Source: an uncultured Hyphomonadaceae bacterium (lineage in GTDB: Bacteria; Pseudomonadota; Alphaproteobacteria; Caulobacterales; Hyphomonadaceae). Taken from it: a stretch of DNA of 42,402 bases. A program made the position numbers and the translations under genes. The stretch lies in NCBI GenBank assembly GCA_938011445.1, contig CALLUH010000071.1, positions 1-42,402 on the forward strand. Direction: 5' to 3'. The notes under the pieces are model-generated. The model was given only the letters and a program-made list of their open reading frames with translations. It searched no databases and was not told where the DNA came from. Shown here piece after piece: positions 1-42,402 of the stretch; the first letter of the stretch is position 1, and each line of letters opens with the position of its first letter.

Positions 1-7
1 TGGCCAT
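1..7 (-). CDS. Start of a gene running off the left edge (partial)
   Basis: Read on the minus strand, an ATG at 7-5 is preceded by an AGGAG-type ribosome binding site (plus-strand 15-19) at normal spacing. Only the first two codons (Met-Ala) lie in the window, so the product cannot be named. If real, this gene is divergent from the restriction operon and the 640-base gap between them is a shared upstream region. The call rests only on the ribosome binding site and start codon. Confidence 0.35.
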
Positions 8-41
8 GTCTCGTCTCCTGTTCTACCCCCATCACCAGTTT

Positions 42-406
42 CCCCCGGCGGGAGGGGGTGGGCGGCAGGAACGCCGCGCAGGCGTGGGGCATCAGGGCCA
101 AGGCAGCTTGCTGCCGGTGGGCAAGTTTCTTGGTAGGAGACTTTTGACGACTTATACGGATGAATAGCCAAGATGCTTGCGCATGGGCCGCCCCGCGCCA
201 GCGTGGCTGACGCCCACACCCGACCGCCTGGGGAAACTCCAAAAGAGTCGCGCGTCAGCGCGTCCGCTGTTTCAAGCCGATGCAAACCGCGCAAGCCGAG
301 GCGCAGCCGAGGGAAGGATCGTCACCGGACGGCCAAGACCCGATTCATCGGGGCTTGGGGAGGTGCGTTTACGCACCGAGTAGAGCCCGGTCGCGGCTTG
401 CCGCGA
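42..406. repeat. Cluster of short GC-rich palindromes
   Basis: Three perfect hairpins with a two-base TT centre occur at 102-115 (6 bp arms), 362-377 (7 bp arms) and 391-406 (7 bp arms). Two share the core GCTTGC. A C5/G5 arm pair at 42-58 and a 5 bp arm pair at 62-77 are weaker. No T-run follows any of them, so intrinsic termination is not obvious. The stretch is GC-rich, unlike the DNA after about 430. They could be REP-like or protein-binding palindromes; no function is shown. Confidence 0.45.
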
Positions 407-429
407 TGCGCCACAAAAAAAGAATCGGG

Positions 430-651
430 TATTATTGGGTAATTGCGGTTATTTCCCTGCTCCCAATACCACTGGAAACAGTCTTTTCCCTCTCATAAGC
501 ACAAACCATCAGTCTGCTTATTATTTCAAAATACATATCTTCTATTCATGGGATAAGTATTCACAGATGTATTGTTAAAACAAAACCAATTCAAACTTGT
601 AGCTTGGCCAATTTTCCTCTATTTTCGCAACTAACCTTACAGGGGTGATTC
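430..651. promoter_or_regulatory. AT-rich leader of the restriction-type operon
   Basis: Base composition drops sharply to AT-rich at about 430 and stays so until the first gene at 652. This stretch must hold the operon promoter, but I cannot assign one -35/-10 pair with conviction. TTGTT-AA-AACAA at 572-583 is a short inverted repeat that could be an operator half-site for the HTH protein encoded just downstream. AGGGG at 641-645 is the ribosome binding site for the first gene. No ORF here looks real. Confidence 0.4.
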
Positions 652-834
652 ATGACAACCGACATCATGACGATCCGCGAAGTCGCTGAGTACCTCAAGA
701 TCGCGGAGAAGACAGCTTATCGCCTTGCGGCAGAGGGCGAGTTGCCAGGGTTCAAAGTGGGCGGAAGCTGGCGCTTCCAACGAAATGAAATTGATAAATG
801 GATAAAGGCGAAACAGGGCAAAGTTGATGAGTAA
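652..834 (+). CDS. Excisionase-family helix-turn-helix DNA-binding protein
   Basis: This 60-residue protein is almost entirely a MerR/excisionase-type winged HTH. The motif TIREVAEYLKI begins around residue 7, is followed by a second helix KTAYRLAAEGELPG, then the wing FKVGGSWRFQRNEIDKW. The family includes phage excisionases and small transcriptional regulators. It is first in the five-gene operon, with an AGGGG ribosome binding site 6 bases upstream of the ATG, and its stop overlaps the start of the next gene. The position suggests an operon regulator, which in restriction systems often delays nuclease expression. It could instead be a relic of the mobile element. The fold call is firm; the role is inferred. 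Confidence 0.85.
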   Translation: MTTDIMTIREVAEYLKIAEKTAYRLAAEGELPGFKVGGSWRFQRNEIDKWIKAKQGKVDE

Positions 835-3800
835 TTCGTTTTTTGAAGAACCGATTCTCAATTCGCCCTATGAGGAGCCAGCACGCCATCATGCGCTCGA
901 TGGAGAAGGACAGCCAACCGATCTGCCGCCGATAGCTGGGCGTCGCCCATCCGCACTCCTTTCACCAATTCCTAAGTCAAAGAAGCGTCGATCAAAAAAG
1001 GCTGATGACGAACAGCAAAAACTGAAATTGCATGTAGATGACGGGGTGTCATCTGAAGATCAGGAATATAACCCGACACCCATCATCAATGATATTCGCA
1101 CGCAACTAAAACAATGGCGCGCGATTTCTAATCCGCAGGATTGGGGAGTAACGCCAGCAACGGCCCGCTTGCTTCAACACTGGCGCAGTCATGAATTTCA
1201 TGGCATTCGCCCATTCTTTTGTCAGATTGAGGCTGTTGAAACTATTATCTGGCTGACGGAGGTTGCTCGAAGTCGTCGAAGCGCAACCAATGTAAAGAAT
1301 AAAAACCGCGAACGTCGAATTTGGGATCACATTGAGAACGCCAACGCTGGCGCCAATCCAGAGCTGTTGCGGCTCGCGCTTAAAATGGCAACTGGCGCTG
1401 GTAAGACGACTGTAATGGCTATGCTAATCGCATGGCAAACGATCAATGCCGTTAGATCACCATCCAGTAAGCTGTTTACGCGCGGGTTCCTGATCGTTGC
1501 GCCGGGCATTACAATTAAAGACCGGCTTCGAGTCCTTCAGCCCAGCGACCCTGATAGTTATTATGAAAGCCGTGAATTGGTTCCGGCCGATATGCTGACC
1601 GATCTCGCTAAGGCGAAGATCGTCATTACCAATTACCATGCCTTTAAGCTCAGAGAGTTGTTGGATGCGAAAAAGACAACACGCTCTTTGCTGCAAGGCC
1701 GAAACGAGCCGATCCAGAGTCAGGAAACCGAAGGGCAAATGGTTCGCCGCGTCGCGGATGAGCTAATGGGTATCAAGAACATCATCGTGATTAACGATGA
1801 GGCTCACCACTGCTACAGAGAGAAACCGGAAAGCGAAGAAGGTAAACTAACAGGCGATGAACGCAAAGAGGCGGCTGAAAACAGCAAAGCTGCCCGGCTC
1901 TGGATTAACGGTATCGAGGCGTTCAAACGCAAACTCGGTGTTCGCACGGTTTACGACCTGTCAGCTACACCATTTTTCCTGAGCGGATCTGGCTGGGCGG
2001 AAGGTACACTCTTCCCCTGGACGATCAGTGATTTCTCACTGATGGATGCGATTGAATGCGGAATTGTAAAGCTGCCGCGCATTCCCGTGGATGATAACAT
2101 ACCCGGTGCAGAAATGCCTGTTTTCAGGAATCTTTGGGATCACATAGGAAAGGATATGCCAAAAACCGGCGGCCAGACCGGTGACCCCAACTCAATTCCG
2201 GATAAACTAAAAACAGCACTTCACTCTCTATACGGACACTATGAAAAGGTTGCTGACGCTTGGGAGCGTGAGGGCATAGAAACCCCGCCTGTTTTTATCG
2301 TTGTTTGCAATAATACAACGACGTCCAAACTGGTTTACGAGTGGATTGCTGGATGGCAGCGCGACAATGAAGACGGAGAACCCATCACCCAACATCGCGG
2401 CAACCTGCCTCATTTCCGTAATTTTGACCAATATGACGAGCCGCTCGCCAAACCGAACACACTGCTAATTGACAGTAAACAGATTGAAAGCGGTGAACTC
2501 GACGAAAACTTCCGGGAAATGGCAGCCCCGGAGATCGACAAATTCAAACGCGAGCGAAAGCAGCGCGGCGAACATGGTGAAATCTCAGACTCCGAATTGC
2601 TCCGGGAGGTGATGAACACCGTCGGCAAGAAAGGCCGATTGGGAGAGCAGATACACTGCGTTGTTTCCGTCTCAATGCTGACGGAGGGCTGGGACGCCAA
2701 TACGGTCACGCATATTTTGGGCGTTCGTGCTTTTGGCACGCAACTACTTTGCGAACAGGTGGTTGGTCGCGGCCTGCGTCGTCTTTCCTATGAACTTAAT
2801 GAACATGAGCGCTTTGATAGTGAATATGCCGACATTCTCGGTATCCCGTTCAACTTCACCGCAAAACCAGTCGTCGCTCCACCGAAAGCGCCCAAAAAGA
2901 CAACACATGTCAAAGCGATTAAAGAACGCGAGGCGTTGGAAATTTCGTTCCCTCGTGTCGTCGGCTACCGCGTTGATCTGCCAGAGGAGCGCTTGAAAGC
3001 AGACTTCACCGAAGAGTCTTCCTACGTGATCGACCATGAAATGATCGGCGCCAGCCAGACTGATATGTCTGGCATTGTTGGTGAGGGACACACACTTTCG
3101 CTGAAAGAGGCGCAAAATCTTCGCCCCAGCACCATCGCCATGAATCTGGCGAAAGACGTGCTTAACCGCCACTTTGTCGATGAGGATGGGGAAGCCAAAT
3201 ATCATCTCTTTGGACAGATCAAAGGCATTTGCAGACGCTGGATTGATGAAGGCTATTTGAAATGTCCGGGCGATACCGAACCCTGGATGTTGAGTTTCTA
3301 TCCCGAGATCGCAGCCCAAGCGACAGAGCGGATTGTCACCGCTATTGTCCGTGCTGGCGACGGCGAAGCCCAAGTCAAAGCCGTGATCGACCCCTACAAC
3401 CCAACAGGCTCAACGCGGCATGTCAGTTTCACAACCACCAAGGATGTGCGCGAAACCGATCCTCGCAAATGCCATGTGAACTATGTGGTCAGCGATAGCG
3501 ATTGGGAAGCCGAGTTTGCCCGTGTCGCTGAAAACCATCCCAAGGTTTTGTCTTACGTCAAAAATCAGGGTCTGGGCTTCACCGTGCCCTACAAGGACGG
3601 TGATGTGGCGCGTGAATATGTGCCTGACTTTATCGTGCAGGTGGACGACGGACGCGGGCCTGACGATCCGCTCAATCTCATCATCGAGATCAAAGGTATG
3701 AAGAATGAGCAGGTGAAGCTCAAGAAAGAAGCCATGACCGAAAAATGGACGCCGGGCGTAAATGCGCTGGGCACCTATGGTCGATGGGCCTTCGATCAGT

Positions 3801-3886
3801 TCGACAGCGTGTTTGAGATTGATGACGATTTGAAAGCACTGATTGAGCGGGCAGTAGACAACAAGAAAAGTGAGGGGGACGACTAA
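827..3886 (+). CDS. Type III restriction-like Res subunit: DEAD/DEAH helicase with PD-(D/E)XK nuclease
   Basis: About 1019 residues, the size of type III restriction Res subunits. Counting from the ATG, Walker A ATGAGKTT is near residue 188, the DEAH box NDEAHH near 323, motif III LSATP near 378, and motifs V-VI (EGWDANTVTHILGVR to QVVGRGLRR) run about 620-652. The C-terminal YVPDF (about 931) and IIEIKG (about 952) form the D...EXK nuclease core. Type III enzymes translocate or slide on DNA and cut when two unmodified sites meet. The start overlaps the HTH gene stop (ATGAGTAA); an in-frame TTG one codon earlier is less likely. Its stop overlaps the mod ATG by one base. Unlike classical mod-res operons, res comes first. 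All catalytic motifs look intact. Confidence 0.9.
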   Translation: MSNSFFEEPILNSPYEEPARHHALDGEGQPTDLPPIAGRRPSALLSPIPKSKKRRSKKADDEQQKLKLHVDDGVSSEDQEYNPTPIINDIRTQLKQWRAISNPQDWGVTPATARLLQHWRSHEFHGIRPFFCQIEAVETIIWLTEVARSRRSATNVKNKNRERRIWDHIENANAGANPELLRLALKMATGAGKTTVMAMLIAWQTINAVRSPSSKLFTRGFLIVAPGITIKDRLRVLQPSDPDSYYESRELVPADMLTDLAKAKIVITNYHAFKLRELLDAKKTTRSLLQGRNEPIQSQETEGQMVRRVADELMGIKNIIVINDEAHHCYREKPESEEGKLTGDERKEAAENSKAARLWINGIEAFKRKLGVRTVYDLSATPFFLSGSGWAEGTLFPWTISDFSLMDAIECGIVKLPRIPVDDNIPGAEMPVFRNLWDHIGKDMPKTGGQTGDPNSIPDKLKTALHSLYGHYEKVADAWEREGIETPPVFIVVCNNTTTSKLVYEWIAGWQRDNEDGEPITQHRGNLPHFRNFDQYDEPLAKPNTLLIDSKQIESGELDENFREMAAPEIDKFKRERKQRGEHGEISDSELLREVMNTVGKKGRLGEQIHCVVSVSMLTEGWDANTVTHILGVRAFGTQLLCEQVVGRGLRRLSYELNEHERFDSEYADILGIPFNFTAKPVVAPPKAPKKTTHVKAIKEREALEISFPRVVGYRVDLPEERLKADFTEESSYVIDHEMIGASQTDMSGIVGEGHTLSLKEAQNLRPSTIAMNLAKDVLNRHFVDEDGEAKYHLFGQIKGICRRWIDEGYLKCPGDTEPWMLSFYPEIAAQATERIVTAIVRAGDGEAQVKAVIDPYNPTGSTRHVSFTTTKDVRETDPRKCHVNYVVSDSDWEAEFARVAENHPKVLSYVKNQGLGFTVPYKDGDVAREYVPDFIVQVDDGRGPDDPLNLIIEIKGMKNEQVKLKKEAMTEKWTPGVNALGTYGRWAFDQFDSVFEIDDDLKALIERAVDNKKSEGDD

Positions 3887-6786
3887 TGGCGCGAAAACCC
3901 AAAGCACCAAAACAGGTTGAAACCCTGACACATGAAAATGCGAGCCGGAGGAATATTCCGACGGCGGAGTTGCAGTCCACGGCAGAGCGGCTGGAGGAGC
4001 AACATCCGTTTGAGCCGGTGACGTATGAGCGTGCCAACCCGCTTGACAAGGGTGAAAAACGCGAACGTGACGCAGACCTTGATCCGCAGATTGTCTGGAA
4101 GGGAACGAGTATTCGCCTAACCGACGACCAAATTGAAGCGCTCAAAGCTGGCGAAAAAGTTGAACTGGGCGATGCGCAACTGGTCTGGCGCGGCAAGGAC
4201 ACGCAAGACTGGTCCGATCTCGTGGTGCAGGCGCCGCCGATCTACGTGCAGGAGAAAATCCACCCGAAAGCCATCATTGAGGATTTGAAACGCCAGACCA
4301 AGGAACGGCGTGATGATGACAGCGGCACCTTTGATCTGTTTGAGGATTTCAACGGTCTTGACCCGGAAGCCAAAACCGAATTTTATCAACACGACCAGCA
4401 TTGGCAAAACCGCATGATCCTCGGCGACAGCCTGCAAGTCATGGCGAGTCTTGCCGAACGCGAAGCCTTGCGCGGCAAAGTGCAGTGCATCTATTTCGAT
4501 CCGCCTTATGGGATCAAATTCAATTCAAACTGGCAGGTGTCTACGCGCTCGCGGGATGTGAAGGACGGCAAGCTGGATCAGATTACGCGGGAACCGGAAC
4601 AAGTGAAAGCCTTCCGGGATACGTGGAAGGATGGTGTTCACTCCTATCTAACCTACCTGCGTGATCGCCTTACTGCTATGCGGGATTTGCTTACAGAGAG
4701 TGGTTCAATCTTTGTGCAAATTGGAGATGAGAATGTCCATCGTGTCCGTGCTCTGATGGATGAAGTTTTTGGGGAAGAGAATTTCGTTGCTCTTATATGT
4801 TTTCAAAAGACGGGGGGGTTAGTCTCTGAAGGCGTAGTTCAAACGCTAGATTTTATCTTATGGTACTCGAAAGTTAGAGAAAAAACAAAGATACGTCAGT
4901 TGTATGACCTAAGAAGAGCCGGTGATCCATCTTTGGAGCGTTATGATCTAATCACGGCCCCATGTGAGCCTCCAAGACGAATAACAACACTCGAAAGAAC
5001 GAATGGTCACGATAAAGAATTATTGAGAAGCCAGTTAACTTCTTTAGAATCGGATAACCCTAGATTCGAGTTTTTATTCCAGGGAAAGCCTCTGAAGCAA
5101 AAATGGAAAACAAACCTCAAGGGCTTAAATAGGCTCAACTATGCAGGGCGCATCCACAAGCCTGCATCCACGGCCAGATATATTCGACATGTTGAGGATT
5201 TTTCTATCATACCTATCACAGATCGATGGGACTCCATGCAAATTGGAACGAGTTTGAACTATGTAGTACAGACATCAACTACTGTTGTTCAACGCTGTAT
5301 ACTCATGGCCACCGATCCCGGTGATCTAGTGCTCGACCCAACTTGTGGCTCTGGCACAACAGCGACGGTTGCCGAACAATGGGGGCGGCGATGGATTACC
5401 ATAGATACATCGCGTGTTGCTCTCGCACTGGCTCGTACCCGCCTGATGAGTGCGCGCTACCCTTATTACTACCTCGCAGACAGCTCTGACGGACGAGAAA
5501 AAGAACAGAATATTTCTGGACAAATCCCGCCTGATACTCAAACCCAAAACGATATTCGCCACGGCTTTGTCTATGAACGTGCGCCGCATATTATGCTCAA
5601 AACGATCGCGAATAATGCCGAAATAGATGTCATCTGGGAAAAGTGGCAGCAGACGCTTGAGCCACTGCGCAAAGAATTAAACGATATTCTCGATAAAGAC
5701 TGGCAGGAATGGGAAATTCCGCGTGAAGCTGATGCGAGTTGGTCAGATAATATCGCGGCGGTTCATGCAAGCTGGTGGGATGCCCGCATCAAACGGCAGC
5801 AGGAAATCGACACATCCATCGCGCAAAAGGCGGATGTCGAATATCTCTATGATCGGCCCTATGAAGACAAATCGAAAGTCCGCGTGGCTGGCCCCTTCAC
5901 CGTTGAAAGCCTCTCGCCGCATCGCGTAATCCCCGCCGATGAAGACACATTGATGGATGAGATCAATGCGGTTGAGGGCAATCGCCCACGTCCGAAATCC
6001 GGCCCAAGCGCCGCGCCCGCACAAGACTTTGCGACGATGGTGCTGGAAAACCTCAAATCCGCTGGAGTCCATCAATCAGATAAGCAAGATCGCATTGAAT
6101 TTACGGCAATGGAAGGCTGGCCGGGCGACTATATCGCCGCAACCGGCACCTATGAACAGGCCGGCGTTGCGAAACGCGCAGCTATTTTCATCGGCCCTGA
6201 ATTTGGTTCCATCACCCGCTCAGACATTATGGCAGCGGCGCGCGAAGCGAATGACGCGCGTTTCGATGTCTTGATCGCCTGCGGTTTCAACTTCGATGCG
6301 CATTCGTCCGAAGTGGACAAGCTCGGTCCATTGCCGATCCTGAAAGCCAAAATGAATCCCGATCTGCATATGGCGGATGATCTGAAGAATACCGGCAAGG
6401 GTAATCTGTTTGTCGTATTCGGCGAGCCGGATGTCGAATGGGACTTCGACAAAGACGGCAACATTATCGTCGAGGTGTTGGGCATAGACGTGTTCGATCC
6501 CAAAACCGGCGAAGTCCGCGCCTCCGGCAAGGACGACATCGCGGCTTGGTTCATTGATACGGACTATAATGAAGAGAGTTTCTTCGTGCGCCACGCCTAT
6601 TTTATGGGTGCGAATGATCCTTACAAATCGCTCAAAACCAGCTTGAAAGCAGAAATCGACGAAGAAGCCTGGGCAACGCTTTATCGAGACAAGTCCCGGC
6701 CTTTCATGCGCCCCTCTACAGGTCGCTTTGCCGTCAAAGTCATCAATCATTTCGGTGATGAAGTGATGAAAGTGTTTGGGGTGTAG
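3886..6786 (+). CDS. Site-specific adenine DNA methyltransferase, type III Mod-like with long C-terminal extension
   Basis: At 966 residues this is much longer than a usual type III Mod (roughly 600-700). The catalytic DPPY motif is at residues 205-208, inside YFDPPYGIKF. The SAM-binding motif DPTCGSGTT follows at 484-492. DPPY before the SAM motif is the beta-class arrangement typical of N6-adenine Mod enzymes, so the target recognition domain lies between them. That segment (about residues 300-475) is coded by clearly AT-richer DNA than its flanks. Residues from about 560 to the end form an extra region of unknown function that may contact the Res partner. It is coupled to res through TAATG. 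Its presumed job is to protect host sites and to direct Res. Confidence 0.9.
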   Translation: MARKPKAPKQVETLTHENASRRNIPTAELQSTAERLEEQHPFEPVTYERANPLDKGEKRERDADLDPQIVWKGTSIRLTDDQIEALKAGEKVELGDAQLVWRGKDTQDWSDLVVQAPPIYVQEKIHPKAIIEDLKRQTKERRDDDSGTFDLFEDFNGLDPEAKTEFYQHDQHWQNRMILGDSLQVMASLAEREALRGKVQCIYFDPPYGIKFNSNWQVSTRSRDVKDGKLDQITREPEQVKAFRDTWKDGVHSYLTYLRDRLTAMRDLLTESGSIFVQIGDENVHRVRALMDEVFGEENFVALICFQKTGGLVSEGVVQTLDFILWYSKVREKTKIRQLYDLRRAGDPSLERYDLITAPCEPPRRITTLERTNGHDKELLRSQLTSLESDNPRFEFLFQGKPLKQKWKTNLKGLNRLNYAGRIHKPASTARYIRHVEDFSIIPITDRWDSMQIGTSLNYVVQTSTTVVQRCILMATDPGDLVLDPTCGSGTTATVAEQWGRRWITIDTSRVALALARTRLMSARYPYYYLADSSDGREKEQNISGQIPPDTQTQNDIRHGFVYERAPHIMLKTIANNAEIDVIWEKWQQTLEPLRKELNDILDKDWQEWEIPREADASWSDNIAAVHASWWDARIKRQQEIDTSIAQKADVEYLYDRPYEDKSKVRVAGPFTVESLSPHRVIPADEDTLMDEINAVEGNRPRPKSGPSAAPAQDFATMVLENLKSAGVHQSDKQDRIEFTAMEGWPGDYIAATGTYEQAGVAKRAAIFIGPEFGSITRSDIMAAAREANDARFDVLIACGFNFDAHSSEVDKLGPLPILKAKMNPDLHMADDLKNTGKGNLFVVFGEPDVEWDFDKDGNIIVEVLGIDVFDPKTGEVRASGKDDIAAWFIDTDYNEESFFVRHAYFMGANDPYKSLKTSLKAEIDEEAWATLYRDKSRPFMRPSTGRFAVKVINHFGDEVMKVFGV

Positions 6787-6792
6787 GCGCTT

Positions 6793-7704
6793 ATGTTTAA
6801 TCTCTTGATGAGTGGTAATGACGAGGCGTTTCGGGGCGAACCTTGGACATTGGAACGCAACAGAGTGTTCGAATATACCAGCGACGCAAACGCGGCACGG
6901 TTTCGTGATTTAACGCCGGAAACCCTCGAAGAATTGTATCGGCTTCCATCATTGATCGCCTATGAAAGACAATGCAATCAGGCCGCGCGGTTGGGTAAAA
7001 TAGACCGGATTCGAATTAGGCAAGCTGAGATCAGAATTGAATATTCAATTATCCCAGGACTGCCGGAAATTCCGAGTGAACAGTTGTTTGGTCTCGAATG
7101 GGAATTGGATATTCAAGGTTTTGAACAAAACAGGACACATTGGGCGATAAAAGACGTTGATTTACGTGCGGAACTCATCGCTTCAAATATCATTCAAGAG
7201 GCTCAGTTCCAAGGATTGCCAGCACAGTTTCAAGCGCTTTTCATGGAGAACCAGCCAGGTCCAGAGCTTCACGTTCAACCCTCGGTGTTCCGTATTCCCG
7301 ACGCCGCCCAAGAACCGAGTATAGTTTCGGTAATGATCCCATTTGATGCTGCATTTAATCCGGTTTTTGAAGCAATTCAAAATGCCGGTCAACAAATTGG
7401 CCTGCGTGTGTTGAATGCAAATCAAGTTTGGGAAGAGACAGAAATCATTCAAGATATATTCTCCCTGATTTACCGCTCCAAGTTCGTTATTTGCGATTTT
7501 AGCCAGAGGAACCCAAATGTGTTCTACGAGGCTGGTATAGCTCATACTTTGGGGCGGCCCGTAATACCTGTCGTTCAAAATGCTGCGCATATTCCATTTG
7601 ACTTGCAACATCATCGGCATGTGATTTATCTGAATAATGCAGAGGGGCGAGATAGGCTGATCGAAGAAATTTTACCTCGCATGAGAAGTTTGGCGGCGGG
7701 GTAA
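6793..7704 (+). CDS. Possible nucleotide-processing effector: C-terminal nucleoside 2-deoxyribosyltransferase/TIR-like domain
   Basis: 303 residues. Residues 177-300 resemble the nucleoside 2-deoxyribosyltransferase-like fold: SVMIPFD near 179-185, then FVICDFSQRNPNVFYEAGIA at 231-250, then a GRPVIPV strand. In this superfamily the glutamate of the NxFYExG motif (here E246) is the catalytic nucleophile that attacks N-glycosidic bonds, and the aspartate of the CDFS strand (D235) lines the pocket. The first 170 residues match no family I recognise and may be a sensor. The gene starts 6 bases after mod and ends 4 bases before the UvrD gene. It is visibly AT-richer than both flanks. I infer an NAD- or nucleotide-cleaving effector, or a nucleotide sensor. 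It could also be a TIR-like ligand-binding domain. Confidence 0.7.
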   Translation: MFNLLMSGNDEAFRGEPWTLERNRVFEYTSDANAARFRDLTPETLEELYRLPSLIAYERQCNQAARLGKIDRIRIRQAEIRIEYSIIPGLPEIPSEQLFGLEWELDIQGFEQNRTHWAIKDVDLRAELIASNIIQEAQFQGLPAQFQALFMENQPGPELHVQPSVFRIPDAAQEPSIVSVMIPFDAAFNPVFEAIQNAGQQIGLRVLNANQVWEETEIIQDIFSLIYRSKFVICDFSQRNPNVFYEAGIAHTLGRPVIPVVQNAAHIPFDLQHHRHVIYLNNAEGRDRLIEEILPRMRSLAAG

Positions 7705-7708
7705 TAAA

Positions 7709-9829
7709 ATGAAATTTCTTCTTGCCGATACCTTCCAAACCGCGCTGGCCAAGCTGACCAATGATGAACAGAAGGCAGTCAAACTAACTGTCTTTGATCT
7801 CCAGCAAGACCCGTCAAATCCGGGGCTAAAGTTTCATCGTATCGACAAATCTAAGGATGCGAATTTCTGGTCACTACGGGTCAACCGCGACATTCGACTG
7901 ATCGTTCATAAAACCAAGTCGAGCTTTCTTGTTGCCTATGTGGATCATCATGACGATGCCTATAAATGGGCGGAGCGCAGGCGCATCGATGCACATCCGC
8001 GCACTGGTGCCGCGCAGATTGTTGAAGTGCGTGAGCGCGTCGAAGAGATCACCATCCCGAAATATGTCGAGGCAGAGACGCCCGAAGTCCCGATGGCTGC
8101 CGAAGCCCCGGCGCGTTTCTATCCGCCGCTATTTCTGAAACTCACAAATGACGAATTGCTCAGCGTCGGTGTGCCGGAGGATTGGCTTGAGGATGTGCGC
8201 AATGCTTCGGAAGACAATTTCCTTGATCTGGCTGACTATATTCCAAGCGAAGCGGCGGAAGCCTTGCTGGATTATACGGCCACTGGCCAATTAGTTGTTC
8301 CCGGCGAAGCTGGTGCGGGAATTGATCCGTTCGCGCATCCTGATGCGCGTCGGCGTTTTCGCGTCATGGAAAATGTCGAGGAGCTGGAACAGGCGCTCAA
8401 CTATCCGTGGGACAAATGGGCGATATATCTGCATCCGGCGCAAAGAGAGTTGGTTGATGGCAATGTCTCGGGTCCGACTCGCGTGGCTGGTTCAGCAGGA
8501 ACGGGAAAGACCGTTGTGGCGCTGCATCGTGCGGCCTATATTCTGGGTTCGAATAAAGAAGCCAAACTTCTGCTGACCACATTTTCAAGCCCGCTTTCCA
8601 ATGCGCTTGAACATAAGTTGAAACTCTTGCAGTGTGATGACCCAAATCTCGATCATCGTGCATCTATCCGGCCTTTTGAGGGAATAGCGAAAGAGCTTTT
8701 CACGCTCATCAATGGTCATGACCCCAAAATGGCGCGACAAGAGCATGTCGTTCCGGCCCTCGCGCAAGCGGCTAAAGAACAAGAATTGGAAGGGTTTACA
8801 GATCGCTTTTTGATGTCTGAATGGCGATGTGTCGTGGATGCCTGGCAAATTGATGGGTTAGACGCATATGCTCGCGTCCCCCGATTAGGACGGAAAAACC
8901 GATTAGGAAGTCGCCAGCGTGAGAGGCTATGGCCAGTCTTTGAGCGGGCTAGGGCAATTCTGGCGGGTCAGCATAGATATACACCTGCGAGCGTTTTTGG
9001 GAACGTCGCCGCATATTACAAAGACCGTCCAGTTAAGCCTTTCTCCCACATTATTGTTGATGAAGCACAAGACCTTGGCGTGCCGGAACTAAAGATGCTG
9101 TCAGCCATAGCGCCAAAAGAACCAGAGGCGCTATTTTTTGCAGGTGACTTAGGACAACGAATTTTCCAGGAACCGTTTTCATGGCTTGGACTGGGTATTG
9201 ATGTGCGCGGGCGTTCGCATACCCTCAAAGTAAATTACCGAACATCGCACCAAATTCGTCAATCAGCGGACAAATTGCTTCCTGCGGTGGTGCGTGACGT
9301 GGACGGCATTGAAGAGGATCGCCGAGGCACAATTTCAATTTTTAATGGCCCCGTTCCTGACGTTCAAATTCACGACAATTCAGAAGATGAAATCCGTTCA
9401 ATCGGTTTGGTTATTCATGAAGCGATAGATGATGGAATGCCTGCTGAAGAAATCGGCGTTTTTGTTAGGTCTGTAGATGAACTTTCACGCGCAAGAAAAG
9501 CCGTCAATGAAGCTGGACAGACCCCGCTAGAGCTTTCCGACCGGGTTGAAGATAGAACCGGCCGTATCGCAATAGGCACAATGCATCTAGCGAAAGGTCT
9601 GGAGTTCCGTAAGGTGATCGTCATGGCGTGTGACGAGAACATTCTTCCCGATCAGGATAGGATCGACACAGTTGCGGATGAAGTTGAACTTGATGAAGTT
9701 TATGATACCGAGCGCCAGCTATTTTATGTCGCCTGTACAAGAGCAAGAGAAAGTCTGACGGTATCGGGGGTTGCACCAGCTTCTGAGTTCTTTGCCGATA
9801 TGGAAGGCAATGAAAATGGCGGTCCCTGA
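7709..9829 (+). CDS. UvrD/Rep-family helicase with N-terminal RelE-like toxin domain
   Basis: 706 residues. Residues 1-95 look like a RelE/YafQ-type ribonuclease fold, with the hallmark FWSLRVNRDIRLIVHK at 53-68. Residues about 235-706 are a superfamily 1A helicase: Walker A GSAGTGKT at 261-268, motif II VDEAQD at 450-455, motif III AGDLGQ at 478-483, motif IV NYRTS at 509-513, motif V TMHLAKGLEF at 624-633, and motif VI YVACTRAR at 673-680. The helicase motifs look functional. No antitoxin gene is adjacent, so the RelE part may act as a specificity or regulatory module or a latent toxin. The start lies 4 bases after the previous stop. The last codons and the TGA lie inside the convergent tRNA-Arg gene. 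Confidence 0.88.
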   Translation: MKFLLADTFQTALAKLTNDEQKAVKLTVFDLQQDPSNPGLKFHRIDKSKDANFWSLRVNRDIRLIVHKTKSSFLVAYVDHHDDAYKWAERRRIDAHPRTGAAQIVEVRERVEEITIPKYVEAETPEVPMAAEAPARFYPPLFLKLTNDELLSVGVPEDWLEDVRNASEDNFLDLADYIPSEAAEALLDYTATGQLVVPGEAGAGIDPFAHPDARRRFRVMENVEELEQALNYPWDKWAIYLHPAQRELVDGNVSGPTRVAGSAGTGKTVVALHRAAYILGSNKEAKLLLTTFSSPLSNALEHKLKLLQCDDPNLDHRASIRPFEGIAKELFTLINGHDPKMARQEHVVPALAQAAKEQELEGFTDRFLMSEWRCVVDAWQIDGLDAYARVPRLGRKNRLGSRQRERLWPVFERARAILAGQHRYTPASVFGNVAAYYKDRPVKPFSHIIVDEAQDLGVPELKMLSAIAPKEPEALFFAGDLGQRIFQEPFSWLGLGIDVRGRSHTLKVNYRTSHQIRQSADKLLPAVVRDVDGIEEDRRGTISIFNGPVPDVQIHDNSEDEIRSIGLVIHEAIDDGMPAEEIGVFVRSVDELSRARKAVNEAGQTPLELSDRVEDRTGRIAIGTMHLAKGLEFRKVIVMACDENILPDQDRIDTVADEVELDEVYDTERQLFYVACTRARESLTVSGVAPASEFFADMEGNENGGP

Positions 9830-9893
9830 ACGATTCGAACGTTCGGCCTCCACCTTCGGAGGGTGGCGCTCTATCCAGCTGAGCTAAGGGACC
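9817..9893 (-). tRNA. tRNA-Arg (anticodon CCG) with encoded CCA
   Basis: On the minus strand a complete cloverleaf folds: 7 bp acceptor stem, 4 bp D stem with the AGCTGGATA loop, 5 bp anticodon stem CCACC/GGTGG around loop CTCCGAA (anticodon CCG), 5-base variable loop, 5 bp T stem GAACG/CGTTC with loop TTCGAAT, discriminator G, then genomic CCA at 9819-9817. It should read arginine CGG codons. Its 3' end overlaps the final 13 bases of the convergent UvrD-family gene. tRNA 3' ends are favoured integration sites for genomic islands, and here the 3' end faces the island. Confidence 0.96.
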
Positions 9894-9905
9894 GTATGGT
9901 ATTTG

Positions 9906-9925
9906 GTGTTACCTATGTGTTACCT
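9906..9925. repeat. Tandem 9-base direct repeat upstream of tRNA-Arg
   Basis: GTGTTACCT occurs at 9906-9914 and again at 9917-9925, an 11-base period that puts both copies on one face of the helix. It lies just upstream of the tRNA-Arg 5' end (9893, read leftward). Such phased repeats are typical of regulator, excisionase or integrase arm sites. Which protein binds, if any, is unknown. Confidence 0.5.
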
Positions 9926-10004
9926 TTTGATTCACTGCAAGTCATATCCGAAATTTTGACTTTCAGTAAATCTTTGAAACAGAACTCCTTTTTGTCTTCT
10001 TTTA

Positions 10005-10071
10005 TCACCCAAATCACCGCTTGACATCCTGCTTCGGAGGGCAGCGCTCTATCCAGCTGAGCTATGGGTGC
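10005..10071 (-). pseudogene. Degenerate tRNA-Arg (CCG) remnant
   Basis: On the minus strand, positions 10071 down to about 10032 form a good tRNA-Arg 5' half: acceptor GCACCCA, intact D arm and anticodon loop CTCCGAA. After the loop the sequence departs. The 3' anticodon strand is altered, no T stem-loop with GGTTCGAATCC is present, and only an acceptor-like TGGGTGA at 10011-10005 remains, which could be chance. The total would be 67 rather than 74 bases. It differs in the stems from the intact copy at 9817-9893, so it is not a simple duplication. It may be the host's original gene, broken at the anticodon loop when the island arrived. Confidence 0.8.
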
Positions 10072-10198
10072 GGACTGATTTGTCATAGTCCAGCTTCAGG
10101 CCAAGGGCAACTGGCCCGAGGGAGTCTTCTCGGTGCTTGCGCTCGGTGTGCTTGTGACGATAGGTTTGCCAATGGCTAGATGCGGAAGTTGGGTAGAT

Positions 10199-11170
10199 AT
10201 GATGCGGCAAATTTTGGATAGGGCAAGGGCCGGTCTCGGGCTTGGCATTTTTGTGCTCGCGCTTGCCGCGTGTGGGGGAGATCGCCCGAGCTTTACCGAT
10301 CAGGTGCGCGAGATTGCCGAAGCGAACCGCGATGAACAGCCTGCCATGTGGGATGTTTCGGATGAGGACACGCAAGTTTTCCTGTTCGGCACCGTGCACA
10401 CTTTGCGGCCAGAGACCGAATGGCTGACCGGCCGGGTGCGCGAGCGGATCGAGGCGGCCAAAGCGATCTATTTTGAAGCGGATGTCGAGAGCCAACGCGC
10501 GCTTGACAGAATCGAGATTGCCATTGCCCAATTTGGATTATATCCGCCCGGCACCAGTTTGCGCGATGTGCTCGATGATGCGGTCGAAGCCGAGATTGGC
10601 GAGGCATCGGAACTGGTTGGGGTGCCGCTTGCCGGATTTGATAGCTATAGGCCGTGGCTGGCCAGTCTGACGCTCGCGCAATTGGCGTCCAAGGCGCAAG
10701 GGTTTGACGGCAATGCAGGGGTTGAGGATGTGCTTGGCGCGCTTGCAGCCAAGACGGACAAGCCCGTCCGCTATTTTGAAACGGGCGCCGAGCAGATGGA
10801 GCTGTTTGCGAGCATTCCCGAGCCGGTGCAGATCAAAATGCTGGCGCAAACCGCCGAGCAAATGCTTGAAGACCCGCTTATGCTCGACCGGATGGTGGCC
10901 GAATGGGCCCAGGGGGATGCTGCGGGACTTGCCGCGTTTTTTGAGGAAGACGAGATCTTTGGCGAAGGGCCGGTCTTCGAGACCATGCTCAAGGGGCGTA
11001 ATGAAAACTGGGTTGAGCAGATCGAGGATTTGCTGGAAGCGGAAGCCGGCGTGTTCTTTGTAGCCGTCGGAGCGGGACATCTGGTGGGCGAGGCAAGTTT
11101 GCAAGCCATGCTGCGCGCGCGCGGGCATGAAGTGGTGCGGGTTGATAAGACGAACGAGATACGGCCTTAG
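10199..11170 (+). CDS. TraB/GumN-family lipoprotein
   Basis: About 323 residues from the ATG chosen here. The N-terminus has a basic start, a hydrophobic segment and a lipobox LAAC, giving a lipoprotein signal peptide. An earlier in-frame GTG at 10133 would spoil that signal. The mature protein shows TraB/GumN features: LFGTVHTL, then alternating helices with Leu/Ala-rich segments, and a C-terminal FVAVGAGHLVGE with the conserved GAGH. The family (PF01963) includes putative metal-dependent proteases or hydrolases (Tiki-like), but no bacterial substrate is established. It would sit in the cell envelope. It is convergent with the PLP enzyme and the two stops overlap by 4 bases. Confidence 0.85.
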   Translation: MMRQILDRARAGLGLGIFVLALAACGGDRPSFTDQVREIAEANRDEQPAMWDVSDEDTQVFLFGTVHTLRPETEWLTGRVRERIEAAKAIYFEADVESQRALDRIEIAIAQFGLYPPGTSLRDVLDDAVEAEIGEASELVGVPLAGFDSYRPWLASLTLAQLASKAQGFDGNAGVEDVLGALAAKTDKPVRYFETGAEQMELFASIPEPVQIKMLAQTAEQMLEDPLMLDRMVAEWAQGDAAGLAAFFEEDEIFGEGPVFETMLKGRNENWVEQIEDLLEAEAGVFFVAVGAGHLVGEASLQAMLRARGHEVVRVDKTNEIRP

Positions 11171-12291
11171 AGCGCGTTAAGGGCGCGATTAATCTCCGCC
11201 CATAATGCCTCTGCCGGTTCACAGCCGACGGACAATCTGACAAAGCCTTCGGGCACATGATCGCCCCAGCGTTTGCGCCGCTCGGCTGAACTATGTGTCG
11301 AACCGAAACTTGTTGCGACGGTGAGCGCATTGCAAGTGTCGAGGAAGCGGTCAGCGGTTTGACGGTCTGCCAATTCGAATGAGATTAGAAAGCCCGAACT
11401 GTGCATTTGCTTCTGTGCGATCTGGAAAGACGGGTCATCGGGCAGGCCGGGATAGCGGACATTTTGGACAGCCTTGTGAGCCAGAAGACGCGGCGCTATG
11501 AGGCCCGCGGTTGCGCACATGCGTTCAAGCCGCACATCGAGCGTTTCAAGTCCTCGATGGAGTTGTGCCGCTTCAAAGGGCCCGGCGATTGCGCCGGAAA
11601 GTTTGCGCCAGAGTTTGACGCGGGTGATGATGTCGTCAGAGCGGCTGGCGACATGGCCAAAGAGCGCGTCGCCATGGCCGTTCATGGCTTTTGTGTCCGA
11701 GCAAGCGACAATATCCACACCAAGATCGAGCGGGGACTGCAAGAGCGGGGTCATGGTGGTGTTGTCGGCGACGCTTATGGCCCCTGCGGTGCGGGCGCGG
11801 TTTGCCACTTCGGCCAGATCGCAGACATCGAGCCCGGGATTAGATGGCGTTTCAATCCAGATCAGTTTGATCCCGTCTAGCGGTGCATTGACATAGTCGG
11901 CGGTGGGCCAGAGGCGGGTTTTAATGCCCATGGGGGCGAAGAAAGTTTCGGCAAGGCCGCGCACCGCGAAATAGCCGTCGCTTGGTACAATAATGGTGTC
12001 GCCCGCTTCAAGCTGGCTGTAGAGCACGGCGGCTATGGCGGCCATGCCGGATGGGAAGGCGATGGCGGGTGCATCTTCGAACAGGCTAAGCTGGTCTTCG
12101 ACCGCTGCCCATGTCGGATTGTTTTCGCGGGTATAGGCGTAGGAGCCGTCCGGCTCGCCGGGCTGGAAGTAGGCGCTTGTCGGCGTGATGGGTAGCGCGA
12201 CAGGGTCGCCCTTGGCGAGGATCTTGTCGCGATGGTGCAAGAGCGCCAGAAGCCGCTTGTCCCGTTTGGAGGGGCCGTCCGCCTCAGACAT
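11167..12291 (-). CDS. Cys/Met metabolism PLP-dependent trans-sulfuration enzyme
   Basis: 374 residues, the normal length for the cystathionine gamma-synthase/lyase family (PF01053). The PLP lysine is K201 in SDTKAMNGHGD, the pyridine-nitrogen aspartate is D176 in VADNT, the phosphate-binding loop is SGMAA near 81, and the neighbour-subunit YAYTRENNPT motif is at 51-60. These support a catalytically complete enzyme of methionine/cysteine metabolism. Whether it is a beta-lyase, a gamma-lyase or a synthase cannot be decided from the sequence. It starts inside the ABC gene (8-base overlap ATGTCTGA), so the two are translated from one message. Confidence 0.88.
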   Translation of the reverse strand: MSEADGPSKRDKRLLALLHHRDKILAKGDPVALPITPTSAYFQPGEPDGSYAYTRENNPTWAAVEDQLSLFEDAPAIAFPSGMAAIAAVLYSQLEAGDTIIVPSDGYFAVRGLAETFFAPMGIKTRLWPTADYVNAPLDGIKLIWIETPSNPGLDVCDLAEVANRARTAGAISVADNTTMTPLLQSPLDLGVDIVACSDTKAMNGHGDALFGHVASRSDDIITRVKLWRKLSGAIAGPFEAAQLHRGLETLDVRLERMCATAGLIAPRLLAHKAVQNVRYPGLPDDPSFQIAQKQMHSSGFLISFELADRQTADRFLDTCNALTVATSFGSTHSSAERRKRWGDHVPEGFVRLSVGCEPAEALWAEINRALNAL

Positions 12292-13222
12292 TGCTGGTCA
12301 GCGCGACGAACACGTCCTCAAGGTCTGGTTCTTCGGTGGCAAGATCGGCGATGGAAATGCCGGCCTCGCGGACTTTTTCGAGGATGCGGCCAATACCGGT
12401 GTCGCTGGCGCGGAAGGTGATGGCGAGCGAGCCATCGGGGCGCAGCCTGGTATCATGGCTCTCAAGGGCTGCCGGAATGTCCGTAAGCGGTGTTTTAGGC
12501 GTTAGCTTAAGCGTCTTATGGTCGAGCCTTTTGAGCAATTGGGCGGTTGGCTCGCAGGCAATGATCTCGCCATGATTGACAATGGCAATCGTGTCGCAAA
12601 GCTCTTCAGCCTCTTCGAGATAATGGGTGGTGAGGATGATGGTCGTGCCTGCGGCGTGAAGCTCGCGAACATAGTCCCAGAGCGAGCGGCGCAGTTCGAC
12701 ATCGACCCCGGCGGTCGGTTCATCGAGAATGAGTACGGGCGGCGAATGGACGAGCGCCTTGGCGACCATTAGACGCCGTTTCATGCCGCCCGAAAGCTGG
12801 CGGACATAGGCGTCTCTCTTGTCAGCGAGACCAACCGCTTCGAGGATTTCGCGCGTGCGGCGTTCGGCCTTGGGGACGCCGAAAAAGCCAGCCATTAATT
12901 CGAGCGCTTCTTCGGGGGTGAAAAACGGGTCGGCGACGATTTCCTGATTGACAACGCCTATGGCCGCGCGGGCCTGTCTGGGGTGTTTGTCAATGTCGAA
13001 ATCCCAGACCTTCACATTGCCGCTGGTCTTGGTGACCATGCCCGCAAGCGTGTTGATGAATGTGGATTTGCCAGCACCATTGGGGCCAAGCAGGCCGAAG
13101 ATCGAGCCGCGCGGTATCGACAGGCTCAAATTTTTGATCGCATGTTTTTCAGGCATTTTGCCAGAGGCGGCATAGACTTTGTTGAGGCCCTCGACATGGA
13201 TGGCAAGATCGGGCGTGGACAT
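12284..13222 (-). CDS. ABC transporter ATP-binding protein (orphan, no adjacent permease)
   Basis: 312 residues from the ATG at 13222; a TTG start 13 codons upstream is less likely because family members begin near this methionine. Walker A GPNGAGKST is near residues 46-54, the signature LSGGM near 143-147, and Walker B LILDEPT near 164-170, followed by the H-loop TTHYLEE. The C-terminal 80 residues form the extra domain seen in drug- or NatA-type ATPases that pair with ABC-2 permeases. No permease is adjacent, so the partner must be encoded elsewhere. It is transcribed ahead of, and overlaps, the PLP enzyme gene. Confidence 0.9.
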   Translation of the reverse strand: MSTPDLAIHVEGLNKVYAASGKMPEKHAIKNLSLSIPRGSIFGLLGPNGAGKSTFINTLAGMVTKTSGNVKVWDFDIDKHPRQARAAIGVVNQEIVADPFFTPEEALELMAGFFGVPKAERRTREILEAVGLADKRDAYVRQLSGGMKRRLMVAKALVHSPPVLILDEPTAGVDVELRRSLWDYVRELHAAGTTIILTTHYLEEAEELCDTIAIVNHGEIIACEPTAQLLKRLDHKTLKLTPKTPLTDIPAALESHDTRLRPDGSLAITFRASDTGIGRILEKVREAGISIADLATEEPDLEDVFVALTSNV

Positions 13223-13330
13223 TGAGCGGGCTTTCAAAGTTGACGCGGATGAGGCCCGCAACTACCTAAGTTGTCACCTTACCTAATCCCATGCGCCCAA
13301 GGCTGCAATGTAAAAGGACAATGCGAACCG

Positions 13331-13522
13331 ATGACACAGGACGCTGACAAATCTGCCCCCATCCTGACCGATGACCACCGCGTTGCCTGTTCTGGCTATG
13401 GCGGCGCTTTGGGGCACCCAAAAGTCTTCCTCGAAATGGGCGGGGACGGGGAAGTGGTCTGCGGCTATTGCGACCGGCATTATGTGCTCAAGGGCGGGCC
13501 GGCGGATAGATCCGCACGCTAG
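13331..13522 (+). CDS. CHCC zinc-finger protein (NDUFS6-like)
   Basis: A 63-residue protein with the PF10276 pattern: RVACSG with C20, GHPKVFLEM with H29, then VVCGYCDRHY with C44 and C47, a C-H-C-C zinc site. Relatives include the zinc-binding NDUFS6 subunit of complex I in alphaproteobacteria and mitochondria. The ATG at 13331 is chosen because AAAAGGA precedes it at 13312-13318; an upstream in-frame ATG adds 20 unrelated residues. It is divergent from the ABC ATPase gene and convergent with the adenosyltransferase gene, stops overlapping by 4 bases (CTAG). Confidence 0.85.
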   Translation: MTQDADKSAPILTDDHRVACSGYGGALGHPKVFLEMGGDGEVVCGYCDRHYVLKGGPADRSAR

Positions 13523-14091
13523 CGGTTTGCGCCGGGCACCCATTTGACATCGTCGCGGCCATTATCATTGGCAATACGGCCAAGAACGAACAGCCAGTCT
13601 GACAGCCGGTTGATATAGGCGAGCGCATCGGCGGAGACCGTCTCGCCGTTTTGGTCGGACAAGTGCGCCATTTCGCGTTCGGCCCGGCGGCAAAGTGTGC
13701 GTGCCACGTGGCAATGGGCGGCAAGATGCGTGCCGCCGGGAAGGATGAAACTGTCGAGCGGTGTAAGCTTTTGAATCATCGCGTCGATCTCACTTTCGAG
13801 CCGTTCGGTCTGGCTTGCCACAATGCGCAAAGGCTCCCAACCGAGATCCTTGCCGGTGTCAGGGGTTGCTAGATCCGCGCCCAGATCGAAGAGATCATTC
13901 TGCACGCGCCGGATTGCGTCGAGCATATCAGCCGTCGCACAGAGCGCTGCCACACCGAGCGCAGCATTGACCTCGTCTACGGTGCCATAGGCGGCAACGC
14001 GCGGATGCCATTTATCGATCGGCTCGCCGGTTGAAAGCCGCGTTTTCCCCGCGTCGCCAGCTTTGGTATAGATTTTGTCGAGTTTGACCAT
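13519..14091 (-). CDS. pduO: Cob(I)yrinic acid a,c-diamide adenosyltransferase, PduO type
   Basis: 190 residues, typical of PduO/MMAB-type ATP:cob(I)alamin adenosyltransferases, which attach the adenosyl group of ATP to reduced cobalamin. The ATP-binding N-terminal motif YTKAGDAGKTRLSTG is at 8-22, RVAAYGTVDEVNA follows at 31-43, and the C-terminal signatures RTLCRRAERE and NRLSDWLFVLGR are present. It supplies coenzyme B12 for B12-dependent mutases or reductases encoded elsewhere. It lies 21 bases after the twin-TM gene, an arrangement common in alphaproteobacteria, suggesting one transcript. Confidence 0.93.
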   Translation of the reverse strand: MVKLDKIYTKAGDAGKTRLSTGEPIDKWHPRVAAYGTVDEVNAALGVAALCATADMLDAIRRVQNDLFDLGADLATPDTGKDLGWEPLRIVASQTERLESEIDAMIQKLTPLDSFILPGGTHLAAHCHVARTLCRRAEREMAHLSDQNGETVSADALAYINRLSDWLFVLGRIANDNGRDDVKWVPGANR

Positions 14092-14112
14092 GCCGTTTAT
14101 CCCTGCGCTCCC

Positions 14113-14322
14113 TTAGCCGAAATTGATCGAGCCTGCGGCAAGCCCCATTAGCACGAGCACACCGACGGCAAGTGCCTGAATGCCGATCCGCCAGCGCATC
14201 AATATGTTCGAACGGGACGCCTGCTTGGCATCTTTGCGGGTCAGATTGAGCAACCCAAGCCCCAAGACGACGAGCAAAGCGGCGGCGACGATATAGAGGA
14301 TGATCGGAAGTATGCCTTGCAT
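14113..14322 (-). CDS. Twin-transmembrane (HIG1-like) small membrane protein
   Basis: 69 residues from the ATG at 14322, which has a strong AGGAG site; the upstream in-frame start lacks one. Two hydrophobic segments, residues about 4-25 (ILPIILYIVAAALLVVLGLG) and 45-65, are joined by a short basic loop containing a RWR motif. This is the pattern of the twin-transmembrane/HIG1 proteins usually found beside cobalamin adenosyltransferase in alphaproteobacteria. The function is not established. It is the first gene of a two-gene unit with the adenosyltransferase. Confidence 0.82.
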   Translation of the reverse strand: MQGILPIILYIVAAALLVVLGLGLLNLTRKDAKQASRSNILMRWRIGIQALAVGVLVLMGLAAGSINFG

Positions 14323-14416
14323 GTTCGCGCTCCTAAATCTGTGTTCTCGGTAATATGGGCGTAAAAACACCAAGAGTCATGTGCGGCATCCACGCGCGGC
14401 GGTTCTTGGGCAAGTC

Positions 14417-15514
14417 TCAACTCATCCAGCGCAATGTTGTTGCCTTGATCGGATTGGCAAAATCGCGGGTTTCGGTGCGGGCGTTCGTCCATTCGCGCTT
14501 TAAGGTCTGATACCATTTGGCCTGTACGTCGATGTCATCAATCCAGAGCATATTCTTCTGATAGGCAAGCCCTTGGTTCTGCAAATCGACCATGTCGCCA
14601 TCCTGATCGAGAAATTTGCGGCCCGCAGGCTTGAGGATCGGAATGGCGAGGTTCAAGAGCGGTGCGCCCGTCCACCATGTCAGTTGGGTAATCCGTGTTT
14701 CCTTTTCGGCCACCGGCGTCAGGCAGGTCAGTGTTAAAAGCCGTGTCTTTTCATTCTCTACGATCTCCCAGCGAAAGCCCGGAAGCTGGAAAATAATTTC
14801 GGTCGTCACCGCGCCGCCAAAGACAATGCGATAGGGCAGGGAGTTCGAAGATGGTGTGTGTTTGGCAATCGCCCAGCCGCGCGGGCGTGGCTCGAACGGT
14901 TTTTCCTTCAGCTTGAGGCCAGCCGATGGTGGCCGCCACCACCATTGCGAATGAACAAAGGGCACATGGGCCGGGTCCATCAGGCCGACCACGGCATCAT
15001 CCATATGCGCGTTAAATGTCCGGCTCAGGGTGAATTTCGGTTTGGCGGGTAGCGGGCCAAATTCGGGCGGCGGCAAAGCGGGCGGCGCCTCGTTGCGCGG
15101 ATCATGGGCGATATAGATAAAGACAGCGCCATTGGCCTCATGCAGCGGGTATTTGCGGATGCGGACGCGGGAGACATCCATCTCCTGACCCTCGGCCAGC
15201 GATGGCATCAGTTTGCACACCCCATCGATGCCAAAGCGCCAGCCATGATAAGGGCATTGCACTGCCGGGGCGCCGTCCGTTTCGATTTGCTTGCCTTCGG
15301 ACAATGGCACCAGCCGGTGAGGGCAGATGTCGCGCATCGCAAATGGCTCACCTCCTGCCGTTCGCCCCAGCATGACAGGCTCACCAAGGATGATCCGCCG
15401 GAATTGCTGGCCTGCCTTTAGTTCGGCCGATGTGGCCGCGAGATACCAGCTATCGGTCAGAAAGCCGGTATCGGTGATGCCGAGCTTGGGCGTAAGGGAA
15501 GAGGTGTCAGCCAT
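14417..15514 (-). CDS. Rieske non-haem iron oxygenase (aromatic-ring-hydroxylating alpha-subunit type)
   Basis: About 365 residues. The Rieske [2Fe-2S] ligands are CPHR (C64, H66) and CPYHGW (C87, H90). The mononuclear iron site is DPAHVPFVH (D180, H183, H188). The domain order and length fit the PaO/vanillate-demethylase-like branch of Rieske monooxygenases. The substrate is unknown. No ferredoxin or reductase gene is adjacent, so electrons must come from another locus. The start at 15514 is preferred to 15550 because the extra 12 residues look unrelated. It is divergent from the peroxiredoxin-like gene with 128 bases between them. Confidence 0.88.
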   Translation of the reverse strand: MADTSSLTPKLGITDTGFLTDSWYLAATSAELKAGQQFRRIILGEPVMLGRTAGGEPFAMRDICPHRLVPLSEGKQIETDGAPAVQCPYHGWRFGIDGVCKLMPSLAEGQEMDVSRVRIRKYPLHEANGAVFIYIAHDPRNEAPPALPPPEFGPLPAKPKFTLSRTFNAHMDDAVVGLMDPAHVPFVHSQWWWRPPSAGLKLKEKPFEPRPRGWAIAKHTPSSNSLPYRIVFGGAVTTEIIFQLPGFRWEIVENEKTRLLTLTCLTPVAEKETRITQLTWWTGAPLLNLAIPILKPAGRKFLDQDGDMVDLQNQGLAYQKNMLWIDDIDVQAKWYQTLKREWTNARTETRDFANPIKATTLRWMS

Positions 15515-15642
15515 AGCGGGCAATCTATCCGCACCAGCGGATGCATGCAAAGCCGTCCCGTCACATAAACTTGACTTGCCCCTTCATGCGCGTTTGCCTC
15601 TTCTTGCGGTATATCCGCGCCAACCCCGAACGGAGCACTCCC

Positions 15643-16281
15643 ATGTCCCTTGCTGACCTTCTTGCCGAAACCCGCGCCGCATCCGCTGGCCGCATGCCGC
15701 CTGAGGCCATTGCGGTCATGCAAAAAGCCAATGCGGAGCTTGAAGCGGAAGGTATTGGAAACGCGGCCCTAAAAGCGGGCGACATGTTGCCAAATGCGAC
15801 TTTGACCAATCAGAACGGTGAACAGGTCGAAATCCATGCGCTGCTTGCCGACGGCCCGCTTGTGCTGAACTTTTACCGCGGCGGCTGGTGTCCCTACTGC
15901 AATTTCGAGCTAAAAGCCTATCAGGAGCTGCTACCACAATTTCAGGCCAAGGGCGCTAATCTTGTCGGTGTGACGCCCGAAAAGCCCGATAATTCGCTGT
16001 CCACGCAGGAGAAAAATGCGCTGAGCTTTCCGATCCTGACTGATGCGCAGAACGGGTTTGCCAAAGCGCTCGGCATTGCGTTCAATATGCCAGACGAGCT
16101 GGTAAAGCTTTATTCGGGCTTCGGGCTTGACCTGCCAAACTTCAATGACGGCACGGGCTGGGCGCTTCCGATCCCTGCGACTTTCGTAGCCGACGGTTCG
16201 GGTAAAATCCTTCTGGCAGATGTCGATCAGGATTATACACGCCGCCTGGAGCCTGCCGATGCGCTCGCCGCGCTGGGATAG
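15643..16281 (+). CDS. Peroxiredoxin-like AhpC/TSA-family protein
   Basis: 212 residues from the ATG at 15643, preceded by CGGAGC. A thioredoxin-fold redoxin domain starts around residue 45, with FYRGGWCPYC carrying the active CXXC (C83, C86). Typical 2-Cys peroxiredoxins have a single Cys in a Pxx(T/S)xxC motif, whereas this CPYC form belongs to the peroxiredoxin-like/redoxin group of alkyl hydroperoxide reductase-type proteins. It probably reduces peroxides or acts as a thiol oxidoreductase in the cytoplasm. There is no signal peptide. An upstream in-frame extension is judged non-coding. Confidence 0.86.
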   Translation: MSLADLLAETRAASAGRMPPEAIAVMQKANAELEAEGIGNAALKAGDMLPNATLTNQNGEQVEIHALLADGPLVLNFYRGGWCPYCNFELKAYQELLPQFQAKGANLVGVTPEKPDNSLSTQEKNALSFPILTDAQNGFAKALGIAFNMPDELVKLYSGFGLDLPNFNDGTGWALPIPATFVADGSGKILLADVDQDYTRRLEPADALAALG

Positions 16282-16355
16282 GTTTTGACGAAAAGCAAAG
16301 CTAAAGCCTTGTTTGGTTAATCCTCCGGTTAGGTAAGGCGCGTAGGGTTTTGGCC

Positions 16356-17564
16356 ATGTCGCGTGTTTCCCGTATTCTGCTTCTACTCTGCTTGCCGTTT
16401 ATTATTGGAGCGGCACCGGACACTTTTACCCGTGATGAGCTTGATCGGCTTGAAGCAGAGAAACTGGCCGCTGAACAGCAATTGGCTGCGCTCGAAGCGG
16501 CCGGGATTGGTGCTGAACTGGACGTGACAAGCCTTAACCGCACGCTGATTGCGTCGGCTATGGAGAGCCGTAGGCGTGAAGAACAGGCGACAAATGCCGA
16601 GCGGGAGCTGGTTACGCTTAAAGTTCGCAGAGCGGCTGCCAGTGCGGATCTGCTGAGCGATGAATTGGCGCTTGAAGACTTGCTTGCTGCCCTGGCCTCG
16701 GCCAGTCGGCACAGGCCGCCCGCCATGATTGCTTCACCTGGTGAGGTCAATCGTTCCGTGCGGACGGCGGTTCTGATGAGCGCGGTCGCGCCTGAGCTGG
16801 CTGAACGCGCAGATGTGCTGGGTGACGAGATTGAGACGCTGAACCGGCTCGAACGACAGATTCTGCGGGAGCAAGCGCGGCTTGATGTGGCCGAGGCGAC
16901 ACTGGCGGTCAAGCGTGCCGAGATCGAACAGCTCGCTGCCGCCAAGCGCGCGCAGTATGAGGATGTCAGTGCGGAAGCGGCCGAACTTAAAGTGCGTGCA
17001 GATCTGCTCGCGCGCGAGGCCGGCAATCTGAGGGATTTGCTGGCTGCGCTCGAGCGGAGTGCGCCACAAGCGCCCGGACGTAAGCCCGCTGCGGTCCGTC
17101 AGCCGACCCGGGTTTCGGCGGCAGGCGATGGACGCGCACGTCTGGCCGGGCCCGATATTTCTGATTTGCGGCCGCTTGGAGGGGAGCAACTTGGCGGAAT
17201 GTTGCAGCCTGTTACGGGTTTGGTGTCGGAAGCCTTTGGCGCACGTCGTGAGACAGGGGGGCGCTCGGAAGGGTTGACCATTGTGACCCGTCAGGATGCC
17301 CAGGTTATCGCTCCGGTTGATGGCGTCGTCGAGCATTCGGATGTGTTTCGCAGCTATGGCCATATGCTGATTTTGAGGACAAGCGACAATTATCGTGTCA
17401 TATTGGCAGGCTTGGCGGAGACTTATGGCGCGCCGGGGCAAAAGGTCAGCGCGGGTGAACCGGTTGGGCGCATGTCCGCGCGTCGTGACCCGCCGCCGGA
17501 GCTGTATTTGGAGCTTCGCAAAAATGACAAGTCGGAGAATCCGGCAGACTGGCTGTCCAAGTAA
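16356..17564 (+). CDS. envC: EnvC-like murein hydrolase activator with degenerate LytM domain
   Basis: About 402 residues. An N-terminal signal peptide ends near IIGAAPD. Residues 25-240 are a long coiled coil rich in Glu, Ala, Leu and Arg, as in EnvC. Residues about 310-402 are a LytM/M23-like domain (VIAPVDGVVEHSD, YGHMLILR, ELYLELRK). The zinc ligands of active M23 peptidases are not all present: the usual HLHFE position reads ELYLE. So it should be catalytically inactive and work, like EnvC, by activating periplasmic amidases during cell division. It precedes ctpA in the order conserved in alphaproteobacteria. The ATG at 16356 is preferred. Confidence 0.85.
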   Translation: MSRVSRILLLLCLPFIIGAAPDTFTRDELDRLEAEKLAAEQQLAALEAAGIGAELDVTSLNRTLIASAMESRRREEQATNAERELVTLKVRRAAASADLLSDELALEDLLAALASASRHRPPAMIASPGEVNRSVRTAVLMSAVAPELAERADVLGDEIETLNRLERQILREQARLDVAEATLAVKRAEIEQLAAAKRAQYEDVSAEAAELKVRADLLAREAGNLRDLLAALERSAPQAPGRKPAAVRQPTRVSAAGDGRARLAGPDISDLRPLGGEQLGGMLQPVTGLVSEAFGARRETGGRSEGLTIVTRQDAQVIAPVDGVVEHSDVFRSYGHMLILRTSDNYRVILAGLAETYGAPGQKVSAGEPVGRMSARRDPPPELYLELRKNDKSENPADWLSK

Positions 17565-17660
17565 GTGTCGATTGATGAATAATCAGCTTATCTGACGGTT
17601 TGTTTAGTTGACATTTTCGGTGAAATTGGCCGCATTGGTGGGAATGATTAGGAGTGTAGC

Positions 17661-18983
17661 ATGAAGTCTTGGCTAGCAGGCGTCGGTGTTGGAGCCATTT
17701 TGGGCGCGGGCTTTATCGGATTGTCGTCGATAAGCTGGACCGGAGCTACCGCGCAAGATTCCCGCGCTGAGACATATGGGAAGCTTGATATATTTGGCGA
17801 TATTCTGGCGCGGGTCCAGTCTGATTATGTTACCGAGATTGATGAGAGCGAGGCGATTGAGGCGGCCATTAATGGCATGCTCACCTCGCTTGATCCGCAT
17901 TCTGGTTATCTGAACCCGGAGAGCTTCCGTGCGATCCAGGTGGATACGTCGGGCGAATATGGCGGGCTGGGCATTGAAGTTGTACCGGATGATGGGTTTG
18001 TCAAAGTTGTTGCTCCAATTGATGATACGCCGGCGGCTCGGGCCGGGCTAAAAAGCGGTGATCTGTTAACTGCGATCAATGGTCGCCAGATTGTTGGATT
18101 GCCGCTTAATGATGCGGTTAAGGAAATGCGCGGCGAGGTCGGGACCGATATTACGATCACGGTGCTTCGTGAAGGTGTCGATCCGTTTGATGTTACGCTG
18201 ACCCGAGAAGTTATCCGGCCTAAATCAGTGCGTTGGGAGATCAAAGAGGGCGATATTGGCTATATCCGTATTTCCGGCTTCAATGACCTAACGACGGAAC
18301 TGCTTGAAGATGCGCTAGCAGGGCTTGCCCGTGATATTGGCGGTAAGCCCGATGGGCTGGTGCTTGATTTGCGGAACAATCCGGGCGGATTGCTTGATCA
18401 GGCCGTGAGCGTCAGCGATCTGTTCTTGCCGGGCGGAGAGGTTGTTTCCACGTTCGGACGGCATTCGTTTAATGATAAGCGTTATAATGCCAGTAATTCG
18501 CAGGCATTCAAAGATGTGCCGATCATTGTGATTATCAATAATGGTTCGGCCTCCGCTGCCGAGATTGTCGCAGGCGCTTTGCAGGACCGCGAACGTGCCC
18601 GCGTATTGGGTGTGACCAGTTTTGGTAAGGGGTCTGTGCAGACGGTTATCCCGCTGGGCGCAGACCGGGGTGCGCTGCGGCTGACCACGGCGCGGTATTA
18701 TACGCCATCGGGCCGGTCAATTCAGGGCACAGGCATCGAGCCTGATATCGAGGTGGCAGCAGAGCGGATTACCGAGGAAGAGCTTGAGCGTATCCGTCGT
18801 TTGTCGGAGTCTGATTTGCCCAATGCGCTGGCCAATGAAGACGGGACCGAGCGCAGAGGTCCGCATATTCCGGATGATCAGCCGCCTGAAGGTTATGATG
18901 GTGACGATTATCAGCTTGAGCGGGCGCTTGACATATTGCGTGACCCGGCGAAGTTCGCCAGTGTGACCGGGAGAGCTGGTTAA
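17661..18983 (+). CDS. ctpA: C-terminal processing peptidase CtpA (S41 family)
   Basis: 440 residues with an N-terminal signal/anchor (residues 3-25). A PDZ domain follows at about 90-170, including GEYGGLGIEV and the KSGDLLTAING loop. The S41 catalytic core has S298 in NGSASAAEI and K323 in FGKGSVQ, the Ser-Lys dyad with the usual 25-residue spacing. The extended SGRSIQGTGIEPD segment follows. CtpA-type proteases trim periplasmic and envelope proteins, including peptidoglycan hydrolases. An AGGAG site sits 7 bases before the ATG. It is adjacent to envC and the deacetylase-like gene, a block linked to cell-wall turnover. Confidence 0.95.
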   Translation: MKSWLAGVGVGAILGAGFIGLSSISWTGATAQDSRAETYGKLDIFGDILARVQSDYVTEIDESEAIEAAINGMLTSLDPHSGYLNPESFRAIQVDTSGEYGGLGIEVVPDDGFVKVVAPIDDTPAARAGLKSGDLLTAINGRQIVGLPLNDAVKEMRGEVGTDITITVLREGVDPFDVTLTREVIRPKSVRWEIKEGDIGYIRISGFNDLTTELLEDALAGLARDIGGKPDGLVLDLRNNPGGLLDQAVSVSDLFLPGGEVVSTFGRHSFNDKRYNASNSQAFKDVPIIVIINNGSASAAEIVAGALQDRERARVLGVTSFGKGSVQTVIPLGADRGALRLTTARYYTPSGRSIQGTGIEPDIEVAAERITEEELERIRRLSESDLPNALANEDGTERRGPHIPDDQPPEGYDGDDYQLERALDILRDPAKFASVTGRAG

Positions 18984-19059
18984 TCTAGCTTTGCATATTG
19001 TTAACAGATTTGGGTGATGTTGAGGCTTAAGTGTCGTTTTCATCAAAAGGTTAGTGTTC

Positions 19060-20493
19060 ATGGCCAAAGGCAAACGCCGCGATCCGTCGCCAGTTCGCGC
19101 AGGGTTCTATCATGGATTTTTGAGCCTGGCCGTCTTTGGCGGCTTATTGGGGGTATCGGCGGGCGCAATCCATTTGACGGGCGATCCGTCCGCGGCGGGG
19201 CCGAGCCAGATAATTGCTTTGTTCGAGACCAATCCTGATACCCGACGGACGGCGCGAGCGCGGCTTGTCGATCAGACGGGAACGCTGCCGGTGACGCGTG
19301 CTGATAATCTGCAAGATCAGTATAATGGTCTGGACGCAGGGCAGGCCGCGCTTCCCAATCTTGGTGTCTTAGATCCTTCAGGCGCAGAAGCAGGTCCAGC
19401 GCGCGTGCAACGAGCGTCTGCATCCGTGCCAACGCCTCAGCCGGGAATACAAGCTGCGGGCATGACCATTAATGGGGTCTTTGTTCCGGTGGGAAAGAGT
19501 TATCAGCAAGTTGAGCAGAACAGTGATGTCAGCTCGATTACGATTGTGGATGAAACCGCCGAGACGCCGAGACAAGAACCTGCGCCGGTTCCGGAGAGCC
19601 TGTCGACGGTCACAATTTCAACCCCGTCAGAGGCAAATATACGCGCTTTCTCCAATCCAGAGGACAAGCCCGTGATTGCGTTGATTGTGGGCGGATTGGG
19701 TACATCTGCACGGCAGACCAATGCGGCGATTGATGATTTGCCGCCAGAAGTGACGCTTTCTTTTATCGCAGATGCCAGTCCGTCCTTGATTCGACGCGCT
19801 CGCGAGAAAGGCCATGAGGTGCTGCTCGAAGTGCCGATGGAAGCCTATGAGCGTGGCCGGACTTTGCCCCATAGCCAAACATTGCTTGCAGGCGGAAGCG
19901 CAGACGATAATCGTGATCGGCTTGACCGTTTGCTGTCCCGCAGCACGGAGTTCTTCGGCGTGATCAATCATGATGGGGAAAAGTTTGCCGATGCCGATAG
20001 CGCTTTGGCACCGATACTCGAGCGCCTTGAAGAACGCGGATTGGCCTTTTTCCGGCACGGATCAACCCCGTCAAAATCCTTTGATTTGGCGGCGGATCAG
20101 CAAGGCATTATCTATGCTGCAGCAAATGATAATATTGATACACAAGTCGAGGCGGAAGCGATCGAAAGACGTTTGCAGCAATTGGAAGAGATCGCAAAAT
20201 CCAAGGGTGCAGCGCTCGGGACCGGCTTTGCTTATCCGCTGACCATGGACATTATTGTTGCGTGGAGCCGTCGGCTCGAGACTAAAGGTATCTTGCTTGC
20301 GCCAGCTTCGGCGGTCCCGTCGGTGACGCCCTCTGCGGTTCGTCGTCCGGCGGCGTCTGTTGCAGCTCCTTCTCCTTCTCCGGCTCCCATTGAAGCCCCC
20401 AGTGAGGCTCCTGCCGAGGTTGCTGGAGCGCCAATACCGCTTTTCCGAACTTCACGATTGAGCGGTTCGGCCGCGGTTGATGGCGCCAGATGA
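19060..20493 (+). CDS. Divergent polysaccharide deacetylase family protein
   Basis: About 477 residues from the ATG at 19060 (AAAAGG about 10 bases upstream). A transmembrane segment lies around 15-35. Residues 35-200 are low complexity. The divergent polysaccharide deacetylase domain (PF04748, YibQ-like) covers roughly 205-420: VIALIVGGLG, LSFIADASP, EVLLEVPME, GVINHDGEKF, FFRHGST and ALGTGFAYPLTMDII. The tail is a Pro/Ala/Ser-rich stretch. The family has the NodB-like barrel; its substrate is not established. Here the motif usually read as GxGxS is GGLGTS. The ATG of rppH overlaps its stop (ATGA), so the two are coupled. Confidence 0.88.
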   Translation: MAKGKRRDPSPVRAGFYHGFLSLAVFGGLLGVSAGAIHLTGDPSAAGPSQIIALFETNPDTRRTARARLVDQTGTLPVTRADNLQDQYNGLDAGQAALPNLGVLDPSGAEAGPARVQRASASVPTPQPGIQAAGMTINGVFVPVGKSYQQVEQNSDVSSITIVDETAETPRQEPAPVPESLSTVTISTPSEANIRAFSNPEDKPVIALIVGGLGTSARQTNAAIDDLPPEVTLSFIADASPSLIRRAREKGHEVLLEVPMEAYERGRTLPHSQTLLAGGSADDNRDRLDRLLSRSTEFFGVINHDGEKFADADSALAPILERLEERGLAFFRHGSTPSKSFDLAADQQGIIYAAANDNIDTQVEAEAIERRLQQLEEIAKSKGAALGTGFAYPLTMDIIVAWSRRLETKGILLAPASAVPSVTPSAVRRPAASVAAPSPSPAPIEAPSEAPAEVAGAPIPLFRTSRLSGSAAVDGAR

Positions 20494-20981
20494 GCAAACC
20501 ATCCCGTAAGCCTGAATTATACAGGGCGAATGTCGGGCTGGCTGTGTTTTCGAAAGCTGGTCATGTGTTTGTCGGGCGACGGATAAATTCGCGTGGCGCG
20601 TTTCAGTGGCAGATGCCACAAGGCGGTATTGATGCGGGGGAGTGCCCTGAAGAGGCGGCGCTCAGGGAACTTGAAGAGGAGATCGGGATTTCGCCCAAGC
20701 TTGTCAAAGTGCTCGAAGAGACTGATGACTGGATTTATTATGATTTCCCACCCGATTTGAAGAAACGCCTGGGCGGTCCGTATATCGGGCAGCGACAAAA
20801 ATGGTTTGCGCTGCGTTTTACCGGCTCGGATGGCGATGTGAGGCTGGATTTGCACACGCCGGAATTTGACGCTTGGCGCTGGGCTGAACTTACCGATTTG
20901 CCCCAATTGATCATTCCGTTCAAGCGGCCAAGCTATGAGACGGTTGCGCAGCGGTTTTCGCGCTGGGCCCAGCCCGTCTAA
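20490..20981 (+). CDS. rppH: RNA pyrophosphohydrolase RppH (Nudix)
   Basis: 163 residues, the normal RppH length. The Nudix box runs from G45 to G66 (GGIDAGECPEEAALRELEEEIG) with catalytic glutamates E60, E63 and E64. Family-specific stretches YRANVGLAVF near 11-20, QWQMPQGG near 39-46 and a C-terminal WRWAEL are present. RppH removes pyrophosphate from the 5' triphosphate end of mRNA, opening it to RNase E decay. Its start overlaps the deacetylase stop by 4 bases. Confidence 0.95.
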   Translation: MSKPSRKPELYRANVGLAVFSKAGHVFVGRRINSRGAFQWQMPQGGIDAGECPEEAALRELEEEIGISPKLVKVLEETDDWIYYDFPPDLKKRLGGPYIGQRQKWFALRFTGSDGDVRLDLHTPEFDAWRWAELTDLPQLIIPFKRPSYETVAQRFSRWAQPV

Positions 20982-21083
20982 CCTCACATTAACAAACACA
21001 TACGTGCAGTGCGATTGCGCTTGGTTCCCTGGCGTTATAAGACAGGACCAACAGAAAACCCGATATAAACGGAGCCCTGATAC

Positions 21084-23756
21084 ATGGCATCTCTCGACAG
21101 TTTCCAGTGCAAATCGACCCTGACCGTAGGTGACAAGACCTATAGCTATTATTCGCTCGCAAAAGCGGCTGAAAACGGGCTTGGCGATATTTCGCGCCTT
21201 CCGGCCTCATTGAAGGTTTTGCTTGAGAACATGCTGCGCAATGAAGACGGAAAGTCTGTCACCAAAGACGATATTGTGGCGTTCAAGACATGGCTTGAGA
21301 ATGGCGGCTCGGTGACCCAGGAGATTGCTTATCGTCCGGCCCGTGTGCTGATGCAGGACTTTACCGGTGTTCCGGCGGTGGTTGATCTGGCGGCGATGCG
21401 GGATGCAAGCCAGAAACTTGGCGGCAAGGCCGAGGCGATCAATCCGCAAGTGCCCGTTGATCTCGTCATCGACCATTCGGTCATGGTGGACAATTTTGGC
21501 GGCAAGGACAGCTTCAAGCGCAATGTGACACGCGAATATGAACGCAATGGCGAGCGCTATGAATTTCTGCGCTGGGGCGGCTCGGCGTTTGAGAACTTCC
21601 GCGTTGTCCCCCCGGGCACAGGTATTTGCCATCAGGTGAACCTTGAGTATCTCGGCAAAACGGTCTGGACCCGAGAAGAGGGCGGCGAGACGGTCGCTTA
21701 TCCTGATACTTGTGTCGGCACAGACAGCCACACGACCATGATCAACGGCCTTTCAGTTCTTGGCTGGGGCGTTGGCGGCATCGAGGCTGAAGCGGCAATG
21801 CTCGGCCAGCCGGTCTCCATGCTGATCCCTGAAGTGATCGGGTTCAAGCTTACCGGTAAACTGCCCGAAGGAGCCACTGCCACAGACCTCGTGCTGACCG
21901 TTACGAAGATGATGCGCGATAAGGGTGTTGTCGCGAAATTTACCGAATTTTTCGGCCCGGGCCTTGCCAATCTTACACTCGAAGATCAGGCAACGCTCTC
22001 GAATATGTCGCCTGAATTTGGCTCGACTTGCGCTTTCTTCCCGGTAGACGAGGAAACGCTGACTTATCTTGGCGATACCGGCCGCGAGACCGCACTGGTC
22101 AAAGCCTATGCCCAAGCGCAAGGTTACTGGCGTCCGGATATGGATGAGCCGGTCTTTACGGACACTCTGGAGCTTGATCTGTCCACGGTCCAGCCGTCTA
22201 TCTCCGGCCCCAAACGGCCACAAGACCATGTGCTCTTGTCGGAAGCCGATACTGCGTTCCTTGAAGCCATGCAGAAAGAGTTCGGGACTGATCCGGCGGA
22301 CACCAAAGAAATTGCTGTTGAGGGCGAGGACTATACCGTTACCCATGGCGATGTGTTCATTGCTGCGATCACGTCCTGTACGAACACATCAAATCCGAGC
22401 GTTCTGATTGCGGCGGGACTTGTCGCGCGCAAAGCGGCCGCTTTGGGGCTAAACCGTAAGCCATGGGTCAAGACATCGCTTGCGCCAGGCAGCCAAGTTG
22501 TGACGGACTATCTTGATAAGGCCGATCTGAGCAAGGATCTCAACGCGCTTGGCTTTAATCTCGTTGGCTATGGCTGCACCACTTGTATTGGCAATTCCGG
22601 CCCGCTCTCTGCGCCGCTCGCCAAAGCGATTGCCGAAGGCGATCTGGTCTCATGCTCTGTGCTGTCGGGCAATCGCAACTTTGAAGGCCGCATCGGGCCA
22701 GACATCAAAGCCAATTATCTCGCCTCTCCGCCGCTGGTTGTGGCTTATGCCATTGCCGGCTCGCTCAAAGTCAATGTGGCCAAGGACAGTCTTGGCAAGG
22801 ACAAGGATGGCAATGATGTTTACCTCAAAGATCTCTGGCCAACGAATGCGGAAATTCAGGCGATCATGCGCGAAGCAGTGACACCCGCAATGTTTGCAGA
22901 GCGCTATGGCGATGTCTTCAAAGGCGATGAAGCATGGCAAGGGATCGATGTGTCCGGTGGCGAGACTTATGAGTGGCCCACCGGCTCGACCTATGTGCAG
23001 AACCCGCCATATTTTGATGGCATGACGATGGATATAGATCCGCCATCAGATGTGCATAATGCGCGCGTGCTTGGTCTTTTTGGCGATAGTATCACCACCG
23101 ATCATATTTCACCCGCAGGCAATATCAAATCCGACAGTCCAGCGGGTGACTATTTGCGCGAGCATCAAGTGCCGGTGCTTGAGTTCAATTCCTATGGCTC
23201 GCGGCGTGGCAACCATCAGGTCATGATGCGCGGCACGTTCGCGAACATCCGTATCAAGAACCAGATGGTTCCGGGCACAGAGGGCGGTGTTACCAAACAT
23301 TATCCGTCCGGTGAGGTCATGCCGATTTATGATGCCGCGATGAAGTATCACGAGAAAAATGTTCCGCTGGTTGTCTTTGCTGGCCACCTCTATGGCAATG
23401 GCTCCTCGCGCGACTGGGCGGCCAAGGGGACCATCCTGCTCGGCGTAAAAGCCGTTATCGCTGGCTCGTTCGAACGTATCCACCGCTCGAACCTGATCGG
23501 CATGGGCGTTCTGCCGCTTGAGTTTGCTGAAGGGACGAGCGCGGAAAGTCTCGGCCTGACCGGCGAAGAACAGGTAACGATTGAAGGCATCAATGACATC
23601 AAGCCGCGCCAGAGCCTTGATGTAGAGATCAACATGGCTGACGGTTCGACCGTGACCGCGAAAACGGTCGTCCGTATAGATACAGAAAATGAGCTCGACT
23701 ATTACCGCAATGGCGGCATCCTGCATTATGTCTTACGCAATCTTGCTGCGGCCTAG
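21084..23756 (+). CDS. acnA: Aconitate hydratase AcnA
   Basis: 890 residues, full length for AcnA/IRP-type aconitase. The [4Fe-4S] ligands are C432 in [10 protein letters not shown] and C498 and C501 in [12 protein letters not shown]. Family motifs [13 protein letters not shown] (about 95-107), [20 protein letters not shown] (213-232) and the swivelling-domain [10 protein letters not shown] are intact. It interconverts citrate and isocitrate in the TCA cycle. A GGAG site lies 12 bases before the ATG. A possible promoter is TTGCGC at 21015-21020 with TATAAG at 21036-21041, but the spacer is short. It is transcribed alone and ends in a clear terminator. Confidence 0.97.
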
Positions 23757-23780
23757 CGTTTAATCCATCTTCCCGAATTG

Positions 23781-23816
23781 GCCCGTAATGCTGTTATAGC
23801 ATTGCGGGCTTTTTTT
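23781..23816 (+). terminator. Rho-independent terminator after acnA
   Basis: An 11 bp stem (23781-23791 with 23799-23809, one G-T pair) closes a 7-base loop and is followed by seven T at 23810-23816. It ends the acnA transcript and also keeps it from running antisense into the convergent DUF4340 gene. There is no T-run on the minus strand side. Confidence 0.9.
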
Positions 23817-23819
23817 GGA

Positions 23820-24947
23820 CTATGGATCAAGATCGGCAATTGGTGGAATGTTTTCAGGATTGGGGATCGAGAAGGGCGGGGGTGAGGCTGGCTGCGTTGA
23901 CGCGGTGTCTTCCTGTTCTATGGGGGCGGGGCGGCGGACAAGAGACGAGACGCGAGGGGTGAAATCATTCCAGTCAAATTCCGACAAGCGATAGGCCCAG
24001 CCGGTTGCGCGATCATTGATGGATTGTGCCCTTACCGCGCCTTCACCCGCTTCAATTGCACGCAAAGTGACATAGAAGCCGTCTGGTTCGCGATAGGCGG
24101 AGACATCGATCTCCAATCCATCATGTGTGGTGGTGATATGGCGTCCAATGGGGGATGTTTCGAGCGCAGCGGCGGGTTTTACGTCAAGCGGTGCAAACCG
24201 GCTGATCGCAAGCGCTGGGCCAGAGATTGCCAATCTGCTGACAAGCCTGTCGCGCTCAAAAGGTGGGGCGGGTCGAAAGGCGCGGGGGCCAGAGCCTGCT
24301 GGCCGGGTCACAAACATGGAGCGGCCATTGGCCTGGGTTATGCGCACAGCGGCAACAGCATCAGGCTGGGTGTCGATAATTTCGAGATCGAGCCAGGCTT
24401 CGCGCGTATAGAGCGGCGGAATATTGCCCGAGAGACGGTAGCTCTTGTTCTCATCGGGAAAGCGGCCATACAATTTGTCCGCGCGACGTCCGACAATAAG
24501 CGAAGCGAGCGATCGTCCTTCATCGTCAAGGACATCAATCAGGGCGCCTGCGCCGCCTGTTTCAGGTGCTCCGAGGCCAATCCGGTCGAGCTTTTCAGGA
24601 TCGCTTGTGCGTTGATCGGCCCAGACAAGTTCTGTAAGCCCGTTTGCCAGTTCGCTGAGCCTGTCAGGGCGCACCGGATAAAGCCCCGATTCCAGCATCA
24701 CCCATTGCGTACTATCCTCAGATTCACGCTTGAGCGTATACTGAATATCTGCGGACGTAATCCGGATAATTTCGGCACGCCCGATTTTACGTTCAAATCT
24801 GGGAAACACAGATGCGCCCGCGCGGTCGCCTTGCTGGCGGGCCGCGTCTCCGGTTTGGAAAAAGGCCGTAAACAGAGCTAAAAGGACTGCTATTCCTGTT
24901 AGCACAAGGACGGTTTGTTTGCGCTGTTCTCTGATTTTGTCGTTCAT
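23820..24947 (-). CDS. DUF4340-domain membrane-anchored protein of a GldFG-like ABC system
   Basis: 375 residues from the ATG at 24947, which overlaps the upstream stop (ATGA). One transmembrane helix lies at about residues 13-32 (VLVLTGIAVLLALFTAFFQ). The rest is a periplasmic region of the DUF4340 type, beta-rich, with LIVGRR, KLYGRF and a WLDLEIID segment. The protein is the last gene of a four-gene unit (ATPase, permease, GldG-like, DUF4340). Such proteins accompany GldG-like auxiliary components, but no biochemical role is known. A Pro-rich C-terminus follows. Confidence 0.85.
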   Translation of the reverse strand: MNDKIREQRKQTVLVLTGIAVLLALFTAFFQTGDAARQQGDRAGASVFPRFERKIGRAEIIRITSADIQYTLKRESEDSTQWVMLESGLYPVRPDRLSELANGLTELVWADQRTSDPEKLDRIGLGAPETGGAGALIDVLDDEGRSLASLIVGRRADKLYGRFPDENKSYRLSGNIPPLYTREAWLDLEIIDTQPDAVAAVRITQANGRSMFVTRPAGSGPRAFRPAPPFERDRLVSRLAISGPALAISRFAPLDVKPAAALETSPIGRHITTTHDGLEIDVSAYREPDGFYVTLRAIEAGEGAVRAQSINDRATGWAYRLSEFDWNDFTPRVSSLVRRPAPIEQEDTASTQPASPPPFSIPNPENIPPIADLDP

Positions 24948-26830
24948 CCCAGCCGCCGTTTCTGCCTGAACCATATCAGGAAACCAAGCATTGCGAGAAA
25001 GAATGGTCCGCCCCAAATATTGATAAAGCGCAGGGCGCCGACCAAACCGTCAATATCGTGTCGAAATTCTCTTTCAATTTCTCTGAGGCTCGAGCGAGTT
25101 TCAATGACGCTCTGGCGCAGGGCGCCAAGTTCGGTGCGTTCCTCAGGGCTCAAATCGGCTTCGAGATCGCCAGAGAAGAAGCCCTGTTCGATGCCATTGG
25201 CCTGCAATTGTTCAAGTCGGGCCTGCGCTGAGGTTAGCCGTTCTTCAAGCTCGGCCTGCTGGGCGAAAAATTTGCGTTGGGCCGCTTCGCGCATTCGGTT
25301 GATCCGGTTCATGGGGCGTTGATTGGGGCTGCGTGAGCGTAGATTGGTGAGCGCGCTTCCGCCTGCGAGATTGTCGAGGGCATTGAGCACGAAAGTGGCA
25401 TTGTCGCCAGCTGGACTGCCCGAACGCGGATTGATGTAAAAACCGTCGTCGAGAATGTCGGCATCGGCGAGAATAATGATTTCCGCCGGCTGTGTGCTTT
25501 GGCTGAGATGATTGCCAAGTTTGCCATTGGCCAAATCAATAAGTTCCGCCTCGACCGGATCGTCGGGCAAGTCTGAAAGTGGTGGCCCGTCCGGAAAGGC
25601 GGTCGGCAATGTGCCGCTAAGCCTGCCGCCGAGGACGAGATAACCGTCTTCGGCCTCATAGGCGCGCACCACATCTTGCGGGAGCATATCCGTGCTCGCA
25701 AGCTCAGGATCGATGAAAGACGGAGCGTCGTCGGTGCGCACAAGGGTCGAGAATGTCACCCCCTCTGGCGGAAAGGCCTGCAAGGCACCCGGTGCGCCGA
25801 GGTTTAGCGTGAGCGAAAGGGGCGCTGTGACCAGATCATCAGACGACATCAGCGCGCGCGGAATGCCGATAAATAGCGGCTGGCCCATTTCGATGATGCT
25901 GCCATTCTCCTCGACGCCAACGGGCAGGGCGTGGGTCGCGTCGGCAACGGCACCGTCCAGAAGGCTTACGCCCCAGGCTTGCCCCAAACTGCCAAGATCG
26001 GACCTTGTCAGGCCATTGCTTGAGGAGAATACCCCGCCCGTTGCTGCGGCTGCTTTGGAGGCCGGATCGACGAGGACCAGCGCACGGCCCTTTGAAAGTA
26101 TGAATTGGTCAATCAGATAGGTCTGCCGCTCGGACAGATCGGCGGCATGGGCAACAAGCAAAATGTCCACGCTGTCGGGAATGTCCAAAAAGTCAGGTGC
26201 GATCGGCTCGACATTATAGGAAGCTGCGATCTCGCGCAGGACGAAATAGTCTGCTTCAGTGCCGGTGCCCTGGAAGTTTTGTAGATCGCTGATGATGCCG
26301 ATGGTTGCTGGTTTGGGATTGTCGAGGCGGGCAATCAGGCGGGTCAGATCATATTCCAGCGTCGCCTCGCGTTCAGGGTCGAGAAACGGGATGACCAGTT
26401 CGTCGTCTACCGCATTGCGTCCGATCAGTCCGAAATAGATCGGGTCGCCATTGCTGGTGGGGATAGCGCTGATCCCTGCGGCCAGTGCCTCGTCTTCAGC
26501 AGTGGAGAACGGACTTGGATCAATTTCGACCAGATGCAGCCGCCGTCCACCGGAATTTTCATAAGTCTGCAAAAGCTCTCTTACGCGTTGGGCATAGGCG
26601 CGGATCACCGGGAACTCCTGTCCGAGCGTGCGTGAGTAGACGAAAGTAAGGTCTACTGGCTCGGCAAGTTCACTGAGTGTCTGCCGGGTGCCCTGGCTGA
26701 GTGTATATTGGTCGCCTTGGGAGAAATCTATCCGCCAAGATGCCATGCGTGGCTGTATCAGCCCGTTGAGCATAAAGAAGATCGCGATGAGTAGCGCGCT
26801 GGTGATTGGCGTGAAGAATCTCTCAATCAT
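24944..26830 (-). CDS. GldG-family ABC transporter auxiliary protein
   Basis: About 628 residues from the ATG at 26830, two bases after the permease stop. An N-terminal transmembrane helix (about 9-26) precedes the periplasmic GldG/ABC_transp_aux domain, with DQYTLSQGTRQTL near 40-52 and FSTAEDEALAAGI near 110-122. A coiled coil rich in Gln, Glu and Arg lies at about 520-600, and a second transmembrane helix near the C-terminus (FFLAMLGFLIWF). In Bacteroidetes GldG works with GldA and GldF in gliding. In alphaproteobacteria the role is unknown and gliding need not be implied. Its 3' end overlaps the DUF4340 start. Confidence 0.87.
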   Translation of the reverse strand: MIERFFTPITSALLIAIFFMLNGLIQPRMASWRIDFSQGDQYTLSQGTRQTLSELAEPVDLTFVYSRTLGQEFPVIRAYAQRVRELLQTYENSGGRRLHLVEIDPSPFSTAEDEALAAGISAIPTSNGDPIYFGLIGRNAVDDELVIPFLDPEREATLEYDLTRLIARLDNPKPATIGIISDLQNFQGTGTEADYFVLREIAASYNVEPIAPDFLDIPDSVDILLVAHAADLSERQTYLIDQFILSKGRALVLVDPASKAAAATGGVFSSSNGLTRSDLGSLGQAWGVSLLDGAVADATHALPVGVEENGSIIEMGQPLFIGIPRALMSSDDLVTAPLSLTLNLGAPGALQAFPPEGVTFSTLVRTDDAPSFIDPELASTDMLPQDVVRAYEAEDGYLVLGGRLSGTLPTAFPDGPPLSDLPDDPVEAELIDLANGKLGNHLSQSTQPAEIIILADADILDDGFYINPRSGSPAGDNATFVLNALDNLAGGSALTNLRSRSPNQRPMNRINRMREAAQRKFFAQQAELEERLTSAQARLEQLQANGIEQGFFSGDLEADLSPEERTELGALRQSVIETRSSLREIEREFRHDIDGLVGALRFINIWGGPFFLAMLGFLIWFRQKRRLG

Positions 26831-26832
26831 GG

Positions 26833-27678
26833 TTACGCCCTTAACCGCGCGACCCAAAGACCGCAAAGTAGGGAGGCGAGGCTGATAAAGCCGGCGAAAT
26901 AGATGACCGAGCGCCATTCAAGAACGCCCCGCTGGGCGGCTTCAAAATGGCTGAGAAAAGACAGCCGCGCCACGCTGTCGGCAGCGTCCACCCCGAAACT
27001 GTCGGTCACTCCGGACAAGACCAGCGGCCACCCGGCGGCCGTAAAAATGAAAGCGACAAAAACGGCCATGATAAAGGCTGTTACCTGACTGCGTGCGACC
27101 GCAGAAAGGGCCAGCCCGATTGCGAGATAAGCACCCGCCATCAGAAAACTCATTAAATAGGTTATGGAAATAGCGATATTGTCGGCACCGCCAAACACGT
27201 TCGAGCCAAGCCATTTGAACAGGCTGGCTGGCTCCATCCAGGATAGCTCAACCGCTGTTGGTGAGCCGAGGATGTTTACCGTCAGCCACATGGGTATTGT
27301 TAGCAGAAGGGCAAATCCGGTTATGGTCCACGCCGCAAAGAGCTTGCCAAGGACAAGGCCGCCAAGTCCGACGGGCAGTGAAAGCAGAAGCTCGTCTGTA
27401 CCATTGGCTTGTTCGTCGGCCCATAGCCGCATGGCAAGGGCAGGCAGAAATACCGTGTAAAGCCAAGGGTGCCAAACGAAGAATGGTGCCAGATCAGCCC
27501 GATTGGTTTCAAAAAAGCCGCCCGCTTCCCAAGTTAGAACCCCAAGCGAGAGCAGGAATATTCCGAGGAAGACATACGCCATTGGCGTGCGGATATAGGT
27601 TTGCAATTCGCGCCTGTAAATTGCGCCAAGACCCGAAAATGCGCTGATGGAGGATTGCAAGATCGTCTGCGATGTCAT
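26833..27678 (-). CDS. ABC-2 family permease (GldF-like)
   Basis: 281 residues with about six hydrophobic helices: FLGIFLLSLGVLTW, TVFLPALAMRLWADEQANG, LFAAWTITGFALLL, a central pair around AISITYLMSFLMAGAYLAIG, FIMAVFVAFIFTAAGW and the C-terminal VIYFAGFISLASLLCGLWV. The LWADEQANGTDELLLSLPV coupling region is the signature of ABC-2/NosY/GldF permeases. It forms the membrane channel for the adjacent ATPase. The ATG overlaps the ATPase stop by 4 bases. Confidence 0.9.
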   Translation of the reverse strand: MTSQTILQSSISAFSGLGAIYRRELQTYIRTPMAYVFLGIFLLSLGVLTWEAGGFFETNRADLAPFFVWHPWLYTVFLPALAMRLWADEQANGTDELLLSLPVGLGGLVLGKLFAAWTITGFALLLTIPMWLTVNILGSPTAVELSWMEPASLFKWLGSNVFGGADNIAISITYLMSFLMAGAYLAIGLALSAVARSQVTAFIMAVFVAFIFTAAGWPLVLSGVTDSFGVDAADSVARLSFLSHFEAAQRGVLEWRSVIYFAGFISLASLLCGLWVARLRA

Positions 27679-28400
27679 GCGGTGGGCTTCTCCGCAGCGT
27701 GGGTAAGTTCTGAGAATGCCGTTTCCAGTTCGCCGGAATTGGCCCCCAATGCGTCTGGCGTATCATCTGCTACAATGCGTCCACCATCAATGATCACAAC
27801 GCGTGAGCACATCGCTGGGACCTCTTCGAGCGTGTGGGTGGTGATTAATATGGCTTTTTCTGGTGCCATGCGGGCGATCAAGGCCCTTACGGCGCGTTTC
27901 TGATTGGGATCGAGCCCGTCGGTTGGCTCGTCGAGCAGCAGGACAGGCGGGTCGGTTAATATCGCCCCGGCCAGCCCGACACGTCTGCGAAAGCCCTTGG
28001 AGAGATCGCCAATGCGCTTATTGCTGACGGAGCCAATTCGGGCGTCGGCGATTACGCGCTCAACGGCCGCTTCGCGTGCGGCATTATCTAGGCCGCGGGC
28101 GCTGGCGAGGAATTTCAGAAAATCAGGTGGTGTCATTTCGTCATAAAGCGGCGCGCCTTCGGGCAAATAACCTAAATGTTTTTGCGCGTTCTGACGGTCT
28201 GTAATAATTGAATGCCCTTGAATAATGGCATCCCCGGAATCGGGGCTAAGTACGCCCGCAATCATACGGATTGTGGTTGATTTTCCGGCGGCGTTGGGGC
28301 CGAGAAAGCCAAGCACTTCGCCTTTCCGGATCGAAAGGGAGATATTATCGACAGCCACGGTTCGCCCGAAACTTTTATGGAGACTGTTGAGTTCAAGCAT
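27675..28400 (-). CDS. ABC transporter ATPase (GldA-like)
   Basis: 241 residues from the ATG at 28400; a start at 28451 would add 17 residues not typical of the family. Walker A GPNAAGKST is at about 34-42, the signature reads LSKGFRRR near 133 (Lys for the usual Gly in LSGG, as in GldA-type ATPases), Walker B LLLDEPTDGLD is near 154-164, and the H-loop is TTHTLEE. It powers the GldF-like permease encoded immediately downstream. Confidence 0.92.
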   Translation of the reverse strand: MLELNSLHKSFGRTVAVDNISLSIRKGEVLGFLGPNAAGKSTTIRMIAGVLSPDSGDAIIQGHSIITDRQNAQKHLGYLPEGAPLYDEMTPPDFLKFLASARGLDNAAREAAVERVIADARIGSVSNKRIGDLSKGFRRRVGLAGAILTDPPVLLLDEPTDGLDPNQKRAVRALIARMAPEKAILITTHTLEEVPAMCSRVVIIDGGRIVADDTPDALGANSGELETAFSELTHAAEKPTA

Positions 28401-28465
28401 GTTGTCGCTTTTTGTCGCTCTTGTCAGATTATGCTCTATCGTTTGAGGCATGATTTGGCCAGCGC

Positions 28466-29425
28466 CTAGCCGATTTGCGCGCGCAGGAAATCATGCATGT
28501 GCACGATTCCTATGGGATGGTTGTTTTCGACAATGAACACTTGCGATATTTCCCTGGCGTTCAGAAGCGCCACGGCCTCCATTGCCGCCATCTCGGGCGG
28601 CAGAGTGAAGGGCGAGCTTGTCATGGTTTCGTCGAGTGATTTTGACACGTCATTGCGGGCCAAAATTCTCCGAACATCGCCGTCGGTCAGAATGCCTGCC
28701 AATGTGCCGTCCGGATTGACGATTCCAACGCAACCGAGCCGTTTCTCGCCCATGACTTCCAAAGCCAGATCCATTGATGCACCTCGCTTGACAAGAGGCA
28801 GCGTGTCGCCTGTGTGCATGAGATCGGCAACCGTGCTGAGCATGGCACCGAGATTGCCGCCCGGATGAAAGCGTTTGAAGTCTTCCTGCGTGAAGTTTTT
28901 GCGCTCCAGCAACGCCACTGCAATTGCGTCGCCAAGGGCTGCCATCATGGTTGTTGATGTTGTTGGCGCGCGAGTGACCGAGCAGGCTTCTGCAATATTT
29001 GGCAGGATCAGGGCATGATTGGCGGTTTTGGCAAGTGCGCTGTCTATCTGAGTGGTGATGGCGATAAGAGGAATGGGCAGCATGCGGGCATGCGTTATGA
29101 GATCGCTCAGTTCGCTGGTTTCTCCTGACCGGGACAGTGCGATGACAATATCGTTCGGACCAACAATGCCCAAATCACCATGGCTTGCTTCGGCTGGATG
29201 TATAAAAACCGCCGGTGTTCCGGTCGAAGAGAGCGTTGCGGCCATTTTCCGGCCAATATGACCCGACTTTCCCATTCCGGAGATAATCAAAGCCCCCTGT
29301 AATTTCAGAAGCATGTCGATGACGCTATCAAAGGTCGCACCAAGACTGGCGGATAAAGCACGCAAGGCCTCCGCTTCCAGGTCAATCACTCGGCGACCGG
29401 CCGACTGAGCAGTTGGCAATGTCAT
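28466..29425 (-). CDS. kdsD: D-arabinose-5-phosphate isomerase KdsD/KpsF
   Basis: 319 residues. The N-terminal SIS domain has GMGKSGHIG near 50-58, EASHGDLG near 79-86 and SRSGETSE near 98-105. Two CBS domains fill the last 120 residues. The enzyme converts D-ribulose 5-phosphate to D-arabinose 5-phosphate, the first step of KDO synthesis for lipopolysaccharide or capsule. The ATG at 29425 is used because AGGAG lies 8 bases upstream, inside the previous gene, and the two share one base (TAATG). Confidence 0.94.
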   Translation of the reverse strand: MTLPTAQSAGRRVIDLEAEALRALSASLGATFDSVIDMLLKLQGALIISGMGKSGHIGRKMAATLSSTGTPAVFIHPAEASHGDLGIVGPNDIVIALSRSGETSELSDLITHARMLPIPLIAITTQIDSALAKTANHALILPNIAEACSVTRAPTTSTTMMAALGDAIAVALLERKNFTQEDFKRFHPGGNLGAMLSTVADLMHTGDTLPLVKRGASMDLALEVMGEKRLGCVGIVNPDGTLAGILTDGDVRRILARNDVSKSLDETMTSSPFTLPPEMAAMEAVALLNAREISQVFIVENNHPIGIVHMHDFLRAQIG

Positions 29426-30039
29426 TATCTTGCTCCTGTGGATGGCGGGGCGTTGCGCCACAAATGTAGATTTACCAGTGTCAGGCTTTCGATTTCAACA
29501 TGCGTGTCCGTACCATTGCCGACCGGTCTTATGCCAAGGAAATCGACACCTTGATCCTGATTGGCGGGTGGAACCGTGAACTCGAACGAGTAATTCCGAA
29601 AATTTGGCTCAAGCGGGAAGCGATGCCATCCTGATTGGCCTTCAGGGCCGGCAGAATAATTGATTTCTATGGCTGGGGCGCCGTTTTGCTCGGGCGAGCG
29701 TGCGCGGACGCTGATGCGCAGCTCTCTGCCAGAGAAGACGGTTTCCAGATCGGGTGCCAAGCGGAAATGCGGCCCACTGTCCGGGTTCTTCGGGAAAAAG
29801 TCCTGTGCGGGTGATACCCTTAAAATCGGCCCTGATCCGCTGGCAATGATGGCGTATTGGGCAAAATTGCTGGGGATGAAACGGTTCAGATCTACTCCCG
29901 AAACGCGGATAATACGATAGTCTGTGTCAGCACCGCTGATAGAGCCGGTGGGCAAGGCGCTTCCAGACTGGCGCATGGCGAAAGTTACCATGGCAATGGC
30001 GATCAGGCATGCAAGGGGGAAAAATACAGCGTCGGACAA
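29425..30039 (-). CDS. Membrane-anchored protein of unknown function upstream of kdsD
   Basis: 204 residues with one transmembrane or uncleaved signal helix at about 5-22 (VFFPLACLIAIAMVTFAM). The rest is extracytoplasmic and beta-rich, with spaced aromatic residues (SGWHRFPLEPNFRNYSFEF) that recall carbohydrate-binding jelly-roll folds, but I do not recognise a family. It begins about 100 bases from the divergent AGE-isomerase gene and is coupled to kdsD by TAATG, pointing to envelope polysaccharide metabolism. The function is not assigned. Confidence 0.75.
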   Translation of the reverse strand: MSDAVFFPLACLIAIAMVTFAMRQSGSALPTGSISGADTDYRIIRVSGVDLNRFIPSNFAQYAIIASGSGPILRVSPAQDFFPKNPDSGPHFRLAPDLETVFSGRELRISVRARSPEQNGAPAIEINYSAGPEGQSGWHRFPLEPNFRNYSFEFTVPPANQDQGVDFLGIRPVGNGTDTHVEIESLTLVNLHLWRNAPPSTGAR

Positions 30040-30138
30040 TGGCTTTCCCGTAAATTCTCTGGAACTTCGGCTCGGCTATTGATAGCAGAGTTGGAGCGCG
30101 ATGCCGCAACTTTATTCGGCTTTGGGGGAATGTAAATA
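30040..30138. promoter_or_regulatory. Divergent promoter region between the kdsD unit and the AGE isomerase gene
   Basis: The 99 bases between two divergent start codons must carry promoters for both. No -35/-10 pair stands out strongly enough to mark. Confidence 0.4.
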
Positions 30139-31266
30139 ATGTCGATGGCTCCGTTACAAAAATGTGCCAGGCGGGCCCAGGACTGGCTCCATGACGCCTG
30201 TTTTGACCTGTGGGCGGATCGCGGCGTTGTGGCCGGTGGTTTTCGTGAAGCGCTCGATCTTGTCCATAATCCAATCGTATCTGATTTGGCCCGTGTTCGG
30301 GTGCAGGCGCGCCAGACCTATATGTTTTCGATGGCCAAACAAATGGGCTGGGCGCCTGCCCGGGCGGATGATTTGATTGCCCTCGGGCTTGCAACGCTTA
30401 AGGGCGCATGCCGGACAGAACATGGCTTGTTTGTGAGGGAGATTGATTTAGCAGCGGGCATGCCGCAATCGCAAATAGCGGATCTTTATGATACAGCCTT
30501 TGCGCTTTTGGCCATGGCGGCGGCCAAAGAGGCTGGGCATCGCTCTGAAACTCTTATGAGCGAGACGGTGGCGGCGATCGAGCTTCATATGAACGCGCCC
30601 TTTGGGGGTTATCTGGAGGCTTTGCCAGCGGGGAAGCATCGCTTGCAGAACCCGCATATGCATCTGTTTGAAGCTTACTTGCAGGCGTTTATGGCAACCG
30701 GTGGGGCGGCCTATCTGGATCGGGCAAAAAGTCTTTATGACCTCTGCCTTGATAGATTTATAGATCACGAGACGGGTACATTAGGTGAAGCGTTTTTGCG
30801 CTCTGACTGGTCCGTGCCCGAGGGTGAAGCGGGGGAAATTGTTGAACCGGGGCATCAATTTGAATGGGTTTGGCTGTTTGAACGCTATCGGCGGCTGGCG
30901 GGAACCGGTCTGCCACCTGAAGCGGGGCGTCTTTACCGGTTTGCCTGCCGGAGCGTTGATGCTATGGGCCGGACGGTTCAAGCGGTGACCCGTCAGGGCG
31001 GTGTGCATGATGGTTCGGCGCGAACATGGCCTCAGACCGAGGCGCTAAAGGCGCACTTGGCCATGATGCGTATGGGGGACGAATTGGCAGGTGAGCGTGC
31101 CGTGCAATCATTTAACGTGTTGATGAATGATTATTTGACCGCGCAAGGCGGTTGGAAAGATCATTTTGGGGCCGACGGTACCTTACTCTCAACTCAGATG
31201 CCCGCTTCCACCGGCTATCACGTCGTGTTGGCCCTGGCTGATCTGATCGAAACGGCAGGGGCTTGA
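30139..31266 (+). CDS. AGE-family epimerase/isomerase (mannose-6-phosphate isomerase-like)
   Basis: 375 residues of the (alpha/alpha)6-barrel AGE family. The expected motifs are NPHMHLFEA at 171-179, EPGHQFEWVWL at 236-246 and TWPQTEALKA at 296-305, whose histidines and glutamate form the active site. Relatives act on N-acylglucosamine, mannose or mannose-6-phosphate. Near a polysaccharide-rich region, mannose-type isomerisation is plausible but not proved. No substrate-specific residues are decisive here. It precedes gpmA by 55 bases. Confidence 0.88.
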   Translation: MSMAPLQKCARRAQDWLHDACFDLWADRGVVAGGFREALDLVHNPIVSDLARVRVQARQTYMFSMAKQMGWAPARADDLIALGLATLKGACRTEHGLFVREIDLAAGMPQSQIADLYDTAFALLAMAAAKEAGHRSETLMSETVAAIELHMNAPFGGYLEALPAGKHRLQNPHMHLFEAYLQAFMATGGAAYLDRAKSLYDLCLDRFIDHETGTLGEAFLRSDWSVPEGEAGEIVEPGHQFEWVWLFERYRRLAGTGLPPEAGRLYRFACRSVDAMGRTVQAVTRQGGVHDGSARTWPQTEALKAHLAMMRMGDELAGERAVQSFNVLMNDYLTAQGGWKDHFGADGTLLSTQMPASTGYHVVLALADLIETAGA

Positions 31267-31321
31267 TCTCTGTGCCAAGCGCCCGCAAAACAGGGCCGAA
31301 CACAGATAAGGAACACGTCTC

Positions 31322-32035
31322 ATGCCTAAACTCGTTCTTCTACGTCATGGCCAAAGCCAGTGGAATTTGGAAAACCGTTTTACCGGATGGTGGGATGTGG
31401 ACCTTACGGAAAAGGGCGAGGCCGAAGCCCGTGAAGCGGGTAAGCTGCTGGCGGCGTCGGGTATCGGGTTTTCCGAATGTTTTGTCAGCGTGCAAACGCG
31501 GGCGATCCGCACGCTTTGGCTGGCGCTGGCAGAAATGGACAAGTGCTGGCTGCCGGTCACTCGCGACTGGCATTTGAACGAGCGCCATTATGGCGGCTTG
31601 ACCGGACTGAACAAAGCCGAGACAGCCGAAAAGCACGGCGCGGATCAGGTTCATATCTGGCGGCGTTCTTATGATACGCCGCCCCCGCCCATGGATAAGG
31701 GGGCAGAATTCGATCCGAGCGTGGACGCGCGCTATAGCGGGCTGGATGTGCCGATGACGGAAAGCCTGAAGCTGACATTGGAGCGCGTCTTGCCCTATTG
31801 GACGGAGGCGATTGCACCAAAGCTTGCCCAGGGTGAGGATCTTCTGATTGCAGCGCATGGAAATTCGCTTCGAGCCCTGGTCAAGCATTTGTTTAGCGTT
31901 CCGGATGAGACGATTACAGGTGTTGAGATTCCGACCGGAAATCCGCTTCTGATCGAGCTGGGCACGGATCTGGTGCCCAAGCATGTCCGCTATCTCGATG
32001 AAGTGCGCGCCAAGCCTTTGCCCGATTTGCCATGA
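31322..32035 (+). CDS. gpmA: 2,3-bisphosphoglycerate-dependent phosphoglycerate mutase
   Basis: 237 residues, the usual dPGM length. The phosphohistidine is H9 in [10 protein letters not shown], followed by [15 protein letters not shown]. Downstream are the [13 protein letters not shown] motif and the second catalytic histidine in [14 protein letters not shown]. It interconverts 3- and 2-phosphoglycerate in glycolysis and gluconeogenesis. An AAGGA site sits about 10 bases upstream. Its stop overlaps the start of a small ORF (ATGA), so translation may continue into it. Confidence 0.96.
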
Positions 32036-32166
32036 GCGGAGCGCGTAAAGGCGGTAGCCATAGCCGACGCTTCACCGCGCTCTACAGGGTTGGTGCCCGC
32101 GCTGTAGCGGCGCATGCCGAAGGGCGCATCTTCATGAACGGCCAGCGTACTGTGGTGTTTGCATGA
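32032..32166 (+). CDS. Small ORF between gpmA and the RibD-type gene, function unknown
   Basis: A 44-codon frame starts with ATG at 32032, overlapping the gpmA stop (ATGA), and ends TGA at 32166, overlapping the next ATG by the same four bases. The product is basic ([17 protein letters not shown]) with the tail RTVVFA and matches no family I recognise. Its exact fit between two ATGA junctions argues for a translated coupling peptide or a small protein. It could also be a chance frame or a relic. Confidence 0.5.
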
Positions 32167-32618
32167 GCCCCGAGTTTTCCCAGGCCGACCATGCCGCTAT
32201 GGGGCGCGCGTTTGCCTTGGCCAGAGCGCAGGCGGGACGGACGGGTCAGAATCCAGCGGTGGGTTGCGTATTGGTGCGGGCTGACGGGCAGCTTCTTTCG
32301 GAAGGGGCGACGGGAGATGGCGGCACGGCTCATGCAGAAGCGCTCGCTCTGGGTGCGGTGCCTGCGGGTGCGGCGAGGGGCGGGATGGCCTATGTTACGC
32401 TTGAGCCGTGCCGGATACGGTCTGGGGGCGGAACAGCATGCTCGACGCTGCTGCTGGAGGCGGGTATTTCTCGGCTTGTTTGCCCGATTGCGGATGAACA
32501 CCCCAATGGTGCTGGAGGTTTTGAACGGCTGCGCATGGCGGGGGTGATGGTTGAGATCGGGTTGATGGCAGATCAAGCCCGCGCGCTTTATGCGGACTTC
32601 TTCGCGCGGTTGGCTTAG
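32163..32618 (+). CDS. RibD-type cytidine/deoxycytidylate deaminase-fold protein without reductase domain
   Basis: 151 residues, only the deaminase half of RibD. Zinc ligands are intact: HAE, and the cysteines of LEPCRIRSGGGTAC. The rest fits RibD (GQNPAVGCVLV, LLEAGISRLV, FERLRMAGV). In many alphaproteobacterial RibD proteins the PC motif continues as CxHRSGRGPxC; here the histidine and the second arginine are Ile and Gly. It may be a stand-alone pyrimidine deaminase for riboflavin synthesis with the reductase elsewhere, or a diverged deaminase. It starts inside the small ORF stop and is convergent with the ATP-grasp gene, overlapping 4 bases. Confidence 0.8.
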   Translation: MSPEFSQADHAAMGRAFALARAQAGRTGQNPAVGCVLVRADGQLLSEGATGDGGTAHAEALALGAVPAGAARGGMAYVTLEPCRIRSGGGTACSTLLLEAGISRLVCPIADEHPNGAGGFERLRMAGVMVEIGLMADQARALYADFFARLA

Positions 32619-33607
32619 ATCTGGTGTGCCGTTTGGGGGCTGGTTGCGTCCGTCCAGAGCTTCTCGGCCAAGGCAATGCGGGCATCGCGGCCCTCTATAA
32701 TCTCGCCCATTTCGGCAAGCGCTTTTAGCGGCGCGGAAAGGCCTTTTCGATTGGCGATCTGGACGGCAATGCCAGGCCTTGCATTCAGTTCGAGCAAGGT
32801 TGGTCCACGCACTTCATCAATCACCACATCGACCCCGACATAGCCAAGTTGGGGCACGGCCATGGCAATGTCGGTTGCCAATGCCATGACATCGCTCCAG
32901 CCGGGCAATTGCAAGCCGGTCAGTTCGGTTAAAAAGTCCGGATGCTTCTCGATGATTTCGTCATGCTGGACCGCGCGCGTCGTGACCCCCGTTGGCAAAT
33001 CAATGCCGACGCCGACGCCGCCCGTGTGCAGATTGGCCTTACCATCAGATTCCGAGGTCGGTAGGCGCAACATGGCCATAACTGGCACGCCGCGAAAAAC
33101 GATCACGCGGACATCCGGTACACCGGAAAAGGCCAGCGTCTTGAAAATTGAGTGCGGGTAAAGCCGTTCTTCGATGACGGCAATGTCGGACCCGTCCCCG
33201 CCCAGCGAATACATGCCCGATAAAATGTTCTGAATATGGTATCTGACTTCGGGCCAGACCATGCGGGTGCCGCTGGCCTTGCGCAAACCGTTTTCATCCA
33301 CCCCATCCGCCACGATAATGCCGCCACCGCCAGCTCCGCGTGCGGGTTTGATAACAAAATCACCAGCGTCTTTGAGCATGTCCGGCAGCGATTTGACTTG
33401 TCCGGTATAGTCCACACGCCCGATAAGCCTGGGGACGGTGACACCGGCCTTTAGCGCCATCGACTTCGTCGTCAGCTTATTATCGACCAGATGATAGAAG
33501 CGGCGATCATTGAACGGGGCAACATAGTCGCGATTGCGGCCATTAATCCCCAATATATAATTGGACTTCAGCCGCCATGGTGGGGCGATTTTCGGCAAAA
33601 GGCTCAC
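32615..33607 (-). CDS. RimK-related ATP-grasp alpha-L-glutamate ligase-like protein
   Basis: 330 residues. The ATP-grasp core is seen in FVIKPARGAGGGG (about 101-113), and the metal/ATP site in GYVGVDVVID then LLELNARPG (about 258-284). It belongs to the alpha-L-glutamate-ligase-related group that accompanies 7TM-transglutaminase and RimB-like proteins. These ligases form amide bonds between an amino acid and a protein or peptide; the target here is unknown. It overlaps the 7TM gene start by 4 bases (ATGA). Confidence 0.88.
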   Translation of the reverse strand: MSLLPKIAPPWRLKSNYILGINGRNRDYVAPFNDRRFYHLVDNKLTTKSMALKAGVTVPRLIGRVDYTGQVKSLPDMLKDAGDFVIKPARGAGGGGIIVADGVDENGLRKASGTRMVWPEVRYHIQNILSGMYSLGGDGSDIAVIEERLYPHSIFKTLAFSGVPDVRVIVFRGVPVMAMLRLPTSESDGKANLHTGGVGVGIDLPTGVTTRAVQHDEIIEKHPDFLTELTGLQLPGWSDVMALATDIAMAVPQLGYVGVDVVIDEVRGPTLLELNARPGIAVQIANRKGLSAPLKALAEMGEIIEGRDARIALAEKLWTDATSPQTAHQI

Positions 33608-35190
33608 TTATCGTCCTCAAGGCCGGGCAATTTCTGGCCGAACATGTTGAACCGGACATATTCAGACAGCTTGTAGCCATTATAGCCGCCAAGCAAGACG
33701 GCCAATGCAACAACAATCAGGAGCAATTCGGGGAAGACAAAAGCGAGATATTCAATCCGCTCATTGGAGACAATGAGGAAGGCGATAATCGCCGCGAAGA
33801 TCGAACCTGCGCCGCGAATAAGGGCTTCCCGTGCGCCAACTTCTTCCCACATGATCGACATCCGTTCGATGGTCATGGTCAGGATCACGAGGGGGAAGAG
33901 GGAGATCGACAGACCAAGCGGAAATTTGGCGGCGTTTCCAAGCAAGGCGATGAAGGCCATTAGCAAAGTGACGATGGCGAGCACGGCCGTCAGACGGGGC
34001 ACCAGCAAGAGGTGCAGTTTCGAGAAATAAGCCCTGAGCAAGAGGCCCGCGCTGACGAGGCCCACGAACAGGCCGATCCCATTGAGAAGACCGGTCTCGC
34101 GGAAGGACAGGGCGATAAGGACAGGCATGAATGTGCCAAAAGTGCTTACGCCGACCATTTGCCGCAAAAAGGCGATGACCAGAGCACCGATTGGGACCAG
34201 AAAGATAGCTTTGAAGACTATTTGCGTGCTTAGTGGCAAGGATAAGAGTGATACCCAGCTGATGATGGGGGCCTCTGCGCGGCTCGTCCACAAGGCATGT
34301 TCGAGCTTGTCGTTGATGACATTGCGCACGCTGAAACTGATCTCTGGGTCGCCGCGCGTTCCCTCGCCGCTGATCAAGGGCGCTTCGCCATAGGCAAGAG
34401 GAATGAAGACCTCGTCCTTGGTGATGGTGCCCGAGCGCGGGGAGATCCGATGCCATTGATCATTGAAATACGCCTCTACGGCGGTACGGGGCGTGACAGC
34501 GGCTTGCTCATTGCGCACGGGCAGCCCTGTGACACGGCGAGCGGGTATCTCTGCGGCCTCAAGTACGGTGACCAGAAGGCGCTCGGGTTCGCGCAGGTCC
34601 ATTGTTGCATCTTCGACCAGTGTTTCAACTCGTTCATCGCGAGTGTCTGCGAGTATCAGAGCAACATTGCGGACAAAATTCCGATCGTCCGCCGAGCGGG
34701 CTTTACCAAGCTCGATAATGTCATTGAGCGCGAGCAGGAATGGTGTGGGCTCGGTGCGTAGGGCGCGTGCTCGTAAATCTGTGGCATAGGGTGAGTTTGC
34801 TTCGGGTGTGCGGCTGCGTCCGCGCGCCGCAATGGAGGAATCAACGCGATAGCCGCGGACGCGATAGAAGACGGTTTGAGGCCCTTCCGCCGACCTTTGC
34901 TCGAAGAACATGGCATTGCCGCTCTCGTCTGCTTCTTCAAGCAGGCCAAACCCCGTTGCCAGCGCATCGGTTTCAAGAACAGCGAAACCCGGCGCGCTAT
35001 TGGGGAGCGCGGCCTTGACCGATACAGGCTCAGTGCCACCGGTAAAGGAGATGCGGGCTTCGACGTAAAATTCTGATTGCTCTTCGTCTGGCGTTATCGG
35101 AAAGCCTAGCTCGGTCACCTTATAGGCAAACAAAGCCACCGATAGGGCCGAGAGAATGAGCACCACAATCAGTATTTGCATGCGAACCAT
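33604..35190 (-). CDS. Inactive transglutaminase fused to a 7TM domain
   Basis: 528 residues. A transmembrane helix at about 5-22 is followed by a periplasmic transglutaminase-like domain (residues about 30-285) in which the region around RLLVTVLEAAEIPARRVTGLPV is recognisable but no Cys of an active triad is apparent. About seven helices follow, from LSLPLSTQIVFKAIFLVP to LLLIVVALAVLLGG. This matches the Transglut_i_TM plus 7TM_transglut family (PF14400/PF14402). It is thought to bind peptides and pass them to the linked ligase and protease. A GGAGGG site lies about 10 bases upstream. Confidence 0.88.
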   Translation of the reverse strand: MVRMQILIVVLILSALSVALFAYKVTELGFPITPDEEQSEFYVEARISFTGGTEPVSVKAALPNSAPGFAVLETDALATGFGLLEEADESGNAMFFEQRSAEGPQTVFYRVRGYRVDSSIAARGRSRTPEANSPYATDLRARALRTEPTPFLLALNDIIELGKARSADDRNFVRNVALILADTRDERVETLVEDATMDLREPERLLVTVLEAAEIPARRVTGLPVRNEQAAVTPRTAVEAYFNDQWHRISPRSGTITKDEVFIPLAYGEAPLISGEGTRGDPEISFSVRNVINDKLEHALWTSRAEAPIISWVSLLSLPLSTQIVFKAIFLVPIGALVIAFLRQMVGVSTFGTFMPVLIALSFRETGLLNGIGLFVGLVSAGLLLRAYFSKLHLLLVPRLTAVLAIVTLLMAFIALLGNAAKFPLGLSISLFPLVILTMTIERMSIMWEEVGAREALIRGAGSIFAAIIAFLIVSNERIEYLAFVFPELLLIVVALAVLLGGYNGYKLSEYVRFNMFGQKLPGLEDDK

Positions 35191-35247
35191 GGTTGCAACG
35201 CCCTCCCGCGCTGTCCAGCTTGGACTTATGCTTCTCGGACTAGAGGC

Positions 35248-35823
35248 CTAGCATCGCGCTGATGCCGTATAGTCTGCGTCAGGGTTAACAGCAATATCGC
35301 CATCTTCAAGCATGTCGCGACCAATAAGGAGCGGATAATTGAATGTGGTGCGGTCTGCGAGGCTCACTTCACCCTCAACCAGAACACCGGCAATGCAGAG
35401 CTCGAGTTCGATTACGGGACGTTTCTCGACACCGCCACCACGTTTCTTGATAGAGACAGTGCGGATAATTTCGCGCTCCAGAATCCGCTCTTCACCATCC
35501 TCATTGGAGATGCGGAATACAACGACTTTTCCGGCGCTGTTATCAACATCGGTAATCTCTTCAAGGATCTCCTCATCATCGTCCGTTTCTCCGCGGAGTT
35601 CGCGCACCTGTTCTTCATTTAGCGCATCACGGCTGAGAATTTCGGCATGGATGGCGGATGTCTTGGCACCCGTATCGAGTTTGGCATCCATACGAATGTT
35701 TACCGAAGTGACGCTCGCATGCTCGAGCCAGCCGAGGATATGGATCTGGTCATCGGCAATGGCAGGCAGGGTTGCGCCAGCAAGCATGGTTGAAAGAATA
35801 AATGGCTTTGCGAATTTGAGCAT
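35248..35823 (-). CDS. RimB-like retropepsin/ATP-dependent zinc protease family protein
   Basis: 191 residues with a signal peptide ending ATLPAIA near residue 23. The aspartic-protease-like motif KLDTGAKTSAI is at about 48-58, and YPLLIGRDML sits near the end. The family (PF05618) was named ATP-dependent zinc protease but its relatives include RimB, a retropepsin-like protease that cleaves glutamate tails. A very acidic insert lies at about 75-95. A GGGAG site precedes the ATG. With the ligase and 7TM genes it forms a three-gene unit, probably processing secreted peptides. Confidence 0.87.
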   Translation of the reverse strand: MLKFAKPFILSTMLAGATLPAIADDQIHILGWLEHASVTSVNIRMDAKLDTGAKTSAIHAEILSRDALNEEQVRELRGETDDDEEILEEITDVDNSAGKVVVFRISNEDGEERILEREIIRTVSIKKRGGGVEKRPVIELELCIAGVLVEGEVSLADRTTFNYPLLIGRDMLEDGDIAVNPDADYTASARC

Positions 35824-36194
35824 TGGGGGACACTCCCTGACTTGACTTACACCCTCTGAAAAACACTTCTAATGTGTCCAAGTTTGGGCGAGTTGATGAA
35901 GACTTGCGACACTTGATTAACGCGCCCGTGAACAAATCGTTCCCTCTGAAACAATCGAGCTTTCAACATAAAGGCGGCGGGTGTGCAAGCGTTAATCTTT
36001 CATTAATATCTTCACTGCCTGGAGCTGGCTATTGCGATGGATTTGCCGGATTGCTTGGGTCAGAAAAAAACCGTAAATGCAGCGATCTGGCCTCTCGATT
36101 GCAAGTTTTCGTGATAATGATTGTGGCGATTTAACCGGCTGACACCTGCGCGGGCGGCTGGCGTAGTTTGGTAGAATGAAAGAAAGATCTGCTT
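35824..36194. promoter_or_regulatory. 371-base divergent intergenic region
   Basis: It separates the RimB-like gene (leftward) from the GH16 gene (rightward) and should contain both promoters. A TAGAAT at 36172-36177 could be a -10 for the GH16 gene, but no well-spaced -35 is visible. The 86-codon frame at 35874-36134 has no ribosome binding site and no recognisable domain. Confidence 0.35.
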
Positions 36195-37103
36195 ATGCCT
36201 GATGATTCGCGAAGGCAGCCGGCACGGCGCTGGGTATGGCCGATACTTGTTTTGTTACTCATTGTGCTGATTGTGGGGTATTTTCTATTGCCCAAGCCGC
36301 CGCGCAGTGTGCCAAATCTGTCCCGCGACACTTATGTTTCGGGGGCAAGTTTTGTGAATTGGTTTAGCAGCATGCATGATGATGCAGGCTGGTATCGCGC
36401 GGATTTTGATAATGCCGGTCACTTCATGCAAGTTGGCTGGGCCGAAGATCATATCGGATTCGATCAAGACGGTATGTCGCTGAGATTGTCTGATCAGCCC
36501 AGCCCGACCAATCGGCATACTTCTGGAGAATATCAAAGGCGGGGACGGTACGGGTTTGGCCGCTATGAAGTGGTGATGCGTGCGCCTGTAGGCAGCGGTT
36601 TGGTGACATCCTTTTTTACCCATACGGGACCGTATTTCGACGATCCACATGACGAGATTGATTTTGAAGTGCTCGGAAAGGATACGCGGCGGGTATATTT
36701 GAACTGGTATAGTGATGGTAAGGAGGGAGAGGCGGTTTGGCATGAACTGGGATTTGATGCTGCGAAAGACTTTCACCTCTATGCCTTTGAGTGGACGCCT
36801 GAGACGATCCGTTGGTATGTGGATGGTGAGCTTGTCTATGAGCGGCCAGAGGGATCGGCACCGGTTCCACAAACGCCGGGCCGGATTATTGCGAATTTAT
36901 GGACCGGTTCGACAAAGCAATATAGCTGGCATGGGGTGCCGGCTTTCTCCGTTCCGGTTGAAGCGCGCTATAAATGCATGTCGTTTCGCCGGATTGACGA
37001 TACGCAAACGCCGCAATGTTCCAATAGCTGGGCCGGTGTGAAGCCATTGCGCGATGATCCGATTGCAGCTGTGTCCCTTCGTGATGCCAGTGACGGGAAA
37101 TGA
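36195..37103 (+). CDS. Membrane-anchored GH16 endo-beta-glycanase
   Basis: 302 residues: an N-terminal membrane anchor at about 13-32 and a GH16 beta-jelly-roll domain. The catalytic EXDXXE signature is DEIDFE, with E154 as nucleophile, D156 and E158 as acid/base. RYGFGRYEV and WTPETIRWYVDGEL are family marks, and the region ends in a Cys-containing FRRIDDTQTPQC. ExoK/ExsH-type relatives trim newly made exopolysaccharide. Its stop overlaps the GT2 start (ATGA), so this glycanase and the polymer-building enzyme are made together. Confidence 0.92.
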   Translation: MPDDSRRQPARRWVWPILVLLLIVLIVGYFLLPKPPRSVPNLSRDTYVSGASFVNWFSSMHDDAGWYRADFDNAGHFMQVGWAEDHIGFDQDGMSLRLSDQPSPTNRHTSGEYQRRGRYGFGRYEVVMRAPVGSGLVTSFFTHTGPYFDDPHDEIDFEVLGKDTRRVYLNWYSDGKEGEAVWHELGFDAAKDFHLYAFEWTPETIRWYVDGELVYERPEGSAPVPQTPGRIIANLWTGSTKQYSWHGVPAFSVPVEARYKCMSFRRIDDTQTPQCSNSWAGVKPLRDDPIAAVSLRDASDGK

Positions 37104-38116
37104 ATATGGACAGCATCCCCGGGGCGACTACAGACCCTCTGCCCAGAGCGGATCCGCGAACTGTTCTTGCGGCTATTCCAACCCTGAATGAAGAGGCCCA
37201 TATTGAGGCTTGTATCCGGTCGCTGCTGAGCGGAGACGATCGGTTGGCCGATGTCCAAATTATTGTTGCCGATGGCGGGAGCACCGATAGAACGGTTGAG
37301 ATTGTTCGTGAGCTGGGCGCAGAGTTTCCAAATGTTTCGCTCGTTGAAAATCCAAAACGCTTGCAAAGCGCGGGGGTTAACCGGGTTGCGGATGCGGCGT
37401 CTGAAGCGGTTGAGTATCTTGTTCGATGTGATGCGCATTCGGTCTATCCTGCGGGCTTTATTATTCAGGTTGCCGACGCTCTGGTGCGCACAAAGGCCGG
37501 ATCTGTCGTGGTTTGTATGGATGCTGTTGGTGTGAGTTGTTTTCAGAAAGCCAATGCCTGGATTGTCGATACGCCGCTGGGATCAGGTGGGTCAGCCCAT
37601 CGCGGCGGAACCCGGTCGGGATTTTATGATCATGGCCATCATGCGGGCTTTGAATTGGACCATTTTAGACAGATTGGCGGGTATGATGAGAGTTTCTCGC
37701 ATAATGAAGACGCGGAATATGATCATAGGCTGGTAAGGGCTGGCGGGAAGATCTGGCTTGATGCGGATATTCGTTTATCCTATTTCCCCCGATCGACAGT
37801 CCTTGCGCTTGGTAAGCAATATTATGCCTATGGCAGAGGCAGGGCACGTAATCTGATCAAGCACAAATCGAGGCCAAGACTGCGCCAATTGGTGCCCGTG
37901 ATAAATTTGCTTGGTTTGGCTGTAACTGGCCTTCTGGCTCTGATATTTCCGGTTTTCGCTTCTTATCCGGTGTTCTATGGGGGTGTGCTTCTCGCGGCAT
38001 CGGTGTTTGTAGCGGTTCGGCACAGATCCTTGTGTGGACTTTTAGCGGGTCTGGCATCAGGGATCATGCACATCACATGGGCTGCGGGTTTCCTGCGCCA
38101 ATGGATATTTCGATAG
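37100..38116 (+). CDS. Family 2 glycosyltransferase, ExoA-like, with C-terminal membrane helices
   Basis: 338 residues. The GT2 fold is shown by AIPTLNEEAHIEACIRSLL near 29-47, VADGGSTDRTVEI near 54-66, the RCDAHSVYP stretch and NEDAEYDHRL near 195-204, the acceptor/catalytic motif. Two or three helices at about 255-325 anchor it to the membrane. Such proteins add sugars to the lipid-linked repeat unit of exopolysaccharide such as succinoglycan. It is coupled to the GH16 gene and is convergent with the ExoY-like gene. Confidence 0.9.
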   Translation: MNMDSIPGATTDPLPRADPRTVLAAIPTLNEEAHIEACIRSLLSGDDRLADVQIIVADGGSTDRTVEIVRELGAEFPNVSLVENPKRLQSAGVNRVADAASEAVEYLVRCDAHSVYPAGFIIQVADALVRTKAGSVVVCMDAVGVSCFQKANAWIVDTPLGSGGSAHRGGTRSGFYDHGHHAGFELDHFRQIGGYDESFSHNEDAEYDHRLVRAGGKIWLDADIRLSYFPRSTVLALGKQYYAYGRGRARNLIKHKSRPRLRQLVPVINLLGLAVTGLLALIFPVFASYPVFYGGVLLAASVFVAVRHRSLCGLLAGLASGIMHITWAAGFLRQWIFR

Positions 38117-38152
38117 ACGCCTTCTTCCTTGCCTGACTGCAATGAGACCAGC

Positions 38153-38175
38153 GCCTCTCACGAGAAGAGAGAGGC
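38153..38175. terminator. Hairpin between convergent GT2 and ExoY-like genes
   Basis: Arms GCCTCTC (38153-38159) and GAGAGGC (38169-38175) pair with a 9-base loop. No T-run follows on either strand, so this is at best a weak or Rho-assisted terminator placed between convergent genes. Confidence 0.35.
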
Positions 38176-38200
38176 TCAATCGGGGCTGGACTCTGGAAAT

Positions 38201-38896
38201 TTAATAGGCGCCACGTCGCATCAAAATGGCTGGGACAGAGCGGATCAGGATGACAATATCGGATATGACAGAGACATTCTCGGCATATTGCACATCCATA
38301 TCGACGCGCTCTTCATATGTTGTGTCGTTTCGCCCATTGATCTGCCATAGGCCGGTGACACCTGGCCGGATCGAGTCATAGCTTTTGATATGCTCGCCAT
38401 AGCGGCGGACTTCATCATCGACAATCGGGCGAGGACCGACAACCGACATCTCGCCACGTATGATGTTCAGCAATTGAGGGAGCTCATCAATGCTTGTTTT
38501 TCGCAAAAAATAGCCCATTTTCGTGATGCGCGGATCTTTGCGCAATTTCTGGGCTGCGCGCCATTCGGCAGCCATTTCCGGATCCGTTGCCAGCATACTG
38601 CCCAAAAGGTCTTCGGCATCTGTGCGCATTGTCCGGAATTTCATACACGCGAAGGAGACGCCGCCAAAGCCACGCCTGTCTTGTACAAAAAACACCGGAC
38701 CACCATCCTGAAGTCGGATCAGCAGTCCAACCATCAACATAAGCGGCGATAGAAAGAACAGAGCCGGAATAGCGATAGATAGATCGAGAATCCGCTTGGC
38801 AGTGCTCAATGACGCTTTGTCATAGGTCGTCGGTGGATTTTCCGCCGAGGCTGGTGACCTGTTTGCGCTGCTTTCTACAGCTGACTCGTATTTCAT
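38201..38896 (-). CDS. ExoY-type initiating sugar transferase
   Basis: 231 residues, the short ExoY class rather than the long WbaP class. One transmembrane helix is around 37-57 (IPALFFLSPLMLMVGLLI). The bacterial-sugar-transferase core follows: FKFRTM-like CMKFRTMRTDA, LRKTSIDELPQLLNIIRGEMS, VGPRP and GLWQINGRND. It transfers a sugar-1-phosphate to undecaprenyl phosphate, the first step in assembling a polysaccharide repeat unit. The ATG at 38896 is preferred to the GTG 13 codons upstream. Transcription is opposite to the neighbouring GT2 gene. Confidence 0.92.
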   Translation of the reverse strand: MKYESAVESSANRSPASAENPPTTYDKASLSTAKRILDLSIAIPALFFLSPLMLMVGLLIRLQDGGPVFFVQDRRGFGGVSFACMKFRTMRTDAEDLLGSMLATDPEMAAEWRAAQKLRKDPRITKMGYFLRKTSIDELPQLLNIIRGEMSVVGPRPIVDDEVRRYGEHIKSYDSIRPGVTGLWQINGRNDTTYEERVDMDVQYAENVSVISDIVILIRSVPAILMRRGAY

Positions 38897-38926
38897 AGAC
38901 TTGTCCCAATTTACTATGCTGAACCA

Positions 38927-38944
38927 GTTTGGCACAGGCCAAAC
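38927..38944. promoter_or_regulatory. Perfect 7-bp inverted repeat upstream of ExoY-like gene
   Basis: GTTTGGC-ACAG-GCCAAAC at 38927-38944 lies about 30 bases upstream of the ExoY-like start. Its 18-base symmetrical form suits an operator for a dimeric regulator controlling exopolysaccharide initiation. The binder is unknown. It could alternatively be an mRNA hairpin in the leader. Confidence 0.45.
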
Positions 38945-39643
38945 AAATTCTACGCCAACTTATGAACCGATCTCGCTGAACTGCTTATGAACCCCTCGAA
39001 TCTGGTCCAGATACATGCAGTTTGGCTGTTTCATCACCAAGAACCAGCCCGCTCAGGGAAACCATGGGACGCCCGATCTTCGATGCTGTCCTTCGGCCCT
39101 TTCAATCTTCGCTTCTCTTGTAATCTCAATCGACTGTAAAGACGATCTGCCTGTCTCTGCCCAGCCTTTTCTCCACTCAGGCGAATAGAAATTGCTGTTG
39201 GTGTTTCGTGTTTTTCTTGAACATATTCGCCATTCCGGACCATCGCGCCGAAAAGAGACATTTTTTAGTCATTCTGATAAGTTATTTACCCTATGAGCAC
39301 GGCGGTAAGAGATCCCATGCGGCGGCCTTGGCACAAAATATCGGCCCTGATTTGCCAGACTGGACGGCTTGCTTTATCGCTGATTCTAGTTGGGGTTAAC
39401 AAAGTCGTTATCCGTCAATTTGTAATTCGGAGTTATATTGGTAGCGTATTCCTTATTTTGGAACGAGAAAAGGCTGGTTTGTATAGAGTAGAGTTTGATT
39501 AAATTCATTGTAAAATTTTTGGGTTCTTTAGCTGATATTTAATTATTTAGATGTCTTGTCAAAAAACCGAGTGCGCGTTTGTTTTACTGGCCTTGTTGGT
39601 TGAAATAACAGCTTGAATCGCCATTTCGGAGAGGAACGGAAAT
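38945..39643. other. AT-rich noncoding stretch in the exopolysaccharide locus
   Basis: About 700 bases without a convincing gene. Up to about 39250 composition is moderate, then it is strongly AT-rich to 39640. Frames at 39034-39261 (minus) and 39293-39502 (plus) lack ribosome binding sites and recognisable domains. The AT-rich part upstream of the small membrane protein gene probably holds its promoter and may hold regulator sites. It could be the scar of a lost gene or insertion. Confidence 0.4.
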
Positions 39644-39853
39644 ATGCAAGAATCAAATCAGGCCATACCAGCTAAGCGCAAAGCCTCTGCCGATTTCAAA
39701 TTCCAGGCCAGAGGGCGATCCGTCAAAAATGATGTTGTCTATTATGACGACACCATCCGCTGGCCAATCTGGCGTTCCGCGCTATTGGTTTTTGGCATCT
39801 GTGGCGCATTTTGGGGCGCTGTCATTTATGGTTGCCTTCGCTTGTTCGGCTAA
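39644..39853 (+). CDS. Small single-pass membrane protein
   Basis: 69 residues: a basic N-terminal half (SNQAIPAKRKASADFKFQ) and one transmembrane helix at about 46-66 (ALLVFGICGAFWGAVIYGCL). The GAGAGGAACGG stretch upstream gives a credible ribosome binding site, and a terminator follows at 39907. It sits alone in the exopolysaccharide locus, oriented opposite to its neighbours. I do not recognise a family. It may be a small regulator or scaffold of polysaccharide export, but nothing proves it. Confidence 0.62.
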   Translation: MQESNQAIPAKRKASADFKFQARGRSVKNDVVYYDDTIRWPIWRSALLVFGICGAFWGAVIYGCLRLFG

Positions 39854-39906
39854 AGCCCGTTCGGCGTAAGTTGAGACAATCCGGCCCCGATTACCGCGAT
39901 AATTGC

Positions 39907-39927
39907 CCCCGAACTCTGCGGGGTTTT
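39907..39927 (+). terminator. Short intrinsic terminator after the small membrane protein gene
   Basis: A 5 bp stem CCCCG (39907-39911) and CGGGG (39919-39923) with a 7-base loop is followed by TTTT. The stem is short but GC-only. It lies between convergent genes and ends the rightward transcript just before the GT2 gene stop at 39946. Confidence 0.65.
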
Positions 39928-39945
39928 GCCAGAGTGTTTTTCTGG

Positions 39946-40914
39946 CTACGAACTGCGATTTACGGTCTTATCCGCTGCAATGGCAAGCAATGTCCGGGAT
40001 AGATATGGCAGCGATCGCGTGTGGCGAATCGGGATTTGTAGAGCTTGTGAGAGACTTCGTGTTTTCAGGGCCTCGACCAGTTTGGCAAAGGCGTAATAGT
40101 CGAGACGCTGTTTGAGTTGGCGCTTTGAAGCCCGGGCGGTTGGCCGGTCAAAGCTTTTACAATACCGTGCACGAAAATCCCGTTCGGCTTTGACGATTGC
40201 TTCAGCCTGAACCGAACTTAAGCGGTAGGACAGCGATCCATCCCTGATCGTATAGTAATATCCAGCATCTGAAACGAGTATCATTTTGCAGTTTTGTGCC
40301 AGCATTTCAGCAACGAGATAGAAGTCTTCGCTATTGCGCAAGCCCGGATCATATCGCAGCTTAAGCCGGTCTAGCGTGGCTTTGCGGAATAGGGGCTTAA
40401 GATAGCCGAGGCCCTGGCCCAGCCGCTTTTCGGTGGCCGGGTCGATATAATCCTTAAGAGAGATCTGGCGTGCTGGCGTGTTGGCGGGGATGTTGAGGAA
40501 CGTGTCTGAGCCTGGCTGTGTCTTGGGATGATAAACAGGCCGCATATTGTCAACGATGATGTCGGCCTTGTGGGTCTGTGCGGCCGCGAGCATGCTAGCG
40601 AGCCGGTTTGGTGCCATAATATCATCATCGTCGAGAACGGCCAGAAATTTGCCGTGGGCAAGATCTATGGCGCGGTTGCGTGCGCCGGATGGTCCCATAT
40701 TTTCAGGAAGACGATCATAGATGATGCGGTCATCATGTTCGGCAATTTTCATGATGTGTTCGCCGGTCTTGTCAGGTGAGGCGTCATCGACAATGACAAG
40801 CTCGAACGTCACATTCTGCTGTGCCAGAACCGAGGCAATAGCGCGCTCGATAAAATCAGCGGACTTCCAGGCCGGCATGATCACGCTGACATCAATACTG
40901 GTCATTGCGGTCAT
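39946..40914 (-). CDS. Family 2 glycosyltransferase
   Basis: 322 residues from the ATG at 40914, which overlaps the stop of the polymerase gene (ATGA). A longer upstream frame is only a shadow of that gene. The GT2 Rossmann-like fold shows VSVIMPAWKSADFIERAIAS at the start, VIVDDASPD near 38-46, and LDDDDIMAPNRL near 90-101 with the nucleotide-sugar DXD-type aspartates. A conserved RNSEDF motif lies near 200. The protein should add a sugar to the polysaccharide repeat unit. The donor cannot be read from sequence. Confidence 0.92.
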   Translation of the reverse strand: MTAMTSIDVSVIMPAWKSADFIERAIASVLAQQNVTFELVIVDDASPDKTGEHIMKIAEHDDRIIYDRLPENMGPSGARNRAIDLAHGKFLAVLDDDDIMAPNRLASMLAAAQTHKADIIVDNMRPVYHPKTQPGSDTFLNIPANTPARQISLKDYIDPATEKRLGQGLGYLKPLFRKATLDRLKLRYDPGLRNSEDFYLVAEMLAQNCKMILVSDAGYYYTIRDGSLSYRLSSVQAEAIVKAERDFRARYCKSFDRPTARASKRQLKQRLDYYAFAKLVEALKTRSLSQALQIPIRHTRSLPYLSRTLLAIAADKTVNRSS

Positions 40915-42203
40915 GCAGGCGCTGGTGCTTGTGCGGGATCTGCAAGCCGCACCGGAACGAGCATTTTGCGCATCCGGGATTGACGAGATATTGGAATGAT
41001 GGCCGCGCAGAAAAACAGTATCGTGCTGATGTCCAGGACGCTGTAGAGATAGGATTCGGTAAAACTGGTAATGACTGTAATGATGCCAATCAGCAGAAAC
41101 ATCGAGGTTGCAATGTTCTGGTCTGCGGCCCAGCCGCGCAGGCAGTTGAAGAAACACCAGACGATCTGGAAGGTCATCAGGCCGAGGCCAATATAGCCCA
41201 AATGGACAAGCACCTCAAAATAGACCGAGTGGAATGAGAATTTTGTGCCCGGGTCTTTATAGGACCAATCGAGAATGGTTTCCGCTTCGCCGACCCAAGG
41301 TTGCCAGAACCCTTCCGCACCGACGCCGAGCCATGGTTGTTCCGCAGAGATCCGTTTGGCATTGGCCCATAAATCCGTACGCCCGGTAAGGGTTGCGTCC
41401 TTGCCGAGCGATTCCAGAACGCTTTGGACAAATACATTGTTTGGCAGGTTCATGAAGAGAAGGAAGCCGATCAGTCCGAATAGGAATATGAGCGCCAATA
41501 CGAAAGTGCGCAGATGTTTGATATGGCGCAAATTGATCCAGAACATCCAGATCGAGCCAAGCACAAGGATATTGGCAAGCGAGAGAACGAGCGCGGTGGC
41601 CGAATCCGCAATGTAGACGAGATACAGTGTGATCGGGATGAGCGCCCAAGCTGGCAGGCGTGCGATGAATGGCTGTTTGGCATCGAGTGCAACGCCCAGA
41701 GACAGCAGCATGGCGAGCATCATCCGGATCGCAAAGATGTTCTTTTGCTTGTAGAGGCCGATCTGGTCATTCAGGGATCGTGCCTCAGGGAGAGCAATAA
41801 GCACTGATATGGCGCAAGATGCGAAAATGGCTAATATGATCTGTCGTGCGGTCAAGCGCCCGCTAATATAGATTGCAATGATGACCGTGAGCGTCATCAT
41901 GATGCCAAAGCGTAGGGCCTGAGTGCCGACCGGTGACCAGAACATCGAAATACAGGCCAGCGCCGGCAATAGGAAGAGGGGCCAGCATTTGAGCGCTAAT
42001 GACACCATTTGGGTGTATCTTAACGCGAACATGCCTGCGAAATAGAGCGCGAGCGGATATAGCAGCAATTCATCATTCGGGAAGGGGATGAAGGTGACGA
42101 CAAACCAAAGTGAAACAGGCAAAAGTTCCCACCATTGGGCGGGTTGGCGCGGCATCATCACTTCCTGATAGCTGATATTGGGCGTCTGCGTCGCGGACGT
42201 CAT
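40911..42203 (-). CDS. O-antigen ligase/Wzy-type polysaccharide polymerase
   Basis: 430 residues with about a dozen hydrophobic helices, from LLPVSLWFVVTFIPF to ISTILFFCAAIIPI. The PF04932 signature is present: WLGVGAEGFW near 300 in the large periplasmic loop, with GRTDLWANAKR just before and FSFHSVYFEVLVHLG after, including the conserved Arg and His residues. It either joins polysaccharide repeat units or ligates polymer to lipid A. Adjacent glycosyltransferase genes favour a polymerase role. GAGG precedes the ATG at 42203, so this start is preferred to 42254, which would overlap the previous gene. Confidence 0.88.
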   Translation of the reverse strand: MTSATQTPNISYQEVMMPRQPAQWWELLPVSLWFVVTFIPFPNDELLLYPLALYFAGMFALRYTQMVSLALKCWPLFLLPALACISMFWSPVGTQALRFGIMMTLTVIIAIYISGRLTARQIILAIFASCAISVLIALPEARSLNDQIGLYKQKNIFAIRMMLAMLLSLGVALDAKQPFIARLPAWALIPITLYLVYIADSATALVLSLANILVLGSIWMFWINLRHIKHLRTFVLALIFLFGLIGFLLFMNLPNNVFVQSVLESLGKDATLTGRTDLWANAKRISAEQPWLGVGAEGFWQPWVGEAETILDWSYKDPGTKFSFHSVYFEVLVHLGYIGLGLMTFQIVWCFFNCLRGWAADQNIATSMFLLIGIITVITSFTESYLYSVLDISTILFFCAAIIPISRQSRMRKMLVPVRLADPAQAPAPA

Positions 42204-42204
42204 G

Positions 42205-42402
42205 CTAGGGCCTCGATTGCAATACATGTGCGATAATGGAGCCCATTTCGCCATGTGGCTGAATAAACAAATTATCGGGCAAGTTTAACAGAACTTGCCG
42301 TTTGTGCTCAATGTCTTCCGGATGCTCCTGCAAATGCCGAACCAATTGGACCAAAGTCTGTTCGAGCGGCTCGTTAATTATAAATCCGCACTTGTGAGTT
42401 GC
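42205..42402 (-). CDS. C-terminal end of a probable glycosyltransferase (partial, enters from right edge)
   Basis: Reading leftward from the right edge, an uninterrupted 65-codon frame ends TAG at 42207-42205, one base before the polymerase ATG. Its residues include KCGFIINEPLEQTL, then VRHLQEHPEDIEHKR. This resembles the C-terminal region of group 1 glycosyltransferases, in which a 'GFLIPPGD...LAEAL' segment is followed by a helix ending in R. The close junction shows it is in the same operon as the polymerase and GT2 genes. Its full identity lies outside the window. Confidence 0.65.
   Translation of the reverse strand, partial: ATHKCGFIINEPLEQTLVQLVRHLQEHPEDIEHKRQVLLNLPDNLFIQPHGEMGSIIAHVLQSRP

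Follow-up and report, generated by a model that had tools for sequence, protein, structure and literature searches.

Type III restriction-modification (R-M) systems use ATP to cleave DNA a set distance away from a pair of unmethylated sites, and in textbook type III operons mod precedes res. In Gabija, the OLD-type nuclease GajA adjoins GajB. ARMADA type II, in the available parts of its description, has a strict gene order, a methyltransferase (MTase) in the operon and tRNA-linked islands, and its last gene encodes ArmD, a RelE-UvrD fusion whose Walker A mutant abolished ARMADA defence (PMC12458937). The available text on Hma defines it as a helicase-MTase-ATPase operon with embedded defence candidates (HEC) and HmaC as a DUF499 ATPase (PMC11411939, PMC12839542), and extracts on other systems report TgvAB or DarTG embedded in type I R-M and nucleases embedded in BREX (PMC11411939, PMC12255303, PMC12839542). 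On these extracts, the embedding of genes in Hma, BREX and type I defence operons is already known.

Reading the ORFs of the window, a 42,402-nucleotide stretch of DNA from an uncultured Hyphomonadaceae bacterium (contig CALLUH010000071.1), we found five intact genes on the + strand in the order HTH, Res, Mod, TIR-like and RelE-UvrD, with spacings of -8, -1, +6 and +4 nt from 5' to 3' (Table 1), which confirms the co-directional run with tight junctions described in the first-pass annotation. That annotation had also proposed five families in fixed order as a single system, and for two of the five, HTH and the TIR-like protein, this is refuted: the five genes are not a fixed system, and the window operon appears to be a chassis plus a passenger, its TIR-like gene being an interchangeable extra. 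In our preferred reading, to which we give a probability of roughly two in three, this restriction chassis arrived by horizontal transfer, is preceded in some copies by a small regulator, and takes up interchangeable genes, mostly defence-like ones, at two of its junctions.

Table 1. Features of the operon and its tRNA boundary in the window
Feature	Position	Strand	Details
HTH	652-834	+	60 aa
Res	827-3886	+	1019 aa; start ATG 827, alternative is the listed TTG 824
Slot A (Res/Mod junction)	3886	.	Empty in the window operon (1-nt overlap)
Mod	3886-6786	+	966 aa
Slot B (Mod/RelE-UvrD junction)	6787-7708	+	Occupied in the window operon by the TIR-like gene
TIR-like passenger gene	6793-7704	+	303 aa; N-terminal domain about 1-150, C-terminal TIR / nucleoside-deoxyribosyltransferase-like domain about 175-303
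RelE-UvrD	7709-9829	+	706 aa; RelE-fold domain (about 1-106) and UvrD/GajB-like SF1 helicase (profiles, Foldseek, motifs)
tRNA-Arg(ccg), complete	9817-9893	-	3' end runs over the stop codon of RelE-UvrD, which ends at 9829
Native tRNA-Arg(ccg), 5' half	10032-10071	-	Broken after the anticodon loop

Core proteins and their described counterparts

By Pfam profiles Res contains ResIII (PF04851) and RE_endonuc (PF19778) domains; it scores 1293.6 bits against NF046055 (BPTD_3080 family), and its Walker A, DEAH and PD..ExK motifs are at least 97% conserved among 54 sequences. Mod matches N6_N4_Mtase (PF01555) at 115.2 bits and the PADLOC MTase_III model PDLC03632 at 1203.5 bits, with DPPY at 205 and AdoMet motif I at 484. 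These two core genes are thus predicted to encode an SF2 helicase joined to a PD-(D/E)XK endonuclease, of the BPTD_3080 family, and an adenine MTase of the type III kind. Catalytic motifs of the core proteins are conserved across homologues in alignments that omit genes matched in several pieces or not nearly full length and retain three short reading frames, two of RelE-UvrD and one of Res. The locus resembles type III R-M in that DPPY precedes the AdoMet motif in the MTase and in that the helicase-nuclease adjoins the MTase; it differs in its BPTD_3080-family Res, its third core gene, its two passenger slots and its order, in which Res comes ahead of Mod; in L125 and L127 Mod comes first. 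The small HTH protein has an HTH_17 domain and scores 85.6 bits against NF047737 (MAD1), above the cut-off of 80, and is probably the operon's DNA-binding regulator. This MAD1 match is shared with MADS, whereas the MAD2-8 set was not found among the PADLOC matches listed, which include a single such match, of Mod to mad2 at 33.5 bits.

The last gene product matches the UvrD profile in Pfam, with a HigB-like match of 20.6 bits (cut-off 27), and resembles GajB in PADLOC at 78.3 bits; unlike in Gabija, the window proteins have no OLD-like match. Foldseek matches to YoeB, RelE and YafQ support a RelE fold at the N-terminus of the helicase, a region that had no match in a sequence search of solved structures. 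The toxin-domain helicase of the first-pass annotation also has a described counterpart, the fusion being homologous to ArmD of ARMADA type II as portrayed in the available text of PMC12458937. Here it would work for a type III-like restriction pair instead of for ARMADA.

To the extent of the ARMADA text available, the two have in common a closing RelE-UvrD fusion gene, an operon-encoded MTase and tRNA-linked islands, whereas variable slots here contrast with the strict ARMADA order and Mod is not PglX-like. No BrxHII-like ArmA, YprA-like ArmC or PglX-like ArmB was found among the five proteins: DruE, DrmA, BrxH, DrmMI and PglX were absent from the PADLOC matches listed for them (the best 25 of 58 for Mod and the best 25 of 47 for RelE-UvrD). 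The window has little sequence before 652. ArmB- and ArmC-like queries from Allomeiothermus matched nothing in the whole window and none of 11 loci without Mod, and the ArmC-like query matched nothing in the window's own genome (88% complete). Separately, a stretch resembling the ArmC helicase lies in the flanks of three core loci (L033, L120 and L152).

Hma, as far as its available text goes, likewise embeds defence genes and has a cargo family in common with this locus, HEC-05 (9 slot ORFs), but its core proteins differ, and a DUF499 ATPase was not found among the Pfam matches of the five proteins. The extracts on type I R-M and BREX also place defence genes between core genes; there the core is another one, and here two slots are present and slot loyalty and boundary exactness were measured. 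In the accessible text of the open-licence literature searched, we found no report of embedded genes in this operon and none of a type III-like pair joined with RelE-UvrD.

Constancy of the gene set

We collected 61 loci picked by RelE-UvrD and 36 picked by Mod; the search used exact peptide words, which biases the sample to near relatives. Among the loci picked by RelE-UvrD, Mod was present in 50, absent in 6 despite 5.6-10 kb of upstream sequence, and beyond a contig end in 5, which gives 50/56 testable loci. Near Mod homologues that could be tested had RelE-UvrD in 24/28 and lacked it in 4/28. Some loci without Mod have matches limited to RelE-UvrD residues 3-256 or less (L079-L081), the 279-aa ORF of L080 being likely a remnant, and another (L082) reads as having an SNF2-type helicase on the opposite strand. 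The conserved unit is Res-Mod-RelE/UvrD, three genes nearly fixed, and the defence-like operon originally described is real in this core but not as a fixed set of five.

Alternatively, an ordinary type III-like R-M pair might lie close to RelE-UvrD and other genes that are independent, clustered defence genes, a reading we consider unlikely. It accords with the recognition by standard models, which see Mod alone of the five window proteins clearly as type III, Res reaching a weak 31.7 bits on PADLOC type III models; with distant Mods (34-43% identity), which precede Res and have RelE-UvrD in 0/4 cases; and with some plasmids that carry other genes after Mod, in one case a CBASS pair. Against it, RelE-UvrD and Mod predict each other in both directions across widely diverged cores, often with overlaps of 4 or 1 nt, and the operon is more than a type III R-M pair with unrelated neighbours. 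Moreover, a RelE-UvrD homologue also closes an MTase-helicase operon in Thermus, Allomeiothermus and one cyanobacterium.

A true five-gene system, with the TIR-like protein as a dedicated effector triggered by the R-M complex under HTH regulation, is very unlikely. The tight junctions would suit it, as would one other locus (L058) with a distant TIR-like relative in the same slot. However, both slots hold different genes in the nearest relative, L024, which is 82% identical or similar across Mod and RelE-UvrD, and in 36/36 loci checked elsewhere the TIR-like family occurs without the core nearby, adjoining, for example, type II R-M, DUF262 or caspase genes. The TIR-like gene is an interchangeable slot-B gene and no fixed member; nor is HTH, a relative of which lies upstream of Res in 12/51 other loci, making it optional.

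Two slots and their passengers

Excluding loci with an invisible junction or with RelE-UvrD on the opposite strand, slot A measured at least 150 nt in 53/66 loci and slot B in 59/72, with a called + strand ORF in 51 and 57, respectively. Where both junctions were visible, both were empty in 5/59 loci, and a Pseudomonas plasmid carries the minimal operon with both slots empty. Slot-free operons include those of Kordiimonas and Nitrosomonas (L050 and L055). Clustering, which leaves out minus-strand ORFs and ORFs shorter than 70 aa, grouped 149 passenger ORFs from the two slots into 84 families, including GmrSD-N, NYN, PIN, HNH and OLD-like; 60/84 are singletons in this modest sample, and some may be spurious ORFs. 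Many passengers look like antiviral weapons. Nine of the 20 recurrent families scanned had no Pfam match, and four recurrent families (F6, F7, F8 and F16) match neither Pfam nor PADLOC. PADLOC matched 303 families in slots versus 361 in flanks, in a scan that lacks a per-member match count and does not establish an excess of defence genes in the slots relative to the surrounding region; the 25 families listed for the flanks (150/244 candidate flank ORFs scanned) are all methyltransferase models with 5-6 members.

All 24 recurrent families are confined to one slot, and no family in the sample is common to slots A and B, whereas 2000 shuffles gave a mean of 5.95 such families and never more than 13. 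This loyalty may come partly from shared descent. Of 112 near pairs with no common slot-B gene, 110 had the left end of the differing stretch no more than 10 nt from the Mod stop, and 108 had its right end equally close to the RelE-UvrD start. In near relatives the slot-B difference therefore begins almost precisely where Mod ends and closes where RelE-UvrD starts. Slot-A boundaries are looser towards Res, where 4/48 pairs came to within 10 nt. A tree of 61 loci requires at least 43 slot-B and at least 33 slot-A changes. Passengers were no more similar than their cores in 123/146 family pairs, an indication that direct swapping among the sampled loci is not the rule. The Mod C-terminal tail is strongly conserved across homologues at the protein level, with a copy in one passenger alone, in L041. 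We considered whether the 3' end of Mod has a conserved site for recombination and rejected this, wobble conservation there being 0.50 and 0.52 per bin versus 0.507 overall.

The TIR / nucleoside deoxyribosyltransferase superfamily has a Rossmann-like fold with a catalytic Glu. In the TIR-like passenger, the motif NPNVFYE starts at residue 240 and E246 is invariant among 12 aligned sequences. The protein has no match in Pfam or NCBIfam, scores 40.2 bits against the PADLOC 'Effector TIR' and gives chance-level matches alone against the sequences of solved structures; in Foldseek, the top matches to its predicted structure are nucleoside deoxyribosyltransferases, TIR domains, DNPH1 and BcmB, with weak E-values of 3.7e-4 to 1e-3 for the first three. 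As a single query it found no relatives in viral contigs, and as an alignment query it found 28, many via the C-terminal domain alone. The GC3 of its gene, 0.434, is below that of Res and Mod (0.54).

Mobile context, proposed working and meaning

The operon lies closer to the tRNA gene than the adjacency first noted, as the complete tRNA-Arg(ccg) contains the RelE-UvrD stop codon; this tRNA is likely the integration boundary. The gene that matches the native tRNA half is complete in two relatives (G655 and G657). The other half of the native tRNA-Arg was not found in the window's own assembly (88% complete); the sole match lies on another contig, differs at 2 positions and was taken as a different tRNA.

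The operon might chiefly serve prophages and plasmids in inter-element competition or stabilisation, its passengers being addiction or exclusion modules, which we regard as somewhat unlikely. A terminase gene lies downstream in 8 Rhodobacterales loci, 14 IMG/VR contigs carry the operon (at least 3 being the same contigs as RelE-UvrD-picked loci), 11/20 plasmid records matching RelE-UvrD are near homologues, and the window operon ends in a tRNA gene. Such carriage is nevertheless compatible with defence, and RelE-UvrD had no match at E 1e-40 among 50,697 phage records.

The core, the variable slots, the nearly gene-exact slot-B boundaries, the slot loyalty and the intact catalytic motifs are visible by sequence comparison. 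Within the chassis reading, the operon most likely restricts unmethylated DNA, with the helicase acting on the products and the passenger as a backup effector. Mod would methylate adenine at a host-specific site, and Res would load onto unmethylated invading DNA, translocate by ATP hydrolysis and cut with its PD-(D/E)XK domain. RelE-UvrD, as an ArmD-type SF1 helicase, would next process ends or replication intermediates, with its RelE RNase perhaps kept in reserve. Against phages that escape restriction, the TIR-like passenger would be the backup: its N-terminal domain may sense or dock, its C-terminal domain may cleave the N-glycosidic bond of NAD or a nucleotide, and its expression would be tied to the core via translational coupling.

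More tentatively, and at somewhat less than even odds, Res-Mod-RelE/UvrD may be a dedicated weapons rack, with two distinct docking junctions, slot-specific passenger sets exchanged nearly stop-to-start, and coupled layers in which restriction acts first, RelE-UvrD second and the passenger last. If so, the recurrent families F6, F7, F8 and F16 would be undescribed antiviral effectors. If the chassis reading is true, operons that present pipelines may file as plain type III R-M would be a rich source of new defence genes, the reach of the ArmD-type RelE-UvrD helicase would extend from ARMADA to restriction systems, and an operon of three genes would allow the role of the RelE domain to be tested. 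Slot loyalty this strict raises the question of what ties a passenger family to a single junction.

Conservation of the core and company of its genes

All five ORFs of the operon are intact, run on one strand and are spaced at −8, −1, +6 and +4 nt, in agreement with the single direction and tight junctions described in the first-pass annotation. Profile searches match gene 1 to HTH_17 and MAD1-like models, gene 2 to BPTD_3080 restriction endonuclease (Res, 1293.6 bits) and gene 3 to type III methyltransferase (Mod, 1203.5 bits); gene 4 has no Pfam or NCBIfam match and a 40-bit match to a TIR effector, and gene 5 matches UvrD and, weakly at its N-terminus, a HigB-like profile. The operon had also been placed against a tRNA gene, and indeed a complete tRNA-Arg(ccg) gene has the stop codon of gene 5 inside its 3′ end. 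Since the contig starts 651 nt ahead of the HTH gene, the operon's other boundary is out of view.

The core is conserved and its motifs are intact: Walker A, DEAH and PD..ExK of Res (54 sequences), DPPY and motif I of Mod (64 sequences) and the helicase motifs of RelE-UvrD (76 sequences) are kept at 97% or more. Within the RelE domain, H43, R57, D61, R63, H67, H80, H81, D82, Y85, W87 and R91 reach the same level. The AlphaFold model of gene 5 residues 1-133 (pLDDT 87.6) is matched by Foldseek to YoeB, RelE and YafQ (best E 2.6e-5), pointing to a predicted RelE fold.

When the GTDB species collection was scanned for exact peptide words of gene 5, a method that biases the result to near relatives, 61 loci emerged, 50 of them with Mod upstream of RelE-UvrD (one, L026, counted by a 21-residue fragment at a contig edge alone). 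Of the 11 others, five have at most 1.2 kb upstream and six (L071, L077, L079, L080, L081 and L082) are true absences. In the reverse test Mod matched 18 of 289 class genomes and 23 of 398 phylum genomes, own genome included; from 39 regions, three duplicates of the gene-5 set were dropped to leave 36 loci, with genome G302 omitted for a match at a contig start. RelE-UvrD is present in 24 of the 36. The 12 loci lacking it include four whose Mods are distant (34-43%) and stand before Res and four where the contig ends no more than 3.7 kb away, and with both groups set aside RelE-UvrD is found in 24 of 28 testable near homologues. At L122, L136, L147 and L156 a near Mod homologue stands with RelE-UvrD absent across 7-12 kb; the L156 Mod is itself broken. 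The proposal that all five families co-occur in order stands for Mod and RelE-UvrD, whereas only 12 of the 51 loci whose upstream sequence is long enough (window excluded) have an HTH relative ahead of Res and a relative of the TIR-like gene occupies the same place at one other locus.

Two loci, L125 (genome G162) and L127 (G260), carry a rearranged core, a Mod-Res pair with RelE-UvrD behind it on the opposite strand. At L082 a RelE-UvrD homologue (40%) lies alongside an opposite-strand putative SNF2-type helicase, possibly another context for helicases of the type of ArmD, the RelE-UvrD fusion of ARMADA type II.

Coordinates of features in the window and at homologous or related loci (L033, L120 and L152 turned to the Mod strand)
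Location	Positions	Strand	Feature
Window	652-834	+	Gene 1, HTH
Window	827-3886	+	Gene 2, Res
Window	3886-6786	+	Gene 3, Mod
Window	6721-6783	+	Mod C-terminus
Window	6793-7704	+	Gene 4, TIR-like passenger
Window	7709-9829	+	Gene 5, RelE-UvrD
Window	9817-10071		Complete tRNA-Arg(ccg) in tandem with 5′ half of another
L033	14737-18087		ArmC/YprA-like helicase stretch
L120	16707-19895		ArmC/YprA-like helicase stretch
L152	1881-2888		ArmC/YprA-like helicase stretch
L041	7897-8973		Slot-B passenger ending in Mod tail copy
L057	12588-20572		Operon upstream of ParB-methyltransferase and large terminase genes
L082	9914-15037		RelE-UvrD homologue and putative SNF2-type helicase
L193	8001-9618		Neighbouring passenger paralogues, plasmid
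L194	6959-8722		Neighbouring passenger paralogues, plasmid
L244	11841-14349		CBASS genes after Mod, Methylomagnum plasmid

Two slots with variable passengers

Between the coupled core genes lie two slots, A (Res-Mod) and B (Mod-RelE/UvrD). Counting the window, slot A is visible in 66 loci, of which 53 have at least 150 nt there and 51 a called + strand ORF; for slot B these values are 72, 59 and 57. Both slots are shorter than 150 nt in 5 of the 59 loci that show both junctions. Pfam matches of the 150 + strand slot ORFs (best 25 of 62 matched families) include GmrSD_N (9), NYN (7), HNH_2 (5), AAA_15/OLD-like (4), PIN (4), Bro-N (4), REase-ARP (3) and PDDEXK_13 (3), and PADLOC matches (best 25 of 303) include HEC-05 (9), PDC-S11 (6) and PDC-S13 (4). 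Singly scanned representatives of 9 of 20 recurrent families have no Pfam match to E 0.05, two GIY-YIG matches among the 20 being under the cut-off. Ten families were run against PADLOC: six have no match to E 1e-4, and among the other four the matches of F4 and F9 are weak. The Marinicaulis operon L024 (82%) carries different genes in both slots, whereas slot A of the window is empty and B holds the TIR-like gene, and this pair shows passenger exchange directly.

Passengers are loyal to their slots. The 149 slot ORFs of at least 70 aa form 84 families, of which 60 are singletons, part of them perhaps spurious ORFs, and none of the 24 recurrent families (89 ORFs) occurs in both slots; label shuffling (2000 trials) leaves a mean of 5.95 and a maximum of 13 of the 24 confined to one slot. 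Because shuffling ignores descent, we counted changes on a tree built from the Mod plus RelE-UvrD sequences of 61 loci, obtaining at least 33 changes among 23 states for slot A (56 loci) and at least 43 among 37 states for slot B (59 loci). Families F0 (8 loci, 6 changes), F1 (7, 5), F3 (6, 5) and F5 (4, 4) were gained or lost repeatedly, at every recurrence in the same slot. In just 23 of 146 pairs does the similarity of the passengers exceed that of their cores, which argues against these loci having recently swapped genes with one another; passengers seem to come from a wider pool or to evolve faster.

The slot boundaries are sharp. All 112 pairs with core identity of at least 80% and no slot-B gene in common were compared: in 110 of them DNA homology breaks off no more than 10 nt from the Mod stop, and in 108 it is back no more than 10 nt from the RelE-UvrD start. 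The edges of slot A (48 pairs) are less sharp. The Mod start and the point where homology returns are at most 10 nt apart in 39 pairs and at most 30 nt apart in all 48, but at the Res stop only 4 pairs lose homology inside 10 nt and 14 inside 30 nt; in the remaining pairs it ends up to 55 nt within Res. A 4-nt overlap joins the last ORF of slot B to RelE-UvrD in 14 of 57 loci, and a 1-nt overlap in 15. We saw no sign of an attachment site in the DNA at the end of Mod. The last 21 residues of Mod (GRFAVKVINHFGDEVMKVFGV) are a possible docking tail; across 64 Mods 15 of them reach at least 97% conservation, and the DNA there shows no constraint of its own. One slot-B passenger, at L041, ends in a copy of this tail (KVINSLEDEVLNVFGV), the sole such case found.

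The TIR-like passenger

Gene 4 encodes a two-domain protein of modular build that moves independently, as indicated by absence of the core, varied settings and exchange of its N-terminal domain. Its one relative in the same slot, at L058, shares the C-terminal domain only (30%). Relatives occur in 9 of 289 genomes of the class (this one counted), 93 plasmid records (16 spanning more than 80% of its length) and 28 viral contigs; in the stretches examined around 36 of them, from 4 of the 8 further genomes, from 5 plasmids and from 27 of the 28 viral contigs, tblastn found Res, Mod, RelE-UvrD or HTH at none. On plasmids they lie behind a type II R-M set or amid DUF262, TIR and caspase genes. An E. 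coli plasmid protein bearing the annotation TIR-domain protein shares 40% identity with the first 141 residues of gene 4, and neighbouring paralogues on two plasmids have the C-terminal domain in common and different N-terminal domains. The GC3 of gene 4 (0.434) is lower than that of Res and Mod (0.54) and gene 5 (0.468), which fits a separate origin; two downstream host genes have 0.66-0.68. Its predicted structure (pLDDT 84.7, pTM 0.53) matches nucleoside deoxyribosyltransferases, DNPH1, BcmB, SARM1 and SPARTA TIR domains with weak, similar scores, making it a candidate NADase or nucleotide N-glycosidase alike.

Mobility, related systems and overall reading

The operon is found in plasmids and in 14 IMG/VR contigs, at least three identical to contigs of gene-5 loci. 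Eight Rhodobacterales copies (L047, L051, L052, L057, L058, L062, L072 and L084) look prophage-borne, given the ParB-methyltransferase and large terminase genes downstream, named by PHROGs at L057 and resembled by genes at the other seven. The tRNA-Arg(ccg) that relatives have whole is cut after its anticodon loop in the window, a search of the assembly did not turn up the missing 3′ part, and a second, complete copy stands against the operon. The tandem fits successive tRNA-targeted insertions, by analogy with ARMADA islands, for which such insertions are reported.

Plasmids of Thermus, Allomeiothermus and Pseudanabaena also have a RelE-UvrD homologue (30-37%) as the last gene, preceded by large genes for an MTase and a helicase. 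Two opposite-strand genes separate MTase from helicase in Thermus; the Allomeiothermus MTase matches DrmMI, and the Allomeiothermus and Pseudanabaena helicases match DruE. In ARMADA, deletion of any of its four genes, or mutation of the ArmD Walker A, is reported to abolish protection (PMC12458937). ArmB- and ArmC-like queries have no match in the window; ArmC/YprA-like stretches lie in the flanks of three loci that have Mod and RelE-UvrD. On the Methylomagnum plasmid, CBASS phospholipase and nucleotidyltransferase genes follow Mod at the expected RelE-UvrD place, and on a Picosynechococcus plasmid a 1875-nt gene follows Mod and slot A holds a UPF0175/DUF3368 pair. Embedded defence genes are described for Hma (PMC11411939, PMC12839542), BREX (PMC12839542) and type I R-M (PMC11411939, PMC12255303); our literature searches found no account of them for a Res-Mod-RelE/UvrD operon.

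The organisation into core and slots is near certain, and defence is its likely function. As a whole, a restriction chassis with swappable passenger slots is the best explanation, to which we give odds of about two in three, a figure lowered slightly by a flank control that did not prove enrichment of defence genes in the slots and by the lesser exactness of slot A. In such a chassis Mod and Res would carry out methylation-guarded restriction, RelE-UvrD would act in processing after restriction, and the passenger, perhaps functionally coupled to the core, would serve as a backup effector.

Follow-up and report, generated by a model that had tools for sequence, protein, structure and literature searches.

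The window, i.e. the whole 42,402-nucleotide stretch of DNA analyzed here, carries an anti-phage operon of the restriction type, in which a BPTD_3080-family restriction endonuclease, a type III-like DNA methyltransferase and a fusion of a RelE-like domain with a UvrD-type helicase (hereafter RelE-UvrD) follow one another on the plus strand. The endonuclease (824..3886, +; 1020 aa), a type III Res-like helicase-nuclease, scored 1294 bits against NCBIfam NF046055 (cut-off 800), and the methyltransferase (Mod; 3886..6786, +; 966 aa) was identified by PADLOC MTase_III (1203 bits) and PF01555. The two correspond to the Mod and Res helicase-nuclease components of type III restriction-modification by profile only, in the BPTD_3080 branch, with an activity that is predicted. 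Upstream of the endonuclease lies a 60-aa protein (652..834, +), named by eye as an excisionase-type HTH protein. The gap between methyltransferase and RelE-UvrD is occupied by a gene for a 303-aa protein (6793..7704, +), the C-terminal part of which (180-286) is TIR-like (PADLOC TIR effector, E=4e-11). The RelE-UvrD gene itself (7709-9829, +; 706 aa) has an N-terminal RelE fold followed by the helicase, and runs into a tRNA-Arg(CCG) gene on the minus strand (9817..9893, ARAGORN).

By sequence alone, the identity of the RelE-like domain was weak. The Pfam HigB-like_toxin match to residues 25-81 reached 20.6 bits, below the cut-off of 27, the profile match to RelE3 had an E-value of 0.05, and a phmmer search with the domain against PDB gave no match. 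An AlphaFold2 model of the domain, based on an alignment of residues 1-115 from 96 homologues (pLDDT 93.4), consists of a strand, two helices, an antiparallel sheet, a helix with H81 and Y85, and an extra beta-hairpin, i.e. the beta-alpha-alpha arrangement followed by an antiparallel sheet that characterizes the RelE/ParE (BECR-fold) superfamily. When the PDB was searched by fold with this model, all of the top 50 matches belonged to the RelE superfamily, the best one being RelE 3bpq (E=5e-5, TM 0.77 by target), with YoeB 2a6r, YafQ 4mmj (TM 0.74) and Cami1 8phj among the others. Residues 1-106 (7709..8026, +) are thus clearly predicted to adopt the RelE/YoeB/YafQ fold, an assignment to which conservation also contributes, and a chance likeness to RelE behind the weak Pfam score is ruled out by the fold search. 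Within this domain, FWSLRVNRDIRLIVHK represents residues 53-68. The earlier note had placed the domain at 7709-7993 (residues 1-95); the domain stands, but its end moves to residue 106 (~8026), as the extra C-terminal hairpin (91-106, motif HPxTGxxQ) follows the helix where stand-alone toxins stop.

In the full-length AlphaFold2 model (pLDDT 86 overall) the domain is followed by a flexible linker of residues 107-146 (8027..8146, +), which is disordered between the domains, with pLDDT below 50 at 110-123. The remainder, residues 147-706 (8147..9829, +), is a UvrD/PcrA-type SF1A helicase, as indicated by Pfam (UvrD_C 67.7 bits, UvrD-helicase 47.9 bits), the UvrD/PcrA fold in the PDB fold search, and invariant motif columns. 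Walker A (GSAGTGKT, 261-268), Walker B (DEAQD, 451-455) and motif VI (VACTRAR, 674-680) are all intact. SLFN11 was a weak match in the same fold search, and the Pfam SLFN helicase match fell just under its cut-off. The fusion of a RelE-like domain to a complete SF1A helicase, proposed in the earlier note, is thus borne out by the fold search, the pLDDT of the domain and the Pfam UvrD scores.

Profile alignment with hhalign paired H43, R57, D61, R63 and H81 with YoeB E46, R59, E63, R65 and H83, at a probability of only 1.5% against the single sequence; no usable alignment was obtained against single RelE and YafQ sequences. In YoeB, E46 is the general base and H83 the general acid, RNA contacts have been reported for E46, R59, E63, R65, H83 and Y84, and YafQ H50 has been proposed as the base equivalent of YoeB E46 (PMC3814384). 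As the score against YoeB is weak by itself, we infer the mapping of these five residues from fold, motif and conservation together. H43 (codon 7835..7837, +), placed by hhalign to YoeB and by conservation at the YoeB E46 / YafQ H50 position, would be the general base. The codons for R57 (YoeB R59), D61 (YoeB E63 / YafQ D67) and R63 (YoeB R65 / RelE R61) are found within 7877..7897 (+), where the equivalences of D61 with YafQ D67 and of R63 with RelE R61 were judged by eye. H81-D-D-A-Y85 (7949..7963, +) would supply the general acid and a substrate-orienting aromatic residue, as in YafQ H87...F91 and YoeB H83/Y84, and H81-x-x-x-Y85 agrees by eye with the H-x-x-x-F of the YafQ HSELF motif (PMC7584586). 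All parts of a YoeB/YafQ-type site, i.e. a base (E/H), an Arg pair, a C-terminal His and an aromatic residue, are accordingly present in an alignment that is statistically weak.

The same RelE-UvrD fusion has previously been reported as ArmD of ARMADA type II (Bell et al. 2025, PMC12458937), and the homologues fell into BPTD-type and ARMADA-type clades. H43, R57, D61, R63, H67, H80, H81, D82, Y85 and W87 were all identical in 108 of 115 BPTD-type homologues. ARMADA-type sequences have E43 in 12 out of 13, a swap that parallels the general bases of YafQ and YoeB, and keep R57, R63, H81 and Y85 in all 13; H81 and Y85 are invariant in both clades. The loss of catalytic residues in all homologues, which the earlier note had taken as the mark of a merely structural module, was not seen, the residues being kept in nearly all of them. 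Conservation is strong also outside the putative active site. In the BPTD-type clade, mean pairwise identity was 69.2% in the RelE domain versus 57.1% in the helicase, and the RelE value was the higher in 6510 of 6546 pairs; these pairs share ancestry and are thus not independent of one another, but are uniform in direction. ARMADA-type sequences do not follow this pattern (RelE 41.8%, helicase 46.3%). The dN of the RelE domain was ~0.4-0.8 of that of the helicase, and lower in six out of six tested pairs. Judged from these sequence comparisons the RelE domain is under strong constraint, and its conservation above that of the motor makes a vestigial domain unlikely. A solitary or decayed toxin remnant could be ruled out, as the fold and the catalytic set have both been preserved, and better so than the motor.

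Around 106 loci were gathered from GTDB species genomes and IMG/VR, using the best 80 matches, which favors close, full-length relatives. Going by record labels, the matches listed come from Alpha-, Gamma- and Deltaproteobacteria, Planctomycetota, Acidobacteria, Bacteroidota, Nitrospirales and others. The core order is conserved, with the BPTD_3080-family endonuclease first, then the type III-like methyltransferase, and RelE-UvrD last: among the matches listed, 62 loci had at least 9 kb of upstream sequence, and of these 57 had the methyltransferase and 55 the endonuclease, in the same order. Two of the remaining five (L072 and L040) have a methyltransferase ~10 and ~19 kb upstream, respectively, in L040 a BPTD-type one in the same record. 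When 385 genomes were sampled evenly across the class, the endonuclease was found in 23, 12 of which had RelE-UvrD. The gene is missing from two loci (L152 and L154) with endonuclease and methyltransferase intact, and is therefore not obligatory for the restriction core. Conversely, L066:6474-12121 has RelE-UvrD apparently without the restriction core, and with a second UvrD-like helicase upstream; no methyltransferase was found in that genome. Another configuration occurs in two genomes of one genus (G463 and G366), where RelE-UvrD is not downstream of the methyltransferase and is instead convergent with the endonuclease, ~67 bases apart. Our literature search found no paper naming BPTD_3080, and no description of RelE-UvrD in this operon context.

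The operon is otherwise fixed, but in L030-L135 it is interrupted by two hypervariable intervals, slot 1 separating the endonuclease from the methyltransferase and slot 2 the methyltransferase from RelE-UvrD, which contain from 0 to ~19 kb of other genes. Among the matches listed, slot 1 was empty in 24 of 60 scored loci and slot 2 in 12 of 87, and the slot proteins of at least 100 aa (n=173; L030-L135) formed 103 sequence clusters. Known defence systems, whole or in part, are among the slot contents, e.g. IetA and IetS (L081), HerA (L056), Dsr1 (L089), HamB (L053), QatA and QatC (L072), and ZorA- and ZorD-like proteins (L040). The slots can thus hold other defence systems such as Zorya-like, Qat, Hachiman, IetAS and Dsr1. 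In L040:2033-9969, the Zorya-like set (ZorA-, MotB-like and ZorD-like) is situated directly upstream of RelE-UvrD. The slot-2 cargo of the window, the 303-aa TIR-like protein, clusters among slot proteins solely with the slot-2 protein of L068 (8264-9175; Sphingomonadaceae), a 46% identical relative in the same slot. For BREX, auxiliary effectors embedded in the system have been documented (PMC12839542); our literature search found no report of them in BPTD_3080 operons. Such nested, exchangeable cargo offers a clue to the way in which defence islands are assembled.

The stop codon of RelE-UvrD (9827-9829) falls within the 3' end of tRNA-Arg(CCG), pointing to the border of an element that integrated here, and the last codons of the gene differ from those of the closest relative (L030). 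Integration of an element at this tRNA gene is consistent with these features, and defence elements integrating into tRNA genes have been described by Bell et al. (PMC12458937). A second, partial copy of the tRNA 5' half is found at ~10026-10072, with TAGCTCAGCTGGATAGAGCGC occurring exactly at both 9866-9886 and 10044-10064; together with the stop codon inside the tRNA gene, this copy suggests one or more integration events. Furthermore, 26 IMG/VR contigs classed as viral (L110-L135) carry a BPTD-type RelE-UvrD, most of them together with the operon, a hint that it may travel on prophages or satellites.

An antitoxin normally keeps RelE toxins in check. No antitoxin gene is found beside RelE-UvrD, which has the TIR-like gene (6793-7704) upstream and the tRNA downstream, nor does the window hold an antitoxin gene that would make this a type II toxin-antitoxin system. 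Pfam and NCBIfam profiles recognized no antitoxin domain inside the fusion. In four relatives (L096, L109, L117 and L135), endonuclease, methyltransferase and RelE-UvrD adjoin or overlap at intergenic distances from -40 to 18 bases, which leaves no place for an antitoxin gene. The missing adjacent antitoxin remarked on in the earlier note is therefore confirmed by the neighboring genes and by these four loci. An overlap of 4 bases between the helicase gene and its predecessor is seen in L026, an ARMADA-type locus. Among the matches listed, no general family of downstream ORFs was found, and the 60-aa HTH protein occurs upstream of the endonuclease in only 12 of 53 loci, and is therefore not an obligate antitoxin. 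A hidden antitoxin among the neighbors could be ruled out, as neither the 303-aa gene nor the HTH gene is conserved across loci and there is no general downstream family. Gerdes 2025 omitted multidomain RelE-fold proteins without identifiable antitoxin (PMC11980606), which fits such an antitoxin-free class being little studied.

ARMADA II requires ArmD for its defence, which is abolished by K266A in Walker A of this protein, and this defence is direct and non-abortive, with cells remaining intact and no metabolic shutdown (PMC12458937). From this and from what the computational analysis shows, namely the identity of the domains, the retained catalytic set, the operon context and the lack of an antitoxin gene, we infer how RelE-UvrD may cut, on what, and how it may be gated. 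We give about even credence to an ArmD-like nuclease, probably an RNase, that is positioned or gated by its motor and controlled within its own protein or complex. In such a protein, a flexible linker would tether a nuclease of RelE fold, its active site of the YoeB/YafQ type, to a UvrD translocase. The motor would load on DNA ends or on ssDNA made when the restriction enzyme or the phage opens DNA, thereby bringing the active site of the RelE domain to nucleic acid close by. RNA would be the most likely substrate, i.e. nascent or translating phage transcripts, cut via 2'-OH acid-base chemistry. As some YoeB/YafQ toxins cut DNA in vitro, ssDNA or nicked dsDNA would be possible as well. ARMADA protects without host shutdown, and broad mRNA destruction is therefore unlikely. 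The fused motor, the extra hairpin or partners encoded in the operon would exert control, in place of a dedicated antitoxin gene.

Two other readings appear unlikely, to a similar degree. In one of them, the RelE-fold domain would be a DNA nickase that nicks ssDNA or dsDNA while phage DNA is being unwound by the motor, and the protein would amount to a compact helicase-nuclease. With AtYoeB, cleavage depends on dose to about the same extent for RNA and for DNA (PMC7878887), the YafQ-family TfiT nicks DNA through its HSELF motif (PMC7584586), and the operon partners are DNA-acting enzymes. However, the conserved residues are those that RNases use for 2'-OH acid-base chemistry, a separate conserved acidic metal-binding cluster is not evident, and DNA cutting by a RelE fold has been seen in vitro only. 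According to the other, the fold would be a non-cutting binding module through which the helicase might e.g. dock to RNA, to the ribosome or to a further subunit. ParE toxins have the same fold without catalytic residues (PMC11980606), and the non-abortive ARMADA defence (PMC12458937) as well as the conservation beyond the active site would suit a module of this kind. Pure docking, however, need not keep R57, R63, H81 and Y85, the matches to an RNase active site that are invariant or nearly so in both clades, nor an exchange of E and H at the position of the base, as between YoeB and YafQ. A ParE-type gyrase poison is less likely, as the RNase residues are retained. Very improbable, lastly, is a latent suicide toxin, a form of the reading in the earlier note in which a general mRNA interferase would be restrained by the restriction core or the helicase and released on infection to stop growth: a RelE domain without antitoxin gene, the Cami1-like precedent (PDB 8phj) and human SLFN11, an RNase with a helicase domain that is described as ssDNA receptor and antiviral endoribonuclease in human cells, speak for it, but ARMADA II with ArmD protects directly and non-abortively through a motor that is needed (K266A), leaving cells intact and metabolism running, which argues against a suicide toxin released into the cell (PMC12458937).

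The motor-positioned nuclease may be part of a wider pattern, which we put forward more tentatively: an antitoxin-free RelE nuclease set by a UvrD motor could be one solution common to two restriction-type systems, and in the BPTD_3080 branch the common effector or fail-safe of a carrier operon with many cargos. The finding of an antitoxin-free RelE-helicase fusion across several bacterial phyla raises the question of whether a DNA motor can replace an antitoxin. A RelE active-site mutant is not among the mutants listed for ArmD (PMC12458937), and our literature search found no report of one in any RelE-UvrD-type protein; the residue map (H43/E43, R63, H81 and Y85) thus offers point mutations bearing on the chemistry of the ArmD-type RelE half.

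Among known systems, the ribosome-dependent mRNases YoeB, YafQ and RelE have the fold and the putative catalytic residues in common with the window domain, which differs from them in its helicase fusion, its extra C-terminal hairpin and its lack of an antitoxin partner. In Cami1 (CARF-RelE), the RelE domain is controlled by a fused domain. As another RelE domain in a defence effector (PDB 8phj), Cami1 may serve as a precedent for a fused controller, by analogy and not by membership, its controller being a cyclic-oligoadenylate sensor as opposed to a helicase. The helicase part resembles GajB of Gabija (PADLOC GajB, E=1e-22) and other UvrD-like defence helicases. GajB partners GajA, and relative to GajB the RelE domain is an addition. 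Schlafen SLFN11 is described as likewise combining an endoribonuclease with an SF1 helicase domain and an antiviral function, and would be a precedent for that pairing; with its unrelated RNase fold and eukaryotic origin the likeness is analogy only, not membership. The closest tested relative is ArmD, with which the window protein shares an N-terminal RelE-like domain joined to a GajB/UvrD-like helicase, i.e. the architecture of the ArmD family, and a position as the last gene of a methyltransferase-containing defence operon without antitoxin gene. By sequence the window protein is an ArmD homologue of a sister clade with other operon partners, the fusion itself being already known: the two are ~30% identical over their whole length, and the clades separate with a FastTree support of 0.999. 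A plain ARMADA system is ruled out by these partners, namely the BPTD_3080 endonuclease and type III-like Mod versus the BrxHII-like, PglX-like and YprA-like proteins of ARMADA. The two also differ in H43 versus E43, and the window-type operon has its two cargo slots. A particular case is L025:9995-12022 (Allomeiothermus), where RelE-UvrD is found in an ARMADA-type operon, yet has H43 and D61 and groups with the BPTD clade in the tree, though not inside the clade made up of BPTD members only (support 0.89). This suggests gene exchange between ARMADA and BPTD systems.
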